64,000 bases of DNA from positions 87,705-151,704 of the forward strand of contig NZ_KE384306.1 of NCBI RefSeq assembly GCF_000425125.1. Direction: 5' to 3'. This stretch comes from Paenibacillus taiwanensis DSM 18679. Its GTDB lineage: Bacteria; Bacillota; Bacilli; Paenibacillales; Paenibacillaceae. Made by a program: the position numbers and the translations under genes. This document shows positions 1 to 64,000 of the stretch, piece after piece (the stretch's first letter is position 1; each line of letters opens with the position of its first letter). The notes beneath the pieces were generated by a model, which saw only the letters and a program-made list of their open reading frames with translations, was not told the DNA's origin and did not search any database.

Positions 1-560
1 GAATGGAAATAAGCCGCAAAATCAGCCTTAACGAGTAAAAGGAGAGGCGGAATTGGCGATATAAGCAGGAAAAACGAGCTTAACAGGTGTGGAGTGTGCG
101 GTGGGATGTGAGTAAGGTCGGATGGGCGAGCATGGTAACAGATATGGAGTGTGCAGTTAGTGAGAGGAAGGCCAGGTGCGTTAGAAAGGGCAGAAGAGAG
201 TAAGGTTAGACGGGAGAACGGGGTGAAAAGGAAAGTACACTAAGATAAGAGCACAATAGTAGAATTGAGTAAAAACGGGCAAGGACGAGGTGGAGTAAGA
301 TGTAAGAAGTAAAAAGTAAGTAGTAAGAACGCGTGAGAGAGAACGAGAAATAGCAAAAAACGACGAAGATCCAGCAGGAACGGAAAGTCGATGTGTGTGC
401 GACTGGAAGGACAGCAAGTACAATAAGAGCAAGAAGCACTAGTTGAGCAAAAAAAGCGAAAAAGCGAAAAAGCAAGAAGAGTCAGAAGAGTAAAGAAGAG
501 TAAAGAAGAGAAGGGTCAGAAGAGCAAGAAGAGCAACAAATGCAAGAAGGACAAGACATG
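1..560. repeat. Purine-rich low-complexity non-coding tract
   Basis: The plus strand is strongly biased to A and G for more than 500 bases, with few pyrimidines. Short tandem motifs recur, notably AAAAAGCGA about three times near 448-475 and GAGTAAAGAA-type units near 475-530. GGAGTGTGCGG and GGAGTGTGCAG also recur near 91 and 147. Minus-strand frames stay open only because the strand is pyrimidine-rich; they read as F/L/S/Y-rich low-complexity protein without a convincing start site. From 560 to 760 the composition becomes ordinary AT-rich intergenic DNA and no gene is seen. Confidence 0.6.
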
Positions 561-778
561 TGGAAACTGCATGAGTATCGTATGTTTTGCCGAGCAACTG
601 AAATGGCGATCTTCATATTTGATGTAACGATATAAGTTACAACAAAAAGTTAGGTACTGTACTGCTGCTTATCAGGTTTATCCATCATCAGTCTCCAATT
701 AAGCTGACCCACTATTTTCGCAAAATATTATTCCCATGTATACTGAGAGAAGTACATTTGTTATAAGGAGGTTATGAA

Positions 779-1567
779 GTGACCCAACAGGATCATTCTT
801 CTAACCAAGCGAAGTCATACGAAACGCAGGTCCACAAACTGGCTGAGTTACTGAGTGGAAGCAGGCGGATCGTTTTTTTTGGGGGCGCTGGAACTTCTAC
901 AGAGAGCGGTATTCCTGACTTCCGTTCTACCGGAGGCGTATTTGAAGAGAAATCGGACTTTCCTCATCCTCCAGAAGTGATGGTGAGCCGTCCATTTTTT
1001 GAGCGTGACCTGCAGATGTTTTATACATTCTATCGCCAAAAGCTGCTGCATCCGCATGCCAAGCCTAACGGAGCACATCGTACATTGGCTCGGCTAGAGC
1101 AAGCTGGCAAGCTAAAAGCGATTATTACGCAAAATATTGACGGCCTGCATCAGGCAGCTGGCAGTTCCGAGGTGCTTGAACTGCACGGTTCCGTTCACCG
1201 GAATGACTGTTTAAGTTGTCATAAGCGATTCGATTTATCTGTTGTGTTAGATTCCACCTCCGTTATACCGACTTGCCCGGATTGTGGCGGTGTCTTAAAG
1301 CCGGACGTTGTACTTTATGGAGAAACGTTAAATGATGCTGTCGTTGAACGTGCCATCCATTATGTACAGCAAGCAGATCTGCTCATTATCGGAGGAACGT
1401 CTTTGTCGGTCCAGCCTGCTGCAAGCTTTGCGCAGATGGGAAGACGCGCAGGGATCGTTCTTATGAACCGGACTCCTACTTCGATGGATCACGAGGCAGT
1501 CGCTATATTCCGTGACCCGATGGGGCAACTGCTTGAGAATGCTTATACGTACATGAGCAAATCATAA
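779..1567 (+). CDS. Sir2-family NAD-dependent protein deacylase (sirtuin)
   Basis: Sirtuins remove acetyl or longer acyl groups from lysines using NAD. The Rossmann NAD motif GAGTSTESGIPDFR is at residues 36-49, TQNIDGLH at 117-124, and the catalytic histidine at about 136 in ELHGS. A zinc ribbon is formed by Cys144, Cys147, Cys166 and Cys169, and GGTSLSVQPA follows near 205. At 262 residues it is slightly longer than most bacterial class III/U sirtuins because of a short N-terminal tail. The GTG start is fixed by AAGGAGGT at 765-772, six bases upstream. It appears monocistronic and its substrates cannot be told from sequence. Confidence 0.93.
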   Translation: MTQQDHSSNQAKSYETQVHKLAELLSGSRRIVFFGGAGTSTESGIPDFRSTGGVFEEKSDFPHPPEVMVSRPFFERDLQMFYTFYRQKLLHPHAKPNGAHRTLARLEQAGKLKAIITQNIDGLHQAAGSSEVLELHGSVHRNDCLSCHKRFDLSVVLDSTSVIPTCPDCGGVLKPDVVLYGETLNDAVVERAIHYVQQADLLIIGGTSLSVQPAASFAQMGRRAGIVLMNRTPTSMDHEAVAIFRDPMGQLLENAYTYMSKS

Positions 1568-1665
1568 GCACTATTGCGGTTCTTTATCCATCAGTACATA
1601 GTGAGCCGATAACACTTCCTATTGAAAGATTATTTCATTATTAAATTAATGCATAACATAATGTA

Positions 1666-1691
1666 ACCTATACTTCATATTAAATATAGGT
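1666..1691. promoter_or_regulatory. Inverted repeat upstream of FGGY kinase
   Basis: A perfect 7-bp inverted repeat, ACCTATA / TATAGGT with a 12-base spacer, ends about 20 bases before the kinase start. It lies just ahead of the ribosome-binding site, so it could be an operator or an mRNA hairpin. No protein partner can be assigned. Confidence 0.35.
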
Positions 1692-1712
1692 TTGAAACGG
1701 GGGAGCTACCTA

Positions 1713-3206
1713 GTGGTGTACATGATGGGAATAGACTTAGGAACAAGCAATCGAAAAGTAGGATTATTTGATGAAGAAGGACATGTACTGGCACTGTCTA
1801 GCCGTCCAACAACTGTTATCGAGACTGGGCAAGGGTATTCTGTTTATGATCCGGAGCAATTGTGGAATGACGTCATTGCAATGATCAAAGAAGTGCTTGC
1901 ACAGACAGGGGTTACTCAAGTGGCGGCGATTGGCATCGCCAGTATGGCGGAGAGCGGATTACTTGTCAATCGGTCAACTGGTAAGGTTCAATCACCTTGT
2001 TTGCCGTGGTTTGAGACATGCTCGACACCACAAGCGGAACGAATCCGGCAGTCGGACGCCCCACTCGCATTATTCCAACGCTCAGGCTTGCATTTGTCAT
2101 TTAAGCACGGTCTGCCTAAACTGTTATGGCTGCATAATCAAGATGCAAGTATGTTCAATGACGCCGTATGGCTCACAATGTCAGGCTTTATTGCTTATCG
2201 ACTGAGCGGTGTCATGGCCTGTGATCCAACATTAGCGACACGTACTTTCGCCTATGATATCCGTCATGAGCGTTGGGATACAGAGTGGCTGCAACAATTT
2301 GGCTTGCCGCAGGACCTATTTCCTCAAGTGCTGCCAAGTGGCAGCCCGCTAGGTAAAGTTACGACTGAGCTAACAAACGTGCTTGGGCTGAGCGAAGGAA
2401 CGACAGTGGCAATTGGCGGCCACGATCATGTCTGCGCTTCTTTGGCTGTAGGTGCGGTGCATCCAGGTGATGTGTTTGCTTCTATGGGAACAGCTGAAAC
2501 TTTGGTAGGCTTAATGAAGCCACGCCCTTTGGGACAAGCCGAATTTGATACTGGCTTATCTTATGGCTTTCATGTTGTACCCGGCTATCAGTTTTGGATG
2601 GGAGGAAATGCGGCTTCTGGTGGAGCGCTGGAGTGGATTCGCAAGCAGTTGGCAGACGATGCGCTGACATATGATGAAATGAAGGCCCTAATAGCTGATG
2701 TGCCTGATGGACCTGGGCAGGCTTTATTTTTCCCTTATCTTTCAGGCAGTGGGGCACCTTATCCAAACTCTAAAACACGTGCTGCATTTATTGGTTTATC
2801 TTATGCTAGCGGCAAAGCGGAACTGGTACGGGCCGTATGCGAGGGCACGGCGTATCAGTTAGAAATGATCCGCAGAAGCGCAGAGCAGGTGTCAGGCGAG
2901 AAGATTAGGGAAATTCGTGCTGTCGGGGGTGGAACTCGGATTCGCACGTGGTTACAAATGAAAGCAGACGTAGGCAACGCCACACTGATCGTGCCCCCAG
3001 TTGATGAAGCGACTCTTTTAGGAGCAGCTTATGCTGCTTTAATCGGCACGGGGCATATAACTAGCGCGACCGAACTTCAGGGCTTGATCGAGCAACGAGG
3101 AGTTACGCGGATCGATCCTGATGCGGTGCGTCATAGGCTGTATGCAGCTAGGTACGAGCAGGTTTACGCACCGATGGCGGCTGCACTTCGTCAGATGGAG
3201 CTGTAA
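1713..3206 (+). CDS. FGGY-family carbohydrate kinase
   Basis: Likely phosphorylates a sugar or sugar alcohol with ATP. The N-terminal phosphate loop MGIDLGTSNRKVGLFDEEG is followed by GIASMAESG, the central GGHDHVCASLAVGA and the ATP-domain GGGTRIRTWLQMKAD, which is the order seen in xylulokinase, fuculokinase and gluconokinase relatives. Substrate cannot be read from sequence. I place the start at GTG 1713 because GGGGGAG at 1699-1705 is seven bases upstream; a TTG at 1692 in the same frame lies before that site. It faces an AraC regulator and lies beside the gal genes, so a role in galactoside or other sugar use is plausible but inferred. Confidence 0.85.
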   Translation: MVYMMGIDLGTSNRKVGLFDEEGHVLALSSRPTTVIETGQGYSVYDPEQLWNDVIAMIKEVLAQTGVTQVAAIGIASMAESGLLVNRSTGKVQSPCLPWFETCSTPQAERIRQSDAPLALFQRSGLHLSFKHGLPKLLWLHNQDASMFNDAVWLTMSGFIAYRLSGVMACDPTLATRTFAYDIRHERWDTEWLQQFGLPQDLFPQVLPSGSPLGKVTTELTNVLGLSEGTTVAIGGHDHVCASLAVGAVHPGDVFASMGTAETLVGLMKPRPLGQAEFDTGLSYGFHVVPGYQFWMGGNAASGGALEWIRKQLADDALTYDEMKALIADVPDGPGQALFFPYLSGSGAPYPNSKTRAAFIGLSYASGKAELVRAVCEGTAYQLEMIRRSAEQVSGEKIREIRAVGGGTRIRTWLQMKADVGNATLIVPPVDEATLLGAAYAALIGTGHITSATELQGLIEQRGVTRIDPDAVRHRLYAARYEQVYAPMAAALRQMEL

Positions 3207-3217
3207 GAGGGAGGTGG

Positions 3218-3255
3218 GGGCAGGGCGCGTTTCATACAGCGTTCTGCCCTTTACA
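3218..3255 (+). terminator. Weak hairpin after FGGY kinase
   Basis: GGGCAG at 3218-3223 pairs with CTGCCC at 3244-3249, with partial extension (CGC/GCG) inside. The following T-run is poor, so this is only a candidate terminator between two convergent genes. Confidence 0.35.
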
Positions 3256-3298
3256 GTCATTTTCATAATTGGTATATACAATCTGCGTGTACCAACTT

Positions 3299-4282
3299 TT
3301 ATTTGATAGGTGACGATGAACTGGAACTGGAGTGCTCCTGTTTTACGTGCATAACCTGCTTCCGATACTGTGTTGGAGCTTGTTGATAGAACCTGCGAAA
3401 TTGTTTAGAAAAATATAAGGCGTCCGGTATACCTACAGAAGCTGCAATTTGCTCGACTGTGAGCTCGGGTCGTTCCCGAAGCAGCAATCTACCCTTGTCA
3501 ATTCTTAATTTTAGAAGAAACGTCACGGGCGACATGCCAGCAGCCTGCTTAAATAATCTGGACAAATACGCTCTGTTGTATCCCAGACTGGACGCCATTT
3601 GCTCCATTGTGAACGGGTGCGCGTATTGGGTGGACATCATACGTATCATATGACGTACGATTTGCTGGGCCTCGTTTTCCGGCTTTAGAGGGACGAGCTC
3701 ATCTACACGCTGCTGCTGGCTAGCATAGGCTGCCATCATAAGATGCAGACAACCAACAGCGGTCAGGTTGCACGTATGCTCTCTAGCTTGAAATGCAGTC
3801 CGTATAGGCTGCATCCACGTTGCTGCAAGAGTGCCAGAGCAATGCACGACAGGTTGCTCCGTCGTCAGCCCGCCTTGCCGAAAAATTGATTCCGCTTGAT
3901 TCCCCTTGACGGCGATCCACTGATATCGCCAAGGATGATGAGGATTGGACACATAACTGACCAATTGATTGGGCGTGATCAGAAACGCATCACCTGGCCC
4001 GAGCTTGTAAGTACGTGACTCCGTTGCGAATTCACCACAGCCGTCTATTACATGATGAAGTAAATAATAATCGTAAAATTTAGGCCCGAGCTTATGCCCG
4101 GGTTTCGTCTGGCTTTCGCCAGTAAACAACACGTGAAGACCGTCCTGCTCCGCTGCTGACGGATTCGTTGACACTTCATAGGTATCGAGAGTGTTGGTTC
4201 TACTATTACCTTCATCAAGAGGCAGCATCAAGTCGGCATTTAAAGGGGAGCTATTTTGTCCATCATCGGTAATTGAGTTCAT
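3299..4282 (-). CDS. AraC-family transcriptional regulator with cupin-type sensor domain
   Basis: 327 residues. The first ~170 residues look like the AraC ligand-binding cupin (GCGEFATESRTYKLGPGDAFLI is typical). The C-terminal ~100 residues contain the two helix-turn-helix units, MEQMASSLGYNRAYLSRLFK and VEQIAASVGIPDALYFSKQF, and end in the usual PTQYRK. The tail is a serine-rich run. A GGAGG site precedes the ATG. It is divergent from galK and convergent with the FGGY kinase. Two helically phased direct repeats in the divergent region (4325-4360) are its most likely binding sites, so it probably senses a sugar and activates galK and/or its own gene. Confidence 0.9.
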   Translation of the reverse strand: MNSITDDGQNSSPLNADLMLPLDEGNSRTNTLDTYEVSTNPSAAEQDGLHVLFTGESQTKPGHKLGPKFYDYYLLHHVIDGCGEFATESRTYKLGPGDAFLITPNQLVSYVSNPHHPWRYQWIAVKGNQAESIFRQGGLTTEQPVVHCSGTLAATWMQPIRTAFQAREHTCNLTAVGCLHLMMAAYASQQQRVDELVPLKPENEAQQIVRHMIRMMSTQYAHPFTMEQMASSLGYNRAYLSRLFKQAAGMSPVTFLLKLRIDKGRLLLRERPELTVEQIAASVGIPDALYFSKQFRRFYQQAPTQYRKQVMHVKQEHSSSSSSSPIK

Positions 4283-4324
4283 TACACGGGGCCTCCTTCA
4301 AAAATATGCTGTGTACATGGAATA

Positions 4325-4360
4325 AACGTGCTAATTATTTAGAATGAACATGCTAGTTAT
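4325..4360. promoter_or_regulatory. Candidate AraC operator: two direct repeats 22 bp apart
   Basis: AACGTGCTAATTAT (4325-4338) and AACATGCTAGTTAT (4347-4360) match at 12 of 14 positions and start 22 bp apart, two helical turns. AraC-family dimers normally bind such direct repeats. They lie about 45-80 bases upstream of the AraC gene start and about 250 bases upstream of galK. Confidence 0.5.
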
Positions 4361-4612
4361 GTCTGCATGGTTTAAGTTGTCATCGCGCGTACAGGGATAA
4401 CTCCATCGATCAGAGGCGCATGAAATGAAGTATAGGGAAATACGAATTGTGTGCAGCATGTTGCCCGTAGTTTAGATGTCATTTCTAGTTACTATATCAC
4501 ATTTGTCCATATGAAGTTCACATCCAACTATTATAAGTAAACGGAGTTCGAAGTATGATTAACTGTAATAAACAGTAACGTGATGCTTACACACTTAGGA
4601 GGTTGACCGGAT

Positions 4613-5794
4613 ATGGATATGAATAATCTACTGCGCTTATTTGAACAACATTATAGTTTCAATCAAGAGGGGATACGATTGTTCCATGCTCCTGGACGTG
4701 TCAATCTGATTGGTGAACATATTGATTACAATGGCGGATATGTGCTGCCGGCTGCCCTGCAACTTGGAACTTATTTGCTTATCAGGGCGAATGCAGACCG
4801 TATGCTGCGGCTTGCAAGTGTACAGTTTGAACAATTAGCTAGCTTTTCTATTGATGAATTGCCAACAAGCAAGTCAGACGAGTGGACAGATTATGCTCTT
4901 GGTGTAGTCCATGAGATGAAAATGGCGGGCCAGCCGTTGACAACGGGGTACGATCTCTTGGTAGCTGGCAACATTCCGAATGGAGCGGGACTGTCTTCAT
5001 CAGCGTCATTAGAGGTAGTCATGGGGTACGCCTTCATGACTTTGGAAGGATATTCGGTTGATCGCACAGCGCTTGCGCAGTTGTCACAGCGGGCAGAGAA
5101 TAAGTTTGTCGGGGTTAACAGTGGTATTATGGACCAGTTTGCCGTTTCACATGGGAAGCAGGATCACGCGATATTCATTGATTGTGACTCCTTGCATTAT
5201 GAGCATGTCCCTTTCCAAATTCAAGGGTATAAGCTTATTATAGGTAATACGAACAAGCGCCGTGGACTAGTGGATTCCCAATACAATGAGCGCCGCACAC
5301 AGTGTGATGAAGCTGTTGTACAGCTGAAGCAGGTGTTCCCAGAGCTGACCTATTTAGCACATTTGACAAGTGAACAGTTCCAGCAAGCCAAACACGTATT
5401 GACAGATCGTATTGTGTGCCAACGCGCAGAACATGTTGTATTGGAAAATGAGCGTGTGAAGCAATCGATGGCAGCGCTTCAGCAAGGAGACCTGCTCACA
5501 TTCGGGGAGCTAATGAATGCATCCCACGAATCGTTACGCGATCTGTACGAAGTCAGCTGTGAGGAACTGGACGTTATGGTTCAAGAAGCTCGCGCGATTA
5601 AAGGTACGATCGGTTCACGGATGACAGGAGCTGGATTTGGAGGCTGTACGATATCGTTAGTGGAACAAGCAGCCGTTGAAGAGTTTGTTCAGACCGTTGG
5701 TGCAAACTATGAGAGGCATACGGGTGTTAGGCCTGACTTTTACGTATGTGACGTAGGCGATGGTGTGATGGAGCTACAATGGCCCAATAATTAA
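4613..5794 (+). CDS. galK: Galactokinase
   Basis: Phosphorylates alpha-D-galactose to galactose-1-phosphate, the first committed step of the Leloir pathway. The galactokinase signature GRVNLIGEHIDYNGGYVLP is at about residues 28-46. The GHMP ATP loop GAGLSSSASLEV is near 123-134, and GSRMTGAGFGGCTISL is near residue 335, as in bona fide galactokinases. At 393 residues it has full length. TAGGAGGT precedes the ATG. It opens the galK-galE-galT cluster. The ~330 bp upstream hold AraC-type direct repeats and a small inverted repeat (ACTGT/ACAGT, 4562-4576), both possible control sites. Confidence 0.96.
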   Translation: MDMNNLLRLFEQHYSFNQEGIRLFHAPGRVNLIGEHIDYNGGYVLPAALQLGTYLLIRANADRMLRLASVQFEQLASFSIDELPTSKSDEWTDYALGVVHEMKMAGQPLTTGYDLLVAGNIPNGAGLSSSASLEVVMGYAFMTLEGYSVDRTALAQLSQRAENKFVGVNSGIMDQFAVSHGKQDHAIFIDCDSLHYEHVPFQIQGYKLIIGNTNKRRGLVDSQYNERRTQCDEAVVQLKQVFPELTYLAHLTSEQFQQAKHVLTDRIVCQRAEHVVLENERVKQSMAALQQGDLLTFGELMNASHESLRDLYEVSCEELDVMVQEARAIKGTIGSRMTGAGFGGCTISLVEQAAVEEFVQTVGANYERHTGVRPDFYVCDVGDGVMELQWPNN

Positions 5795-5802
5795 TGTCTC
5801 GC

Positions 5803-5868
5803 ATAAATCTAATCATGCGTATAAATCTAGTCATTCATATGAATCTGATCATTCATAATGAATCTATT
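5803..5868 (+). repeat. 18-bp imperfect tandem repeat between galK and galE
   Basis: Three full copies of an 18-bp unit close to ATAAATCTAGTCATTCAT (5803-5820, 5821-5838, 5839-5856) are followed by a partial fourth to about 5868. The unit contains a short inverted pair, so the transcript could form small hairpins. It lies in the 112-base gap between galK and galE, just before the galE ribosome site. Confidence 0.7.
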
Positions 5869-5906
5869 AAATAGCAGCGTTTTTATATTTTGAGGAGGTT
5901 ATATAT

Positions 5907-6896
5907 ATGGCAGTATTAGTTACAGGTGGAGCGGGGTACATTGGTTCACATACGGTTGCGGAGCTGATTGCGCGTGGAGAAGAAGTTGTAATAGTGGATA
6001 ATTTGGAGACAGGGCATCGTGAAGCGGTAACAGCCGGCACACTAGAGATTGGGGATATACGTGACAAGGCGTTTTTAAACGAAGTATTTACAAAGCATAG
6101 CATTGATGCGGTCATTCATTTTGCAGCTTATTCCTTGGTAGGGGAGAGCATGGTTAAGCCAGGCAAGTATTATGACAACAACGTCAGCGGGACAGGTGTA
6201 CTGCTTGATGTTATGAAAGATTATGGTGTCAAACGGATTGTATTTTCTTCTACTGCGGCTACATACGGTGAACCAGAACGTGTTCCAATCGTGGAAACAG
6301 ATCGTACAGAGCCGACAAGCGTATATGGGGAAACGAAGCTGACGATGGAGCGTATGATGCGCTGGTTCGATCAGGCACACGACATACAATACGTTTCTTT
6401 ACGTTATTTTAATGCGGCTGGAGCCCATGAGAGCGGCCAAATCGGTGAAGACCACCGCCCGGAATCCCATTTGGTCCCAATCGTGCTGCAAACTGCATTG
6501 GGCCAGCGGGAGGAGATTACTGTGTTCGGCAGCGATTATCCGACTGCGGACGGCACTTGTGTCCGCGATTATATCCATGTGAGTGACTTGGCAGATGCGC
6601 ATGTGCTTGCACTTCATTATTTGAGAGATGGCGGAAAAAGTGACATTTTTAACCTCGGCAATGGGCAGGGCTTCTCGGTGCTTGAAGTGATTCGTACGGC
6701 GGAGCAAGTGACCGGGCGACCGATTCCAACAGCTATTCGTGAACGCCGTGCTGGCGATCCGGCAATTTTGATCGCTTCAGCAGATAAGGCGCGCCGAGTG
6801 CTCGGCTGGTCGCCGCGACGTGACAAACTGGAGCAAATTGTTGAGAGCGCATGGCGTTGGCATACCGCACGTCCGCATGGTTACATTGAATCGTAA
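5907..6896 (+). CDS. galE: UDP-glucose 4-epimerase
   Basis: Interconverts UDP-galactose and UDP-glucose with bound NAD. The N-terminal Rossmann motif GGAGYIGSH is at residues 7-15. The extended-SDR catalytic set is present: SSTAATYG near 112 and YGETK at about 137-141. RYFNAAGA and RDYIHVSDLADAH are standard GalE segments. At 329 residues it is complete. GAGGAGG lies nine bases before the ATG. It follows galK and precedes galT in one direction, making a Leloir operon. Confidence 0.96.
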   Translation: MAVLVTGGAGYIGSHTVAELIARGEEVVIVDNLETGHREAVTAGTLEIGDIRDKAFLNEVFTKHSIDAVIHFAAYSLVGESMVKPGKYYDNNVSGTGVLLDVMKDYGVKRIVFSSTAATYGEPERVPIVETDRTEPTSVYGETKLTMERMMRWFDQAHDIQYVSLRYFNAAGAHESGQIGEDHRPESHLVPIVLQTALGQREEITVFGSDYPTADGTCVRDYIHVSDLADAHVLALHYLRDGGKSDIFNLGNGQGFSVLEVIRTAEQVTGRPIPTAIRERRAGDPAILIASADKARRVLGWSPRRDKLEQIVESAWRWHTARPHGYIES

Positions 6897-6945
6897 TTGC
6901 ACATCATTAGAGACGCCGATTGAGGGAACGTGGGAGGTTGCTTTT

Positions 6946-8580
6946 ATGGGAGAGATGGATAAAGGTCAAGGGGCGATTGTGTTAAACCAGATGACACCAA
7001 TGGAGCAGGCGCAATGGGCTATTGAGGAGTTAATTCGTTACGCGCTATCCAAGCGATTAATGGGTAAATTGGATTGTCCTTATGTACGTAACGTATTGCT
7101 GGATATGTTCCAATTGGCAGAGCCGTGGACTGGATACGAGGCAACATACAAGACGAGTACCGAGGCGGCCAATACACCGCATCAACTTTTGGGCTTATTG
7201 CTGGATTACGGTCAAGTGATCGGCTTGATTTCTGACCACTCTACGACACAACGTGACCTGCTCGACGCACGTATTATGGGAGTGCTCATGTCTCGACCGT
7301 CTGAGACGGAGGCAGCTTTCAGAAGAACAGAACGCGAGAGTGGCATTGCACAAGCCACGAATGAGTTCTATCGGTTATGCGTAGACAGCAATTACATTCG
7401 AATGGATCGCGTCCAAAACAACGATTATTGGCTGTACGAGAGCAAATACGGGGTATTCGAAATGACGATTAATGTCTCGAAGCCTGAGAAAAGCCCGCAG
7501 GAGATTGCTGAGGCGAGGCAGGCAGCGGTTTCTCATTATCCATCTTGTTTGCTCTGTGTGGACAATGTTGGATATGGTGGTCGTGCCAATCATCCGGCCC
7601 GCCAAAACTTGCGTGTCATCCCATTGACGCTGCATGGAGAAGCGTGGCATTTTCAATACTCTCCTTATGTATATTACAATGAGCACAGCATCGTGCTTCG
7701 CCACGATCACGTACCGATGAAGCTGACGAAAGCTACTTTCCATAGATTGTTGGATTTTACAGAGCAATTCCCGCACTATTTTATCGGTACCAATGCGGAT
7801 TTGCCGATTGTTGGCGGCTCCATTTTAAGTCACGATCATTTTCAAGCTGGACGGCATACATTTCCTATAGAAAGAGCGATAGCTGAGCGTACATTTGTTT
7901 ATCCACAGGATGAGGAGATTCAGGTCAGTATTGTACGGTGGCCGATGTCGGTGCTGCGTATTTCGGGTCATGAGCGGGAAAGGCTGATTGAAGTTGCGTA
8001 CACGATATTTACAGCTTGGCAGGTGTATACCGATCCTGAAGTTGGTATTATCGCTTTTACGGAAGAAGGGAACAGCCGTATTCCTCATAATACAGTTACG
8101 CCGATCGTCAGACGACGGGGGACTGCATATGAAGTTGATCTAGTGCTGCGGAACAATCGCACGAGCAGTGAATATCCAGAAGGTATATTCCATCCGCACC
8201 ATGAAATGCACCATATCAAGCAAGAGAACGTTGGTTTAATCGAGGTGATGGGACTTGCGATTTTGCCAGCGCGGTTGCAGCAATCCAGCAAGCTGATTGC
8301 CACATTGTTGACGGGTGAGCAATCGTGGGAGCAATACAAAGCAAACATGCAAGCTCATGATCCACTGGCTGTACACCGTGTGTGGATAGATAGCTTAATA
8401 GCACGTTACGGTAGCGATAACAGTTTGCAACATGCAGAGCATCTGATCAAGCAGGAAATTGGGCATACATTTGTCGAAATTTTAGGGCAAGCTGGAGTGT
8501 TTAAACGAAATGCAGAAGGGCAAGCTGCGTTTGAGCGATTTATTAATTATCTTGGCTTGACGGACTCATCAATAAATTAA
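6946..8580 (+). CDS. galT: UDP-glucose--hexose-1-phosphate uridylyltransferase, class II
   Basis: Transfers UMP from UDP-glucose to galactose-1-phosphate. The protein is of the large Firmicute GalT family (~500 residues), not the short E. coli type. The histidine-rich active region PIVGGSILSHDHFQAGRH lies near residues 286-303. I start it at ATG 6946 (544 residues) because GGGAGG at 6932-6937 is eight bases upstream. The same frame runs upstream to a GTG at 6820 inside galE, which has no such site. Only 49 bases separate it from galE, so both should be co-transcribed. Confidence 0.92.
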   Translation: MGEMDKGQGAIVLNQMTPMEQAQWAIEELIRYALSKRLMGKLDCPYVRNVLLDMFQLAEPWTGYEATYKTSTEAANTPHQLLGLLLDYGQVIGLISDHSTTQRDLLDARIMGVLMSRPSETEAAFRRTERESGIAQATNEFYRLCVDSNYIRMDRVQNNDYWLYESKYGVFEMTINVSKPEKSPQEIAEARQAAVSHYPSCLLCVDNVGYGGRANHPARQNLRVIPLTLHGEAWHFQYSPYVYYNEHSIVLRHDHVPMKLTKATFHRLLDFTEQFPHYFIGTNADLPIVGGSILSHDHFQAGRHTFPIERAIAERTFVYPQDEEIQVSIVRWPMSVLRISGHERERLIEVAYTIFTAWQVYTDPEVGIIAFTEEGNSRIPHNTVTPIVRRRGTAYEVDLVLRNNRTSSEYPEGIFHPHHEMHHIKQENVGLIEVMGLAILPARLQQSSKLIATLLTGEQSWEQYKANMQAHDPLAVHRVWIDSLIARYGSDNSLQHAEHLIKQEIGHTFVEILGQAGVFKRNAEGQAAFERFINYLGLTDSSIN

Positions 8581-8656
8581 TTAAGGCAAGGCAGTTTCCC
8601 TTTGTGATGACTGCCAGAAGAAGCTGTGTAGACAGGGCAGGAAAAGAGGCGATTAA

Positions 8657-9556
8657 ATGGCGCATATGATGACAAGTATGGTGGAGGACCCCCGATTTGG
8701 TCGTAGTCTTCGATTGGACAATAAACGCTACACAATGATTATTCCGTTGGATTATGGGATTCGAATTATGCATTTTAGCCTGCGTGGTGGTGAAAATGTA
8801 TTGTTCCATGATGCAAAGGGGGACGTGGCTCAGTATGGCGAAGCGTTTCATAAAATGGGCAGCGACGGTTGGCTGCTTCGAGGCGGACACCGTCTGTGGG
8901 TTAGTCCTGAAGCTTATCCGCGCACGTATGCTCCAGACGACCAGCCTATTGAATGGAGTCCTACTGGTCAGGGGGTTGTGCTGACGTCTCCAATTGAGCA
9001 ATGGTCGCTCATCAAGAAGCAAATAGAGATTATATTTACCGAGGACCAGGTTCTCCTTATTCATCGTATTACAAATGAGGGCGCTTATCCGATACAGGTA
9101 GCACCATGGTCGATTAATGTGATGGCGCAGGGTGGAACCGCTATAATCCCGCAAACCAAACGAGAAACCGGTCTGCTGCCGAACCGTGCTGTTGTATTAT
9201 GGCCGTATTCACGAATGAATGATGACCGAGTAGTTTGGGGAGAAGATCATATTACGATTCGCCAGTGCCCTGATGCCGCTGGAGCATTTAAACTAGGCAT
9301 AGGAAATGAACCAGGATGGGCTGCTTATTTTTATAATGGAACCGCATTTGAAATTAGTCATGAGCATCAACAAGGTGCAGCATATCCAGATGGCGGCTGT
9401 TCGTTCGAATGTTATACCAATGAGCATATGCTGGAACTGGAGACACTTGGACCTCTGTCTACGCTGGAGCCTGGTCAGAGCGCATCGCATCAAGAATGGT
9501 GGCGTCTGGCAGCAGCATTAGATGTAGCGTCGTTTATAGCTAGTAAACAACAATAA
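8657..9556 (+). CDS. Aldose-1-epimerase-like (DUF4380-type) protein
   Basis: 299 residues with the beta-rich layout of the galactose mutarotase superfamily: repeated segments such as RIMHFSLRGGENVLFHDA, GWLLRGGHRLWVSPEAYP and QVAPWSINVMAQGGTAIIP. It resembles the DUF4380 group rather than canonical GalM; the classic NHTYFNL motif is not seen. As the last gene of the gal operon it may interconvert sugar anomers so that galactokinase gets the alpha form. This role is inferred from fold and context. A single strong terminator follows. Confidence 0.7.
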   Translation: MAHMMTSMVEDPRFGRSLRLDNKRYTMIIPLDYGIRIMHFSLRGGENVLFHDAKGDVAQYGEAFHKMGSDGWLLRGGHRLWVSPEAYPRTYAPDDQPIEWSPTGQGVVLTSPIEQWSLIKKQIEIIFTEDQVLLIHRITNEGAYPIQVAPWSINVMAQGGTAIIPQTKRETGLLPNRAVVLWPYSRMNDDRVVWGEDHITIRQCPDAAGAFKLGIGNEPGWAAYFYNGTAFEISHEHQQGAAYPDGGCSFECYTNEHMLELETLGPLSTLEPGQSASHQEWWRLAAALDVASFIASKQQ

Positions 9557-9581
9557 AGGCTGATTCAGGCAGCTGAGAGCA

Positions 9582-9610
9582 TAGACTTCCGAGTAGGAAG
9601 TCTATTTTTT
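9582..9610 (+). terminator. Rho-independent terminator of the gal operon
   Basis: TAGACTTCC (9582-9590) pairs perfectly with GGAAGTCTA (9596-9604) around a 5-base loop and is followed by TTTTTT. Confidence 0.92.
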
Positions 9611-9664
9611 GTTCAGAATGGAACTTTTGTAAGATCAAGCTTGCCCCGCACTTGTAATCGTTTC

Positions 9665-9693
9665 TTTACAACCCCTCTAAATGAATACATAAT
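9665..9693 (+). promoter_or_regulatory. Sigma-A type promoter for the lipoprotein gene
   Basis: TTTACA (9665-9670) and CATAAT (9688-9693) are separated by 17 bases, 60 bases upstream of the start codon. Confidence 0.65.
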
Positions 9694-9752
9694 AGAGTGG
9701 AATCACGATCTTTATAAAGTTTGTACCTATTTTGAAGGGGAGGAATGAGTAC

Positions 9753-11291
9753 ATGCGCATACGAGCAAGTCTAGCTGCTATGCTAGCAGCATTACTTATT
9801 GTACTTACGGGGTGTCAGTCAGTAGGCGGTGTAGATATTGGGGAAGTGGTTAACAAGACTGCTGACTTGAAGTCGGCGGAGACGAAGGAATCTGTGAGCA
9901 TTAAGCTTGATGTCAGCAAGGATGCCGAGTTAACGTCTGAGGAAAGCCAGTTTATTAACCTTATTAACGGGTTTCAGCTTGATATGGCAACAAAGATGGA
10001 ATCACCTGATCGTGTATCCTCAAGCGGCACGATCAAGATTGCAGGCAAGAGTGTGCCGTTTCAACTTGCAGTAGATGACAAGCAAGTGGTAGTCCAAGTA
10101 GAAGGCGGCAAAACACCGCTAGTTATCCCTGCAACGACAAAAGAAATGGAAGCGCTGGACATCCCGCAATTGGATGTGGAACAGCTAAAGCAATTCCGCA
10201 AATCGATGGTCAAGTTTTTCACTAAGCATGCCCCTAACCCTAAAGTAACAACAGTTACACCAGTTACGGAGCAAATTTTTGGCCAATCCCAATCCTTGAG
10301 CCAAATACATATGGAATTTGGTGCTGACGAAACGATTGGCTGGGTGCGCGGCTTCTTGAAGTCAATACTGGCAGATGAGCAAGGAACTAAAGCTTGGTTA
10401 ACAGAAGTCGGCAAATTGTATGGACCATTGGTTGGACAGTCGATGGAGGCATACGGTGTAAGTGAGAAATCGACAAATATGATAAAAGATGGAGAAGTAT
10501 TCGCTCTTATAGCATTTAAGTGGTTAAAAGAGAATGGAGAAAAATCACTTGATGAGCTGGATAAGGCTTGGACTCAAGTGGTTAAAGAAGATGCTGACAT
10601 GGCTGTTGTCCTCGGCAATAAGACGAAGCTGAAGCTGGATCTTTATGCTGATGCAGCATTAAACCTGAACAAAACGAATATGGAAGTAAACATAGCGTTG
10701 CCTCAATCTGAAGATGTTCCGCTCTCAGGAATTACGTTTAAAGCATCTACAGAGGTGAAAAGTCATAATTCGCCAGTTACAACTGACAAAATCAACACAA
10801 CAAATGCTGTGAATGTATTGGAACAGACCCTAACGCCAGGTCAATGGTTGCGTCATTTCAGTCCTGATTCCACGGTTCATCAGTTGTTGAAGGACGCGGG
10901 CATTTCACGCAAATATGTGGCCCTGCCGCTTGCAGAAGGCAAATATGACGATTGGTTGATTGATGGTCCTGCTCCTTTTGTAAAAAACGGCGTAACGATG
11001 GTTCCACTTCGTTATGTAGCTGAGCATTTGGATGCAGATGTAAAATGGGACAGCAAAGCGTCGCAGGCGCGTATCGTAGAGGATCTTACAGGTAAAGTAA
11101 TTATAATAAAACTAAACAGCAAGCAAGTGACGGTTGATGGCAGCGTTGTGACCAAGAAACTGGATGTCGCTCCTATCATGAAGGACTCCACCGTGTATGT
11201 GCCGCTGCGTGATATCGCGCAACTGCTGGGCGCAAAGGTAGGGTATGAGAAGGGCGAATACGTGAACTATGCAACAGTCACTAGAGACTAG
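9753..11291 (+). CDS. Lipoprotein with C-terminal copper-amine-oxidase-N (stalk) domain
   Basis: 512 residues. The signal peptide ends in the lipobox LTGC, so the protein should be lipid-anchored outside the membrane. Residues 20-350 form an unassigned secreted domain. The last ~110 residues carry the two repeats typical of the copper amine oxidase N-terminal-like domain (VPLRYVAEHLDADVKWD and VPLRDIAQLLGAKVGYE), common in Paenibacillus surface proteins and thought to bind wall or polymer. The ATG at 9753 is preceded by AAGGGGAGG nine bases away; an upstream in-frame TTG at 9732 is rejected. No enzymatic motif was seen. Confidence 0.85.
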   Translation: MRIRASLAAMLAALLIVLTGCQSVGGVDIGEVVNKTADLKSAETKESVSIKLDVSKDAELTSEESQFINLINGFQLDMATKMESPDRVSSSGTIKIAGKSVPFQLAVDDKQVVVQVEGGKTPLVIPATTKEMEALDIPQLDVEQLKQFRKSMVKFFTKHAPNPKVTTVTPVTEQIFGQSQSLSQIHMEFGADETIGWVRGFLKSILADEQGTKAWLTEVGKLYGPLVGQSMEAYGVSEKSTNMIKDGEVFALIAFKWLKENGEKSLDELDKAWTQVVKEDADMAVVLGNKTKLKLDLYADAALNLNKTNMEVNIALPQSEDVPLSGITFKASTEVKSHNSPVTTDKINTTNAVNVLEQTLTPGQWLRHFSPDSTVHQLLKDAGISRKYVALPLAEGKYDDWLIDGPAPFVKNGVTMVPLRYVAEHLDADVKWDSKASQARIVEDLTGKVIIIKLNSKQVTVDGSVVTKKLDVAPIMKDSTVYVPLRDIAQLLGAKVGYEKGEYVNYATVTRD

Positions 11292-11385
11292 ACAGCTTAC
11301 TGCAATTGGCATATTGCAGTTGCAGTGCAGCAGCTTTGTGCTCGTAAGTTGAAGTTGAGCTATTGCATATAACAGCATTCATAAG

Positions 11386-11428
11386 AAACCCATTCCCTTA
11401 GCACATTATAGTAGGGGATGGGTTTTTT
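11386..11428 (+). terminator. Rho-independent terminator
   Basis: AACCCATTCCC pairs with GGGGATGGGTT (one mismatch) and runs into TTTTTT. A second perfect 8-bp inverted repeat, ACTGCAAT/ATTGCAGT, lies at 11299-11320 just after the lipoprotein stop. Confidence 0.88.
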
Positions 11429-11461
11429 GCATGTTAGTAGGGTAGTGCTGAAGGATGAGCG

Positions 11462-12052
11462 GCCTATGCAGGTGTCAAAACACTGAAGGCGGGTGCATCG
11501 GCTGGGTTGGAAATCGTATTTCATTTGTAAAGCTGAATGAGGGGGAAATCATAAACGAGGCAGCTATGTAAACTTGTAAGCAAGCATTGTAGCAGGTATT
11601 GTCATAAGCATTGTAAACGTTGGGATTATGAATGTTTGTTGACGCTGTTCTCACACTTGTGGACACGGAAATTGAGATTCGTGTGCGAACAATGGAGGAT
11701 TTTGGACAGAGGATGACGAAGATGAAAGAGGTAACACCGTTCCATCTCGATATTTGCCTGCATATGAAAGGGTATATGAATCGTCCGCCGATGGAGAGAA
11801 CGGATACCACCGGAAGCTTATATCACTTGGCTCAGCTTGTGGCGCTTGAGGAGCTTGACTTGCATCTTTCATCTTGCATAGCCAGGTACAAGCTGGAGTC
11901 AGCGACGGCAATTTCATAGCGGCTTGCGGCGTGCCAACATTGGACGGGCTGGCGCACGAGGAGACGGTGTCCATGTTGTACACGAACATGTACACGTGGA
12001 AGACATACCAAGGCGAGCAGCGTTGCTCGCGGGTATCATGGAACGCTTATAA
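11462..12052 (+). pseudogene. Eroded M20-family metallopeptidase (glutamate carboxypeptidase type)
   Basis: Three reading frames carry consecutive pieces of one M20 peptidase. AYAGVKTLKAGASAGLE lies near 11463. EIEIRVRTMEDFG lies near 11668. SDGNFIAACGVPTLDGL is at about 11900. EHVHVEDIPRRAALLAGIME runs up to the stop at 12050-12052. These correspond in order to the dimerisation lid and C-terminal catalytic part of the family. Frameshifts and stops occur at about 11528, 11575 and 11880-11960, and the N-terminal third (first metal ligands) is missing. Translated open frames in this stretch are therefore fragments of a dead gene. Confidence 0.8.
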
Positions 12053-12184
12053 CGATGTTTACGATTCCGAAGCACTTATCCTGCGTAGATGTAGCTTGCA
12101 TAGGACGGCAGCAGGAACACCGCGTAGTTACACAAGCAAGAGGGTACGGACATCTAAACAACCGCTTAAAGGAGTGTAGCACCA

Positions 12185-13618
12185 ATGGCCAAATCGTTAG
12201 GCTCAAGCACTAACATTATTATCCGAATGGAAATTGACAAGAGCAAGTGTACCTTTGCCCAGGTCGCAGCGGCAATTGGCGAGGGCGGTGGAGATATCGT
12301 CGCAATCGACGTAATTAGAAGCGCAGCCACCTCAACCGTAAGAGACATTACGGTAAATGTGTACGATGGGAGTGTCGGAGACCGAATCGTCCAGCGCCTG
12401 AAGCCGCTGGAGGGTGTACGTATTGTAAATATCTCGGACCAGACTTTCTTGCTTCACTTAGGCGGTAAGATCGAAATGCAGCCTAAAGTTCCGATTCGGA
12501 ACCGTGACGATCTGTCACGTGTGTATACGCCAGGTGTGGCACGTGTATGTATGGCGATTCATGAAGACCCTAATCGTGCTTTTACGTTGACGATCAAGCG
12601 TGATACCGTTGCTGTTATTTCCGATGGCACGGCCGTACTTGGGCTTGGCAATATTGGGCCACGGGCGGCAATGCCTGTTATGGAAGGCAAAGCGATGCTG
12701 TTCAAGCAGTTTGCAGGTGTTGATGCGTTCCCGATCTGTCTTGATACGCAGGATCCAGATGAGATTGTACAGACGATTGTTGCCATTGCACCTGGTTTCG
12801 GCGGCATTAATCTGGAGGATATTTCCGCCCCGCGCTGCTTCGATATTGAGCGCAGATTAACGGAGAAGCTCGACATCCCCGTCTTCCATGATGATCAGCA
12901 CGGTACGTCTGTTGTGCTGCTGGCTGGTATACTTAACGCTCTGCGAATCGTAGAGAAAAAGCTGGAAGACTGCAAGATCGTACTGTGCGGAATTGGCGCT
13001 GCGGGTATGGCATGTACAGAAATGTTGCAGACAGCAGGAGCACGAAACGTCATTGGTGTTGATCGCCAAGGAGCGCTAGTACGCTCGACCACTTACGAGA
13101 ACGAGTCATGGAACAGCTACGCAGCCAAGACGAATCCTAATGAAGAGACAGGCTCGTTATCAGAAGTCATCCGCGGTGCAGATATCTTTATCGGTGTATC
13201 TGGCCCAGGTGTGCTCAAAAAGGCAGACGTTGAATCGATGGCACATGATGCTATCGTATTTGCAATGGCTAACCCAACACCCGAAATTGATCCGGATGAG
13301 ATAGAGGGTATTGCGCGTATTATTGCGACAGGGCGCTCGGATTATCCGAATCAGATTAACAATGTGTTGTGCTTTCCTGGCTTGTTCCGCGGCCTGCTGG
13401 ACTGCCGCGCTTCCCATGTGACTGAAAGTATGAAGCTTGCTGCTGCAAAAGCGATTGCCGATGTCGTATCCGACGATGAATTGAGCGAAGTGTACATTAT
13501 TCCATCGGTCTTTAACGATAAGGTTGTCCCGCGTGTCAGAGACGCGGTAGTGGATGCCGCATTTGAAGCAGGTGTCGCTCGTAGACGTGATTACCGCGAT
13601 AAATCGCAATCCAAATAA
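12185..13618 (+). CDS. NAD(P)-dependent malic enzyme with N-terminal ACT domain
   Basis: Oxidative decarboxylation of malate to pyruvate. Residues ~10-85 form an ACT-like regulatory domain (IIRMEIDKSKCTFAQVAAAI). The malic enzyme core follows: RVYTPGVARVC, LGLGNIGPRAAMPVMEGKA, the metal-binding FGGINLEDISAPRCF, FHDDQHGT and the dinucleotide fold GIGAAGMACTEML. 477 residues equals the short bacterial enzyme plus the ACT extension. AAAGGAG precedes the ATG. Cofactor preference cannot be read safely. It is followed by a terminator and looks monocistronic. Confidence 0.93.
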   Translation: MAKSLGSSTNIIIRMEIDKSKCTFAQVAAAIGEGGGDIVAIDVIRSAATSTVRDITVNVYDGSVGDRIVQRLKPLEGVRIVNISDQTFLLHLGGKIEMQPKVPIRNRDDLSRVYTPGVARVCMAIHEDPNRAFTLTIKRDTVAVISDGTAVLGLGNIGPRAAMPVMEGKAMLFKQFAGVDAFPICLDTQDPDEIVQTIVAIAPGFGGINLEDISAPRCFDIERRLTEKLDIPVFHDDQHGTSVVLLAGILNALRIVEKKLEDCKIVLCGIGAAGMACTEMLQTAGARNVIGVDRQGALVRSTTYENESWNSYAAKTNPNEETGSLSEVIRGADIFIGVSGPGVLKKADVESMAHDAIVFAMANPTPEIDPDEIEGIARIIATGRSDYPNQINNVLCFPGLFRGLLDCRASHVTESMKLAAAKAIADVVSDDELSEVYIIPSVFNDKVVPRVRDAVVDAAFEAGVARRRDYRDKSQSK

Positions 13619-13656
13619 GGAACAAGCAACGATTTCATATTGTTGATGATACTGCT

Positions 13657-13697
13657 GAGCATAGCGGTGTGTAGAACCGACCTATGCTCGGTTTTTT
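13657..13697 (+). terminator. Rho-independent terminator after malic enzyme
   Basis: GAGCATAG (13657-13664) pairs with CTATGCTC (13682-13689), followed by GGTTTTTTATT. Confidence 0.88.
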
Positions 13698-13804
13698 ATT
13701 ATAGCAACAGTTTAATGCGATAGAGTGACAAAGTAAAGAATAATCGACAATTTATTTTCAACACATTTTTTACCATATTATAACATAAATATCAACCGTT
13801 ATTA

Positions 13805-13834
13805 TTGACGCACTTAACTAAGGTAGTGCATTAT
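13805..13834 (+). promoter_or_regulatory. Candidate promoter for ABC importer operon
   Basis: TTGACG (13805-13810) and CATTAT (13829-13834) with an 18-base gap. The ~180-base leader to the first gene contains a small hairpin (CACTG/CAGTG near 13845-13862) but no T-box or other recognised riboswitch core. Confidence 0.5.
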
Positions 13835-14013
13835 CACTATATCACACTGCTGATACAGTGCTTTTATGCATTAAAAAGTTGTTGCGTTAATGGATGGTCA
13901 ATTCAATTATTGCTACAGCTATAGGCAGGGAAAATCAACATGACGCTTTCGCAGAGGGTTCAAAAGATAAGTTAACCAACTTGCTTTTAAGCGGAGAAAG
14001 GGGATTTTGATTT

Positions 14014-15048
14014 ATGAAATTCAGTCGTCAATTTGGACTCGTCGTGTTATTAGCTGTATTGACAGTTGTAAGCGCCTGCGGCGCAAAAGGAACGGAACCT
14101 GCCCCTGCTGGTACAGGGGGGACAGAAGGAAAGAGCGGTGAGAAGATCAAGATTGGAATTACGCAAATTGTAGAGCATCTTTCTCTTGATGAAGCACGCA
14201 GAGGATTCGTGCAAGCGCTAAAAGACGCTGGATATGTGGAGGGGGAGACCCTTGAAATTGACTTTCAGAATGCACAAGGAGATCTAAGTAATGCGGCGAC
14301 CATTTCGCAGAAGTTTGCAAGCGATAACAAGGATTTAGTTTTGGCTATTGCCACCCCCACAGCTCAAGCGGCTGTCCAGAACATTAAAAATAAGCCCATT
14401 TTATTTACAGCAGTAACAGACCCGATTGGAGCAGGTTTGGTTCAAAGTATCGAGAAACCAGGTGCAAATGTAACAGGCACAGCTGATCTGCATCCTGAAG
14501 CTATTTCTAAGTTAATGGAATTTATAGCTAATCATATCACCAATATAAAATCGGTAGGAATTCTTGCCAATGAAGGCGAACAAAATACGCAAACCAATGT
14601 GAAGCAAGCTGTTGATGCGCTTAGCAAGCTCGGTTTGCAGGTCGTAAAAGCGCCAGTTGCGAATAGCTCTGAGGTTAAGCAGGCGACGGAATCTTTGGTA
14701 GGTAAAGTACAAGCCATTTATGTACCTTCAGACAATACGGTTGTTAGTGCGTTAGCTACAGTCATAAGTGTGGCCACGGACAATAAAATTCCGACTTTTG
14801 TTGCGGATAAAGATTCCGTGAAAAATGGCGGTGTTGCCAGTTACGGTTTTGAATATTTTGATCTGGGCTATTCCACAGGCAAGATGGCGGTTGAAATTTT
14901 GAAAGATGGCAAGAAACCAGCTGATCTGGCAGTGAAATATCCGGAAAAGCTAGATTTGGTGCTAAATATGAAGGCGGCTGCATCTCAAGGCTTTGACGTA
15001 ACGGCTGCAATAAAAGCAGAAGTGAAACAAGAGAACTTATTCGAATAA
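14014..15048 (+). CDS. ABC transporter substrate-binding lipoprotein (TrpX/PF04392 type)
   Basis: 344 residues. Signal peptide with lipobox near VSAC at ~22, then a low-complexity linker. The mature protein starts KIKIGITQIVEHLSLDEARRGF and contains DFQNAQGDL, PILFTAVTDPIGAGLV and AIYVPSDNTV. These are hallmarks of the periplasmic-binding family found with TrpXYZ-type transporters. It should capture an amino acid or related small molecule and hand it to the permease encoded next. Only 25 bases separate it from that gene. Confidence 0.88.
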   Translation: MKFSRQFGLVVLLAVLTVVSACGAKGTEPAPAGTGGTEGKSGEKIKIGITQIVEHLSLDEARRGFVQALKDAGYVEGETLEIDFQNAQGDLSNAATISQKFASDNKDLVLAIATPTAQAAVQNIKNKPILFTAVTDPIGAGLVQSIEKPGANVTGTADLHPEAISKLMEFIANHITNIKSVGILANEGEQNTQTNVKQAVDALSKLGLQVVKAPVANSSEVKQATESLVGKVQAIYVPSDNTVVSALATVISVATDNKIPTFVADKDSVKNGGVASYGFEYFDLGYSTGKMAVEILKDGKKPADLAVKYPEKLDLVLNMKAAASQGFDVTAAIKAEVKQENLFE

Positions 15049-15073
15049 GACAGCGATAAGGAGGTACAGCAAC

Positions 15074-16000
15074 ATGCTTCACGCTGGATTTTGGGAAGCG
15101 ATGCTAAAGTCTGTCGAAATAGGACTTTTGTATGCGATTATGGCATTTGGTGTATATTTGACCTTTCGTATTTTAGATTTTCCAGATTTGACTGTTGATG
15201 GCAGCTTTACGACAGGAGCGGGTATAGCGGCTTTAGGTATCACTTCGGGCATGAACCCATTTCTGGCTACGCTGCTGGCTTGTATCGGGGGAGGACTTGC
15301 AGGGATATTAACGGGTTTGATCCATACCAAAGGTAAAGTAAACGCTTTGCTGTCTGGCATATTAATGATGATTGCGCTGCATTCCATTAATTTGAGAATT
15401 ATGGGCAGGTCAAATATAACATTAGTAAATTCGGAGACGCTGTTGTCACCACTGACAGATGGGTTTAAGTATGAGTTTGTCCTTGTGATGGGTGTAGTTG
15501 CTATGGCGATCAAGCTGCTTCTGGATTTATTTTTGAAAACTGAAATTGGACTTGCACTGCGAGCTACGGGTGATAACGCCCGTATGATTAGAAGCTTAGG
15601 TGTGCGGACGGATACTACGATTATTATTGGGGTAGGTTTGTCCAATGCTATGGTGGCACTAGCAGGCGCGCTCATTGCCCAATATCAGGGATTTGCGGAT
15701 ATCCAGTTAGGTGTCGGTATGATCGTGATTGGTCTGGCCTCGGTTATTATTGGGGAGGCGGTATTTGGCCACCGAACAATTGTACGTACGACACTAGCTG
15801 TATTGCTAGGTGCAGTATTGTATCGTCTGATCGTGGCCGTTGCCCTCCAGTTGGAGCTTGATTCTACCGATTTAAAGCTGTTGACAGCTGTAATCGTCAT
15901 TATTGCACTTACGCTGCCCATGATTCGAAGAGCGGTGAGACAACGTGCTGACAGCCGCAGACGGGCGGTAGAACTAATGCAGCATGGGGGTGATGTATAG
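15074..16000 (+). CDS. ABC transporter permease (branched-chain amino acid/TrpY type)
   Basis: 308 residues with about eight hydrophobic segments and the family segment FPDLTVDGSFTTGAG near residue 35, plus GLALRATGDNARMIRSLGVRTD near 155, the cytoplasmic coupling region of BPD_transp_2 permeases. AAGGAGGT precedes the ATG. The stop TAG overlaps the GTG start of the ATPase gene, indicating translational coupling. Confidence 0.9.
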   Translation: MLHAGFWEAMLKSVEIGLLYAIMAFGVYLTFRILDFPDLTVDGSFTTGAGIAALGITSGMNPFLATLLACIGGGLAGILTGLIHTKGKVNALLSGILMMIALHSINLRIMGRSNITLVNSETLLSPLTDGFKYEFVLVMGVVAMAIKLLLDLFLKTEIGLALRATGDNARMIRSLGVRTDTTIIIGVGLSNAMVALAGALIAQYQGFADIQLGVGMIVIGLASVIIGEAVFGHRTIVRTTLAVLLGAVLYRLIVAVALQLELDSTDLKLLTAVIVIIALTLPMIRRAVRQRADSRRRAVELMQHGGDV

Positions 16001-16797
16001 TGCTTCACATTCAGCAAGTATGTAAATTGTTTAATCCAGGAACAGCAGATGAGAAATTGGCGCTTGTACATATTAACCTCCACCTGAAGCAGGGCGACTT
16101 TGTGACAGTAATCGGCAGTAATGGAGCAGGTAAATCAACACTAATGAACGTGATTTCTGGTGTGACGCTGCCGGATATAGGTTGTGTTCATATTGCTGGA
16201 CGGGATGTAAGTGCTATGTTAGAGCATACGCGCAGCCGTTGGATTGGTCGGGTGTTCCAAGATCCGCTGGCAGGTACAGCACCTTCAATGACCATCGCAG
16301 AGAATTTGGCGCTAGCTTATGCGCGGGGGCGACAGAGGGGACTAAGCGTCGGTGTCAGCCGTCAACGGAAAAGCTCGTTTAGGGAGCAGCTTGAAATTTT
16401 AGGCTTAGGATTGGAGCATCGTCTATCGGCAAAGGTTGGCTTGCTGTCTGGGGGAGAAAGGCAGGCACTAAGCCTGTTGATGGCAACATTTACGCAGCCA
16501 AGCTTGCTGCTGCTGGATGAGCATACCGCTGCCTTGGACCCCGCTCGGGCGGAAATGATTACAAGATTGACCGATAAAATTGTACGAGAAACGTCCTTGA
16601 CGACGTTAATGGTCACACACAACATGGAGCAGGCGATAAGACTCGGCAATCGATTAATCATGATGGATAAGGGGAAAATTATATTAGATATAGGAGCGGA
16701 TCAGAAAAAGCAGTTGACAGTAGAAAAACTGTTGCGGGAGTTTGAGCGGCTGCGCGGAGAGAAATTTGTAGATGATCGGGTAATGCTTGGTGGATAG
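16000..16797 (+). CDS. ABC transporter ATP-binding protein (TrpZ type)
   Basis: 265 residues. Walker A GSNGAGKST lies at about residues 38-46, a signature LLSGGERQALSLLMA near 148, Walker B LLLLDEHTAALDP near 168 and the switch histidine in MVTHNM near 205. It energises the permease upstream, with which it overlaps by one base (TAGTG). The tail of the operon is closed by a strong terminator. Confidence 0.92.
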   Translation: MLHIQQVCKLFNPGTADEKLALVHINLHLKQGDFVTVIGSNGAGKSTLMNVISGVTLPDIGCVHIAGRDVSAMLEHTRSRWIGRVFQDPLAGTAPSMTIAENLALAYARGRQRGLSVGVSRQRKSSFREQLEILGLGLEHRLSAKVGLLSGGERQALSLLMATFTQPSLLLLDEHTAALDPARAEMITRLTDKIVRETSLTTLMVTHNMEQAIRLGNRLIMMDKGKIILDIGADQKKQLTVEKLLREFERLRGEKFVDDRVMLGG

Positions 16798-16828
16798 GTA
16801 AATCAAAACGAAGTTCCGTCAATTCTTT

Positions 16829-16852
16829 GTCCACCATAGCGTGGACTTTTTT
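16829..16852 (+). terminator. Rho-independent terminator of ABC importer operon
   Basis: GTCCAC catagc GTGGAC followed by TTTTTT. Confidence 0.88.
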
Positions 16853-16997
16853 GCTTTTAGGCTCATTAGTTGGGTGCATATCACAAAATTATTGTAAGTG
16901 TATGTCGAATTAAAAATAGCTCCTTTTAGTCATTTAACCTCTTTATACCAATTCATATAATGAACTTGTAAGAACTTATACTGGAGGAGGGTATATT

Positions 16998-17603
16998 ATG
17001 CAAACATGGAAGGTTGGCATATTATTGTTCGATGAAGTAGAAGTGCTTGATTTTGCCGGGCCGTTTGAAGTATTTGCAGTGACGGCATTTAACCGCATGC
17101 AGCCCGATCATCACGAGCCGTTTCAGGTTACAACGATTTCGCAGACCGGTCAGTTGATAACTGCGCGTAATGGATTAAAGGTAACACCTGATTACAGCCT
17201 GGATACGGCTCCACAGTATGACCTTTTAGTCATCCCAGGGGGGAAGGGAGTTCGGCAAGAACTTCATAATCCGATCCTGATCGAATGGATTCGTAACCAG
17301 TATGAGTCCGTGCAATGGATGACATCTGTATGTACAGGCGCACTACTGTTAGCCAAGGCTGGCTTGTTAAATGGTTTGCAAGCTACGACACACTGGGGCA
17401 GCATTGAATGGCTGCGCACCGATTATCCTGAGGTACATGTGGTGGAAAACGTAAAATATGTCGATGAGGATCGTATCGTCACTTCAGCAGGTATTTCCGC
17501 AGGCATTCATATGGCATTACATATGGTTAGCCGGCTGCTGGGACGAGAGGTAGCCCGGGATACTGCACGCCAAATGGAGTATGATATTGAGCTGCCGTGT
17601 TAA
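16998..17603 (+). CDS. DJ-1/PfpI-family protein
   Basis: 201 residues. The N-terminus KVGILLFDEVEVLDFAGPFEVF and the nucleophile elbow VCTGALLLAKAGLLNG, with Cys112, place it in the GATase1-like DJ-1/PfpI superfamily, close to the sensor half of GlxA/FtrA-type regulators but without an AraC DNA-binding domain. ATTHWGSIEWL follows the elbow as usual. Such proteins include isonitrile hydratases and glyoxalases; activity is not resolvable here. GGAGGAGG precedes the ATG. Confidence 0.88.
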   Translation: MQTWKVGILLFDEVEVLDFAGPFEVFAVTAFNRMQPDHHEPFQVTTISQTGQLITARNGLKVTPDYSLDTAPQYDLLVIPGGKGVRQELHNPILIEWIRNQYESVQWMTSVCTGALLLAKAGLLNGLQATTHWGSIEWLRTDYPEVHVVENVKYVDEDRIVTSAGISAGIHMALHMVSRLLGREVARDTARQMEYDIELPC

Positions 17604-17741
17604 GGAAGAGCAAGTGGTACGATCATGAATGCAGCAGGCTAACTGCGGTACTGAAAATCCAATTAAAGCTTATATCTGGCATAAGCGCTGAAATATAGAG
17701 TATAGGTTCGAAGCATAGATTAGGGAAAGGCAGGGATAAAC

Positions 17742-18193
17742 ATGGTCAAGCAGAGGTTATTTGCGTGGTTTGGAATTATAGTTATGTTATCCGTTACCGG
17801 ATGCAATGCTCCTTCAGCCACAACTCAAAAACCCCCATTATCTGCTGACAGCCTACCTGCTAACAACACCGCTTCGTCGATAGACAAGAACTTTTTTATG
17901 TCATTTCAAGACTCCACAGGTCAGCAAATTTCTCTATCTCACAAACCAGCCCGCATCGTCATTTTGAATACAGAGGTACTGGAATTATTTTATCAACTTG
18001 GAGGTACAGCGGTTGGGCGAGCTACTGCCCCGGGTACACTAGTGCCGGAATAGGCTCAGTCAGTGAGGCACTATCCACAACCAACACCCCACTAGCTTTA
18101 ATCAAAATGGACAGCTACGAAAATATTATCCAAACTGCAAAGATACAAGAAGCACCGATGTTTAACGATTTGCAAATGGTAACACAAATATAG
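17742..18193 (+). pseudogene. Truncated FecB-like (iron-siderophore binding) lipoprotein
   Basis: The first 103 codons encode a lipoprotein signal (SVTGC) and the start of a periplasmic binding domain (ISLSHKPARIVILNTEVLEL, then LGGTAVGRAT), then stop at 18053. Another frame continues with LALIKMDSYENIIQTAKIQE and ends at 18191-18193, matching a later part of the same family. So the gene has lost its middle and C-terminal lobe and is frameshifted. No permease or ATPase partner is nearby. It may still produce a short secreted lipoprotein. Confidence 0.75.
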
Positions 18194-18202
18194 GTAGTAA
18201 AC

Positions 18203-18232
18203 AAAGAGGCTGGTTATCCCAGTCTCTTTATT
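18203..18232 (+). terminator. Rho-independent terminator
   Basis: AAAGAGGCTGG pairs with CCAGTCTCTTT (one G-U) around TTAT/C, followed by ATTATG; T-run is short. Confidence 0.65.
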
Positions 18233-18427
18233 ATGTTGTGGAGAAATTTATGAATCGAATTAAATCGTAGTTCACTCTAGCACACACTTGGAGCATTCTC
18301 TGGTTAATTCGACAAAAACCGATAAAATTACAACGGATTCGGATTAAAATATGGTAAACATTCATCTCATTATGGTACAATGATTTTCATTATATGACAG
18401 ATTTCAAGTCAAAAATATGGAATTTTT

Positions 18428-20260
18428 ATGAAGAAAAAAAGGGGTCTGAGATGGATGGGTATATTTAGACGAAGCATTATTGCCAAGATGATTGCCGTTA
18501 TAATCGTGATTGTGCTGCTGCTTTGCTCTGTATTGTTTGCAAGGCAATACTCGCAGCAACAAGAGATGTATATGGATTTTCTTGAACAGCGGTTAAAAGT
18601 GATGATGACGCTGCAAATTCAGGAACTTCAGTCATCTGTTAGACAAGTCTCTTATTCTTTTTCTGATTCCAAGACTAGCAAAGATTATGCTTCCAATCCT
18701 ACCTTCCGTCTTATTCGAGAGAAATTGAACAGTCTAGTTAAAGAAGATATACATAATACGTTTATCGTAATGCCACCATCTAAAGAAGATTTGAGCAACA
18801 AAAAACTAAAGCTGGTTCAAGCGAGTAAGCAGTTTGAGTCAAGAGGTTATCCGCCTGGCAAGATGATTACGTTATCAGATGAATTAAATGACGCTTATGC
18901 AGCTATGTTACAAAAAGGTACTGCGATTACAAGTGATTTTAAAATAGGCGACAATTGGATCATTACAGCTATAGCACCAATTAAAAATGAGCAAGGTCAG
19001 ACGTTAGCTATATTTGCAATTGATTTTGATTACACTCAGGTGAGAGCCGATCTCATGAGCACATTAATGGAGACGTTATGGATTGGATTGAGCATCATTT
19101 TTGTGGGGTTAGCTGTGCTCGTCTGGTATGTTCGCTTCCAATTACATCCACTTCGTCGTGTGCATCAACTGGCTGAACGTGCAGCTGAAGGAGATCTTAC
19201 TGTACGACTGGATGTAAAAGGTGACGATGAGATCAGCAAAGTGGCTCATGTCTTTAATCAAATGATAGAGCGTCTTAGTGCTTTGCTAAAAGATGTACAG
19301 CGAGCCTCTGAAGGGGTTGCGGTATCTACCGCTGAGCTAAATAGTGGTGCTCAAGAAACGGCAGCATCCGCAATTGAGGTAAGTGCTTCTATGCAGCAGG
19401 TTGCATCGGGTGTACAAGTTCAACTGCAAAGCACCGCAGAAACGAAGCAAGCGATGCTAGAAATTACGCTTGGCGTACAGAACTTGTCTGAAACCTCAGC
19501 TGTAGTATTTGAACACATGAACGCTTCAGCAGAGCAAGCGCAAGCAGGGCGCCAAGTTATTACACGTACGGTAGAACAGATGGAGCGTATTCAAGACGCT
19601 TCACAGGATACTTATCAAGCATTAAATGAATTGTCGAAGGAAGTTCTGGAAATTGGTGATGCCGTGCAGTTTATTCAAGGGGTAGTGAAGCAGACAGAAC
19701 TGTTGGCACTTAACGCTTCGATTGAAGCAGCACGTGCTGGTGAGCATGGTAAAGGGTTCCAAGTTGTTGCTGTTGAGGTTCGAAAGCTGGCAGAGCATTC
19801 GAAACATTCTCTGAATCATATTGTGCAGCTTATCGAACAGATTCATGCACGTAAATTAAAAACGGACCATGCAGCACAATCGCAACAAGGGGCAGTTGAA
19901 GCTGGTTTAACTGTTGTAAGGGATGCGGATAAAGCATTTATGCATATTGTGGATTCTGTTGAACATATATCAGAACAAGTAAAAGAGGGCAGCGTTATTG
20001 CTACTCAGATGTCAGCAGCCTGTGAAGAAATTACAGCCTCACTTGAGCAACTGACGGATATTGCCGTGCAGAGTAATTCCTATACGGAACGTGTGGCTGC
20101 TGCAACGGAGCAACAATCAGCTATGACCGAGCAGATGCGTGTTTCCGTGACCAATTTGCAGCAATTAAGCGAGCAGTTGGAGCGCCATTTAACGCACTTT
20201 AAAGTGGATGACCAACCTAGTGAGACAAAACAAGCAGTTGAAGAGGAAGTTAAGAATTAG
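18428..20260 (+). CDS. Methyl-accepting chemotaxis protein
   Basis: 610 residues. A first membrane helix spans ~17-38, an extracellular sensor ~39-212 with no recognised ligand motif, and a second helix ~214-236. A HAMP domain follows at ~237-290 ([20 protein letters not shown]), then a coiled-coil signalling domain. Its hairpin tip, near 425-455, is the CheA/CheW contact region ([20 protein letters not shown]). It would report an unknown external cue to the flagellar system. The ATG at 18428 lacks a good ribosome site; ATG 18455, preceded by AAAGGGG, is a serious alternative. The next gene begins 18 bases downstream. Confidence 0.93.
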
Positions 20261-20278
20261 GAATGGAGTGAACGTATA

Positions 20279-21157
20279 GTGGCTCACGCCAAGACGGTAT
20301 GGATTACTGGAGCAGCCAGCGGATTTGGATTGCTGACAGCAGCCAAGCTGGCTCAATCCGGTTATGTTATTGTTGCAACGACGAGGCAGGCAGATGCACG
20401 GCGGGAACAGATTACACAATTCATAAGCCACTATACACAGCATGCAGTTGTTCACGTTTGGGAGCTTGATGTTCGGCATGAGGAGCAAGCTCAACAAATA
20501 GCTAAACAAATTATCGATCTCTACGGAAAAATTGATATTGTGATTAACAATGCAGGTTACGCGGCTGGGGGATTTGTTGAGGATGTGCCAATGCAAGCTT
20601 GGCGGGAGCAGTTTGACACGAATGTATTTGGAGCCATTCAAGTGTGTAAAGCGGCTATCCCTTATATGCGGGAAGCTCAAAGCGGCTGCCTGATACAAAT
20701 TAGCAGCATAAGTGGGCGAATGGGGTTTCCTGGTCTGGGCGCCTATGTAGCCTCTAAATTTGCACTAGAAGGTTATAGCGAAGCTTTGTGTCTGGAAATG
20801 GCGCCTTATGGTGTAGATGTTGTACTAGTTGAGCCAGGAAGCTATCGCACAAATATATGGGAACGTAGTTTGGAGCAGATGCATGCTCCTGAGGGTTCTC
20901 CTAACCACTACTATGCTGGCAAGCTGCTTGCCAGTATGCAACAAAATGCCAGAACAGCTCCGGAACCAGATCCTGTTGTGAATTTAATAGTAAAAATTGC
21001 TAACACAGCAGACGGCAAGCGAAAGCTCCGCTATCCAATCGGTAAAGGCGTTCGTGCTGTATTGTTTAGTCGAATGCTGCTGCCTTGGAACGTATTTGAG
21101 CGAATGTTATGGAAAGCCATCGGGGTTGTCATACGGAGAAATAGGCATCATTCGTGA
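20279..21157 (+). CDS. Short-chain dehydrogenase/reductase
   Basis: 292 residues. Classical SDR features are the cofactor loop TGAASGFG near residue 10, NNAG near 89, the catalytic serine in QISSISG and YVASK near 157. The C-terminal extension and FEVEPGSYRT-like segment (VVLVEPGSYRTNIW) resemble retinol/17-beta-type SDRs. The basic stretch after the first strand (TTRQADARR) suggests NADPH. GTG start with GGAGTGAA upstream. Substrate unknown. Confidence 0.88.
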   Translation: MAHAKTVWITGAASGFGLLTAAKLAQSGYVIVATTRQADARREQITQFISHYTQHAVVHVWELDVRHEEQAQQIAKQIIDLYGKIDIVINNAGYAAGGFVEDVPMQAWREQFDTNVFGAIQVCKAAIPYMREAQSGCLIQISSISGRMGFPGLGAYVASKFALEGYSEALCLEMAPYGVDVVLVEPGSYRTNIWERSLEQMHAPEGSPNHYYAGKLLASMQQNARTAPEPDPVVNLIVKIANTADGKRKLRYPIGKGVRAVLFSRMLLPWNVFERMLWKAIGVVIRRNRHHS

Positions 21158-21220
21158 AATGTTGGCACGTTACATATTGCCCTTGCAGATGGACAGCATA
21201 TGAGGTAGGGGGTGGTCATT

Positions 21221-21358
21221 ATGCCTTACAACAGAGCTGACCGTATTCATCAGCTGCAAAACAAATCCAGATTTACGGAATCGAGCCTAACCTTAAAACC
21301 ACATAAGGCGGCTCAGCGCGCACCAAGTCTAAATAACATTCCGAAGCAGGAATCGTAG
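21221..21358 (+). CDS. Small basic protein, 45 residues, unknown
   Basis: ATG preceded by GGGGGTGG at a good distance. The product is hydrophilic and basic (starts MPYNRADRIHQLQNKSRF, ends IPKQES). No domain recognised. It lies directly after the SDR gene and before another tiny gene; the pair may share a transcript ended by the hairpins at 21513-21594. Confidence 0.5.
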   Translation: MPYNRADRIHQLQNKSRFTESSLTLKPHKAAQRAPSLNNIPKQES

Positions 21359-21402
21359 CACTCTTCCTCCTTATTTTTTCTAAATGAAAGGGGTTAGCTG
21401 AC

Positions 21403-21489
21403 ATGGCGCACAAACAACAAGGGCATGCGAACCAGAACAAAAGTACACGTACCTCTGATGCCAATAATGCAAAAGGGAAGCACCGGTAA
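21403..21489 (+). CDS. Small hydrophilic peptide, 28 residues, spore-protein-like composition
   Basis: AAAGGGG upstream of ATG. The sequence is rich in H, N, K, Q and A (MAHKQQGHANQNKSTRTSDA then NNAKGKHR). The composition resembles minor small acid-soluble spore proteins, but I cannot assign a family. Followed by two terminator hairpins. Confidence 0.5.
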   Translation: MAHKQQGHANQNKSTRTSDANNAKGKHR

Positions 21490-21512
21490 AGAAAACAGGT
21501 GCGAAGTCGTGG

Positions 21513-21537
21513 AGGTGGTGAAGTAACCACCTTTTTC
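21513..21537 (+). terminator. Rho-independent terminator for small genes
   Basis: AGGTGGT gaagta ACCACCT with TTTTTC. Confidence 0.85.
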
Positions 21538-21543
21538 ATTCAA

Positions 21544-21594
21544 AACAAAGCCGTCATTCATGCGAAGCAGCGGAATGACGGCTTTGTTATTTAT
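21544..21594. terminator. Long perfect hairpin, probably bidirectional
   Basis: AACAAAGCCGTCATTC (21544-21559) and GAATGACGGCTTTGTT (21573-21588) form a perfect 16-bp stem between convergent genes. A/T-rich flanks occur on both sides. Confidence 0.8.
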
Positions 21595-21626
21595 ATTATG
21601 GATGATGAAGATGAAGCGGAAGTGGC

Positions 21627-21905
21627 TTAACTTGAAATACGTACTCTGCCAGAGCGTTTCATACCATGACTCATCACAATCTCAGCAGCCTTCAAACGTA
21701 ATTCAGCATTTTCTGATTCCATCATTTCTTCCAGCACGTGCACGGCTTTGCCATATAAATAATTTTCGTTATCTTGCCAGTAAGCTGTTTCCGATTGCTT
21801 TCGCGTCTTTACTCTAGCGTACATCCAATAGGTTCGAGCTGTGTTCTCGATTTGGGTCTGATTCATTTGTTGTAATGTTTCTGCGGTATACCAATTTAAA
21901 TGCAT
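21627..21905 (-). CDS. Conserved hypothetical protein, 92 residues
   Basis: AAGGAG lies ten bases before the ATG, which supports translation. The product is alpha-helical and charged (YTAETLQQMNQTQIENTAR, then LEEMMESENAELRLKAAEIV), without a recognised domain. It is downstream of the ABC exporter pair on the same strand but separated by a gap, so a link is uncertain. Confidence 0.6.
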   Translation of the reverse strand: MHLNWYTAETLQQMNQTQIENTARTYWMYARVKTRKQSETAYWQDNENYLYGKAVHVLEEMMESENAELRLKAAEIVMSHGMKRSGRVRISS

Positions 21906-22051
21906 AATAGCATTTCACTCCTTTAATCATGTAACCTGCAAAGGTCATTCTCGGAATGGTACAGGGGGCTACAATGCACCCTGTACCATCTCCTATTCAT
22001 ATAAAATCAAGCTTTATAGGTGCTGCATTTATTTTGTTAACAAACAACTGT

Positions 22052-24268
22052 TCATTTATATGCAGCAGAGGCTGGTTTCGCTTGCGCATTTGCTGTACGA
22101 CGCGTTTGATTGCGTTTTTCATTAGATGTATCTGTGTTATGCGCAAGTGCGTCGTCTTCTACTTCCTCGTCTCCGAAGGGAGCAAGCGGCGGCTCACTAA
22201 GCTGATCGCTTTGTACTTGACTTTCTGCCTGAGCACCAAATTGCAGCTGGTACATTCGATAGTAGCGACCTTCCATAGCCATAAGCTCCTCGTGAGAGCC
22301 ACGCTCTACGATTTCTCCGCGATGGAGCACAAGAATAAGGTCAGCACTTCTTATCGTTGACAGTCGATGGGCGATAATAAATGTAGTGCGGCCGCGCTTC
22401 AGCACCTCAAGTGCTTCTTGAATAATCGCTTCCGTTTCTGTATCGATATTTGCCGTTGCCTCATCCAGAATGAGTATAGAAGGCTCGAAAGCAAGGGCAC
22501 GAGCAAATGAAATCAATTGGCGTTGGCCTGCTGACAAGGTGCTTCCCTTCTCAACAACCGGCTCATCAAGGCCTTTGGTTAATGTTTTTAAGACACGATC
22601 AGCTCCGACAGCCTTTAGCGAAGCTTCGACCTTTTCCCGGGAAATGCGTGGATCGCCCAGGCTTACGTTGGATTCAATAGTCCCAGTAAACAAGTAAGGA
22701 TCTTGCAGCACGATGCCCATGTGCTGCCGCAGCCATTGCTTAGGAATGTCACGAATTACGTTGCCGTCAATTCGGATTTCCCCTTGCTGCGGATCATAGA
22801 ACCGGAATAATAAGTTCATAATCGAGCTTTTTCCTGATCCGGTGTGGCCGACTAAAGCGACGGTCTGACCTGGTTTAGCTTCAAAATGAATGTTTTTTAA
22901 TACAAAATCTTCTTTATAAGCAAAGGACACTTGATCAAATTCCACATGTCCCTTATAACGAGGCATCGAGCCGTCATGTCGTTCTTCCCCTTGCTCATCC
23001 ATCAATTCAAATACACGTCCTGCCGAAACGATGGACTGATCCAACGTAGCCAACTGGTTTACCATACCAGTCAGCGGATGGAACAAGCGGCTAAGCAAGT
23101 CTGTAAAGGCATAGAGCACTCCTAACGTGACGATACCTGTAGCACTTAAAGATGCACCTGCGAAATACCAAAGCACAAAAGCAAAGGTGATATTACGCAG
23201 CACGTTAACAAGATTGTGCGAGGTGTAGGCATTAAGAGACAACATTTTGTTGGAGTAGGTCAAATAATCTTCATTTAATTTTTCGAATTCATCCATCGTT
23301 TCTTTCTCGCGACGAAATGCCCGAATGACCGGCATGCCTTGAATTGATTCATTAATGATGGCATTTATCGCGCTAAGACGAGACCTAATTACAAGATTAT
23401 ACTTTGTGGCAAAACGACGATATAATACGATCCACACTAAAATGATTGGCACAAGCACCAAACAACTTATGGCAAGCTTCGTATCCAAAATAAATAAGGC
23501 AACATATATACCCGTGATCGTAATAATGCCGGAAGTAAAGTTAGAAAGCACGGCAACAAACAAGTCCTTGACAGCTTCCGTATCGTTCGTGATTCGAGAA
23601 ACCACTTTGCCTGCTGGCAAGTTGTCAAAGTAAGGAATAGGCAGTCGCTGTACATGGGCGTACACATCACCACGAAGCTTGCGAATGACTTTGTTGGCCG
23701 CTGTCTGTAGGCCGAGAATTTTGCCGAAGCTCATTATAATACTGACGGCAAGCAGGAGAACATATATACCGAGCCAGTAAAGGATGCCTCTAATCTCCGG
23801 TTCGTAAAATACGAGCAACTGGGATAAAGGCAGCGGCTGTGCAGCGGTCTGCCACACCTGGCCTTTGGCAGTGATCTTTAGTGTGCCATTCTCATACTCA
23901 CGTACACCTGTAGCATTAGGCGCTTCGCCAGATAGGAGATAGAAAGACTTTCCAACCTGCAAAATCTGGATGGCGTTGCCCTTTGGCTCATTAGGTTCGA
24001 AACGGTCGGCACGCTTATAGGTTACACCGTTAAACGATACGTTGTCCTTGGATGCTGTTTGAGTGACGTAATAAGGCTGCTCAATGCCGATAATATGTCG
24101 ATCTATAATGGCTTTGGCGATAAACGGTCCTGATAATTCGGCTGCTACCGCCAAAGTAAGCATAAGCAGCGCAAGGATAAAGCTGCCTTTAAAGTGCAGC
24201 GCGTATTGCCATAGCCGTTTCCCGACATGACGCTTCTTTACGGCTTCTTCTTGCTGTTCAATATGCAT
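22052..24268 (-). CDS. yheH: Multidrug-type ABC exporter half-transporter (YheH/BmrD-like)
   Basis: 738 residues: membrane domain (six helices, ~30-430) plus nucleotide-binding domain. A ~100-residue soluble insertion between the first two helices is typical of YheH/BmrD. Walker A GHTGSGKSS and Walker B ILILDEATANID keep the catalytic glutamate. The signature is LSAGQRQ instead of LSGGQ. Together with the partner's degenerate site this fits a heterodimeric exporter with one canonical and one non-canonical ATP site. The long acidic C-terminal tail is unusual. It lies 43 bases downstream of its partner. Confidence 0.9.
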   Translation of the reverse strand: MHIEQQEEAVKKRHVGKRLWQYALHFKGSFILALLMLTLAVAAELSGPFIAKAIIDRHIIGIEQPYYVTQTASKDNVSFNGVTYKRADRFEPNEPKGNAIQILQVGKSFYLLSGEAPNATGVREYENGTLKITAKGQVWQTAAQPLPLSQLLVFYEPEIRGILYWLGIYVLLLAVSIIMSFGKILGLQTAANKVIRKLRGDVYAHVQRLPIPYFDNLPAGKVVSRITNDTEAVKDLFVAVLSNFTSGIITITGIYVALFILDTKLAISCLVLVPIILVWIVLYRRFATKYNLVIRSRLSAINAIINESIQGMPVIRAFRREKETMDEFEKLNEDYLTYSNKMLSLNAYTSHNLVNVLRNITFAFVLWYFAGASLSATGIVTLGVLYAFTDLLSRLFHPLTGMVNQLATLDQSIVSAGRVFELMDEQGEERHDGSMPRYKGHVEFDQVSFAYKEDFVLKNIHFEAKPGQTVALVGHTGSGKSSIMNLLFRFYDPQQGEIRIDGNVIRDIPKQWLRQHMGIVLQDPYLFTGTIESNVSLGDPRISREKVEASLKAVGADRVLKTLTKGLDEPVVEKGSTLSAGQRQLISFARALAFEPSILILDEATANIDTETEAIIQEALEVLKRGRTTFIIAHRLSTIRSADLILVLHRGEIVERGSHEELMAMEGRYYRMYQLQFGAQAESQVQSDQLSEPPLAPFGDEEVEDDALAHNTDTSNEKRNQTRRTANAQAKPASAAYK

Positions 24269-24311
24269 AAGAGGTAGTTCCTCCAGTCTATTTAGAAAAT
24301 GTGAATTTCAT

Positions 24312-26051
24312 TTATAGTGATGATTCCAACTGCTGGCGCATGTATTGCTCTTTATACCAGCCGTCTTGTGCCATTAATTGCTCGTGAGTACCCTGCTCTA
24401 CAATTTGCCCATCATCGAGCACGATAATGTTATCGGCGTGTTCAATCGCAGACAAACGATGCGTCGTAATCAAAGTGGTTTTGCCAGCCCGTTGTTCACG
24501 AATGTTTTGAATAATATTCGCTTCTGTACGGGCATCAACGGCTGACAAGGCATCGTCCAATATGAGCACTTCTGAGTCCGAAATAAAGGCACGTGCAAGT
24601 GAGACACGCTGTTTTTGTCCACCAGATAAAGCGACACCCTTTTCACCGACCAACGTCTCGATCCCATCAACAAGTGTAGGGATGTCATGTGTAAAGGAGG
24701 CAAACTCAATCGCATCATACACATCCTGCTCACTGCCGTTTGGATTTCCATACTTAATATTTTCCTTAACCGTCTTGGAAAATAAAATTTGCTCCTGTGG
24801 TACATAGCCAATCCAGCTTCGAATTTGGTCAAGTGGCACACGTTCAAGTGCCGTTCCATTAACGAGCAATTGTCCATCACCGATCGGATACTCCCGCAGC
24901 AATTGCTTCACGAATGTAGATTTACCACTTCCGGTGCGTCCGACGATGCCGAGTGTTTGCCCTTTCCACAGTGTTAGCGTCACATCGTTAAGATTGGTGA
25001 ACGTGGAGGAAGGATATTGGAAGCGATAATTTCGCCATTCTATCAGGTCTGGAACCGCAACCGCTTCTGTCTCAGAGGCGTCCTCAACGTCAGGTTTGTA
25101 ATGCAGTGTTTCATTGACACGATCAAGAGAAGCATTACCTCGCTGCATAATATTAATTAGCTCACCGATGGCAAACATCGGCCATATAAGCATGCCGAGA
25201 TACATATTAAAGGCGAGCAAATCGCCAATTGATATTTCCTGATGAATGATCAAGTACGCGCCATAACCTAGACCGATCATATAACTGAGGCCGATGCAGA
25301 ATCGGATCGTCGGATCAAACAAGGCATCGATTTTGGCTACATTTACATTTTTCTGATACACATCCTGAGTAATGTTACGGAAATGTTGCTCGTCGTTTCG
25401 TTCCTGCACATAAGCCCGAATAACACGGACACCACCAACGGATTCAAGCACTTGGTCATTCATGCCGCCGAATGCATCCTGTGCAATAGTATAACGTTCG
25501 TGAATTTTTTTGCCGAACACTCTCATTGCGACCGCAATAATAGGGAGGGGCAATAACGCCATCAAAGTCAGTTTCCAATGGATCAAAAATACCATCGCAA
25601 ACAGCACAACGAGCAGAAAGGCAGTTGAATCCGTCAGCAGCAGCATTCCGAATCCTGCTGTTTGGGATACTGAGCGCAAGTCGTTTGTTGCACGTGCCAT
25701 CAGATCACCCGTACGGTATTTCTCGAAAAATGGCGGTGTCATCTTCAGGAGCTGCCGCATAAATTTGGAGCGGAGCTTGCGTTCAACGAGAAAGGCGCCA
25801 CCAAAGAGCAAATACATCCATACATAAGTAACGATGTAAATGATAACCATCGAGACTAAAATATATATCAGATAACGAGTAAGCAAATCCCAAGTAATCG
25901 TTCCGTACACGATTTCATCAATCGCTTGACCGAGCAGCCGTGGTGGAACGAGTTCAAGTGCACCTATCGCTACTAGTAAAGTGATACCTACGATGTAACG
26001 GGTACGGTGCTCACGAAAGAACCATCCGAGTTTTTGTAATACGCCTAGCAT
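24312..26051 (-). CDS. yheI: Multidrug-type ABC exporter half-transporter (YheI/BmrC-like)
   Basis: 579 residues: six-helix ABC membrane domain (~15-310) and nucleotide-binding domain. Walker A is GRTGSGKST and the signature LSGGQKQR is intact. Walker B reads VLILDDALSAVD, with aspartate in place of the catalytic glutamate. This degenerate site complements the intact one of the downstream partner, as in BmrC/BmrD of Bacillus subtilis. An upstream leader with a peptide and a terminator hairpin suggests drug-induced expression. Confidence 0.92.
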   Translation of the reverse strand: MLGVLQKLGWFFREHRTRYIVGITLLVAIGALELVPPRLLGQAIDEIVYGTITWDLLTRYLIYILVSMVIIYIVTYVWMYLLFGGAFLVERKLRSKFMRQLLKMTPPFFEKYRTGDLMARATNDLRSVSQTAGFGMLLLTDSTAFLLVVLFAMVFLIHWKLTLMALLPLPIIAVAMRVFGKKIHERYTIAQDAFGGMNDQVLESVGGVRVIRAYVQERNDEQHFRNITQDVYQKNVNVAKIDALFDPTIRFCIGLSYMIGLGYGAYLIIHQEISIGDLLAFNMYLGMLIWPMFAIGELINIMQRGNASLDRVNETLHYKPDVEDASETEAVAVPDLIEWRNYRFQYPSSTFTNLNDVTLTLWKGQTLGIVGRTGSGKSTFVKQLLREYPIGDGQLLVNGTALERVPLDQIRSWIGYVPQEQILFSKTVKENIKYGNPNGSEQDVYDAIEFASFTHDIPTLVDGIETLVGEKGVALSGGQKQRVSLARAFISDSEVLILDDALSAVDARTEANIIQNIREQRAGKTTLITTHRLSAIEHADNIIVLDDGQIVEQGTHEQLMAQDGWYKEQYMRQQLESSL

Positions 26052-26097
26052 TGATTCTCACTTCCTTTTCATTTTGGAAAAATAAAGTAATATGGAA

Positions 26098-26150
26098 CAA
26101 AAAAAGGTATATCGTCGTAAACGATATACCTTGTGGGCAACAGGTTATAT
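26098..26150 (-). promoter_or_regulatory. Transcription attenuator: terminator with competing antiterminator
   Basis: Read on the minus strand, AAGGTATATCG (26132-26122) pairs perfectly with CGATATACCTT (26114-26104) and runs into TTTTTTT. This is an intrinsic terminator placed 46 bases before yheI, inside its leader. Just upstream, ATATAACCT (26150-26142) can pair instead with AGGTATAT of the terminator's first arm (one bulge), giving an exclusive antiterminator. The arrangement implies read-through only under a signal, probably linked to translation of the leader peptide at 26273-26365. Confidence 0.72.
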
Positions 26151-26272
26151 AGGCGTACGAGCGTGGGAGCCCGCACATTATGATGGATTGATGCGGAGAA
26201 AGAAAGAATAACAGAGAGTCAAGGCAGGTTATGAATTATGACCTTGAATGTCATCTGATGTTCTTGTTCCTT

Positions 26273-26365
26273 CTAGTGCTGCAATCGATCAGCAGGGCTC
26301 CATATATGATGTTGTGTGGTGATCATCGCGTCTTTACGATGCTTACTTGTATTGATGAACAACAT
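26273..26365 (-). CDS. Leader peptide of the ABC exporter operon, 30 residues
   Basis: A short frame begins 55 bases downstream of a strong minus-strand promoter and after the purine-rich GAGAGGCAGGTGAG, and ends 123 bases before the attenuator hairpin pair. It starts MLFINTSKHRKDAMITTQHH and ends WSPADRLQH. The position mirrors bmrB, whose translation controls attenuation of bmrCD in B. subtilis. Sequence similarity to BmrB was not tested. If real, drugs that stall ribosomes here would change leader folding. Confidence 0.5.
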   Translation of the reverse strand: MLFINTSKHRKDAMITTQHHIWSPADRLQH

Positions 26366-26419
26366 GGAACTCACCTGCCTCTCTTGTAATGTATGTACGT
26401 TGTCGTACCTGCTTTGTTG

Positions 26420-26449
26420 ATTCTAGCACTGCCTTTTAATTATTGTCAA
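26420..26449 (-). promoter_or_regulatory. Sigma-A promoter of the ABC exporter operon
   Basis: Minus strand TTGACA (26449-26444), 18 bases, TAGAAT (26425-26420). The transcript would carry a ~360-base leader before yheI. Confidence 0.8.
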
Positions 26450-26565
26450 TCCATTTTTGTACATTTTTTTATGCAGAATAAGGTTACCGTGTCTTTAATC
26501 CATAGCCTATTGTATGATTTGCCTGTGTAGTTTATTCGTCGTATGATGAGTGATGAGCTCAACAA

Positions 26566-27018
26566 TTAAGACTTTCCAAGCAGCAAAGATAAAATACCAG
26601 CGGCAATTAATGGACCGACGGGAACCCCTTTAAACAAAGCTACGCCAATTACTGTGCCAACAAGCAGCCCTGCAACAATCGTAGGGGACTGGCTCATCAG
26701 GTTGACGCCTCGGCCACCCAAATAGGAAACAAATATGCCAATCGCTATAGCTAGAAGTGACTTCCAGTTAAGGAAAGAACCCGCTAGTGTTTCCAACGTA
26801 TATTTACCGCTTGCAATTGGCGCCATAACGCCAATCGTTAGTATAATGATGCCAATCGTGAGCCCATATTTCTCAATCCAGGGGAATATAACTTGTAAGT
26901 TAGTTACACGCATTAGCAGTAATACGACCATTGCAATGGTCACGGTGGAGTTGCCGCTAAGCAACCCGAGTCCAGCTAATCCTAATAGGATGAGGGAGGG
27001 GGTATCTACATGTGTCAT
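26566..27018 (-). CDS. DUF441 membrane protein (UPF0756, YtwI-like)
   Basis: 150 residues with four to five hydrophobic helices and the family segments [19 protein letters not shown] and [18 protein letters not shown]. The function of this widespread family is not known. A GGAGC ribosome site precedes the ATG. It is divergent from pcp. Confidence 0.88.
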
Positions 27019-27150
27019 CGTCTTTTTATGCTCCTTTCCATCCGATTAACCATATCACAATTAACAAGTGTTGCAAAATAAACCATGATACGTCGCGGCA
27101 CATCGATTTGTGTTCCATCTTAATTCGAAGAAAGGATCGTGTAACGCCAT

Positions 27151-27804
27151 ATGAAACGTATACTTCTTACAGGTTTCGAACCTTTTCAACAGGAAACGAT
27201 CAACCCATCTTGGGAAGCTGTCAAACAGTTAGACAGTCAAATAATCGGTCATTATGAGGTAATGGCAAGACGGCTGCCAACAGCGTTTTATCCCGCCAAG
27301 TCGCAAATACAAACTTATTTGCAGGAGCTGCACCCCGAAGTCGTCATTTGTGTCGGCCAAGCGGGAGGCAGGCCGGATATTACGTTGGAACGAATTGCGA
27401 TTAACCTAATCGATGCTCGTATCCCTGATAATGACGGAGTGTCCCCGATTGATGTTCCCATTGAAGCGGACGGTCCAGCCGCCTATTGGACCAATCTTCC
27501 GATTAAAGCAATGCGGTCTGCTATTCAAGGGGCAGGGGTGCCGTGTTCCATTTCATATTCAGCTGGAACTTATGTGTGCAATTCTACTTTTTACGCTTTA
27601 ATGCATGCGATTGAATCATTCGGTCAAAGCTGCCGCGGTGGATTTATACATATTCCTTTTCTGCCTCAGCAAGCGACTGCGCATGTAGGTAAAGCCAGTA
27701 TGTCTTTGGACGATATGGTACGTGGATTACACGCTGCAATTGCAGCTGTAGATGATGAAGAAATTGTACATGTGAGTGCCGGAACGTTACATCATGAGCA
27801 ATAA
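27151..27804 (+). CDS. pcp: Pyroglutamyl-peptidase I
   Basis: Cysteine peptidase (family C15) that removes N-terminal pyroglutamate in the cytoplasm. Seen are the N-terminal GFEPFQQETINPSW, the glutamate-bearing ITLERIAINL near residue 75-80, the nucleophile region SAGTYVCNSTFYALMH with Cys at ~142, and the histidine in GGFIHIPFLPQQ near 168. 217 residues is the usual length. It is followed after 21 bases by helD on the same strand. Confidence 0.94.
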   Translation: MKRILLTGFEPFQQETINPSWEAVKQLDSQIIGHYEVMARRLPTAFYPAKSQIQTYLQELHPEVVICVGQAGGRPDITLERIAINLIDARIPDNDGVSPIDVPIEADGPAAYWTNLPIKAMRSAIQGAGVPCSISYSAGTYVCNSTFYALMHAIESFGQSCRGGFIHIPFLPQQATAHVGKASMSLDDMVRGLHAAIAAVDDEEIVHVSAGTLHHEQ

Positions 27805-27825
27805 GAACAGGAGCGGATTACAGTA

Positions 27826-30189
27826 GTGAGTAATGACATGTTAGAGACGGATCGATTACAAGAGGTAAGCAAGCTGCGTTATGTGCTTGACGTAATGGAG
27901 CGTCACATCAATCATTTGCAGCAGACGAGCGAAGAGCAGCAGCACGAAATCGTGGAGATGAAGCGGAATTTCTGGGATGGAGTGTCGCTTGATCAGGACG
28001 ATATGTTTGAATCGTATGTTAGTGTGATGCAGCAGGCGCAAGATTTGGCCAATCATGAACGGGTGCAGGCGCATGCTGGCAAGCTGCTCCAAAAGTTGAA
28101 TCAGCACAAGGACAGTCCCTATTTTGGTCGGATTCAGTTCCGTGAGGATGGTGATGACGAGACTTTGGATCTCTACATCGGACTGATGTCGCTGACGGAC
28201 GATCAGGCGGATACACATCTGGTGTACGACTGGCGCACACCGATTGCCAGCTTGTTTTATGACTATGCAGCAGGTCCTGTACAGTATCGGACCCCTGCTG
28301 GCCTAATTACAGGCGAAATGCCGATGAAGCGTCAATTCGTCATACGAAGTGGTCGGCTGGAGGCTGTATTTGATACGGGCATCCAAATCGGTGATGACAT
28401 GTTACAGGAAATGCTGACAAAGAGCAGCGACACAAAGATGCGAAGTATCGTTAGTACAATTCAACAAGAACAAAATGCAATTATTCGAGATGATAGCCAT
28501 GATGTGTTAATTGTGCAAGGCGCAGCAGGCAGCGGCAAAACATCAGCAGCGATGCAGCGAATCGCTTATTTGCTGTACAAGTATCGCAACAGCATTCGTT
28601 CGGAGCAAGTGGTGTTATTTTCCCCGAATGACCTATTTAATGATTATGTGTCCAACATTTTGCCTGAGCTAGGGGAAGCTAATATGTCACAGACCACGTT
28701 CCACAATTATTTGGAACATCGGTTGCATACGCGTTGGCAGCTTGAGGATTTGTATGATCAAGCTGAACGTATGATGAGGACATCGGCTCAGGCAGCGGCC
28801 CTGCAAGCGGCTGCGCCATCCATTGAATACTCTCCCGCTCCCATGAAGTCAGATGATCCAGCAGCTGCTAGCGTTACTGCCCGGGTGGAACTGGCGTCGG
28901 CTCGTTGGAAAGCGTCTTTTGATTTTATGCAGGTTATGGATCGTTATATTGACCATCTTACTCAAAAGGGGATGCAATTTGTAGCGCTGGGAACACCAAA
29001 ACGAACGATTGTGACTCAGGAAATGATGGCGGAACAGTTCTACGGTGAATTAGCGGATTGGACGCTTACGGGTCGGTTGCATAAGCTTCAGGAATGGGTT
29101 AACCAATATGTGAAGCGGTGGGCTAAAGCGGAGGAGCAACGTGTATACAACAAACTGCTGAAAAAAAATCAATATATCGGTACAGAGCAAGAAATGCGGG
29201 ATATAAGTCGGAAGCAGGTTCGCAAATGGGTGCAGCGTATGCGTCGCCAAATTCGCGTATTTGGCTTTGTGGATTGGGAGAGCATGTACGTAAGTTGTAT
29301 GCAGCAGCTCGGTCATTGGGTCACGGAGGCTCAGCCTGCTAGAGCTATGGGCGATAACGATTTACCTGATACGAAGCTTGCTGCTCAGATTGGACTCTAT
29401 ACGGCCAAGCGATTAACCGAGCAAGGGATATTGCCATTTGAAGATACGTCTCCATTCCTCTATCTCATTGAAAGAGCACAAGGGTTTCATACGTTTAATC
29501 ACATTCGCCATGTTGTCATTGATGAAGCCCAGGATTATTCGCCCTTTCAATATGAGCTGTTAAATCGGTTATTTCCTCGCAGTCGTTTTACGATTTTGGG
29601 GGATTGGAACCAAGCCATTTATGAAGCAAATCGGGTAAATTCGGTTGAAATGGTGCAGCAAATGTTCAAAGAACGAAAGACGAACATTGTTCGTCTGACC
29701 AAGAGTTATCGTTCTACGAAGAACATTACGGAATATGCGCAGCGTATTGTACCGGATGGAGAGCCTGCGCAAGCCTTTAATCGTTCTGGATCGGCTCCAC
29801 GTTTATATGTAGTGGAGACTAAGGAGGAACGGCTGGCAACAGCAGTTAAGCTGCTGTTAGAGTTGGAGCGAACGGGGGCAGGATCTGTCGCACTGATCAC
29901 GAAAGATGAAGCGACAAGCGCCTATTTATTTGAACTGCTGCATAAGCAGTTCCCGAATATACGACAAGTGACGAAGTTTACGCGGCAATTTGCGGCAGGT
30001 TATTGGGTCATGCCTTCATACTTGGCAAAAGGGCTTGAGTTTGATGCGGTCATTATATTTGATGCGGATCAGACATCTTATGGCAATGAAACTGATCGCA
30101 AGCTGCTGTATACTGTGTGCACGCGTGCGCTGCATGAACTGCACTGTATTGCGCTGAACGAACCGTCTAGCCTGCTGCCTTCTTTATAA
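27826..30189 (+). CDS. helD: RNA polymerase recycling factor HelD (UvrD-like ATPase)
   Basis: 787 residues. HelD removes stalled RNA polymerase from DNA. An N-terminal coiled coil (~10-75) is typical of HelD and inserts into the polymerase secondary channel. VYDWRTPIASLFYDY near 130 is a family hallmark. Walker A GAAGSGKT is at 232-239, Walker B VIDEAQDYSPFQ near 565, and helicase motifs include LTKSYRST and AKGLEFDAVIIFDA near the end. The GTG start has AGGAGCGG upstream. Confidence 0.94.
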   Translation: MSNDMLETDRLQEVSKLRYVLDVMERHINHLQQTSEEQQHEIVEMKRNFWDGVSLDQDDMFESYVSVMQQAQDLANHERVQAHAGKLLQKLNQHKDSPYFGRIQFREDGDDETLDLYIGLMSLTDDQADTHLVYDWRTPIASLFYDYAAGPVQYRTPAGLITGEMPMKRQFVIRSGRLEAVFDTGIQIGDDMLQEMLTKSSDTKMRSIVSTIQQEQNAIIRDDSHDVLIVQGAAGSGKTSAAMQRIAYLLYKYRNSIRSEQVVLFSPNDLFNDYVSNILPELGEANMSQTTFHNYLEHRLHTRWQLEDLYDQAERMMRTSAQAAALQAAAPSIEYSPAPMKSDDPAAASVTARVELASARWKASFDFMQVMDRYIDHLTQKGMQFVALGTPKRTIVTQEMMAEQFYGELADWTLTGRLHKLQEWVNQYVKRWAKAEEQRVYNKLLKKNQYIGTEQEMRDISRKQVRKWVQRMRRQIRVFGFVDWESMYVSCMQQLGHWVTEAQPARAMGDNDLPDTKLAAQIGLYTAKRLTEQGILPFEDTSPFLYLIERAQGFHTFNHIRHVVIDEAQDYSPFQYELLNRLFPRSRFTILGDWNQAIYEANRVNSVEMVQQMFKERKTNIVRLTKSYRSTKNITEYAQRIVPDGEPAQAFNRSGSAPRLYVVETKEERLATAVKLLLELERTGAGSVALITKDEATSAYLFELLHKQFPNIRQVTKFTRQFAAGYWVMPSYLAKGLEFDAVIIFDADQTSYGNETDRKLLYTVCTRALHELHCIALNEPSSLLPSL

Positions 30190-30515
30190 GGCTTACTTTA
30201 TGGGAAGGAGGCAGGAGTCCTTAATGCGTGGATGAAGAAACAGCATAAGGACACCTGCGAGCGATGCGGGAGGGAAGGTGTGTTCTCACGGGGGAGGAAG
30301 AACGGTGGGGGGATTGACATGTTTAACATATGTCCCGCCGCCGCTGTGTGATTGGAGTATCGCCTATGATGCCGCCCAGATTTGTGAGTGTGCTAAATTA
30401 CGGGGCTCAGTAAGCTCCCGCTGCCCCAACGCTACATGCATTCATGGATCGGTGTTTAGCTCTCTTGTGATGTGTATAAAGCAAGGGTGAAACCAATACA
30501 ATAGCTTCTGTAAAC
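30190..30515. other. Non-coding gap after helD
   Basis: About 325 bases, GC-richer than its flanks and G-rich on the plus strand. The only frame of note (30278-30490) has no ribosome site and a Cys/Ser/Pro-rich product. I see no gene or RNA motif. Confidence 0.5.
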
Positions 30516-30575
30516 ACCGATAACCTCCAGCATTCGCTTGAATGCGGCGCTGGAGGTTATCGGTATATTTTGCTT
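30516..30575 (+). terminator. Rho-independent terminator
   Basis: ACCGATAACCTCCAGC (30516-30531) and GCTGGAGGTTATCGGT (30549-30564) form a perfect 16-bp stem with an inner ATTC/GAAT stem, followed by ATATTTTG. Confidence 0.85.
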
Positions 30576-30653
30576 CTGCTTATTCACTTGTGTTTGCGAG
30601 TAAGTTGGCTGTGTACGGTGGATACACAGTTAAATATCGATTGATACAGACGG

Positions 30654-31754
30654 CTAACGTGTCGCCAGCTTCGTATCGATCAAGGAGTCAATAGCCGTTT
30701 TGATTACAGCTACAATTGGTACAGCAATAAACATGCCAAGTACGCCGAAGAAGCCGCCACCAATTATAATTGCAAAAATAATCCAGATTGGCCCCATTCC
30801 GACTTTGTTGCCTACAATTCGTGGACCGATAACATAACCGTCCAGCTGCTTCACAAGTAATATAAACAGTGTAATCCACAAAGCCTTGACTGGAGCGACA
30901 AATAACGTGATCAGCCCGACAAATATCATCCCAATAAACGGACCGAAGTAAGGAATAACGTTTGTAATGGCTACAATCAAACTGGATAACAACGTGTACG
31001 GAGAGCCGATAAGTAGCAGTCCGATACAAACGATCGTACCTACCACAATCGCATCCAATATAACACCAACAAAATATTGTGAGAATACGTTATCTATACG
31101 TTTGACTAAATAAAGAAACTTATCTGCCCATTCTTTGCGGAACAAGGCGTAGATGAGCTTACTTGATCCCTCAGCCAGCTTTTCTTTATCTTTTAGCAAA
31201 TAAATAGACACGATAAAGCCGATGACCAGATTAAGTACAGCCGTAGTTAACGTGTAGAGGCTTGACATTAAGTTATCTAAAATTACTTTTAGAAACTCAC
31301 TAATTTGACTAGGCAGTGAGCTTAGATACGTTCCGTTCTGCACATCAATACCCGTTTTAATAAACCAGTCTTGCTCAATGACGTGAGAACGGAGCCAAGC
31401 TTCCGTGCCTGAGATGTAGGTAGGCAGACCGGCAAGCAGTGTGCTGACACTTTCAATAACACGAGGTGTAACTACGGTTATTAAAAGAATAATAAAGCAA
31501 ATAAACAAGGCATACACGATTAAAATGCTGTACAGTCGTTTGCGCTTTTGTTTCTTCAAGACTCTGGCTTCCAGTACATTTACAAGCGGGCGCAGTAAGT
31601 ATGCGATAAAGCAGGCGATAATAAATGGCGTCATCATGGAGAAGAGTGACCCTATGGCGTGCAGTACAGCATCAATGTTATCGATAAATTTATATAACAG
31701 CACTGCAATGGTAAAGAGACCTAAGTAATATAACGTTCTGTGATTTCTAAACAT
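30654..31754 (-). CDS. AI-2E-family transporter (PF01594)
   Basis: 366 residues with about eight membrane helices and the family segments NVIPYFGPFIGMIFVG and KQLDGYVIGPRIVGNKVGMGPIW. Family members export varied compounds or exchange Na+/Li+ for protons; the AI-2 role is not general. I start it at ATG 31754, since AAGGAG lies six bases upstream. The frame extends 40 codons further without such a site. Confidence 0.9.
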   Translation of the reverse strand: MFRNHRTLYYLGLFTIAVLLYKFIDNIDAVLHAIGSLFSMMTPFIIACFIAYLLRPLVNVLEARVLKKQKRKRLYSILIVYALFICFIILLITVVTPRVIESVSTLLAGLPTYISGTEAWLRSHVIEQDWFIKTGIDVQNGTYLSSLPSQISEFLKVILDNLMSSLYTLTTAVLNLVIGFIVSIYLLKDKEKLAEGSSKLIYALFRKEWADKFLYLVKRIDNVFSQYFVGVILDAIVVGTIVCIGLLLIGSPYTLLSSLIVAITNVIPYFGPFIGMIFVGLITLFVAPVKALWITLFILLVKQLDGYVIGPRIVGNKVGMGPIWIIFAIIIGGGFFGVLGMFIAVPIVAVIKTAIDSLIDTKLATR

Positions 31755-31862
31755 GTAAAGCTCCTTAGTTGACTTATTTCGGTAGGTATGCGCTAAAAAT
31801 GTAGTAAATATTATTAAGTATAGTAGATGGCAACACGTGTACGCAATCTTTCTATTTACATG

Positions 31863-31898
31863 CAAAAGCCGCACAATAATATTTTCACTGTGCGGCTT
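31863..31898 (-). terminator. Rho-independent terminator after murB
   Basis: Minus strand AAGCCGCACA pairs with TGTGCGGCTT and continues TTGC; perfect 10-bp stem. Confidence 0.8.
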
Positions 31899-31922
31899 GC
31901 TTTAACGTTATTTGTGCACCAT

Positions 31923-32840
31923 CTATTCGTCTTCCCCGATAATTCGAACTTCCGTCTCTAGCTGTACACCGAACCGTTCGTTCACGGTTTGCTGTACATG
32001 ACGGATGAGCGCAATATATTCGCTTGCCGTGGCGTCTTGGACGTTCACGATAAAGCCCGCGTGCTTTGTTGAGACCTGCGCTCCGCCGATCTGTACGCCT
32101 TGCAGCGCACAATCTTGAATAAGCTTTCCTGCGAAGTATCCCGGTGGGCGCTTAAACACGCTCCCGCACGAAGGGTATTCCAGCGGTTGCTTGGATTCAC
32201 GCTGCTCGGTTAATTCATCCATCTTTGCTTTAATGGTATCGTGTTCCGCTGGGACAAGCTGGAACGTAGCCTCTAGTACGATGTAACCGTTCGTACCGAT
32301 GTTGCTGTGCCGGTAGCTTAGTTCCAACTGCTCTTTAGTTAAGCGCAGCAGTTCGCCTTCTGGAGTAAATACGAGGGCGCTAACGAGTACATCAGCAATC
32401 TCGCCTCCGTACGCTCCGGCGTTCATGTACAGGGCTCCTCCTACGGAGCCAGGGATGCCGCAGGCAAACTCTAAGCCGGACAGGTGATGCGTCAAGGCAG
32501 AGCGGGACACGTCGATAATTGCTGCGCCACTTTGTGCGATCAGGGTATCCGATTCACGGATGATGGCATTAAAGTGATTCAAGTTAACGACAATGCCACG
32601 AATCCCACCATCCTTCACGATCAGGTTAGAACCGAAGCCGAGTATCGTCAACGGTAATTGATGTGTGCGGGCAAACGACAAAACAAGCTGTAATTCTTCA
32701 TAGTTAGCAGGTGTGACATACAAATCGGCTTTGCCGCCCATCCGGGTATAAGTATGCTGCTTTAACATTTCATCGCACTTCAAGGAAGATTCTGAAATTA
32801 ATTCACGCAACTGACGATAACGTTCTAGTAGGTTATGCAT
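31923..32840 (-). CDS. murB: UDP-N-acetylenolpyruvoylglucosamine reductase
   Basis: NADPH/FAD enzyme that makes UDP-MurNAc for peptidoglycan. The FAD-binding segments are RMGGKADLYV, LGFGSNLIVKDGGIRGIVV and ACGIPGSVGGALYMNAGAYGG. The catalytic serine lies in SCGSVFKRP near residue 225, and the C-terminal glutamate in LETEVRIIGE. 305 residues fits the Gram-positive type IIb enzyme. It stands apart from other mur genes. Confidence 0.95.
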   Translation of the reverse strand: MHNLLERYRQLRELISESSLKCDEMLKQHTYTRMGGKADLYVTPANYEELQLVLSFARTHQLPLTILGFGSNLIVKDGGIRGIVVNLNHFNAIIRESDTLIAQSGAAIIDVSRSALTHHLSGLEFACGIPGSVGGALYMNAGAYGGEIADVLVSALVFTPEGELLRLTKEQLELSYRHSNIGTNGYIVLEATFQLVPAEHDTIKAKMDELTEQRESKQPLEYPSCGSVFKRPPGYFAGKLIQDCALQGVQIGGAQVSTKHAGFIVNVQDATASEYIALIRHVQQTVNERFGVQLETEVRIIGEDE

Positions 32841-32971
32841 GCTTTTCCATCCTTACGTATCTTTTTGGCATATCCATTATAACCAATCCCCTCGCTACAG
32901 GCTATGCACAGATATAGGCGAATGGTGTGCAATAAACGTCAATTGTATGGATTTATGTAATAGACAGACAC

Positions 32972-33005
32972 AAAAAAGTCCTGCACCAGACAAGGAAAGC
33001 AGGAC
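32972..33005 (-). terminator. Rho-independent terminator after hemolysin III gene
   Basis: Minus strand GTCCTGC pairs with GCAGGAC and runs into TTTTTTG. Confidence 0.88.
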
Positions 33006-33017
33006 AGGATTAATCTT

Positions 33018-33662
33018 TTATGGAATTTGGACAAGTGTCAGTACAGAGAAGAAGTGTGCGAGTGATCCCGCTAATACGAACAAATGCCAAATCATATGAT
33101 GGAATGGAAATCCGCGCCATACGTAAAAAATCGTGCCGACCGTATACAGAATTCCTCCTGTAATTAACATATTTAATCCGATTGCAGGCATGGTCGCTAC
33201 AAGCGGCTCCCAGGCAAGCACAATAATCCAGCCCATTACGATGTACAGAGCAGTAGAGGCGAATAGGAACTTCTTCGTAAAGAAAGCTTTAAAAATGACA
33301 CCACCGACCGCAATTCCCCAAACAATACCAAACAAGGTCCACCCGAGCTTGGGCGGAAGTGCGATTAGCACTAATGGTGTGTAAGTGCCGGCAATAAAGA
33401 GGTATATGGACGAGTGGTCAAACGTCTCGAACAAATCTTTGACTTTCCCCTCAGGAAAACTGTGTACCAACGTTGAGGCTGTATAAAGCAACAGCATCGT
33501 AACGCCGTATATCGTAAAGCTGACGATATGAATCGGTCCGCCATACAAAGCTGCAAATACGATGAGCAAGGTGAGTGCTGCGATGCTCATGACTACGCCT
33601 ATACCATGCGTGATGGCATTCGCAATCTCTTCACCCCTAGAATAGGTATGGGTATTAGCCAA
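33018..33662 (-). CDS. Hemolysin III / adipoQ-receptor-like membrane protein
   Basis: 214 residues with seven membrane helices. Family motifs include EEIANAITHGIGVVMS at the start, the histidine-containing STLVHSFP and FDHSSIYLFIAGTYTP in the middle, and FHHMIWHLFVLAGSLAHFFS at the end. The conserved histidines suggest a zinc-dependent hydrolase as in the PAQR family. TTG start with AAGGAG nine bases upstream. Confidence 0.92.
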   Translation of the reverse strand: MANTHTYSRGEEIANAITHGIGVVMSIAALTLLIVFAALYGGPIHIVSFTIYGVTMLLLYTASTLVHSFPEGKVKDLFETFDHSSIYLFIAGTYTPLVLIALPPKLGWTLFGIVWGIAVGGVIFKAFFTKKFLFASTALYIVMGWIIVLAWEPLVATMPAIGLNMLITGGILYTVGTIFYVWRGFPFHHMIWHLFVLAGSLAHFFSVLTLVQIP

Positions 33663-33779
33663 CTTGGATCACTCCTTCTTCAGACGGTATGCCCTGCTAT
33701 GCAATTAGCAGGGCACCATTACAATTCGTGATAATTCTATTGTATCGGAGTGTAGACCGTCCTGCAAATGAAGGAAGTG

Positions 33780-36011
33780 TTAATTTGAATCCTCCGAATC
33801 TTCAAATAGTTTGGCGATTGGATTCTCGAACTTTTTCTGCTTCCAGATTGACCCGTCGGACTTTTGCACGATAAACGGATAGTAATGATTGGTTACCATC
33901 AAGGTTTTAGGCCCGATGCCTGTCATAAAAGGCTCTGCCCCCTCTTTGGAGAGGTGGTCATCTGTCCAAAAATAATGGACGACCATTCGTTCCTTGTTGT
34001 AAGGATGCAGCAGGCCATAAGCACCTTGAAGACCTGGCTTGTTCATCGTTTCTTTCCAGTCGAAGCCAGTGCGTGCAGAATTAGCGATAACACTTGCTTG
34101 CAAGGCTTGAGTGAATGCATTGTGCTTGGCATTGCCAATTACAATAACGTTACTTTTAGCCAGTGTTGTCTCCAACTGTTTCTTAATGGTTTGGCGGTTA
34201 TGGATGACATCTGCTTTCACGCCAAAGGATTGGAACATCGATTGCAGCTGTGCAGCGAGCATATTCTGCTGCGCTTTAGCTTCCTTACTGGCGGGATCTC
34301 CCACGACGATTGTAAGCGGTTCGTCATGAAGCGCCTTAAGCATCAGCTTGTATATCGTCTCTTTTGGCAGCTGCGGATTCGATTCATCTACGCTGTCGAA
34401 CATTTGTTTAATGGAAAATTTCATAAAGGCTTGCTTTTCAGCTTCAGACATTTGATACTCCGGCTTTAGCTCAAAGTTAGGCTTGTTCAGGTTAGCGTCC
34501 ATACGGTCGCGTATGGATTTGCCCAATTGATCTTCTATCGTCTGCAGCAGCCCGCTAACGGTTGCGTTGCGATAGGCATATCGATTGAAATATTCTTTCA
34601 TAAATGTGTCAAATCGTTCAGCTCCAGCCATTCGATACAGCTCATAAATAGCAAGGCGTCCCTTTTTGTAATATACAGCATCTGGCGAATCGCCAACATG
34701 ATGGTTATCAGAATTTATGGCAACGTCCATCGGATAGTCATCAAAACGAACACTATCAAAGCCGCTGCTCTTGCTGCCCTGTTCATTATAGAAATAAGTC
34801 ATCGCGAAATCAGCGAATCCTTCATCTAAAAATGACTCCTGCTCGGAATTGTTACCAATAATGGAGTGGAACCATTGGTGAGCGATCTCATGGACAAAGG
34901 CAGTGTCATTTTCAGGTACAGCTTTTGAGGATACAAGTCCCATTTGAATCATTCGGGAAAACTCAACAGCTACACCCTCAACATGGGATTCAACTATACG
35001 GAAATCGGGATAGTCGTATTTGCCAAATTTGCTACTAAAAAATTCGATTGCTTGAAACGCACGATCTATATATTGGTTAATAACGGCAGTCTTAGCTGGA
35101 TCGTTATTATCGTTATAGTATACATACTCCACGGTAAGTCCATTTTTTGTTTTGCTGGCTTTATGATACTTTTCGCTTGAGAAAAATACGAACTCCCGTG
35201 TTTTGTCTGACTTGGTGGACACTAATTTGCGGCCTGCTTCTGCTTGCTGCTCGGACATTTGACCAGGCATAGCAAGCTGGAGCTTGTCCGGCACATTCAA
35301 ACGAACGTTATAATCGGCAACATCGTAATAATCCGATTCAAATGTGGTGCTGTAAGGTACTTTGTTCCAAGCGTGGGCCTGTTCATTATAAACCGACATC
35401 ACAGGGAACCAATGGGCACCGTTAATAATATCCTTCTGGTAAGAAAGGCGCTGCGCCCCAAATGGAATCTTCGTTTTGTAGGTTAAAACGAGTGTCACTT
35501 CTTCGTCTTTGAGAAGAGGCTTCTCCAATTGTACCGTTAAGGACTGCTGTTCATTAATTGTCGTTAATGTGCGACCACTAGTGGAGTCTTTAACGCCAGT
35601 AATATCGATACCGCCTAGGAAATCGGCTGGTTTTTTGTCAGGATGCTGCTTGGTTAGCTCTTCGTTTGTACGGGCAAACATTTGTGGTTGCGTATCTTTG
35701 GAACGGTGTGCATCTGCGAATAGATGGAACACAACGTCGTTTAATTTGTCAGATGAGGTATTACGATAGGTTACCGTTTGCTTACCCGTAATCGTCATAT
35801 TATCGGTGTCAAGCTTGGCATCAATCTCGTATTTAACGTGCGCCTGCACCTGTTCAGGTGTCTGGAACGTCGTCTTTATAGTTGAAGTAGATTCAGCAGT
35901 TGGTGCGGCATATGTCGTGCCCGCATTGGTCAAAGTTCCTGCGATTAAGCTAAATGCCATTGCCACTGCCAAAACCATTTGTAAACGTTTTTTGCCTGTA
36001 AGTTTTGTCAT
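33780..36011 (-). CDS. Secreted M1-family zinc metallopeptidase
   Basis: 743 residues. A signal peptide (AMAFSLIAGTLTNAGTTYA then AP) directs export. The gluzincin site is HEIAH at 374-378 with the third zinc ligand Glu397 in LDEGFADF. N-terminal beta-domain segments such as DTDNMTITGKQTVTYRN match the aminopeptidase N fold. The usual GAMEN motif is not obvious; RIVESHVEGVAVEFSRMIQM occupies that position, so exopeptidase specificity may differ. The ~200-residue C-terminal part is unassigned. Confidence 0.9.
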   Translation of the reverse strand: MTKLTGKKRLQMVLAVAMAFSLIAGTLTNAGTTYAAPTAESTSTIKTTFQTPEQVQAHVKYEIDAKLDTDNMTITGKQTVTYRNTSSDKLNDVVFHLFADAHRSKDTQPQMFARTNEELTKQHPDKKPADFLGGIDITGVKDSTSGRTLTTINEQQSLTVQLEKPLLKDEEVTLVLTYKTKIPFGAQRLSYQKDIINGAHWFPVMSVYNEQAHAWNKVPYSTTFESDYYDVADYNVRLNVPDKLQLAMPGQMSEQQAEAGRKLVSTKSDKTREFVFFSSEKYHKASKTKNGLTVEYVYYNDNNDPAKTAVINQYIDRAFQAIEFFSSKFGKYDYPDFRIVESHVEGVAVEFSRMIQMGLVSSKAVPENDTAFVHEIAHQWFHSIIGNNSEQESFLDEGFADFAMTYFYNEQGSKSSGFDSVRFDDYPMDVAINSDNHHVGDSPDAVYYKKGRLAIYELYRMAGAERFDTFMKEYFNRYAYRNATVSGLLQTIEDQLGKSIRDRMDANLNKPNFELKPEYQMSEAEKQAFMKFSIKQMFDSVDESNPQLPKETIYKLMLKALHDEPLTIVVGDPASKEAKAQQNMLAAQLQSMFQSFGVKADVIHNRQTIKKQLETTLAKSNVIVIGNAKHNAFTQALQASVIANSARTGFDWKETMNKPGLQGAYGLLHPYNKERMVVHYFWTDDHLSKEGAEPFMTGIGPKTLMVTNHYYPFIVQKSDGSIWKQKKFENPIAKLFEDSEDSN

Positions 36012-36138
36012 TTGTCACACTCCCAAGTTGTCTCTTCTTTATGTTATATTTCACATCCTAATGCAAAAAACAAGTGAGGTCGAGGGAATCCCCTTACTGG
36101 AACCTTACAGTATTGCAACTTGACAATGAACGTCTTTA

Positions 36139-36167
36139 TTGACACTCCAATTAATAGATGGTATTTT
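36139..36167 (+). promoter_or_regulatory. Candidate promoter for NodB-BtrH fusion gene
   Basis: TTGACA (36139-36144), 17 bases, TATTTT (36162-36167), 100 bases before the start codon. Confidence 0.5.
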
Positions 36168-36266
36168 TCCATAAACAACGTTTTATCTACTAAAATGACT
36201 CCTTAGACCCACACTATGATAGCGATCCCTTTCACAGTAAACCCCATTACAAGGAGCTGAGACAAC

Positions 36267-37913
36267 ATGTTCGTGTTAGATTCCAGATCTCCCGAAGCAC
36301 GTATCGTTAAAGAGATACCCCTATCAGACGAAGGGTGTCGTTATGTATGCCTGACGCTAGATGATGGACCTGATCCCCAGTACACCCCCATTATATTAGA
36401 CATTTTAAAAGAGTATGGTGCTAAAGTTACGTTCTTCTCGCTAGGCAGAAATGCAGTGAATTATCCTGAGCTTGTGCAAAGAGCATATGAGGAAGGACAT
36501 GAGATTGCCAATCATACGTACAGCCACCCAGAACTTCCTACCATTACGATAGAACAAGTACAAGCAGAGATTAGACAAACAGAAGAACTGCTCAGTTCCA
36601 TCACAGGCCAACATACGGCTTTATTTCGACCGCCATACGGGAAATACAACGATGAAGTGCTGAATGCAGTTGAAGAGATGGGGTATACCGTCATTTTATG
36701 GTCTGATCCGCTTGAGATGATGGATTGGGAACTGCCAGGATCTGATGTGTTGGTGAAAACGGCGTTGGATCATGTGGAGAACGGGTCCATTATGTTGTTG
36801 CACGATGCTGGAGGAGAGCGGGGCCAAACAGTAGAGGCAATTCGTCAGCTATTGCCGCTGCTTATGGCAAGAGGCTATCAGTTCGTGACTGTTAGCGATC
36901 TTCTGGAACGTGCTAAAGTCCAGCGCAAGGAGAGCGCAAATGTTAAGGCGCTTATCCCGCGATACGATGAGTCTTTTTTAAATTGCACAGAAGGCCATGT
37001 TATAAGTTATTTTGCGAATGAACGGATTCCCGTCGAATGGCTGTTCTATTCCACTTGGGAGCCAAGTGCCCGAATATTCGAGCATTTTATTCAAAAGAGA
37101 GATAATCGTTGGCATTATCCCTCTACGTGTGGCGCGAGATTACAGCATGACTTGCCTCTGCTCGGGGTGTCTATGCATATGTATCCTTATCAAAGCTTTG
37201 AAGCGGCGGCAGATGATTTGCGTAAATGGGTGGGACAAGGTCGCGTCGTGTTTCTGTTTATTAACGGTTATTATTTTGAGCATCGTGTATATTCCTACAA
37301 GAAGCTGCACGAAACTCATAACGTGATGATTACGGGGGTAAGCGATACCGTTGAGGGGACGTTTTGGTTTATTCAGGACCATGCTCAGCCAGACTTTTAT
37401 GACTACTACGCACATGCTATCGTTCAGGTAGGTTTTGATGATAATCAGTGGTCCAAGCACCCGAAAGGGCTGATGATTAGTGATATCAATCGTGAGTTGG
37501 CAAATGCGCCGAATCGTCACACATTTCTGGAGCGATATCGGAAATGGCTGGATGCTTATGAGGATGACTTTTCTTTTTATGACTATATACAAGAATACGT
37601 GGTGAAGATCGGACGGAACGGGCAGGGAACGGAACAACTGGCTGGGCACGTATATGATGCGTTCCATTTTATTGCGAGTGCTCGCCGTTTGTTTGTTCGT
37701 TTTCTGCTCGTGGCACAGATATATGAGGCCAAGCAAGTGGCTGATGTGCATCGTATTATTGGATTGTTAGAGGGCAATCTGGCGGATCTCGACGCTTATC
37801 GCTCAGGCGGCAGCTTTCCACTAAACGAGATTATTGGCAGATGCAGGGAGCTTAAGTGGCTGGAGCAAGATGTATTACATAACTTGAAGCGGCAGTATCA
37901 ACTCCAATCATAA
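36267..37913 (+). CDS. Polysaccharide deacetylase (NodB) fused to BtrH-like N-terminal domain
   Basis: 548 residues, no signal peptide. Residues ~25-215 are a NodB deacetylase: TLDDGPD at 30-36 holds the catalytic and metal aspartates, H83 and H87 are the metal histidines, and FRPPYGKYND follows near 120. From ~232 a second domain begins with FLNCTEGHVISYF (Cys240). It includes VVFLFINGYYFEHRVYSYKK and HNVMITGVSDTVEGTFWFIQD, the pattern of the butirosin BtrH N-terminal acyltransferase/peptidase-like domain. The fusion suggests paired deacetylation and acyl transfer or amide chemistry on an amino-sugar substrate in the cytoplasm; that is inference. Confidence 0.78.
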   Translation: MFVLDSRSPEARIVKEIPLSDEGCRYVCLTLDDGPDPQYTPIILDILKEYGAKVTFFSLGRNAVNYPELVQRAYEEGHEIANHTYSHPELPTITIEQVQAEIRQTEELLSSITGQHTALFRPPYGKYNDEVLNAVEEMGYTVILWSDPLEMMDWELPGSDVLVKTALDHVENGSIMLLHDAGGERGQTVEAIRQLLPLLMARGYQFVTVSDLLERAKVQRKESANVKALIPRYDESFLNCTEGHVISYFANERIPVEWLFYSTWEPSARIFEHFIQKRDNRWHYPSTCGARLQHDLPLLGVSMHMYPYQSFEAAADDLRKWVGQGRVVFLFINGYYFEHRVYSYKKLHETHNVMITGVSDTVEGTFWFIQDHAQPDFYDYYAHAIVQVGFDDNQWSKHPKGLMISDINRELANAPNRHTFLERYRKWLDAYEDDFSFYDYIQEYVVKIGRNGQGTEQLAGHVYDAFHFIASARRLFVRFLLVAQIYEAKQVADVHRIIGLLEGNLADLDAYRSGGSFPLNEIIGRCRELKWLEQDVLHNLKRQYQLQS

Positions 37914-37940
37914 AAATGAGAACTTAATTTAAGGATACTT

Positions 37941-37974
37941 AAGAGGGCACTTGCTAAGAGTGTCCTTCTTTTTG
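37941..37974 (+). terminator. Rho-independent terminator
   Basis: AGGGCACT pairs with AGTGTCCT (one G-U) and continues TCTTTTTG. The following ~260 bases to 38234 hold no recognisable gene. Confidence 0.75.
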
Positions 37975-38234
37975 TACATAACAGTCGTCTAATCAGTCCT
38001 CGGTTTTTTTGCTTGGCATGAGTACACAACTGGAGCAACAAGATAAAATTTTATCCGTTCCGTATGACGACCTGTAATAAACTTCCCATGTCGCACCTTC
38101 AAATGTACCGTTTTTATATCTTTTATCGATCTCCGTTAATTTTGTTCATATTGTTTATGAAATGAGGGTTCCCTTTTGCCAGTCAAACAAGGTAACGTAG
38201 ACGATGTAAGCACAGGTATACAAATTGTGTAAAT

Positions 38235-38264
38235 TATATCATTCTATATCCTTCTATATCATTT
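38235..38264 (+). repeat. Three 10-bp tandem repeats upstream of marR
   Basis: TATATCATTC, TATATCCTTC and TATATCATTT follow each other directly, one per helical turn, 24 bases before the MarR start codon. They could be an autoregulatory operator or bent DNA. Confidence 0.6.
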
Positions 38265-38287
38265 ATGTAGCTGGAAAGGTGGTTATT

Positions 38288-38710
38288 ATGGCAGAACATC
38301 TTGCGATCGGGCGGCTAATATTACAGCTGCGGCGATTGGAACGATATCCGAAGTCATTCGGAGATCTAAACGATTTATCCCTCAGTGAAGTTCATACAAT
38401 TGAAGCAATTGGGCCATATGAAGGTGTGGCAATGGGAGAGTTGTCTGATCGGTTATCCGTCACGAAGGGAGCTGTCTCCCAGATGATGGTTCGCTTGGAA
38501 CGAAAGGAACTTGTCGTTCGCAATACCCATCCGTCAGACGCTCGCATCGTTCTTGTATCGTTAACAGACAAGGGGCGAATCGCCTATGACACGCAGGCCA
38601 AAATACATGAAGCTATTTATATGGAGCTACAAGGAGAGTTTAGCAGCAGCGAGCTTCGCTCTTTTGAGCGGTGTATGGAACGATTAACACAGACGCTTCG
38701 TGATCGTTAA
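38288..38710 (+). CDS. MarR-family transcriptional regulator
   Basis: 140 residues. The winged helix is clear: LSLSEVHTIEAIG, GELSDRLSVTKGAVSQMMVRLERKEL and the wing SDARIVLVSLTDKG. Start at ATG 38288 with AAAGGTGG upstream. MarR proteins usually repress their own transcript and neighbours and are relieved by phenolic or oxidative signals. The next gene, 75 bases on, is a DUF1796 protein that may share control. Confidence 0.9.
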   Translation: MAEHLAIGRLILQLRRLERYPKSFGDLNDLSLSEVHTIEAIGPYEGVAMGELSDRLSVTKGAVSQMMVRLERKELVVRNTHPSDARIVLVSLTDKGRIAYDTQAKIHEAIYMELQGEFSSSELRSFERCMERLTQTLRDR

Positions 38711-38785
38711 GAAGTTCATGCAGACGAGAGTCCGTACCTTTTAGCCAAGCCGCCATACAGTATAGTATACGGACGGAGACAAGAG

Positions 38786-39424
38786 GTGACGACGGTGAAG
38801 AGGGAGCATTTAGAACGTTCTTATAATGCTATATATAGTATGGGCCGAAAATGTTTAGTAGCTATTCAGTTGCACCGACTCGGATTAAGAAAGTTTGGGG
38901 GTATGCTGGATTGGAATCGTTCCGTACACCTATCAAACGTTAATTTGTTGCTGCGCAATCGATTTGCTGGCTATATGGAGCTAGACAACCTTGAATTTAC
39001 AGGTTATGACCAAGGAGATCGATGTCTCATGTTACGGGATAAGGTATATGATATTTATTCTGTGCATGATTACCCGAAAGACTATAATACACCAGATCAT
39101 TTGGTATCCTATCCTGAGGTTAAAGCGATGTACGATCGCAGGATTCAGCGTTTTTTGGAAAAAACAGCGGTTGTGCCGTGGTTGTTATTTATTCGTATTG
39201 AGGGGACATACGAGGAGGTTGTCGAGTTGGAAAGGCAACTGCGCAGTTATGTCAAACATCAATTTCATATTTTGCTTGTCCTACATGGGGATCATCCTGG
39301 TATCATAGAAATAGATTGGAATTTGGAACATGTATGTGTCGTTTCGCTAGACACAGAGCAGTTGAATGATGAGGTGTGGGATGAGCTGCTGGCGAGAGTA
39401 GCGTATGAGGAATATGCAGGGTAG
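38786..39424 (+). CDS. DUF1796-family putative cysteine peptidase
   Basis: 212 residues. IYSMGRKCLVAIQLHRLGLRKFGGMLDW is the family's N-terminal block with a possible nucleophile in MGRKC. The later HDYPKDYN and LLFIRIEGTYEEV match the papain-like fold proposed for DUF1796. Function is not established. GTG 38786 has GGAG upstream; GTG 38795 with AAGAGGTG is almost as good. Confidence 0.72.
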   Translation: MTTVKREHLERSYNAIYSMGRKCLVAIQLHRLGLRKFGGMLDWNRSVHLSNVNLLLRNRFAGYMELDNLEFTGYDQGDRCLMLRDKVYDIYSVHDYPKDYNTPDHLVSYPEVKAMYDRRIQRFLEKTAVVPWLLFIRIEGTYEEVVELERQLRSYVKHQFHILLVLHGDHPGIIEIDWNLEHVCVVSLDTEQLNDEVWDELLARVAYEEYAG

Positions 39425-39547
39425 TCGTATAGCCATAGTATGGCGCTGTTATTAAAAATAACAGTTGCAGGACTGCGGCTAGTGGCTTCAGTCCTGCTCA
39501 TGTGTGAAGTGGCTATTGGGCCGTTTAACCATTTATTAAAAGCTGCT

Positions 39548-39964
39548 TTATAAGGTTCCGTAATAGGCTTGGCAGCGGGTGATCAGCATGCTTTGCTGAG
39601 GGCAATAACGACAAGATGAATGCTGCAACAGATTCGCTAGTGCTAGTTCGGTTAACTGTATTTTCTCCTCGCACCATGAAGCTTTCATTTGTGCCAATAA
39701 CATCAAAGCCCCCACTGCCGACTTGCCTTTTAACCGTTCTAATTGCCGTGCCCACCGTTGAAGATCAAAGTGAGATTCAGCAGGCAGCAAAGTTATTTTC
39801 CCCCAGCCTTGAGCCTCTCCACTTACTAATTTTAAAATAATCATAATAGGTAATGCGGTCGTGTGGTGTGTGTTCGCATCCATAGCGGACAAGCGTGACA
39901 TACTGGCTAGTTGATACAATTCAATGCGATTAATGATGAGTTCTGATGTATGCATTTCGTCCAT
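39548..39964 (-). CDS. Unknown 138-residue protein behind a c-di-AMP riboswitch
   Basis: I start it at the ATG preceded by GGAGGG (start at 39964). The segment LIINRIELYQLASMSRLSAM then IMIILKLVSGEAQGWGKI recalls the first beta strands of enolase-superfamily N-terminal domains, but the barrel domain is absent, so this is weak. A cysteine cluster (SSCRYCPQQ) lies near the end. It has no signal peptide or membrane helix, unlike most targets of this riboswitch (wall hydrolases, potassium transporters). It may be a fragment or a new regulon member. Confidence 0.6.
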   Translation of the reverse strand: MDEMHTSELIINRIELYQLASMSRLSAMDANTHHTTALPIMIILKLVSGEAQGWGKITLLPAESHFDLQRWARQLERLKGKSAVGALMLLAQMKASWCEEKIQLTELALANLLQHSSCRYCPQQSMLITRCQAYYGTL

Positions 39965-40018
39965 CTTCATCCCTCCAGACTTTGTTATGATGCAAATAGG
40001 CTGTTTGCCAGTTTGCAA

Positions 40019-40170
40019 GTCTCTCCCGTAACGCTTACGAGGTTAGCTGACGGATTCGGACGAAGGAGTCGCCCTACCGGTATACACTACCGGATTCACC
40101 CCAATGTAGGATCGTTAGACCCTGAGTGGTTCCCCCGCTGCTCTGTATTAGAGCACTCAGCGATTGAAAG
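40019..40170 (-). ncRNA. c-di-AMP (ydaO-yuaA) riboswitch
   Basis: On the minus strand the conserved blocks appear in order: CGCT start of P1, then AGAGCAGCGGGGGAACCA, TTGGGGTGAATCC, TAGGGCGACTCCTTCGTCCG, AATCCGTCAGCTAACCTCG and TAAGCG with GGGAGAGA. These are the hallmarks of the ydaO class, which binds cyclic di-AMP and normally shuts off expression when it is abundant. It ends about 55 bases before the 39548-39964 gene. A 6-bp hairpin (TGCAAA/TTTGCA) lies between, without a U-tract, so the expression platform is unclear. Confidence 0.9.
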
Positions 40171-40373
40171 AATGAAGCGCTGCTTCATGTTGTCTATCAT
40201 AACGCATGGCAGCAGGGGAGTATAACGTGCAAAGACAGATAAGAACGAATAAAAGGCGATTTAGAACGATAGGGGATCGATTACAGCAACGATTGTATCT
40301 ATTTATCCGAATTCCACCGTGCTTGCTACTGCTATCTATCGGCTGCATATTTTGTGAGCAGCATACTGAAGTG

Positions 40374-41051
40374 CTAATTATTATTATTTTTTAGTTGGGC
40401 AGCCATGATGCGCAGTTGATCAGAAGCATAAATGTGCGTGCCGCCAAGACCCGATCTGGCTGCATACAGCATTGCTTCTGATATAACAGAAGCTTGTATC
40501 GGGCGGTATTTTGCTAAAGGGCCGCGCAGCATAGGCGACAATAGGGGACTGATGGTGGCAGCTGCACGCTCTCCGAGTCGGAATTCCTGACGCGCACCTA
40601 TAATTAGTGAGGGCTGTACAATGTGAAGCGCATGCAAGGGAAGTGCTTGCAGTTCGGTTTCCAGATCGCCCTTGACACGGCTGTAGAAAAAGGCTGACTT
40701 CGAGCTGGACCCCATCGCTGTAATAATCGTAAATGAACGCACATTTGCAGCTGCTGAAAGCTTTGCAGCTTGCAAGGGATAAGTATAATCTACTTTACGA
40801 AACGCTTCCTTTGACTTGGCTTGCTTAATTGTAGTTCCTAAACAGCAAAATACGTCTTCTACTTGGAACAAGGCGGCGTACTCGTCCATATACTCGAAAT
40901 CGATCGTGTGTATTTCAACATTAGGATAGGGCATTGTGACCGTTCGGCGGCTTAATACGATGACACGTTTATAATACGTATAGATTCGTGCCATAAGCTC
41001 GCTGCCTACTAGCCCTGTCGCACCTAACACTAAGGCGGTATCTGTAGTCAT
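40374..41051 (-). CDS. NAD(P)-binding atypical SDR (HTATIP2/TIP30-like)
   Basis: 225 residues. The Rossmann start ALVLGATGLVGSELMARI and the later DVFCCLGTTIKQAKSKEAFRKVDY, ITAMGSSSKSAFFYSRVKG with YxxxK-like FYSRVKG, and VQPSLIIGARQEFRLGE are typical of atypical SDRs of the TIP30 group. Substrate unknown. It is convergent/adjacent to the riboswitch transcription unit but begins its own with GAAAGGGG upstream of ATG. Confidence 0.85.
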   Translation of the reverse strand: MTTDTALVLGATGLVGSELMARIYTYYKRVIVLSRRTVTMPYPNVEIHTIDFEYMDEYAALFQVEDVFCCLGTTIKQAKSKEAFRKVDYTYPLQAAKLSAAANVRSFTIITAMGSSSKSAFFYSRVKGDLETELQALPLHALHIVQPSLIIGARQEFRLGERAAATISPLLSPMLRGPLAKYRPIQASVISEAMLYAARSGLGGTHIYASDQLRIMAAQLKNNNN

Positions 41052-41238
41052 TAGTTAGCCCCTTTCAAGATGAAAATAACTCGTCCATTATAACATGATG
41101 ATAAGTTGGCATGAGGACAAGCAGGAGATGGTTGTTTAACTCGGACCACCTGACTTCTAATTGTTAGCTAGAAGAATATAACGGGATGAGCCACTATGCT
41201 CTGCCACATAATAGGCGAGCGAAGCGGCTCATCTGTAA

Positions 41239-41454
41239 CTAATGGATGAGGCCGGCAATAATAGCTGCTGCCGTACCTGCTTCTTTGTCATCAAGTGTAA
41301 CCACGGAATGCATTTCATCAGGATCATCGGCTTTCATATGGAAAAGATCACGTCGACCATCCAAATGAACGATAATAATGAGTGTGTCTCCTGCTGCTGT
41401 ACGCAAACAATATTTCCGGCCGATACCCGGCAAATCTGCTGCTTTAACGTTCAT
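41239..41454 (-). CDS. Stand-alone KhtT N-terminal domain (truncated K+/H+ antiporter regulator)
   Basis: 71 residues beginning MNVKAADLPGIGRKYCLRT and containing DGRRDLFHMKADDPDE, which match the N-terminal domain of KhtT/YhaT, the regulatory subunit of the KhtU potassium/proton antiporter. The protein stops exactly where that domain ends; the RCK_C domain, which binds c-di-AMP, is absent and no remnant is seen downstream. No khtU follows. It overlaps the GreA-like gene by 11 bases, so both are co-translated. A GATGAGCC/GGCTCATC hairpin at 41185-41233 follows. Confidence 0.75.
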   Translation of the reverse strand: MNVKAADLPGIGRKYCLRTAAGDTLIIIVHLDGRRDLFHMKADDPDEMHSVVTLDDKEAGTAAAIIAGLIH

Positions 41455-41905
41455 GTTGACTTTCTCCTTCGATGTCCTCTATAGCCAGGCTGATTTTGTC
41501 AATCCGAATGTCAATCGTTCCTGCCGGTGTGTCGATTGCCAGCACACTTCCAATAGTCGCAGCGAGTAGTTGTCTCCCCATAGGAGACAAAAATGAAATT
41601 TGATTCTCATTGGGCTCTGCCTGTTGTGGGTAAACAATGGTAAAGGAATCCCTGTCGTGATCTTCCAGGTAGGTGATTGTGACTTGACTGCCAATCAGTA
41701 CTACCTTGCACAATTGATCATTTTCCAGGTTGAGCAGCTCACGAATGCAAGAACAATAGCGTTTGATTACTTGTTCTGCTTGTGTACGATTGTCTCCAAA
41801 TGCGGGAAAGATCGCATCTAGCAGCGAGTGCTTCTCTTCCTCTAATGCGACGAGCTGACGTTGGACATACCGTCTAAGTTCGGTGCAAGTGTCGCTATGG
41901 TTCAT
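41444..41905 (-). CDS. GreA/GreB C-terminal-domain protein
   Basis: 153 residues. An N-terminal helical region (~1-60) is followed by the Gre FKBP-like C-terminal domain (VLIGSQVTITYLEDHDRDSF, then SPMGRQLLAATIGSVL). Gre factors and relatives (Rnk, TraN-like) bind the RNA polymerase secondary channel. The N-terminal acidic tip of true GreA is not obvious, so it may compete with Gre rather than cleave. Start at ATG 41905 with AGGAGGTG upstream; a 21-residue frame (41895-41960) overlaps its start. Confidence 0.78.
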   Translation of the reverse strand: MNHSDTCTELRRYVQRQLVALEEEKHSLLDAIFPAFGDNRTQAEQVIKRYCSCIRELLNLENDQLCKVVLIGSQVTITYLEDHDRDSFTIVYPQQAEPNENQISFLSPMGRQLLAATIGSVLAIDTPAGTIDIRIDKISLAIEDIEGESQHER

Positions 41906-41960
41906 AGTAGACTTCACCTCCTATATGATTGCGGTTACATTTTAAAATGAGCATGTTCAT
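41895..41960 (-). CDS. Possible upstream ORF coupled to GreA-like gene, 21 residues
   Basis: GGAGGAG lies seven bases before an ATG. The frame runs through the ribosome site of the GreA-like gene and stops 11 bases inside it. The product starts MNMLILKCNRNHIGGEVYYE. Its translation could open or occlude the downstream site. It may also be chance. Confidence 0.35.
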   Translation of the reverse strand: MNMLILKCNRNHIGGEVYYEP

Positions 41961-41977
41961 CTAATCTCCTCCAGACG

Positions 41978-42010
41978 ATAATAAAAAACCTCCATGTCAT
42001 GAGGTCCTAT
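41978..42010 (-). terminator. Terminator-like hairpin ahead of GreA-like gene
   Basis: Minus strand ACCTCATGACATGGAGGT is followed by TTTTTATT. It lies about 75 bases upstream of the GreA-like start with no gene before it on this strand, so it might act as an attenuator. Confidence 0.5.
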
Positions 42011-42307
42011 CCGTAGTTTAACATATAAATCTTGCAGGTAAGCAACCGGCTAGCAAGGTTTGTTTCTACGAGAGGGGGGTTCTGTTAAAGTGCGCAAGAA
42101 AGCAGCTTGGAAGGGTAACATAAAGGTCAATGTCGTTGATGGTATGAATATCCTTTCTAATCATGAACTTTATAGTATGATAGAGAAATAGGGACGATTA
42201 GGAATGTCCCCCATTGATCATCCCCTTGCTGGCTTACACATAGCTGATAGGCCGACTGATTGGAACTGGTTGTACATAGTGGGAAATAGAGAGGAGAGGT
42301 AGCTGTT

Positions 42308-43354
42308 ATGAGTATGTATTATACGTATGTGGGCACGTATTCCCCAGAGGATCAAGAAGGCATCCAGCTCTTGGCATTGGATACGGAGCAGGGCAGCTTG
42401 AATCTGCTGCGAGGCTTTGCAGGTATTGATAGTCCGTCATTTTTAACCATTGATGCGAAACGACATTTTTTGTATGCCGCCAGCGAGACGGTGGATGGCA
42501 GCGTGGTCTCCTACCGGCTAGACCCGTCAACCGGACAGCTAGAGGAGATTAGCAGGCAGAAGACCCAAGGGGATCATCCTTGTCATCTAAGCGTAGATGA
42601 GTCCGGCAGATGGCTGCTTGCTGTTAACTATTCTAGCGGGAATGTGTGTGTATATCCGATTGATGAACAGGGTGTCATCCAGAAGATGAGCCATCACGTG
42701 CAGCATTCTGGCAGCAGTGTTCGGCTTGACCGTCAAGAAGCGCCACATCCGCATTCCATTTTCCCAATGCCGCAATCTCCTTTCTGGATCGTACCTGATT
42801 TAGGCTGCGATGCATTGTTTGTGTATAAGCTTGATCGGATAAACGGAACGTTGGAGCTGCAATCGACGACAGCAACAGAAGGCGGGGCGGGACCACGCCA
42901 CGTAGTATTCCATCCGACTGCGCCGTGGGTGTATGCAATCGGTGAGCTAGACTCCAAAATTGCGGCATACCGTTACTCGCGTGAAGATGGATCTTTGACG
43001 TTGATTCAGAACGTGTCTACACTGCCGGCAGCATATGAGGGAGAATCGTATTGCGCAGATATTCATATTGATCCGGAAGGACAGTATTTGTACGGTTCAA
43101 ATCGCGGACATGACAGTATCGCCGTGTTCCACATTCAAGCAGACGGGACGTTGTCTCTCGCTGCTCACACGGCAACGGAAGGGGCTTACCCGCGCAACTT
43201 TGCACTTGCACCGGATGGCACTTACCTGCTCGCGGCTAATCAGAATTCAGATTCCGTCACCTTATTTAAGCTGAATGAGGGCATACCTGAATATACAGGC
43301 GTATGTATAGAGATTGCGAACAAACCTGTCTGCTTAAAGCTGCTTGGCACGTAG
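42308..43354 (+). CDS. pgl: Lactonase family protein (6-phosphogluconolactonase, YbhE/YkgB type)
   Basis: 348 residues forming a seven-bladed propeller. Blade repeats are visible as DSPSFLTIDAKRHFLYAASE, HPCHLSVDESGRWLLAVNYS, GPRHVVFHPTAPWVYAIGEL and YPRNFALAPDGTYLLAANQN. Family members hydrolyse 6-phosphogluconolactone in the oxidative pentose phosphate pathway; others act on different lactones. GGAGAGGT precedes the ATG. It appears monocistronic. Confidence 0.88.
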   Translation: MSMYYTYVGTYSPEDQEGIQLLALDTEQGSLNLLRGFAGIDSPSFLTIDAKRHFLYAASETVDGSVVSYRLDPSTGQLEEISRQKTQGDHPCHLSVDESGRWLLAVNYSSGNVCVYPIDEQGVIQKMSHHVQHSGSSVRLDRQEAPHPHSIFPMPQSPFWIVPDLGCDALFVYKLDRINGTLELQSTTATEGGAGPRHVVFHPTAPWVYAIGELDSKIAAYRYSREDGSLTLIQNVSTLPAAYEGESYCADIHIDPEGQYLYGSNRGHDSIAVFHIQADGTLSLAAHTATEGAYPRNFALAPDGTYLLAANQNSDSVTLFKLNEGIPEYTGVCIEIANKPVCLKLLGT

Positions 43355-43421
43355 TTTAACGCTCTTTATTTTACCTAACTTATACGTAAATGTTTATAAA
43401 TAGGCCCTTTTAAGAGATACG

Positions 43422-43457
43422 ATAAGCTGATGCTGTGTAAACAGGTCAGCTTATTTG
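43422..43457 (+). terminator. Hairpin after lactonase gene
   Basis: ATAAGCTGA (43422-43430) pairs perfectly with TCAGCTTAT (43446-43454). T-run is short (TTATTTG), so moderate confidence. Confidence 0.6.
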
Positions 43458-43641
43458 GGCAGCAGATTGTGCGCCAATGTTCTGACGATACCTAACGTAA
43501 GACGCAAGTTGTAGCCAGTTAAATTAGACAAAAGTAAAAGAAATCATTTCCATCAAGGGGGAATCATAGTACATTAGTAGTTGGGTCTATTCTACCTAAT
43601 TGGATAGCCCGTACATCATACATATTTACTAGGAGGCTTCT

Positions 43642-44373
43642 ATGAGTAGCCAAGAACTATCTGCTTCAGGACAACCGATTTACCGACATGAGACTAGACA
43701 GCATGAATTCCAGCTGGCTACAGGGAATGAAGAAGCAATAGCAAAGATCACACAGCATGTAGAAACGTATATTGGTCCCGTTGAAGGTGTATTTCATGAA
43801 ATCATTTCGGATTTAGTGCACTTAGATATTCTTTTTGTGCCGCCTACACCGGATCGTAACTATTATACGTTGGTGACATGCGGGATGAGTAATCTTCCGA
43901 TGACTGTGCCGGAAGGAGCAGAAAATTTTAAATATGCCGAATTGATGATCTGTTTACCGGCTTCTTGGAAAGTATCTGAGGAAGCGTTTCAAGAGGAAGT
44001 CAATTACTGGCCTGTCCGTTGGTTGAAGACACTCGCTAGAATGCCACACGAGTATGATACTTGGCTGTATGCTGCACATACGATTCCGAACGGAGATCCA
44101 GCGGAACCCTTTGCAGACAATACGAAGCTGGCGGGCATGATGTTAACGATCCCTACGACGGTAGAAGAGTTGGAAGCTTTCTTTAGCCTGCCATTAGCAG
44201 AGGATAAGGAGGTCCACTTCTTCGGTCTTATACCATTGTATAAAGAAGAAATGGATTACAAGCTGAAACACGGCGTAGATGAATTGTTTGACAAGCTGAA
44301 CAAGATCGGGGTAAACGAAATTGTGCAGGTGGATCGCAAAAATGTATGCAAAAAGAGATTTGGTCTCTTTTAA
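43642..44373 (+). CDS. Suppressor-of-fused (SUFU) domain protein
   Basis: 243 residues. VFHEIISDLVHLDILFVPPTPDRNYYTLVT followed by GMSNLPM and ELMICLPASWK is the SUFU fold core. Bacterial SUFU proteins are often immunity proteins against polymorphic toxins, but no toxin gene is next to it here. AGGAGG lies six bases before the ATG. It is 13 bases upstream of the next gene and likely forms an operon with it. Confidence 0.88.
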   Translation: MSSQELSASGQPIYRHETRQHEFQLATGNEEAIAKITQHVETYIGPVEGVFHEIISDLVHLDILFVPPTPDRNYYTLVTCGMSNLPMTVPEGAENFKYAELMICLPASWKVSEEAFQEEVNYWPVRWLKTLARMPHEYDTWLYAAHTIPNGDPAEPFADNTKLAGMMLTIPTTVEELEAFFSLPLAEDKEVHFFGLIPLYKEEMDYKLKHGVDELFDKLNKIGVNEIVQVDRKNVCKKRFGLF

Positions 44374-44386
44374 GCGAGGATAAGAT

Positions 44387-44932
44387 ATGGTACATCATGT
44401 CATATGGAAACGGATTCCGGATAACGGGATGGAGTATTGTGAGGTCACTTTTGGAGCGGCCATGAGAATGAAAGGCAATCTTATTTGTGCCAATGATAAC
44501 GGCAGATCCTCCATACAATATACAGTGCTTTGCGATCAGAACGGCAATACGACACATGTTGCAGTTCACGTGCAGCAAGAGCAGGGGTATTCAACGTTAA
44601 GTGTGGTAAGAGATCACCTTAACCGTTGGACCTTAAATGGCCGTGAGCTCCCTGAGTTAAATGGCATCAAAGATATTGATATCGGTGTTACTCCTGCGAC
44701 TAACTCGTTGCCTATCCGTCGATTAAAGCTGGACGTAGGGCAATCAGCCCAAATTGATGCGGCTTGGATTCGTTTCCCTGCATTATCGATTCAGCCGATG
44801 AAGCAGCAATATGAGTGTGTCTCAGCCAATACTTATATTTATAAGTCCATAGAGAGCGGCTATACGGCCAGAGTGAATACGGATGACAACGGGATCGTCA
44901 TGGACTATGAAGGCGAGTGGCAGCGCGTCTAA
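44387..44932 (+). CDS. Putative glycolipid-binding family protein (PF06475-like)
   Basis: 181 residues. The pattern VIWKRIPDNGMEYCEVTF, IQYTVLCDQNGNT, GIKDIDIGVTPATNSLPIRRL and AAWIRFPALSIQPMKQQYE matches the family annotated as glycolipid-binding. The true ligand is uncertain. It probably shares a transcript with the SUFU gene and ends before a terminator. Confidence 0.75.
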   Translation: MVHHVIWKRIPDNGMEYCEVTFGAAMRMKGNLICANDNGRSSIQYTVLCDQNGNTTHVAVHVQQEQGYSTLSVVRDHLNRWTLNGRELPELNGIKDIDIGVTPATNSLPIRRLKLDVGQSAQIDAAWIRFPALSIQPMKQQYECVSANTYIYKSIESGYTARVNTDDNGIVMDYEGEWQRV

Positions 44933-44953
44933 CAACAAAATTTTTGAGAGCAG

Positions 44954-44982
44954 GCTGCCGTCTCGTACGGCAGCTTTACTTG
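44954..44982 (+). terminator. Rho-independent terminator
   Basis: GCTGCCGT ctcgt ACGGCAGC followed by TTTACTTG. Confidence 0.78.
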
Positions 44983-45058
44983 TTAGTTAGAAATGAAGGG
45001 TAAGGGAGTTTCATCCAACAATGGATGGAGGAAGCGCAGAAAAGGGGAACGTGCAATT

Positions 45059-45637
45059 ATGATACTAGATTGTCAGACTTTAATCGTAGAATCACAAAAA
45101 CGGCGGTTAAAATATTTGTTTTTCTGGGGGCACACGCCAAAAAGGCCAGGCGGGGTAGACTCTTCTTGTTTTAGTCAATGGTATCCGGCTTCATTTGAAG
45201 AAGCAGGGATTCGCTACGAGACAGCTGAGCATTATATGATGGCTAAAAAAGCGGAGTTATTTGGTGACGAGGCTATCCGTAAACAGATACTCGCACAGTC
45301 TCATCCGAATCAGGCTAAGGCATTGGGGCGTAAGGTTTCATCCTTTGATCATGAAGTGTGGGATGCACATAAGTTTCATATTGTGGAGCAGGCGAATAGG
45401 TTAAAGTTCACCCAACATCTGAATTTGCAGGCTTACTTGCTAGGAACGGATGATCGGGTGTTGGTAGAAGCAAGTCCTTACGACAAAGTGTGGGGAATTG
45501 GGATGGGCAAGGATCATCCACAGGCGGAGCAACCGGAGCACTGGAAGGGGGAAAATTTGTTGGGCTTTGCACTAATGGCCGTGCGAGATTACATTCGGGC
45601 AAATCCATACTTTGATTCTTCGTCCGATCGTGCTTAA
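45059..45637 (+). CDS. NADAR/YbiA-family protein
   Basis: 192 residues. FFWGH near the start, FSQWYPASFEEAGIRYETAEHYMMAKKAELFGDE, SHPNQAKALGRKV, YDKVWGIGMG and GENLLGFALM are the YbiA/NADAR family blocks. Members hydrolyse riboflavin-pathway intermediates or reverse nucleic-acid ADP-ribosylation. I start at ATG 45059 since AAAGGGGAA precedes it; an upstream in-frame ATG at 44993 has no ribosome site. Confidence 0.9.
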   Translation: MILDCQTLIVESQKRRLKYLFFWGHTPKRPGGVDSSCFSQWYPASFEEAGIRYETAEHYMMAKKAELFGDEAIRKQILAQSHPNQAKALGRKVSSFDHEVWDAHKFHIVEQANRLKFTQHLNLQAYLLGTDDRVLVEASPYDKVWGIGMGKDHPQAEQPEHWKGENLLGFALMAVRDYIRANPYFDSSSDRA

Positions 45638-45690
45638 CAATTTTGCCATCGCTCGTGCCTGCCGTACATGCACTTCTGGGCCACTGCCTA

Positions 45691-45698
45691 CATACAAT
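45691..45698 (+). promoter_or_regulatory. Possible sigma-E -10 element upstream of sigK
   Basis: CATACAAT matches the sigma-E -10 consensus, as expected since sigK is made in the mother cell. The -35 region is weak, so this is tentative. Confidence 0.3.
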
Positions 45699-45794
45699 GT
45701 ATAACTGTGCTTGGCGTGATCGGACTGAAAACACCTGATCGTGCAGGGCAAAGCTGTACAACACAACGTCGTCAGACGCTGGAGGTGGCTACAC

Positions 45795-46496
45795 ATGACG
45801 GGATTATTTGCAGCGATTGCAATCTTTATTAAACAGCTCTCGCTGCTCGTGTCTTATGTTAAAAACAATGCTTTTCCGCAGCCGTTGGCAGAGGACGAAG
45901 AGATGAAGCATTTGCTGCTTATGGCCGAAGGTAACGCTCACTCACGTAATATGCTTATTGAACATAACCTCCGTCTTGTGGCTCATATTGTCAAAAAGTT
46001 TGACAATACTGGCGAGGACCTGGAGGATCTGATCTCGATTGGAACGATCGGCTTAATTAAAGCGATTGAAAGCTTTCAGCCGAATAAAGGCACGAAGCTA
46101 GCGACATTTGCCGCACGTTGTATCGAGAACGAAATACTTATGCATCTTCGGAGCCTAAAGAAGACCCGTAAGGACGTTTCCTTGCATGACCCGATCGGAA
46201 CGGATAAGGAAGGGAATGAAATTACGCTGATCGATATTTTGGGTACGGATGGCGACGATGTCGTTGAGAAGGTGCAGCTGAAGATCGAGAAGAGCAAGAT
46301 TTATCGGAATCTCGACATATTAGATGAGCGAGAGCAAGAAGTTATTCGCGGCCGCTTTGGATTGGATGGGGGCGGGGAGGAGCGGACGCAGCGTGAGATA
46401 GCGAAGGAACTGGGGATTTCCCGCAGTTATGTATCTCGAATTGAGAAACGAGCGCTGATGAAGCTGTACCATGAGTTTTATAAGGTGAAGCGGTGA
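45795..46496 (+). CDS. sigK: RNA polymerase sporulation sigma factor SigK (uninterrupted)
   Basis: 233 residues. Late mother-cell sigma factor. A hydrophobic pro-sequence ([20 protein letters not shown]) is present, as for membrane-bound pro-sigma-K cleaved by SpoIVFB. Region 2 follows ([37 protein letters not shown]), then region 4 with the helix-turn-helix [28 protein letters not shown] precedes ATG 45795. The coding sequence is intact with no skin-type insertion. Degraded copies of its central and C-terminal parts lie 2.5-3.5 kb downstream. Confidence 0.95.
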
Positions 46497-46512
46497 AAAA
46501 TATAAAAAAACT

Positions 46513-46530
46513 ATGCCGGCATGCCGGTAT
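46513..46530. repeat. Near-perfect 18-bp palindrome after sigK
   Basis: ATGCCGGCATGCCGGTAT, with a perfect CCGGCATGCCGG core, begins 17 bases after the sigK stop. It has no loop, so it may be a protein site or half of a terminator. Confidence 0.5.
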
Positions 46531-46629
46531 GGTAGGTGACTGACCTCATAGTGTGAGACAAATTAATGCACCTTCAAGAGAATGTAATCCTGTCGTAAGA
46601 TATGGAGACAATCTTGGAGGTGTTTTGCG

Positions 46630-46657
46630 TTGACAACGCCCATGAATACATTATATT
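46630..46657 (+). promoter_or_regulatory. Candidate promoter for ABC pair
   Basis: TTGACA (46630-46635), 16 bases, TATATT (46652-46657), in an AT-rich segment 70 bases before the ATPase gene. Confidence 0.5.
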
Positions 46658-46726
46658 CCTTTAATTATATTATCATGTTAACATATAACGATAGTGATTT
46701 TTGTAAAAGGTGGTGGATAAATTACA

Positions 46727-47578
46727 GTGAACGCACTATTAACACTAAAAGAAGTATCAAAAAAATACGGAAATAGAGATGTGTTAACAGATGTCTCTCT
46801 TACGATTAACAGAGGAGACTGTATAATGCTGAGGGGGAACAATGGCTCCGGAAAAAGTACGATGCTCCGAATAGTAAGTGGGTTAATTCCTATAAGTTCG
46901 GGAGAAAGGTTACTGCAGCATTCTAATTTAGTTATTGGTTACACACCTGACCGACTCTCAAAACTAAGGATGACGTCTACTGAGTACCTGACACACATGG
47001 GGAGAATATCCGATATACCCAAAAAAAATCTGAACAATCGCATTAGGGAATTGCATGAGTTTTTTAGTCTTGAACCGAGCCATACTTTGAACATGACTCA
47101 TTTTTCTAAAGGAATGTTGCAAAAAACGAACCTAATGCAAGCGATGATTAAAACACCAGATATTCTTGTATTGGATGAGCCGTTTTCAGGTTTAGATAAA
47201 GAATCTATTGCCCACTTACTTAACTCATTGAAGAAAATAAAATCTCAGGGCACTTCAATACTTGCAGCAGTTCATGATCCGTTATTAGCAAGTCAATTGG
47301 AGAGTAGGACATACTGGATCAAACAAGGACGAATATGGATGGATAATACACAAAATTTTTCAGATCAATCGACTGTTTTCTTTGAATTGGAAGGCTTAGT
47401 GGAACAGGAGACTTTGGAGCGTCTTTCTGGATTATTCTCTGATGTTACTTGGAAAACATGTGATAGTGGTCATCTCCTATTTACCATTATGCAGAAGGAT
47501 TACCGTGACTTTTTACTTGAATTTATACATAAAGGTGGAGAGATTAACAACTTAACAAGAAAGGAATTGAAACCATGA
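46727..47578 (+). CDS. ABC transporter ATP-binding protein (export/immunity type)
   Basis: 283 residues. Walker A GNNGSGKST at about residues 37-45, Walker B ILVLDEPFSGLDK near 148-160, and an atypical signature HFSKGMLQKTNLMQAM. The C-terminal 70 residues are an extension. The gene is AT-rich compared with its neighbours, suggesting acquisition. Its stop overlaps the permease start (ATGA). Such two-gene sets often export peptides or give immunity to them; substrate unknown. Confidence 0.88.
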   Translation: MNALLTLKEVSKKYGNRDVLTDVSLTINRGDCIMLRGNNGSGKSTMLRIVSGLIPISSGERLLQHSNLVIGYTPDRLSKLRMTSTEYLTHMGRISDIPKKNLNNRIRELHEFFSLEPSHTLNMTHFSKGMLQKTNLMQAMIKTPDILVLDEPFSGLDKESIAHLLNSLKKIKSQGTSILAAVHDPLLASQLESRTYWIKQGRIWMDNTQNFSDQSTVFFELEGLVEQETLERLSGLFSDVTWKTCDSGHLLFTIMQKDYRDFLLEFIHKGGEINNLTRKELKP

Positions 47579-48291
47579 CTGCACTGCTATCATTCATACA
47601 TACTTGCTTCATGCGTTCTTATCGGTACGGTCCACCTACTTTTGTTTTTATACTAGGTATCTTATTTGTATATAGTGTGGTTCCAAATCCAGTGATGGCC
47701 AGTTATGCATTTTCAACCATATTTTTATTTATTGTTTCCGCGGTGATTAGTTATACGCTTATTGATATTGAAACAGTTAATCAGGAATCTGTAACCCTAT
47801 TACATAGTGGAAGTTTACTCAAACTTTATATGTCTAAATTGTTATATAGCTGGTTGTTTTCTATTCCGCTGGCGTTATATGCGATTTTGTATCCGGCCAT
47901 ATTCCACAAATTTGATAGAAATCCTAGCCTCGAAGAACTAGGCATGTCCTTCATCTATCATATTACTGCAACTTGGTTAGGGGTCGCGCTAGCTTGTTGG
48001 TTCAGTTCTAAGTTCATTCGATCCCGCGTCATCTCTTTCTTGATGTTGAGTGTTCTCATTGTCATTACGCTTTCTGTACAAGGGATTAAAGATCAACTGC
48101 CTGATGCCTTAAAAAGTGTAATAGTATTGTTTCCCCCATTAAATAGCATTATAAATGTGATGGTTGATTATGAATCGACGTCGCTGTTTAGTAAATTATG
48201 GGTGGCAGGGGCATCATTACTATATGGTACGATGATCGCTGTGTTATTCTTGCTAATGCTTCATAAAAGAAAGCTTGATTCCTCTCATTGA
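47575..48291 (+). CDS. ABC-2-like membrane protein, partner of upstream ATPase
   Basis: 238 residues with about six hydrophobic helices (for example FVFILGILFVYSVV and TIFLFIVSAVISYTLI). No strong family motif; membrane layout resembles small ABC-2 permeases. The four-base overlap with the ATPase indicates a single complex. AT-rich like its partner, and ended by a terminator. Confidence 0.75.
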   Translation: MTALLSFIHTCFMRSYRYGPPTFVFILGILFVYSVVPNPVMASYAFSTIFLFIVSAVISYTLIDIETVNQESVTLLHSGSLLKLYMSKLLYSWLFSIPLALYAILYPAIFHKFDRNPSLEELGMSFIYHITATWLGVALACWFSSKFIRSRVISFLMLSVLIVITLSVQGIKDQLPDALKSVIVLFPPLNSIINVMVDYESTSLFSKLWVAGASLLYGTMIAVLFLLMLHKRKLDSSH

Positions 48292-48360
48292 AGTTTACTC
48301 CAGCTATAATTATAGTGAAAAACAGGTTGTAGCTTCCTCGCTACTCAACGTGGATTAAAA

Positions 48361-48398
48361 CATAAGCACCCATCCAACGGGTGGTTATGTTTATTTTA
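48361..48398 (+). terminator. Rho-independent terminator of ABC pair
   Basis: CATAAGCACCC pairs with GGGTGGTTATG (one mismatch), followed by TTTATTTT. Confidence 0.78.
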
Positions 48399-48714
48399 GT
48401 TGTTTGCGGCAGAGGTTGGTGAACGGAACAACACATGAATATTAAAATAAAGGCGTTATTGTAAGCTCAGCAGAGAAGATTGGTTGCACTTGTTTCTTTG
48501 AAGTCGATAAGAGATACTAGAGCTAAGCTTTGATACAATAGACTGAGTGCGAATCTCAGGTGCACATGAATTCCCTAGGAGATCCGCACCTCTTGCTACA
48601 AAAGGCTTTGTAGGCTTTTTGACCATTTTTGTCAGTGAAGATTGACTGTGAATTTTGGTATCCGCACTTTTGGGCCTGAAAAGCCTTGTGGGAGTAGGGC
48701 GCATTATGCTCGCT

Positions 48715-48816
48715 GTCGCACTCTATGCGAGTGCGTGGATAGAAACATATAAATTTTCCATAGAGCAGTCAAGAGCAACCGCAAGTCGCACTCTATGCGA
48801 GTGCGTGGATAGAAAT
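48715..48816 (+). CRISPR. Minimal type I-C-like CRISPR array (two repeats, one spacer)
   Basis: Two identical 31-base copies start at 48715 and 48785 with a 70-base period. They begin GTCGCACTCTATGCGAG and end GTGGATAGAAA. CGCACTC/GAGTGCG forms the 7-bp hairpin typical of type I-C repeats. One spacer of ~38 bases separates them. A degenerate third repeat (ATCGCACTATATATCAGTGTG) lies at about 48849-48870. The ~125 bases upstream resemble a leader and contain two diverged copies of an ATCCGCAC...AAAAGCC/AAAGGC block. No cas gene exists in the window. Confidence 0.85.
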
Positions 48817-48924
48817 GTTTGCCCATCAAACATACCAAATGCTTTGTTAATCGCACTATATATCAGTGTGAAATGTATCAATATTACGAAATAGTTTCGC
48901 CTTACTCAATTCCAGTTTGTAAAA

Positions 48925-49254
48925 ATTCAAATGAACAAGGATTCAAGGTTGACGACATTTGCTGCACGTTGTATCGAGAACGAAATACTTATGCATCTTC
49001 GGAGCCTGAAGAAGACCCGAAAGGATGTCTCCCTACATGACCCGATCGGAACGGATAAGGAAGGTTTCGAAATTACGCTGATCGATATTCTTGATACTGA
49101 TGGCGACGATGTCGTTGAGAAGGTTCAGTTGAAGATCGGGAAGAGCAAAATCTATCGAAACCTCGACATATTAGATGAGCGAGAGCATGATGTTATTTGC
49201 GGGCGCATTGGATTGGATGAAAAGCTGGACCATGAATTTTATGCAATTCCCTGA
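48925..49254 (+). pseudogene. Decayed sigK fragment A
   Basis: From about 48926 the sequence follows sigK codon by codon, starting at [20 protein letters not shown] and continuing through the inter-region linker to [12 protein letters not shown]. Most differences from the intact copy are third-position changes, so the copy was once under selection. The N-terminal half (pro-sequence and regions 2.1-2.3) is missing. The region-4 helix-turn-helix is deleted: GLD joins directly to [10 protein letters not shown]. It cannot be a functional sigma factor. Confidence 0.88.
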
Positions 49255-49291
49255 CAGTAACAGTAACGGATCATCTGAAAAAGCATCTGCT

Positions 49292-49330
49292 GTTATTAAA
49301 TATCTAGGATATTCCTAGATATTTAATAAC
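49292..49330. repeat. Perfect 18-bp inverted repeat with 3-base loop
   Basis: GTTATTAAATATCTAGGA (49292-49309) and its exact complement (49313-49330) surround TAT. One arm encodes the last residues of the minus-strand gene at 49304-49465, whose stop codon arises inside the repeat. Confidence 0.9.
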
Positions 49331-49465
49331 TTGGTTTACATTCTCCTTAGTTACAATTGTGTTCGTTAATAGTGCTCCCCTTGCGCTCGCCATTGCTCCA
49401 ACCGGTAAAATTAGAGCGATAGATAGACATTGAGCGATACATAAACTAATAGATTTTCGTACCAT
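49304..49465 (-). CDS. Small secreted protein or truncated secreted gene, 53 residues
   Basis: GGAGAAGG precedes the ATG. A clear signal peptide (MVRKSISLCIAQCLSIALIL then PVGAMASA) is followed by about 25 mature residues ending NVNQVIKYLGIS. The stop sits within the 18-bp inverted repeat, as if an inverted duplication cut off a longer secreted protein. Alternatively it is a genuine exported mini-peptide whose hairpin ends the transcript. No family recognised. Confidence 0.5.
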   Translation of the reverse strand: MVRKSISLCIAQCLSIALILPVGAMASARGALLTNTIVTKENVNQVIKYLGIS

Positions 49466-49664
49466 TGGGCTAACCTTCTCCTTTTTTTACGACACTCCAC
49501 AATATGTACATATTTCCTAGTATATTTTTTACAACTGTAAATAGACGTAATTCTGGCAAACAAAAAATACGAAAGTATAAATTTCACTTTCTACAAGACA
49601 AGACTTTCTTTTGAAGTGCATGTTATGTATATAATCATAAATGAAAAGGAGACGCTGTATCTAA

Positions 49665-49820
49665 ATGGAATCTATAGAACTAGGACTAAAACTATTTGGG
49701 TTTATAATAGTTATTTCACTATTCTTTGCTCTGGTAGGTTTCCTAGTCAACAAATATTTAAGTAACTTCTTTGATAAATTATTTTCTTTAATTAAAAATA
49801 TTTTCAAAAAAACTTACTGA
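49665..49820 (+). CDS. Small membrane protein with cationic tail, 51 residues
   Basis: AAAAGGAG lies 13 bases before the ATG, and TATAAT is at 49630-49635. One membrane helix (LFGFIIVISLFFALVGFLV) is followed by an amphipathic lysine-rich end (SLIKNIFKKTY). This layout is seen in small toxins, leaderless bacteriocins and holin-like peptides. No family can be named. Very AT-rich. Confidence 0.5.
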   Translation: MESIELGLKLFGFIIVISLFFALVGFLVNKYLSNFFDKLFSLIKNIFKKTY

Positions 49821-49989
49821 CCCTATTGTAGGTATCCCGACGGTATTCGTATCGGTAACATAAACAAGCGCTGCTGCAAAAAAGATGGAAACGAACCTTT
49901 CACATCCGTTCGAAGATAATATGAAAGATCATAACAGGGCGACGTATCCTGATCTCTGGTAATTTTTTGAAACTAAATATGAATTGACC

Positions 49990-50047
49990 TTGGTTGGGTG
50001 CGGGATCGAGCGGACGAGGCGCGAGATTGTGAAGGAACGGGAATTCC
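49990..50047 (+). pseudogene. Decayed sigK fragment B (helix-turn-helix region)
   Basis: About 58 bases match the region-4 segment of sigK: GAGCGGACG, GCGAGAT and GTGAAGGAAC line up with the intact gene and translate as ERTRREIVKE before the frame breaks. This is the part absent from fragment A. The remaining sequence from 49821 to 50183 contains no recognisable gene. Confidence 0.65.
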
Positions 50048-50183
50048 CTTCATAAAGTGTCAAGGACTAAGTTATGTGGCGGATGATAAAGTCCGTATCT
50101 GGCGTTCCGCTAACACAAAACAGCGCTGATCCAATCAGGCTTTAGGTTACCTATCATATAGACATAGAAAGAAGTGGACGATC

Positions 50184-50558
50184 ATGTGCAGATATGGGCT
50201 TTATGGTCCGTACAAAGACATTTATGCATGCTTTGCATGCCGGAAAGTATATAAACAAACATCCCAATATGAGCTGACGGAGGAAGAACGGAGCCAAATG
50301 AAGCATAGCTGCCCGCAGTGTGGAGCGCTTATGAAGGATATGGGGCATGATTTTAAAGCCCCAAAGCAATCCGATATTAAGCAGTGGAGAAAGGTTGAGA
50401 TTCTTTTTCAACATGGCTTTACGTATCATTCTTGCGGCTGTGGTGGCCCGGGACACCGACCAGCTAACTTAAATGAGGTTTATCCCTTTCTTGAAAAGAA
50501 CAAAATATCGGTAACGGTTGGAGAACAATTGCTAAGGAAATGGACCGTGAAGTTATAG
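50184..50558 (+). CDS. Hypothetical protein with zinc-ribbon cysteines
   Basis: 124 residues. CFAC near residue 16 and CPQC near 43 form a likely zinc ribbon; another cluster, HSCGCGGPGHRP, follows. The product is hydrophilic. The ribosome site is weak (GAAAGAAGTGG). It lies 59 bases before the TIM-barrel-AraC gene on the same strand. Function unknown. Confidence 0.65.
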   Translation: MCRYGLYGPYKDIYACFACRKVYKQTSQYELTEEERSQMKHSCPQCGALMKDMGHDFKAPKQSDIKQWRKVEILFQHGFTYHSCGCGGPGHRPANLNEVYPFLEKNKISVTVGEQLLRKWTVKL

Positions 50559-50617
50559 CAGCTATTTTAATACACACATCATGATGATTTGGCACGGAAA
50601 TAAGGGGATTTTAAAAT

Positions 50618-51817
50618 ATGAAAAGAGTAGAGATTGTGGAACAGCTTCATTCCCAGATCAAAATGGGCAATCACATTATTGGTGTGGCTACAGGTGCAGG
50701 AATAACGGCCAAGTATGCGAAACAAGGCGGAGCTGATTTCATTCTCATTTTAAATTCAGGGAAATTTCGTCAAATGGGACGAAGCTCACTCGCAGGTTTT
50801 TTGCCATTTTGCAATAGTAACGATATGGTAATGGACTTTGCTACTAAAGAGATCATCCCGTTAGTGAAGGACATGCCTATTTTGTTTGGGCTAAATGCGA
50901 CCGATCCTACTAAGGATATGGAAACTTACATCACTGAAATCAAAAACAGGGGCTTTTCCGGAATTAACAACTACCCTACTGTGGGCTTAATTGATGGTCA
51001 ATTTAGCGAGGCGCTCAGCGAAGCTGGAAATGATTATCGACTTGAAGTAGAATCGATTAGAATCGCCCACCAACAAGATCTGTTTACCGTGGCCTTTGTA
51101 TTTGATAACAAACAAGCAGTTCAGATGATAGAGGCTGGAGCTGATGTAATTTGTGCCCATTTAGGCCTCACAGAAGGCGGATTGTTGGGAGCCAAAAAAG
51201 TAGTCTCGTTGGAAGCGGCCAAGGTCAAAGCGTCCCAAATATTTGAGACATGCAATAAGTTAAAGCCGGACCTGATTAAGCTCGTGTATGGCGGCCCTGT
51301 GAAGACACCAATTGACGTACAGTATATGTACAGCAACAATGAGCATTTAATGGGTTACATCGGAGGTTCAGCTTTTGAGCGAATTCCATCGGAGAAGTCC
51401 ATTACTAACATTACAAAAGCTTTTAAAGGATCAGGAAAGCTGGACGAAGATGACCTAATGGTTAAAATGTTGGATGGTGTTACAAAGCACTACGATTACG
51501 TTGAATTTGTGAAGGAATATGTAGCTCAGAATTATAGAAATGAGATATCTTTTATAGATTTAGCTAAGGTGGCTCATGTATCGAGAAGTTATTTAAGTAG
51601 TTTGTTTACTAAAAAAGTAGGCTGCAGCTTTCAGACGTACATCGTGCAGTTTCGGATGGATAAAGCGGCTGAAATATTGGGCCGCGAAAATATCCAGTTA
51701 TCAGAGCTGGCACCATTAGTTGGCTATCAAGACTACGCACAGTTTAGTAAAATGTTTAAAAAGTACAAAGGCTGCACACCAAAACAATATAAATCTAACA
51801 TAAACACAAAAACATAA
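50618..51817 (+). CDS. PEP-hydrolase-type TIM barrel fused to AraC DNA-binding domain
   Basis: 399 residues. Residues ~1-275 match the phosphoenolpyruvate-hydrolase-like TIM barrel ([45 protein letters not shown]), the family of the enzyme encoded at 53247. Residues ~300-395 are an AraC module with both helix-turn-helices (FIDLAKVAHVSRSYLSSLF and LSELAPLVGYQDYAQFSKMF) and the PKQYKSN end. So a metabolic barrel appears to have become the ligand sensor of a regulator. A terminator separates it from the operon it most likely controls. Confidence 0.88.
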   Translation: MKRVEIVEQLHSQIKMGNHIIGVATGAGITAKYAKQGGADFILILNSGKFRQMGRSSLAGFLPFCNSNDMVMDFATKEIIPLVKDMPILFGLNATDPTKDMETYITEIKNRGFSGINNYPTVGLIDGQFSEALSEAGNDYRLEVESIRIAHQQDLFTVAFVFDNKQAVQMIEAGADVICAHLGLTEGGLLGAKKVVSLEAAKVKASQIFETCNKLKPDLIKLVYGGPVKTPIDVQYMYSNNEHLMGYIGGSAFERIPSEKSITNITKAFKGSGKLDEDDLMVKMLDGVTKHYDYVEFVKEYVAQNYRNEISFIDLAKVAHVSRSYLSSLFTKKVGCSFQTYIVQFRMDKAAEILGRENIQLSELAPLVGYQDYAQFSKMFKKYKGCTPKQYKSNINTKT

Positions 51818-51851
51818 GACATAAAAGCGTTCTCATAAATAAGCCAAAGCC

Positions 51852-51885
51852 GTATGATTAATGCATAGTTAATCATACTTTTTTT
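51852..51885 (+). terminator. Rho-independent terminator after TIM-AraC regulator
   Basis: GTATGATTAA tgcatag TTAATCATAC followed by seven T; perfect 10-bp stem. Confidence 0.92.
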
Positions 51886-51960
51886 ATGCTGAACGTTCGC
51901 GAAACTATTATTTAGCACTGTACAGGCTGAATCATTTATACGAAAAAGGAGGCTAATCCA

Positions 51961-53169
51961 TTGAAGACAATCGCAATTGCTGGAACGTTTGACACCAAGG
52001 GTGAAGAATACTTGTATATCAAACATTTGCTTGAAAGCTTGGATCTTCAGACGTTTACGATTCACACTGGTGTGTTTGAGCCTACATTTACGCCCGATGT
52101 ATCAAATGAGGAAGTAGCCGCCGCCGCAGGTGTAAATATGAAAACGCTTGCTGCCAAAAAAGACAGAGCTTTAGCTACAGAAGTATTGTCAAAAGGCATG
52201 GAAAAACTTATACCTGAACTGTATAAACAAGGTAAATTTGATGGTATTATCTCCTTCGGGGGAACAGGCGGGACTGCACTAGTGACACCTGGTATGCGGG
52301 CTTTGCCAATTGGTGTACCTAAAGTGATGGTGTCAACAGTTGCCTCGGGGAATACGGCTCCGTACGTAGGTACAAGCGATATTGTGATGATGCCGTCCAT
52401 AGTTGATGTGGCAGGGCTTAATTCCATTTCGACTAAAATTTTTACGAATGCAGCGTTTGCAATTGCAGGTATGGTTAAATTTGAAGCTGCAAAAGAGTTC
52501 GAAAAGAAGCCGTTGATTGCAACCACGATGTTTGGTGTAACTACACCGTGTGTAACGGCAGCCAGAAACTATTTGGAGGCTAGAGGGTATGAAGTGCTTG
52601 TATTCCATGCCACTGGTGTAGGCGGGCAATCAATGGAAGCTCTTATAGAGGCAGGATTTATTGAAGGCGTCTTAGATCTGACCACTACAGAGTGGGCGGA
52701 TGAGATTATTGGCGGCGTCTTGAATGCGGGACCGAATCGTTTAGAAGCTGCAAGTCGAAATCATATTCCTCAGGTTGTATCCGTAGGCGCATTAGACATG
52801 TGTAACTTTGGCCCTTACGATACGGTACCGGAGAAATTTGCGGGACATCAGTTTTACAAGCACAATCCTACTGTAACTTTAATGCGAACAACTATAGAAG
52901 AAAACGAAGCCATTGGCAAAAAGCTGGTGGAAAAGTTAAATATGGCGCAAGAAAAAACCGTCTTAATGCTGCCGCTCAAAGGCATATCAGGTATTGATGT
53001 GGAGGGGGAAGTGTTCTACGGTCCCGAAGAAGATGAAATGTTATTTGATACGTTAAGACAGGGGATAAACCGAAATGTTGTCGAGTTGATTGAAATCGAT
53101 TGTGCCATTAATGACGTCGAGTTTGCTGAAGCAGCTGCGCAGAAACTAATCGAACTGATGAGTAAATAA
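51961..53169 (+). CDS. Tm-1-like ATP-binding protein (UPF0261)
   Basis: 402 residues. KTIAIAGTFDTKGEEYLYIK at the start, then ISFGGTGGTALVTPGMRALP, ATTMFGVTTPCV and VFHATGVGGQSMEALIEAG, are UPF0261 family blocks. The same fold forms the N-terminal half of tomato Tm-1, an inhibitor of tobamovirus replication that binds ATP. Bacterial function is unknown. TTG start with AAGGAGG six to eight bases upstream. Followed 77 bases later by the barrel partner. Confidence 0.9.
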   Translation: MKTIAIAGTFDTKGEEYLYIKHLLESLDLQTFTIHTGVFEPTFTPDVSNEEVAAAAGVNMKTLAAKKDRALATEVLSKGMEKLIPELYKQGKFDGIISFGGTGGTALVTPGMRALPIGVPKVMVSTVASGNTAPYVGTSDIVMMPSIVDVAGLNSISTKIFTNAAFAIAGMVKFEAAKEFEKKPLIATTMFGVTTPCVTAARNYLEARGYEVLVFHATGVGGQSMEALIEAGFIEGVLDLTTTEWADEIIGGVLNAGPNRLEAASRNHIPQVVSVGALDMCNFGPYDTVPEKFAGHQFYKHNPTVTLMRTTIEENEAIGKKLVEKLNMAQEKTVLMLPLKGISGIDVEGEVFYGPEEDEMLFDTLRQGINRNVVELIEIDCAINDVEFAEAAAQKLIELMSK

Positions 53170-53246
53170 GCGTATGTATCGGAATATGAGCAGAAAATAC
53201 GGACAATAAAACGATATACATGACCATGTTGCGGGAGGAAATACAC

Positions 53247-54077
53247 ATGAATAAAAATACGAGAGAAGAAATCATTGCCAAGTTTAAAGAAGAGATTAAA
53301 AATGGAAAGATCCTGCTGGGAGTAGGAGCTGGGACAGGGATTACGGCGAAAAGCAGTGAGGCAGGCGGAGCTGATATGCTTATCGTTTACAATTCTGGAA
53401 GGTATAGAATGGCGGGGCGTGGATCTCTGGCAGGTCTCTTATCCTATGGGGATGCCAATCAGATTGTAGTGGAGATGGGGGCTGAAGTATTACCCGTTGT
53501 CAAAAATATACCTGTATTAGCCGGTGTGTGCGGAACGGATCCTTTTCGAGTGATGGAAGTTTATTTAAAGCAACTAAAAGATCAAGGGTTCAATGGCGTA
53601 CAAAACTTCCCGACAGTAGGTTTGATTGATGGCGTATTCAGACAAAATTTAGAAGAGACGGGGATGGGATATGATTTAGAAGTTGACATGATCCGAACAG
53701 CACATGAATTGGACATGCTTACAACACCTTACGTCTTTGATCCAGAGCAAGCCAAAGCAATGGCAGCAGCGGGTGCGGACATACTAGTGGCTCATATGGG
53801 GTTAACGACGAAAGGAACGATTGGGGCCAAAACTGCCCTTACATTGGATGATTGCGTAGAGAAAATTGAAGCAATTATTAAAGCAGGAAAAGCCGTTAAT
53901 CCTGATATTATGGTCATATGTCATGGTGGTCCGATTGCGGAACCAGAAGATGCAGCGTATGTCATGGAAAGAACAGCAGGCATAGATGGATTTTTTGGTG
54001 CATCCAGTATTGAGCGATTTGCAGCTGAAAAGGGTATTACGGAGCAAACCGTGTTGTTTAAAACGATTACAAAGTAA
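53247..54077 (+). CDS. Phosphoenolpyruvate-hydrolase-family TIM-barrel protein
   Basis: 276 residues. [45 protein letters not shown] and [16 protein letters not shown] parallel the N-terminal domain of the regulator at 50618 along its whole length. It corresponds to the C-terminal half of plant Tm-1; in some eukaryotes both halves are fused. Start at ATG 53247 with GGGAGG upstream, nine codons inside the longest frame. Pairs with UPF0261 in an operon; activity unknown despite the family name. Confidence 0.88.
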
Positions 54078-54178
54078 TAAACAGAATATAGATCACTGAT
54101 CAATGTATCGCTGGGCAAAGCTGAACGGGTGCTTGCGCACTACGACCAACTGAGAACTGTCCAGCAGATACAAATAGG

Positions 54179-54206
54179 AAGGCGTGGCTTATGGCTACGC
54201 CTTTTT
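54179..54206. terminator. Terminator shared by convergent genes
   Basis: AAGGCGTGGC ttat GGCTACGCCTTTTT; the stem overlaps the last codons of the minus-strand tetR gene. Confidence 0.85.
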
Positions 54207-54782
54207 GGTTAACTGATGCTGAATAAGCAGCTTAGCCGCATGAGCAAAATGTTCGGAGCTGTAAGAAGCCCGATCCAAATATGCCGTTATAAGTGCACCA
54301 TTAAATAACATCAACAATTGATCGGCCAGCGTGTTTGGCTCGGCCGCTTTGGCTTGCTCGGCCGCAAGCGCAAGGTTATGCCGTGTATCCGTATGATATC
54401 TCATCACGATTTCATAGGTGGGATGATCGGGATTAGGAAATTCAACTGCCGTATTGGCAAACGGACATCCACGGTAGCCTGGCGTGTCGATTCTGGCCCC
54501 AAGAGACTCGATCAGTTCATAAAGCTGCTTGACGGGTTCTTCGGGATGACGGGCCTTAACTTCATCGAACGGTTTCATAAAGGTATCGTAAAATTGCTCC
54601 AAATAGGCTACAACTAGATCGTCTTTCGTTGCAAAATTTCGGTAAAAGCTCGCTTTGGCAACGCCAGATTCAGCTATAATCCGATCTATCCCCACGGCAC
54701 GTACACCCTCACGATAAAATAAATAGGATGCGACTCGCAAAATTCTCGTTTTAGCCGTTTCTTTTTTGTCTGTGATAGGCAT
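54195..54782 (-). CDS. TetR/AcrR-family transcriptional repressor
   Basis: 195 residues. N-terminal DNA-binding domain (RILRVASYLFYREGVRAVGI and ESGVAKASFYRNFATKDDL). The C-terminal ligand domain carries RGCPFANTAVEFPNPDHP, typical of the TetR_C_16/YxaF group, which respond to small lipophilic or flavonoid-like compounds. Start at ATG 54782 since GGAGGAG lies just upstream. Divergent from a dihydrolipoamide-dehydrogenase-like gene; both promoters carry its probable operator. Confidence 0.9.
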   Translation of the reverse strand: MPITDKKETAKTRILRVASYLFYREGVRAVGIDRIIAESGVAKASFYRNFATKDDLVVAYLEQFYDTFMKPFDEVKARHPEEPVKQLYELIESLGARIDTPGYRGCPFANTAVEFPNPDHPTYEIVMRYHTDTRHNLALAAEQAKAAEPNTLADQLLMLFNGALITAYLDRASYSSEHFAHAAKLLIQHQLTKKA

Positions 54783-54809
54783 CTGGATAGGCTCCTCCTT
54801 CAAAAACGA

Positions 54810-54872
54810 TTGACATGGTACAGATCTGTCTGTATGATCATAGCTATAATGGTACAGACCTGTCTCTATCAA
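54810..54872. promoter_or_regulatory. Divergent promoters, each with a TetR operator in its spacer
   Basis: ATGGTACAGATCTGTCT (54815-54831) and ATGGTACAGACCTGTCT (54849-54865) differ at one position and start 34 bp apart; the first contains the palindrome ACAGATCTGT. Plus-strand TTGACA (54810-54815), 17 bases, TATGAT (54833-54838) encloses copy 1. Minus-strand TTGATA (54872-54867), 17 bases, TTATAG (54849-54844) encloses copy 2. A repressor on either copy would block polymerase directly. Confidence 0.8.
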
Positions 54873-54943
54873 TTTTACGAATAAGCGGGCTTACTGTCAA
54901 TCTTAATTTGAACAATTAGGGCTATATAAGAGGAGTCTCGTAA

Positions 54944-56398
54944 TTGTTATGGGTACGATGGAGATTGGAGCTCGACTTGACAAGCAACGCAAACACGAAC
55001 GAGAGCGAGGGAAACGATTTGACAGTAGAAAACGCAGTAACACAAGTTGATGTATTAGTGATTGGCTCTGGCCCGGGGGGCTACACAGCTGCAAAACGTG
55101 CTTCGGACCACGGCCTGCTCGTAGCAATTGTGGAACGAGATCATATAGGGGGCGTTTGTACGAACGTGGGATGCATTCCCTCCAAAGCTTTAATTGCAGA
55201 AGCGCATCGCTTTGAAATTAAAGGAGACGCCAAAGTTGATTTTTCACAAGTACAATCCTTTAAAAATTCTATTGTAAATAAGCAGTCAAATGGTGTAGCG
55301 TTCTTGTTAAACAACAAATTAATGACCAAATTTCATGGAGACGCCAGCTTTGTAAGCGAGCATGAGGTACTGGTTAAAGGGGATACAACAAACACGAAGA
55401 TTGCGTTCAAGCATTGTATTATTGCCACTGGTTCTCGGCCTATTGAATTAGGCGCATTCCCTTTTGGGGGCAGAATTTTGTCTTCTACCGCTGCACTTGC
55501 TTTGGAGCAAGTACCCGAAAGCCTGATCGTTATTGGTGGGGGATATATCGGAGTGGAGCTAAGTCAAACCTTTGCTAAATTTGGAACGAAAGTAACGATA
55601 CTGGAAGGCGCGGAGCAGATTCTACCTGGGTTCGAGCCAGAGTTGATTCGTCCTGTTGTACGTAATTTGCAACATAAACAGGTTGATATTTTTACTCACG
55701 CAGTAGCAGATCATATGGAACAGACTCGTGAGCAGGTTACTGTTCATTTTAAGGAACAGGGGAACTTGCGACAGGTCACTGCACAATACGTGTTGGTAAC
55801 GGTAGGACGGCGGCCGAATACGGATCAAAATTTGGGGCTGGATCGCGCAGGGATTAAACTGATGGAGCGAGGTTTAATTCAGGTTGATGAGCAGTGTCGT
55901 ACGAATGTCCCCAATATTTATGCAATTGGCGATATCATAGCAGGTCCCGCACTAGCCCACAAGGCGTCCTATGAAGCTAAGGTAGTAGTAGAAGCCATAA
56001 TGAACCGGCGTACCAAGGTGGATTACAAGGTCATACCCCTTGTTGTTTTTTCTGATCCGGAGGTTGCCAGTGTGGGACTCAGTGAATCTGAAGCGAGAGC
56101 ACGATCAAAGGAAGTTGTTACAGGGAGATCGTCTTTTGCTATAAATGGAAGGGCGCTGGCCTTGAAGGCGGGGGAAGGATACGTGAAAATAGTAGCCGAT
56201 AAGGAAACGAAGTGTATTATCGGGGCTCAAATTGTGGGAGCGGAGGCGTCCAATCTGATTGCAGAGCTCGCGCTTGCCATTGAGCTGGGGGCAACGATAG
56301 AAGACGTTGCGCTTACTATTCATGCTCACCCGACTTTGGGTGAGATTGTTATGGAGGCGGCTGAAGCGGCTATTGCAAGGCTGGACGCAAACAAGTAA
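54944..56398 (+). CDS. Dihydrolipoamide dehydrogenase-like flavoprotein
   Basis: 484 residues from TTG 54944. FAD motif VIGSGPGGYTAAKRA, redox-active pair Cys72/Cys77 in GGVCTNVGCIPSK, NAD motif VIGGGYIGVELSQTF, and a C-terminal HAHPTLGE with the base histidine. It stands alone, without pyruvate or oxoglutarate dehydrogenase genes, under a TetR regulator, so a redox or detoxifying role is possible. AGAGGAG supports 54944; TTG 54977 and TTG 55019 (GAGGG) are alternatives and give a family-length N-terminus. Confidence 0.88.
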   Translation: MLWVRWRLELDLTSNANTNESEGNDLTVENAVTQVDVLVIGSGPGGYTAAKRASDHGLLVAIVERDHIGGVCTNVGCIPSKALIAEAHRFEIKGDAKVDFSQVQSFKNSIVNKQSNGVAFLLNNKLMTKFHGDASFVSEHEVLVKGDTTNTKIAFKHCIIATGSRPIELGAFPFGGRILSSTAALALEQVPESLIVIGGGYIGVELSQTFAKFGTKVTILEGAEQILPGFEPELIRPVVRNLQHKQVDIFTHAVADHMEQTREQVTVHFKEQGNLRQVTAQYVLVTVGRRPNTDQNLGLDRAGIKLMERGLIQVDEQCRTNVPNIYAIGDIIAGPALAHKASYEAKVVVEAIMNRRTKVDYKVIPLVVFSDPEVASVGLSESEARARSKEVVTGRSSFAINGRALALKAGEGYVKIVADKETKCIIGAQIVGAEASNLIAELALAIELGATIEDVALTIHAHPTLGEIVMEAAEAAIARLDANK

Positions 56399-56415
56399 AA
56401 ACGAGTAACATAACT

Positions 56416-56444
56416 AAAATCCTCCTAACACGGGAGGATTTTTT
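56416..56444 (+). terminator. Rho-independent terminator
   Basis: AATCCTCC (56418-56425) pairs with GGAGGATT (56433-56440), followed by TTTT. Confidence 0.85.
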
Positions 56445-56638
56445 GTTACGTTACAGCTATAAATGGTCACCTGTAAGCATAAACATTTTGCGAATATGAT
56501 TGTCAAATTTAAACGTGAGACAGCTCTATCCCCGCTAACGACAGCAGCACAATTCCATAAAATAAGGTGAATGGTTAGTTCCTAATTTCTTATTTTTATT
56601 ATGATATAGTAACGCTATTTGGAAGCAGGTGCTGTTAC

Positions 56639-57454
56639 ATGGAGAAGATTACATTTTCTGACTTGGGATATGTCCTTTATATTAATCCCCATGAGAGTCG
56701 AGGGCAATTTTTGCTTGCGCATCAGGGGATTACACAGCCCAAAATCACTTCATTTTGGAAAAAGGCGGTTGCCTACTTTCAGCCATCGGTTGCGCTTGAT
56801 GTAGGGGTCAACTATGGGGAGATCTTGTTTTCAAGTGCATATGCCAAAGAGGTTACTGTTATCGGAATTGAAGCAAATGATACGCTTGCCCCTTATATTC
56901 ACCATTCCTTGCATGAACATCCTAATCGTGAGCAAATCCATATTGTATATGCGCTTGCCTCAGATCGAGATGACGAGCAGGCATTCTTTTACATCAATCC
57001 CCAATATTCAGGGACATCAACCGCTATTCCCAGTCCTGCCTTTCAGCAGCGGCAAGTTAGAAGTGTAACCATCGACACCGTCATGAAAGGATTAACACGA
57101 AAAGCACACCGATTGTTGTTTAAAATGGACGTCGAAGGTTATGAAGCAAAAGTATGGGGCGGGATGGAGGCCACTTTACAAGCGTGTCAGGAAGCATTGG
57201 GCTGCATCGAATTTAACAACCAGTTTCTCGAGCAGGCAGGCACCTCCGGTAATGAACTACTAGAGAAGCTCAAACAACAATTCCATGTGTATTATTTATT
57301 AAATGACACGCAGGTTGTGAAATTTAAGTCCTTAGATTTGAACACGCTAACACGATATTTTAATAAGCCTAATGTACATGCTGACTTGCTGCTTGTGCAA
57401 AATGAGCATACACTCCAGCAGCTTCAATATCAAATCACTACTTATGAAGAATAA
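56639..57454 (+). CDS. FkbM-family methyltransferase
   Basis: 271 residues. SAM-binding segment ALDVGVNYGEILFSSAYAK and acidic IGIEANDTLAP, then VRSVTIDTVMKGL and LLFKMDVEGYEAKVWGGM, the FkbM signature. Substrates are usually sugar hydroxyls of glycans or natural products. Next to a glycosyltransferase-like gene on the other strand, so surface-glycan modification is plausible. Confidence 0.9.
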   Translation: MEKITFSDLGYVLYINPHESRGQFLLAHQGITQPKITSFWKKAVAYFQPSVALDVGVNYGEILFSSAYAKEVTVIGIEANDTLAPYIHHSLHEHPNREQIHIVYALASDRDDEQAFFYINPQYSGTSTAIPSPAFQQRQVRSVTIDTVMKGLTRKAHRLLFKMDVEGYEAKVWGGMEATLQACQEALGCIEFNNQFLEQAGTSGNELLEKLKQQFHVYYLLNDTQVVKFKSLDLNTLTRYFNKPNVHADLLLVQNEHTLQQLQYQITTYEE

Positions 57455-57548
57455 GATGACGAAGGGGAGGGAGCAAGTCATACCAAAGGCGGGCGCACCT
57501 GCTTGGTGTGTCCGGCTGTTGGTATATAAATTGTAGCAGGGCGTGATT

Positions 57549-58208
57549 TCAGCGAACCCCATGATCCCGAGTATGAAAATGAGGGTGGGCGAAAATAGAT
57601 TGTTTAATCAGGGTATAACAGCTGTTGTGTTTCCATGCGACATAGTTAAAGCTAAGCTGATCCCGCCCACTGAATACGACAATGTGATGCCACCATTGCT
57701 CCATCAAATAGATGACTTCCGGCTGATGATGTCTGCGAAACAGAACACCCGATGCGACGAGCCCCTGATGCTCAGGATAACCCGTCTCACGATAAAAGTA
57801 CATTTGCGGCTCAATAATGGAAGCGAGAGCAGGCATAGAATTGATAACAACCTGAGCCTCCTCGTAAATACAATCCCGAATAGGGTGTGTAAATACGGCG
57901 ACAGGGTGTTGTGCGAGATAGTTCTGAATGGAACTGCTTATGTCTCCTTGGGGAGTAAAATTGGCATCTATCCACACACTCGTATCATAGGTAGGAAACA
58001 GCAAGTGTGGATGGAGCTTAAACCAACGGGCAGTCTTTACGGTATTCTCAAATACCATTTCGCTCGGAATGACGTTCCAAACGGTAGTTGAAAGAGCAGC
58101 GGGATTATCCGTGTAACAAATGTAATCCATATCTGCATGCACTTGCTCCGGATCTCGCAGCACGTCTCGGTTTCCAAAAATTGCAGTGTATACAACACAC
58201 TTCTTCAT
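57549..58208 (-). CDS. DUF616 glycosyltransferase-like protein (TOD1/MUCI70 type)
   Basis: 219 residues. Starts CVVYTAIFGNRDVLRDPEQV and contains YICYTDNP, YDTSVWIDANF and VFTHPIRDCIYEEA, the DUF616 pattern found in putative nucleotide-sugar transferases; DAN resembles a metal DXD. GGGAGGTG precedes the ATG. Confidence 0.85.
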   Translation of the reverse strand: MKKCVVYTAIFGNRDVLRDPEQVHADMDYICYTDNPAALSTTVWNVIPSEMVFENTVKTARWFKLHPHLLFPTYDTSVWIDANFTPQGDISSSIQNYLAQHPVAVFTHPIRDCIYEEAQVVINSMPALASIIEPQMYFYRETGYPEHQGLVASGVLFRRHHQPEVIYLMEQWWHHIVVFSGRDQLSFNYVAWKHNSCYTLIKQSIFAHPHFHTRDHGVR

Positions 58209-58247
58209 GTTGTGCGCACCTCCCTGTGGAGAGCGTTGTAATGATTG

Positions 58248-58406
58248 CTAACCGGTAGGGATGCGTTTCTGAGTTGAGCGATGATAGTTGGTCAAAATTT
58301 TATCCAGACGTTTACTTAGTTTTAACATTTTACCATCGGTCAAACTAGTGCCTTCTCTATACGATCCGTTCATTAGGGAACGTAATTCCTCAATCTTCTC
58401 ATTCAC
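58248..58406 (-). CDS. Spo0E-like aspartyl-phosphate phosphatase, 52 residues
   Basis: GTG start with AGGGGTG seven bases upstream. The helical hairpin layout and the motif SKRLD (residues 31-35) followed by KILTNYH match Spo0E-like proteins, which dephosphorylate Spo0A-P and delay sporulation. The gene lies immediately downstream, on the same strand, of the regulator-pheromone cassette, separated by a terminator. Confidence 0.85.
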   Translation of the reverse strand: MNEKIEELRSLMNGSYREGTSLTDGKMLKLSKRLDKILTNYHRSTQKRIPTG

Positions 58407-58539
58407 TACATTTCACCCCTTATGAAGATGGGCAAGCCCCCTTGCGCCCACCAACTATATGTCAGTACAGCTTTCCTCGGGGTAAGTATATCACGAGTTT
58501 CAAATATTTATGGAATGCAAAAAAAAATGGGACAAAAGC

Positions 58540-58570
58540 AAAAACAGACACTTTTTTAGTGTCTGTTTTT
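58540..58570. terminator. Perfect 13-bp terminator hairpin
   Basis: AAAAACAGACACT and AGTGTCTGTTTTT surround TTTTT. It can terminate the minus-strand pheromone transcript and is symmetrical enough to act both ways. Confidence 0.88.
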
Positions 58571-58595
58571 ATAAATTTATGTCTAGTCTTGTTGT

Positions 58596-58730
58596 TTACC
58601 AAGGAATAATAATATTGGAGATGATTACTTGCTCGGCAGCAGAGCTTGTGGAACCATTTGAAACGACTGGTGCAGCGATGGAAAGAGTAAGAGCAACGAC
58701 CATAACTACGGCATTAAATTTGTTTCTCAT
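58596..58730 (-). CDS. Secreted signalling peptide precursor, 44 residues
   Basis: ATG overlaps the stop of the XRE-TPR gene (TGATG) and AAGGAG lies seven bases upstream inside that gene. N-terminal MRNKFN is followed by a hydrophobic signal core (AVVMVVALTLSIAAPVVS), a short polar segment (NGSTSSAAEQ) and a hydrophobic end VIISNIIIPW. This is the layout of Phr, NprX, PapR and Shp-type precursors, where a C-terminal 5-10-mer is exported, re-imported and bound by the TPR receptor. Candidate mature forms lie within the last ten residues; not tested. Confidence 0.75.
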   Translation of the reverse strand: MRNKFNAVVMVVALTLSIAAPVVSNGSTSSAAEQVIISNIIIPW

Positions 58731-60031
58731 CATACATCTCCTTCTTCGTAATCAACAATTTTTAAATACGATGCTATCAATTCAATTTTATCGATAATTT
58801 CAAGATTATCAAGTGTTTTGGGACTTTTACATAGATCGTTTAGTAGCACCCCTGCACCCTCAGAAACATTGGAACGTCGATCAACCGAAATAAAGATCAT
58901 GATGCTTTTCAGGAGGTAGTGTATCGTTTGATTGTGGTCCCTTGTTAATTTATAATATCTGCTTTTAGTAGCATAATAGTTTGCGTATTTAGCGATGAGG
59001 GCGGGGTTGTCCACTAACGTAATGTCCTCAAAATCTTGTTCGTGTTGAAATAATGTTTCGGCTGCTGCTAAATAGTTCTGTTGCAAATATAAATCTAGTA
59101 GATCATCCATAACAGCTATCTTAGGCTGATAACGCTCTAAACAGTGTTCAAATTGAATAATAGCTAAATCAATATTGCCCTTTTTCCCGTTTAATTTGGC
59201 TGTCGTAAAAGCTACGTGCTCTTGGACAAAAGGAAAGTTAAACTTATTTGCTGCTTTAATGTATTCTTCCGTCAGTTCGTACTGTCCGATTAAACAATAA
59301 CAAAAGGCCATACAACAGATTGCGTGCGCTTTAGATGGATTTTCAGACGTGTCCAGTGTTTCTAGTTCTTTAAAAAAACGGATGCAATCTCTGTATTTTC
59401 CTAAGTGGTATGCGTGGGCGCCAAGCTTATAATAATAGATAATTTGATCTTCCGTTTGAAGGAATCGTGCGTGGTGTAAAAGGTCTGTTCCTTTTGTGTA
59501 TGATTCTCGTAACTTCTTGAAGTTGTCCCTTTGGATGAGGTAGGTTTGGAGTAATGACATGGCTAGTAGAGGCCGAACACTGTGATCATCAGCAATCTTG
59601 CTAATGACTTGATACAAGGCCAGCTGTTGTGAGTTGTCCTGCAAGGAGCTGGTGAATTCATACAAGGTTTGTAAGGAGTCTTCGGTTGGTTCTCGATTTG
59701 TCGTGAGGTATTGGGCAGCGATCTTGGCCGTTAACTCTGTTGATGCGGATTGGGTGATGGCAAGTTTGAGCGCGTCTAGCAAGTAGTCAGGGTTCCTTTC
59801 TACCTCTATATATCGCTCGGTTACATCTTCAATGGGGATATCTAACACAGCTGCAAGGTCTAGGGCGACTTTGTAATCTCGTAATTTGATTTCTTTATTT
59901 TCGATTTTAGATATGGTGCCTTTGGATACGCCTGTTAATTCTGCAACTTGTGCCAGCGTCATTTGTTTCTGTTGTCGTTTATGTCGTATCAACTCCCCTA
60001 GTGTCATCGTTAGATTGGAGATAACAGTCAA
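58730..60031 (-). CDS. XRE-family regulator with TPR domain (RRNPP-type peptide receptor)
   Basis: 433 residues. An N-terminal helix-turn-helix (ELIRHKRQQKQMTLAQVAEL, then GVSKGTISKIENKEI) is joined to a long helical repeat region with TPR-like units (LGKYRDCIRFFKELETLDTS, IGQYELTEEYIKAANKF, NIDLAIIQFEHCLERYQ). This matches PlcR/NprR/AimR-type receptors, which bind short imported peptides and change DNA binding. The TTG at 60031 has GAGGTG six bases upstream. The gene overlaps its putative peptide gene and is divergent from a GH18 gene that may be a target. Confidence 0.85.
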   Translation of the reverse strand: MTVISNLTMTLGELIRHKRQQKQMTLAQVAELTGVSKGTISKIENKEIKLRDYKVALDLAAVLDIPIEDVTERYIEVERNPDYLLDALKLAITQSASTELTAKIAAQYLTTNREPTEDSLQTLYEFTSSLQDNSQQLALYQVISKIADDHSVRPLLAMSLLQTYLIQRDNFKKLRESYTKGTDLLHHARFLQTEDQIIYYYKLGAHAYHLGKYRDCIRFFKELETLDTSENPSKAHAICCMAFCYCLIGQYELTEEYIKAANKFNFPFVQEHVAFTTAKLNGKKGNIDLAIIQFEHCLERYQPKIAVMDDLLDLYLQQNYLAAAETLFQHEQDFEDITLVDNPALIAKYANYYATKSRYYKLTRDHNQTIHYLLKSIMIFISVDRRSNVSEGAGVLLNDLCKSPKTLDNLEIIDKIELIASYLKIVDYEEGDV

Positions 60032-60216
60032 CTGGTACACCTCGCTTATTGTTATATTCATAAACGGTTTGCCAATCCACCACCTACATATTACCATATT
60101 TTTTGGAGCATACCAATCATTTTAGTATGATGTCTAGCCGATACGATTGAATTAGTGCTTTGGAACTGATTTTTATGAACGATGTAGTATATGAAGCTTA
60201 TTTACAAAAATGTGAA

Positions 60217-60244
60217 TTGACGTTAATACTTATGTTCATATATT
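60217..60244 (+). promoter_or_regulatory. Candidate promoter for GH18 gene
   Basis: TTGACG (60217-60222), 16 bases, TATATT (60239-60244). Lies in the ~190-base region shared with the divergent peptide-receptor gene. No PlcR-box consensus found. Confidence 0.45.
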
Positions 60245-60290
60245 CTTTATCTACATTTCATATCTAGCATCCTTAGGAGGCACCACAAAC

Positions 60291-61331
60291 ATGAATATAA
60301 AAAAAGCGATCAAAATGTTAACGATAACTGCTACTATTGCCACTTTGCTTAACGTTAGCATTACTAAGATGGAGGCTGCACCGTCCCCGATCATCCTTGG
60401 TTATTACACGGTCGATTCGGGTGATTCATTTATTCAATTTCATAACTATATGAATCAGATGTCTACCGACACTTTTAACACGGACGATAAAGGTAACCTC
60501 GTTGGAGAAGTACCAAAAGAAACGGTTGCTTATGCCAATGCGGTGGAAGTATTACCTTATGCACTCGTATCCAATTATGGAGCCCGAGATTGGGACAGTC
60601 ATGCTGCACACCAAGTACTTACAAATAGAACAGCCAAGAAAAAGCTGATTCAAAATATGCTTGCACTTGCTGAAACGAACCATTACAAAGGTATTAATAT
60701 TGATTTCGAGGCGGTGCTGCCAGAAGATCGTCAGGCATTAACTTCATTTGTTCAAGAAGTGGCAGGCAAGATGAAAGCTAAAGGATTTCTCACGATGGTA
60801 TCTGTTCCCGCTAAAGCAGATGACGATCCAACGGATGATTGGACGGGGGCGTTTGACTTCGAGGCATTGGGAAAAGCAGCAGACATGATTCAAGTCATGA
60901 CTTACGATGAACATGGGGTATGGAGAAATGCTGGCTCCGTTGCCAGCAAGCCTTGGATAGAGTCTGCACTCCAATTTGCGATTACATATGTGCCTTCTGA
61001 AAAAGTGTTGATGGGAATCCCTACTTACGGAAACGATTGGAACTTATCGGATCCAGCCAATAAAAGCAACGCTCAAGTCATGTGGAAGGATATCCCGAAT
61101 CTGATCGCTGACACAGGTGCCACACCGATTAGAGACGAATGGACAGGTTCCATGTATTTTAACTATACAGATACAGATGGAGCTAGCCACGTAGTGTGGT
61201 ATGAAGATGAGACAAGCATTCTCCAAAAGACGCAATACATACACAAGTATTGGCTGGCTGGGGTTTCTATTTATGCCTTAGGGATGGAAGATTACAAGTT
61301 CTGGGAGGCTGTCTCGGCAGGGCTTCAATAA
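60291..61331 (+). CDS. Secreted glycoside hydrolase family 18 protein
   Basis: 346 residues. A signal peptide ends near MEAA at ~30. The GH18 catalytic segment GINIDFEAV has Asp138 and Glu140. MIQVMTYDEHG and the terminal WLAGVSIYALGMEDYKFW complete the barrel motifs. It resembles spore-cortex or wall-lytic N-acetylglucosaminidases (YaaH/YvbX-like) without LysM domains. TTAGGAGG before ATG. May hydrolyse chitin or peptidoglycan. Confidence 0.9.
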   Translation: MNIKKAIKMLTITATIATLLNVSITKMEAAPSPIILGYYTVDSGDSFIQFHNYMNQMSTDTFNTDDKGNLVGEVPKETVAYANAVEVLPYALVSNYGARDWDSHAAHQVLTNRTAKKKLIQNMLALAETNHYKGINIDFEAVLPEDRQALTSFVQEVAGKMKAKGFLTMVSVPAKADDDPTDDWTGAFDFEALGKAADMIQVMTYDEHGVWRNAGSVASKPWIESALQFAITYVPSEKVLMGIPTYGNDWNLSDPANKSNAQVMWKDIPNLIADTGATPIRDEWTGSMYFNYTDTDGASHVVWYEDETSILQKTQYIHKYWLAGVSIYALGMEDYKFWEAVSAGLQ

Positions 61332-61350
61332 ATACGAGGTGAGAAAGGGT

Positions 61351-61382
61351 AGAGAGGGAGTGTTGTTCCCTCTCTTTTTTGT
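61351..61382 (+). terminator. Rho-independent terminator
   Basis: AGAGAGGGA pairs with TCCCTCTCT and runs into TTTTTTG. Confidence 0.9.
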
Positions 61383-61501
61383 ATTGTTAAAGGGGAGGTT
61401 ATGTGACCGCCCCACATTGCGAAACGTGACACGAAATGTTAAGGTTAACTTAACCGACTAAATCAATAGGAAATCAGATGCATCAGGAGGAGAACCATCT
61501 T

Positions 61502-62437
61502 ATGTCAAAAATCGCAAAAAATTTAACGGATCTGATTGGAAATACACCTTTGCTGGAACTAACCAACTACAGTGATCAATTACAGCTTGAAGCAAAAGTT
61601 ATCGCTAAGCTTGAATACTTTAATCCCGCAGGCAGTGTAAAGGATCGCATTGGCTTCGCCATGATCAAGGATGCTGAAGCGAAAGGCTTGCTTCATAAAG
61701 ATTCCATTATAATCGAGCCGACGAGTGGCAATACCGGAATCGGGCTCGCTTTTGCTGCCGCTGCGCTTGGGTACCGGCTGATGATTACGCTGCCGGAATC
61801 GTTTAGCGTGGAGCGCAGAAAGCTGCTGAAGGCGCTTGGTGCTGAATTGGTACTGACGCCAGCGGCAGAAGGCATGACAGGCGCAATCAAACGAGCGGAA
61901 GAGCTGGCGGAGGAAATTCCGCATGCGTTTATTCCGCAGCAATTTAACAATCCGGCTAATCCGGACGTGCATCGCCGGACAACAGCCGAAGAAATATGGC
62001 GTGATACAGATGGCGAAGTGGACATCTTTGTTGCAGGTGTCGGCACAGGCGGCACAATTGCCGGAGTAGGCGGAGCGCTGAAATCCAAGAAGCCCTCGGC
62101 TGCCATTATTGCCGTAGAGCCGGCTGAATCGCCTGTCCTGTCCGGTGGTACAAGAGGACCGCATATGATACAAGGCATCGGTGCCGGCTTCGTGCCAGGA
62201 AACTATGACGCAACTGTCGTAGATGAGGTTTACCAAGTAAGCAATGAGCAGGCACTATCTACAGCCCGTACGCTGGCTACATCGGAAGGCCTGCTTGTAG
62301 GTATATCGTCTGGCGCCGCTGTGTTTGCGGCTACTGAAATAGCGAAACGGCCAGAGAACAAGGGCAAGACGATTGTAGTACTGCTGCCGGATACAGGGGA
62401 GCGCTATTTGTCTACAGCATTGTTCCCTGAGCAATAA
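61502..62437 (+). CDS. cysK: Cysteine synthase A (O-acetylserine sulfhydrylase)
   Basis: 311 residues. PLP lysine K47 in [14 protein letters not shown], substrate loop [12 protein letters not shown], phosphate loop [12 protein letters not shown] and the C-terminal [13 protein letters not shown] are canonical CysK. ATG 61502 has AGGAGGAG nine bases upstream; the frame begins eight codons earlier without a site. TTAAGGTTAACTTAA, an imperfect palindrome at about 61439-61453, may be a regulatory site. Confidence 0.95.
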
Positions 62438-62459
62438 TAAGCGCCATGTAAACCACATG

Positions 62460-62511
62460 AACCCGTGGAACAGACACTTTTTAAGAAGTGAGTCTGTCCT
62501 GCGGGTTTTCG
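62460..62511 (+). terminator. Rho-independent terminator after cysK
   Basis: AACCCG (62460-62465) pairs with CGGGTT (62502-62507), enclosing ACAGAC/GTCTGT, followed by TTCGTGTTTTTT. Confidence 0.75.
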
Positions 62512-62592
62512 TGTTTTTTGATCAAAGTGGCTTGAATGCGCGGACGCTCTAAACCCACAGATCCTTCTATAGCCCGAGCTGCTCCTACATCC

Positions 62593-62611
62593 TAAGTATA
62601 AGGGATACTTA
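62593..62611. promoter_or_regulatory. Inverted repeat upstream of MFS gene
   Basis: TAAGTAT aaggg ATACTTA, perfect 7-bp arms, about 70 bases before the MFS start; a possible operator. Confidence 0.4.
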
Positions 62612-62682
62612 CAGTTCCGGCCCGATGGGTCGGCGTTCTGATTATGATACATTGGTAAAAAATGTGTCTAGGGGATGAACGC

Positions 62683-63963
62683 ATGAAAAGGATGCATCGT
62701 ATTTTTCGAAATGAAAACTTTACTAAGTTGTTTATTGGCCGTTTATTTGCGAATGCGGGTGACAGCTTTTACATGATTGGTGCGATGTGGATGGTGTACA
62801 ACTTGGGAGGCTCTACCTTTTATACAGGACTTGCAGGTTTTCTGACCTCCATGCCACGCATAATACAATTTCTGTACGGCCCATTCATTGATAGATGGCC
62901 ACTTCGGCATATGCTAGTGTCAACTCAGCTCACCCAAGCCGTATTGCTGCTCATCGTACCCTTCGGATATGCATATGGTTTTCTGTCCATCACCTTCATA
63001 CTGATATTGATGCCAATTATATCCATGCTAAATCAATTTATGTATCCGGCGGAAATGGCCGCCTTACCTAAGGTGCTCCCACGCGAGCAGCTAACGATGG
63101 GAAATATGTTGTTTACCGCTGCAAATCAGGGCAGTGATGCAGCCTTTAACGCATTAGGAGGCGTACTTATTGGAGCGATCGGTGTGAGCAGTCTCTTCTT
63201 GATCAATTCGGGTTTGTTCTTTATAACGGCATTTGTCTTTTCCATGTTAACTGTAGCAACAGCCTCAACGACAAACGAATCCAAAACGAATCCAAAACAG
63301 AATCAATTACAACTAAAGCAAGTAATGAAACAGTATGGCCGTGAATTGACAGATGGTATAAAAATGTTGATGCAGCCTTCTATTATGCGATTACTGGCAG
63401 GTATATTGGTCATCAATTTTGCCGGTGGAGCCTTGATGGCCATATTGCCTGCATTCGGAAGCAGCCCTGAACAGTATGGTCTCCTAATGACGTCGATGGC
63501 TGTTGGGGGAATACTGGGTACGGTGCTAGCACCTGCGCTGCGTATTGAGCATAAAAAGCTGGGATTGTTATTTATTGTAGCTTTTTTGGTATGTGGTCTG
63601 TTGTGGATACTGTGTTCTCAAGCTACTTCCCCTTGGCTGGCGGTTATTTTGTTTGGCATAGGATGGCTGCCAGGTGGGGTGACAAATGTAGCGGCAGCTG
63701 TCTTTGTACAGACAGTTGTTCCAGAAGCTTATATGGGTCGAGTAATGGCGGCGATATCCAGCTTTAGTGGACTTGCAATGCCACTTGGATTTTTATTAGG
63801 TGGAGCGTTAGGAACTTATTGGGGAAGTTCATCCATGATGCTGCTGTGCGGCTTGCTTGTAAGTTTGGTGTCTATTCTATGGCTGATTGATCCTATGACA
63901 AGACGAATGCCTTCTCTTCACAATTGGGATAAAAATATGCTGTCACAGCAGGTAACTTCTTAA
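62683..63963 (+). CDS. MFS transporter (DHA3-like)
   Basis: 426 residues with about twelve membrane helices. NENFTKLFIGRLFANAGDSFYMIGAMWMVY and FLYGPFIDRWPLRHML (loop 2-3, DRW in place of DRxGRR) are typical of DHA3-type exporters, as is the middle loop and LGGVLIGAIG. Probably expels drugs or other small molecules; substrate unknown. Start at ATG 62683 with AGGGGATG upstream; an in-frame earlier start at 62662 lacks a site. The window ends 37 bases after it. Confidence 0.87.
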   Translation: MKRMHRIFRNENFTKLFIGRLFANAGDSFYMIGAMWMVYNLGGSTFYTGLAGFLTSMPRIIQFLYGPFIDRWPLRHMLVSTQLTQAVLLLIVPFGYAYGFLSITFILILMPIISMLNQFMYPAEMAALPKVLPREQLTMGNMLFTAANQGSDAAFNALGGVLIGAIGVSSLFLINSGLFFITAFVFSMLTVATASTTNESKTNPKQNQLQLKQVMKQYGRELTDGIKMLMQPSIMRLLAGILVINFAGGALMAILPAFGSSPEQYGLLMTSMAVGGILGTVLAPALRIEHKKLGLLFIVAFLVCGLLWILCSQATSPWLAVILFGIGWLPGGVTNVAAAVFVQTVVPEAYMGRVMAAISSFSGLAMPLGFLLGGALGTYWGSSSMMLLCGLLVSLVSILWLIDPMTRRMPSLHNWDKNMLSQQVTS

Positions 63964-64000
63964 ATGTCGTTCACATTGCTGAATTACAGTTTCTAATTGC

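Follow-up and report, generated by a model that had tools for sequence, protein, structure and literature searches.

Systems of RRNPP_detector cluster 8, or FoldTree subfamily 08, of Paenibacillaceae have already been predicted computationally (PMC10075063, PMC12700828), and the available text of these two papers describes no experiment on subfamily 08. Such systems combine a homologous receptor made of an HTH and nine TPRs, an overlapping or adjacent gene for a secreted peptide and, often, spo0E as the next gene; a DPG motif is called widespread in their peptides in the accessible part of PMC12700828, as a common and not a defining trait. The same literature places an AloR system alongside a cluster 8 system on a plasmid of strain LMG 15441. 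A receptor-peptide-spo0E layout has been linked experimentally in Alo13 of Paenibacillus polymyxa (PMC7425212).

The window analysed here, a stretch of 64,000 nucleotides from Paenibacillus taiwanensis DSM 18679, a member of the Paenibacillus alvei group, holds between positions 58248 and 61331 an HTH-TPR receptor gene overlapped by a gene for a secreted peptide; a terminator and a spo0E-like gene come after these, and a GH18 gene diverges from the receptor. We read this locus as a self-contained cassette for peptide quorum sensing that belongs to subfamily 08 of Paenibacillaceae within the RRNPPA superfamily and acts by the mechanism proposed below, with a probability of about 0.82.

Gene content and receptor

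60291..61331, plus strand: gene for a secreted GH18 glycosidase of 346 aa that diverges from the receptor gene (Pfam GH18, E 6.2e-33)
58730..60031, minus strand: receptor gene, XRE-type HTH and nine TPR-like helix pairs, 433 aa (Pfam, model, dN/dS)
58596..58733, minus strand: propeptide gene, 44-45 aa, with a basic start, a hydrophobic stretch and the end EQVIISNIIIPW (alignment with the relative, dN/dS, family counts)
58539..58571, minus strand: intrinsic terminator between the peptide and spo0E genes (folding z -6.12; same sequence in the relative)
58248..58406, minus strand: gene for a spo0E-like phosphatase of 52 aa, starting with GTG at 58406 (PF09388, E 4.2e-8; dN/dS against the relative 0.06)

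The four genes named in the original prediction were all found where it had placed them, and the closest relative, whose receptor is 91% identical, has all four in the same order. The receptor and propeptide genes form one operon. The receptor gene starts with TTG, with the ribosome site GAGGTG, and has a dN/dS of 0.10 against the relative. Pfam recognised its HTH (HTH_3, E 1.9e-9) and, weakly, its TPRs (TPR_2, E 0.029). The AlphaFold model, based on an alignment of 66 sequences (the window's own and 65 of the 68 eligible related-locus rows), reached a pLDDT of 90.9 and consists of an HTH and, by our own pairing, nine helix pairs. The 433-residue XRE-TPR receptor proposed originally is borne out, including the TPR fold, whose absence from a predicted structure would have spoken against it; the model has the TPR-like superhelical C-terminal domain of RRNPPA receptors. 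Together with the adjacent gene for a peptide predicted to be secreted, this supports the proposed RRNPP-type cassette, which looks like a working cell-to-cell signalling unit, the signalling itself being predicted.

When the model was compared by VIA-align with Foldseek's top 1000 chains (956 aligned), the rows included NprR, Rap, PlcR and AimR, and also unrelated TPR proteins; NprR, Rap and AimR ranked with the best matches, and so did the unrelated proteins. PADLOC matches were limited to roughly the first 113 residues, and among the PHROGs the receptor matched phrog_32768 (function unknown) over nearly its full length.

Relationship to subfamily 08 and other receptor families

The cassette matches the predicted cluster 8 / subfamily 08, and its receptor shows the HTH and nine TPRs of that family. 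Identity to BRLA_RS22615 of plasmid pBRLA33 was 35.1% over residues 10-357 of 433 (348 of 432 residues, 80%); this protein is probably the cluster 8 receptor, by elimination, because a plasmid of LMG 15441 is credited with both kinds of system and the other pBRLA33 receptor proved to be of the AloR type. By homology, SUNDANCE_120 of the Brevibacillus phage Sundance would also be a subfamily 08 receptor. The AimR-AimP arbitrium system of Bacillus phages differs in serving the phage lysogeny decision and in having another peptide and target; end-to-end alignments of AimR with the receptor model gave an rmsd near 19. The NprR-NprX and Rap-Phr systems of Bacillus differ in that the window receptor, used as a single query, had no match among PDB sequences. 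Rap is not known to carry an HTH.

Promoter elements and probable targets

60217..60244, plus strand: promoter-like site of the GH18 gene, TTGACG-16-TATATT (promoter scan; also upstream of the relative's GH18, by eye)
60111-60116, minus strand: -35-like TTGGTA of the receptor promoter (sequence)
60076..60097, minus strand: putative element of the receptor promoter, ATGGTAATATGTAGGTGGTGGA, covering the extended -10 and the start region (exact upstream of 7 receptors)
58485..58501, minus strand: putative promoter element of spo0E, GAAAC-N6-TATACT (present in 9 of the 44 regions upstream of spo0E)

The spo0E-like gene is the likely target of the cassette. Among the 139 loci with at least 1000 bases downstream of the receptor, 74 have spo0E there, against 8 of 146 in the upstream control, and the arrangement recurs in phages. 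The pattern GAAAC-N6-TATACT precedes spo0E only at spacing 6 of the 0-15 tested, with a shuffle mean of 0.01 to set against the 9 occurrences (the 44 regions are those of 43 loci with a downstream spo0E and an assignable start, plus the window). Both observations weigh against the idea, which we consider improbable, that this is a quorum-sensing cassette with spo0E as a bystander and regulated genes elsewhere, for instance the receptor operon, other paralogues or GH18. That idea draws on the terminator that parts spo0E from the receptor-peptide operon, on two paralogues in the same genome that have no adjacent spo0E, on the position of the strongest conserved element, which is at the receptor promoter and not at spo0E, and on GH18, which adjoins the receptor in both of the genomes that have this GH18 (2 of 19). 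The spo0E leader showed no unusual folding (z -0.28), and an Rfam search for an RNA element returned just two matches, far below the gathering score.

The 22-bp receptor element stands, exact, upstream of the 7 full-length receptors found in two genomes (G000 and G014, 3 and 4 matches, all without mismatch) and had no other match there at up to 3 mismatches, a level at which the control read backwards gave 2 and 1; related forms occur elsewhere. The paralogues share it, and it may serve as an operator for autoregulation or cross-regulation. An operator common to the receptor, spo0E and GH18 promoters was considered and rejected, as the receptor element matches once in the window and its core is absent from the 44 spo0E upstream regions.

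The pairing of GH18 and receptor, kept in both genomes, is at most suggestive of a link to the cassette, and from sequence GH18 could be a second target or a bystander; its promoter-like site is one of 13 found in the scanned region, where 9.1 were expected. A link between cell density, sporulation timing and wall lysis had been envisaged originally: for the sporulation part, spo0E is the likely target by the family count and the Alo13 layout; wall lysis is not supported because, among solved structures, the nearest relatives of GH18 include a probable chitinase, the others being GH18s of sporulation type.

The secreted peptide and its ending

58599..58619, minus strand: likely mature signal formed by the final 5-7 residues, SNIIIPW / IIIPW, of inferred exact length (family C-terminal pattern; identical in the relative)

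The receptor TGA overlaps the start of the small precursor gene, as originally described, at ATG 58733 (45 aa) or ATG 58730 (44 aa), of which the latter is better spaced and agrees with the relative's propeptide start. The small frame, whose loss in close relatives was to count against the prediction, is kept in the closest one: the last 14 residues are identical although 5 bases differ, every one of them silently by a visual count on the alignment, and dN/dS is 0.24. After 183 receptor ORFs had been reduced to 148 distinct ones, the window's included, 102 had a secreted-peptide ORF downstream; under the same filter, 14 of the 258 other long ORFs scanned had one. The frame is therefore more than chance, and the selection pattern, the low control count and the aromatic peptide ends, which follow the receptor tree (106 rows, 86 with a peptide label), make it very improbable that it is no signal at all, that is, a chance ORF or a leader or membrane peptide beside a receptor that senses something else; in favour of that view are the shortness of the frame, its signal role being predicted, and the 46 of 148 receptor ORFs for which the filter used found no downstream peptide ORF. 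Contrary to the original prediction, such genes do not always escape gene callers, and some are annotated (WP_003338812.1 on pBRLA33, SUNDANCE_121 on the phage).

The window peptide lacks the DPG motif: it ends in NIIIPW, compared with DPGY on pBRLA33, NPGY in Sundance and DPGY in SecTim467. Within the predicted family it thus has a different code word, proline-tryptophan. The original prediction set the IIPW ending apart from those of Phr, PapR, NprX and Shp; a W ending is not peculiar to this locus, being a trait of the window's genus, in which endings such as IIIPW, INPW and HPW prevail. With genus assigned by hand, xPG(H/Y/W/L) or EPGGW endings made up 3 of 71 inside it (all EPGGW) and 20 of 31 outside, 13 of those 20 being strictly DPG.

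Relation to AloR-AloP

Hardly credible is that the window system is AloR-AloP proper (Voichek 2020), a membership first suggested by gene layout and then ruled out by sequence: the bacterial family and the receptor-peptide operon followed by spo0E (not specific to AloR) are common to both, and profile comparison finds distant homology over 373 columns (probability 98.4%), but the window receptor and an AloR13-type receptor have no significant pairwise similarity (BLASTP E 0.35), the genome with the AloP13 peptide (G121) has 19 AloR-type and no window-type matches and the window genome the reverse, both receptor types are separate genes on pBRLA33, and none of the 11 AloP-type peptides found has W as its last residue, 9 of them ending in GG or GGx (code SHGRGG, ...IGGA). 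HTH, TPR and layout are alike, and the regulatory logic is probably the same.

Proposed mechanism and implications

In the quorum-sensing cassette that we favour, the propeptide would leave the cell through Sec and be processed to a short C-terminal peptide with a final -PW, which would accumulate with cell number. By analogy with its family, the peptide would be re-imported by an oligopeptide permease and bind to the receptor in the groove of its TPR domain. The receptor, bound to DNA through its HTH, would at low density most likely drive the separate spo0E promoter; peptide binding would halt this drive, so that less Spo0E is made and Spo0A~P can rise, allowing sporulation or other Spo0A programmes to start at high density. 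The direction of spo0E control follows Alo13 (PMC7425212) by analogy and could be reversed. GH18 may be a second target.

We also raise, as a tentative and rather unlikely proposal, that the P. alvei group rewrote the subfamily 08 code from an ancestral D-P-G-aromatic tail to hydrophobic -(I/V/H)xPW tails, probably at least twice, and that within one genome the paralogous systems carry the same, identical promoter operator, by which several private peptide channels would feed a common circuit gating spo0E and, at this locus, also the secreted GH18 enzyme.

With a short, synthesisable hydrophobic peptide, a confident receptor model and two putative promoter elements, the locus is a compact test case. 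The way in which DPG-type and PW-type endings are distributed over the receptor tree is a natural data set for joint change of peptide and receptor specificity, and also for the kinship that has been proposed between these bacterial receptors and the arbitrium receptors of phages.

Gene organization of the cassette

The cassette-bearing window maps to C1:87705–151704 (contig C1) of its genome (5.25 Mb), and the locus belongs with the P. alvei group: among named organisms, Paenibacillus sp. ACRRX is nearest at this position, with P. profundus and P. apiarius next. Its features are:

58248–58406, 3' of the terminator: Spo0E-like gene, 52 residues (PF09388, E 4.2e-8)
5' of spo0E: pattern element GAAAC-N6-TATACT
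58539–58571, 3' of the peptide frame: intrinsic terminator (folding z -6.12)
start overlapping the receptor stop, minus strand: peptide frame, 44–45 residues, ending ...AAEQVIISNIIIPW
60031 to 58730, minus strand: receptor gene, 433 residues, N-terminal XRE helix-turn-helix (HTH_3, E 1.9e-9)
5' of the receptor: ATGGTAAWATGTAGGTGGTNGA, extended -10 and start region
60291–61331, divergent from the receptor: GH18 gene, 346 residues (E 6.2e-33), signal-peptide-like start

TPR matches to the receptor were weak (TPR_2, E 0.029). A TOD1/MUCI70-type glycosyltransferase-like gene adjoins the cassette (57549–58208, minus strand; PF04765, E 9.7e-20); among the ORFs listed for the close relative G014, none of at least 110 aa separates spo0E from the next gene common to both.

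A conserved, putative secreted-peptide gene

Computation yielded gene order, conservation, selection, a predicted fold, an association with spo0E and conserved elements; the peptide quorum-sensing cassette of the original prediction is very probably real. The order GH18-receptor-peptide-spo0E is the same in G014, whose receptor is 91% identical, and dN/dS between the two is 0.10 for the receptor (433 codons), 0.24 for the peptide (44 codons) and 0.06 for spo0E (52 codons). The small frame, expected to persist beside an intact receptor in close relatives, is kept in G014, where its last 14 residues are unchanged and their codons differ at five bases, all silently (a by-eye count from the alignment). 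Across 148 distinct receptor ORFs drawn from the window's genus, named genomes, one plasmid and two phages, 102, including the window's, are followed by a candidate peptide ORF that has a ribosome site, begins with basic residues and contains a hydrophobic segment, as against 14 of 258 other long ORFs under the same filter. Although the filter ignored the C-terminus, 54 of the 102 receptor-linked peptides end in W, compared with 0/14 controls; in 38/102 the peptide start precedes the receptor gene's end. The other 46 receptor ORFs may be orphans, broken copies or filter misses. On these comparative grounds, the small peptide frame is real.

The GH18 gene is divergent from the receptor in both genomes, the only two among the 19 of the genus with orthologues (91%); remaining GH18 matches, among those listed, reach 36% or less. 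Because both genomes represent one evolutionary event, the pairing is suggestive only. The nearest solved relatives are the probable chitinase 5jh8 (E 1e-56) and sporulation-type GH18s (YdhD, cortical-lytic enzyme, YaaH).

Association with spo0E and upstream elements

A spo0E gene lies downstream on the same strand at 74 of 139 loci, upstream at 8 of 146 and downstream on the opposite strand at none; the window genome has four Spo0E-like matches in total. GAAAC-N6-TAT(A/G)(A/C)T occurs in 9/44 spo0E upstream regions (two near-identical pairs included), against a mean of 0.01 and a maximum of 1 in shuffled sequences. In the same 44 regions the two parts of the pattern stand at no other spacing from 0 to 15, and the pattern is absent from 106 receptor upstream regions. 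The window's copy could be the receptor's binding site, beside a promoter lacking a proper -35.

ATGGTAAWATGTAGGTGGTNGA is a stronger and different signal. Exact copies precede the window genome's three full-length receptors, as found by search, and the four listed for G014, with no further match in either genome at up to three mismatches; the backward-read control gave two matches and one, respectively. Its 17-base core, at up to three mismatches, precedes 42/106 receptors versus 3/2120 shuffled sequences. Since it is identical between paralogues of about 45% protein identity, a common regulator or cross-regulation is suggested. A fourth receptor copy (C2:902198–903090; locus L042, about 9200–10140) follows the full-length paralogue at C2:900566 in tandem and is split over several frames.

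Comparison with AloR-AloP

In gene layout the cassette resembles Alo13 of P. polymyxa, where, in the available text of PMC7425212, the receptor activates spo0E and the SHGRGG peptide switches this off. The published AloP13 fragment, searched in 394 genomes of the family, matched three, one (G121) at 100%, with the receptor P0005 upstream and a frame read as Spo0E-like downstream. Membership in AloR-AloP was rejected: in BLASTP the window receptor and P0005 show no significant similarity (E 0.35). G121 lacks any match to the window receptor but has 19 to P0005 (some of them fragments), and neither the window genome nor G014 has a match to P0005. The two types can coexist, since 10 of the 19 genus genomes have some P0005 match. 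Profile comparison links the two across 373 columns (98.4% probability, E 5e-15), and by sequence they are remote kin forming separate families.

Placement in a predicted subfamily

The prediction of the Paenibacillaceae subfamily considered here is reportedly owed to Bernard and colleagues. Cluster 8 was defined by RRNPP_detector (PMC10075063, as far as available), and we equate it, through common number and bacterial family, with FoldTree subfamily 08, which the accessible part of PMC12700828 places as sister to AloR, both in a clan with AimR. The former source assigns two systems to a Brevibacillus laterosporus LMG 15441 plasmid, an AloR-AloP system and a cluster 8 system. pBRLA33 has two neighbouring receptors, an AloR-type one (44.9% to P0005) and a window-type one (35.1% identity, covering 80% of the window receptor); the other plasmid of this strain with a match has the AloR type only. 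By elimination, with the AloR-type receptor accounted for, cluster 8 membership falls to the window-type one, and this subfamily is the better home for our cassette than AloR-AloP.

With four candidates scored per genome, window-type receptors were found at E 1e-20 or better in 20/394 family genomes, 17 of them among the genus's 19. Brevibacillus phages Sundance and SecTim467 also carry one with peptide and spo0E. In SecTim467 (locus L204, 2977–6412) the subfamily-08 type receptor, its ...TDDPGY peptide and spo0E are directly followed by an AloR-type receptor, so that a single phage region holds both signalling families. Six IMG/VR virus contigs (L224–L229) have window-type receptors, four with DPG or NPG type peptide tails, one with HPF (L224) and one ambiguous.

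Peptide endings

A DPG motif is widespread in subfamily 08 peptides according to the available text of PMC12700828, and IIIPW is unlike it but ordinary within its genus. The peptide of pBRLA33 closes with ...SDYDPGY, that of SecTim467 with ...TDDPGY and that of Sundance with ...TDNPGY. Outside the genus (membership assigned by hand), 20 of 31 peptides end in xPG(H/Y/W/L), 13 strictly in DPG. Within it (n=71), 34 end in PW, 6 in other W, 11 in PW plus a tail, 3 in EPGGW and none strictly in DPG; the window genome's two full-length paralogues have peptides ending in GVILPW and GVIVSW. By these counts the window's ending is typical of its genus. DPGW, DTGW, GDGGW and EPGGW look like intermediates between the DPG and PW types. 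Propeptides at loci L055 and L128 hold two apparent signals each (e.g. ...FIGPW...VYVPW and ...PSIPW...VIAPW), as if releasing two PW peptides.

Endings track the receptor tree, requiring 18 changes on it versus at least 44 in 100 shuffles. PW ends occur in separate parts of this tree, which, as rooted at its midpoint, suggests that the endings changed repeatedly. PW ends are not described in the accessible portions of PMC10075063, PMC12700828 and PMC9765709, though the propeptide lists of the first may hold such peptides; a literature search not aimed at this ending found no further papers on the subfamily.

Proposed signalling

The cassette is an additional member of a predicted subfamily on which the available literature gives no experiment. 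The propeptide would be exported, trimmed to a -PW peptide and re-imported to bind the receptor; by analogy with Alo13, from which the sense of regulation is taken, the receptor would drive spo0E and the peptide would stop it.
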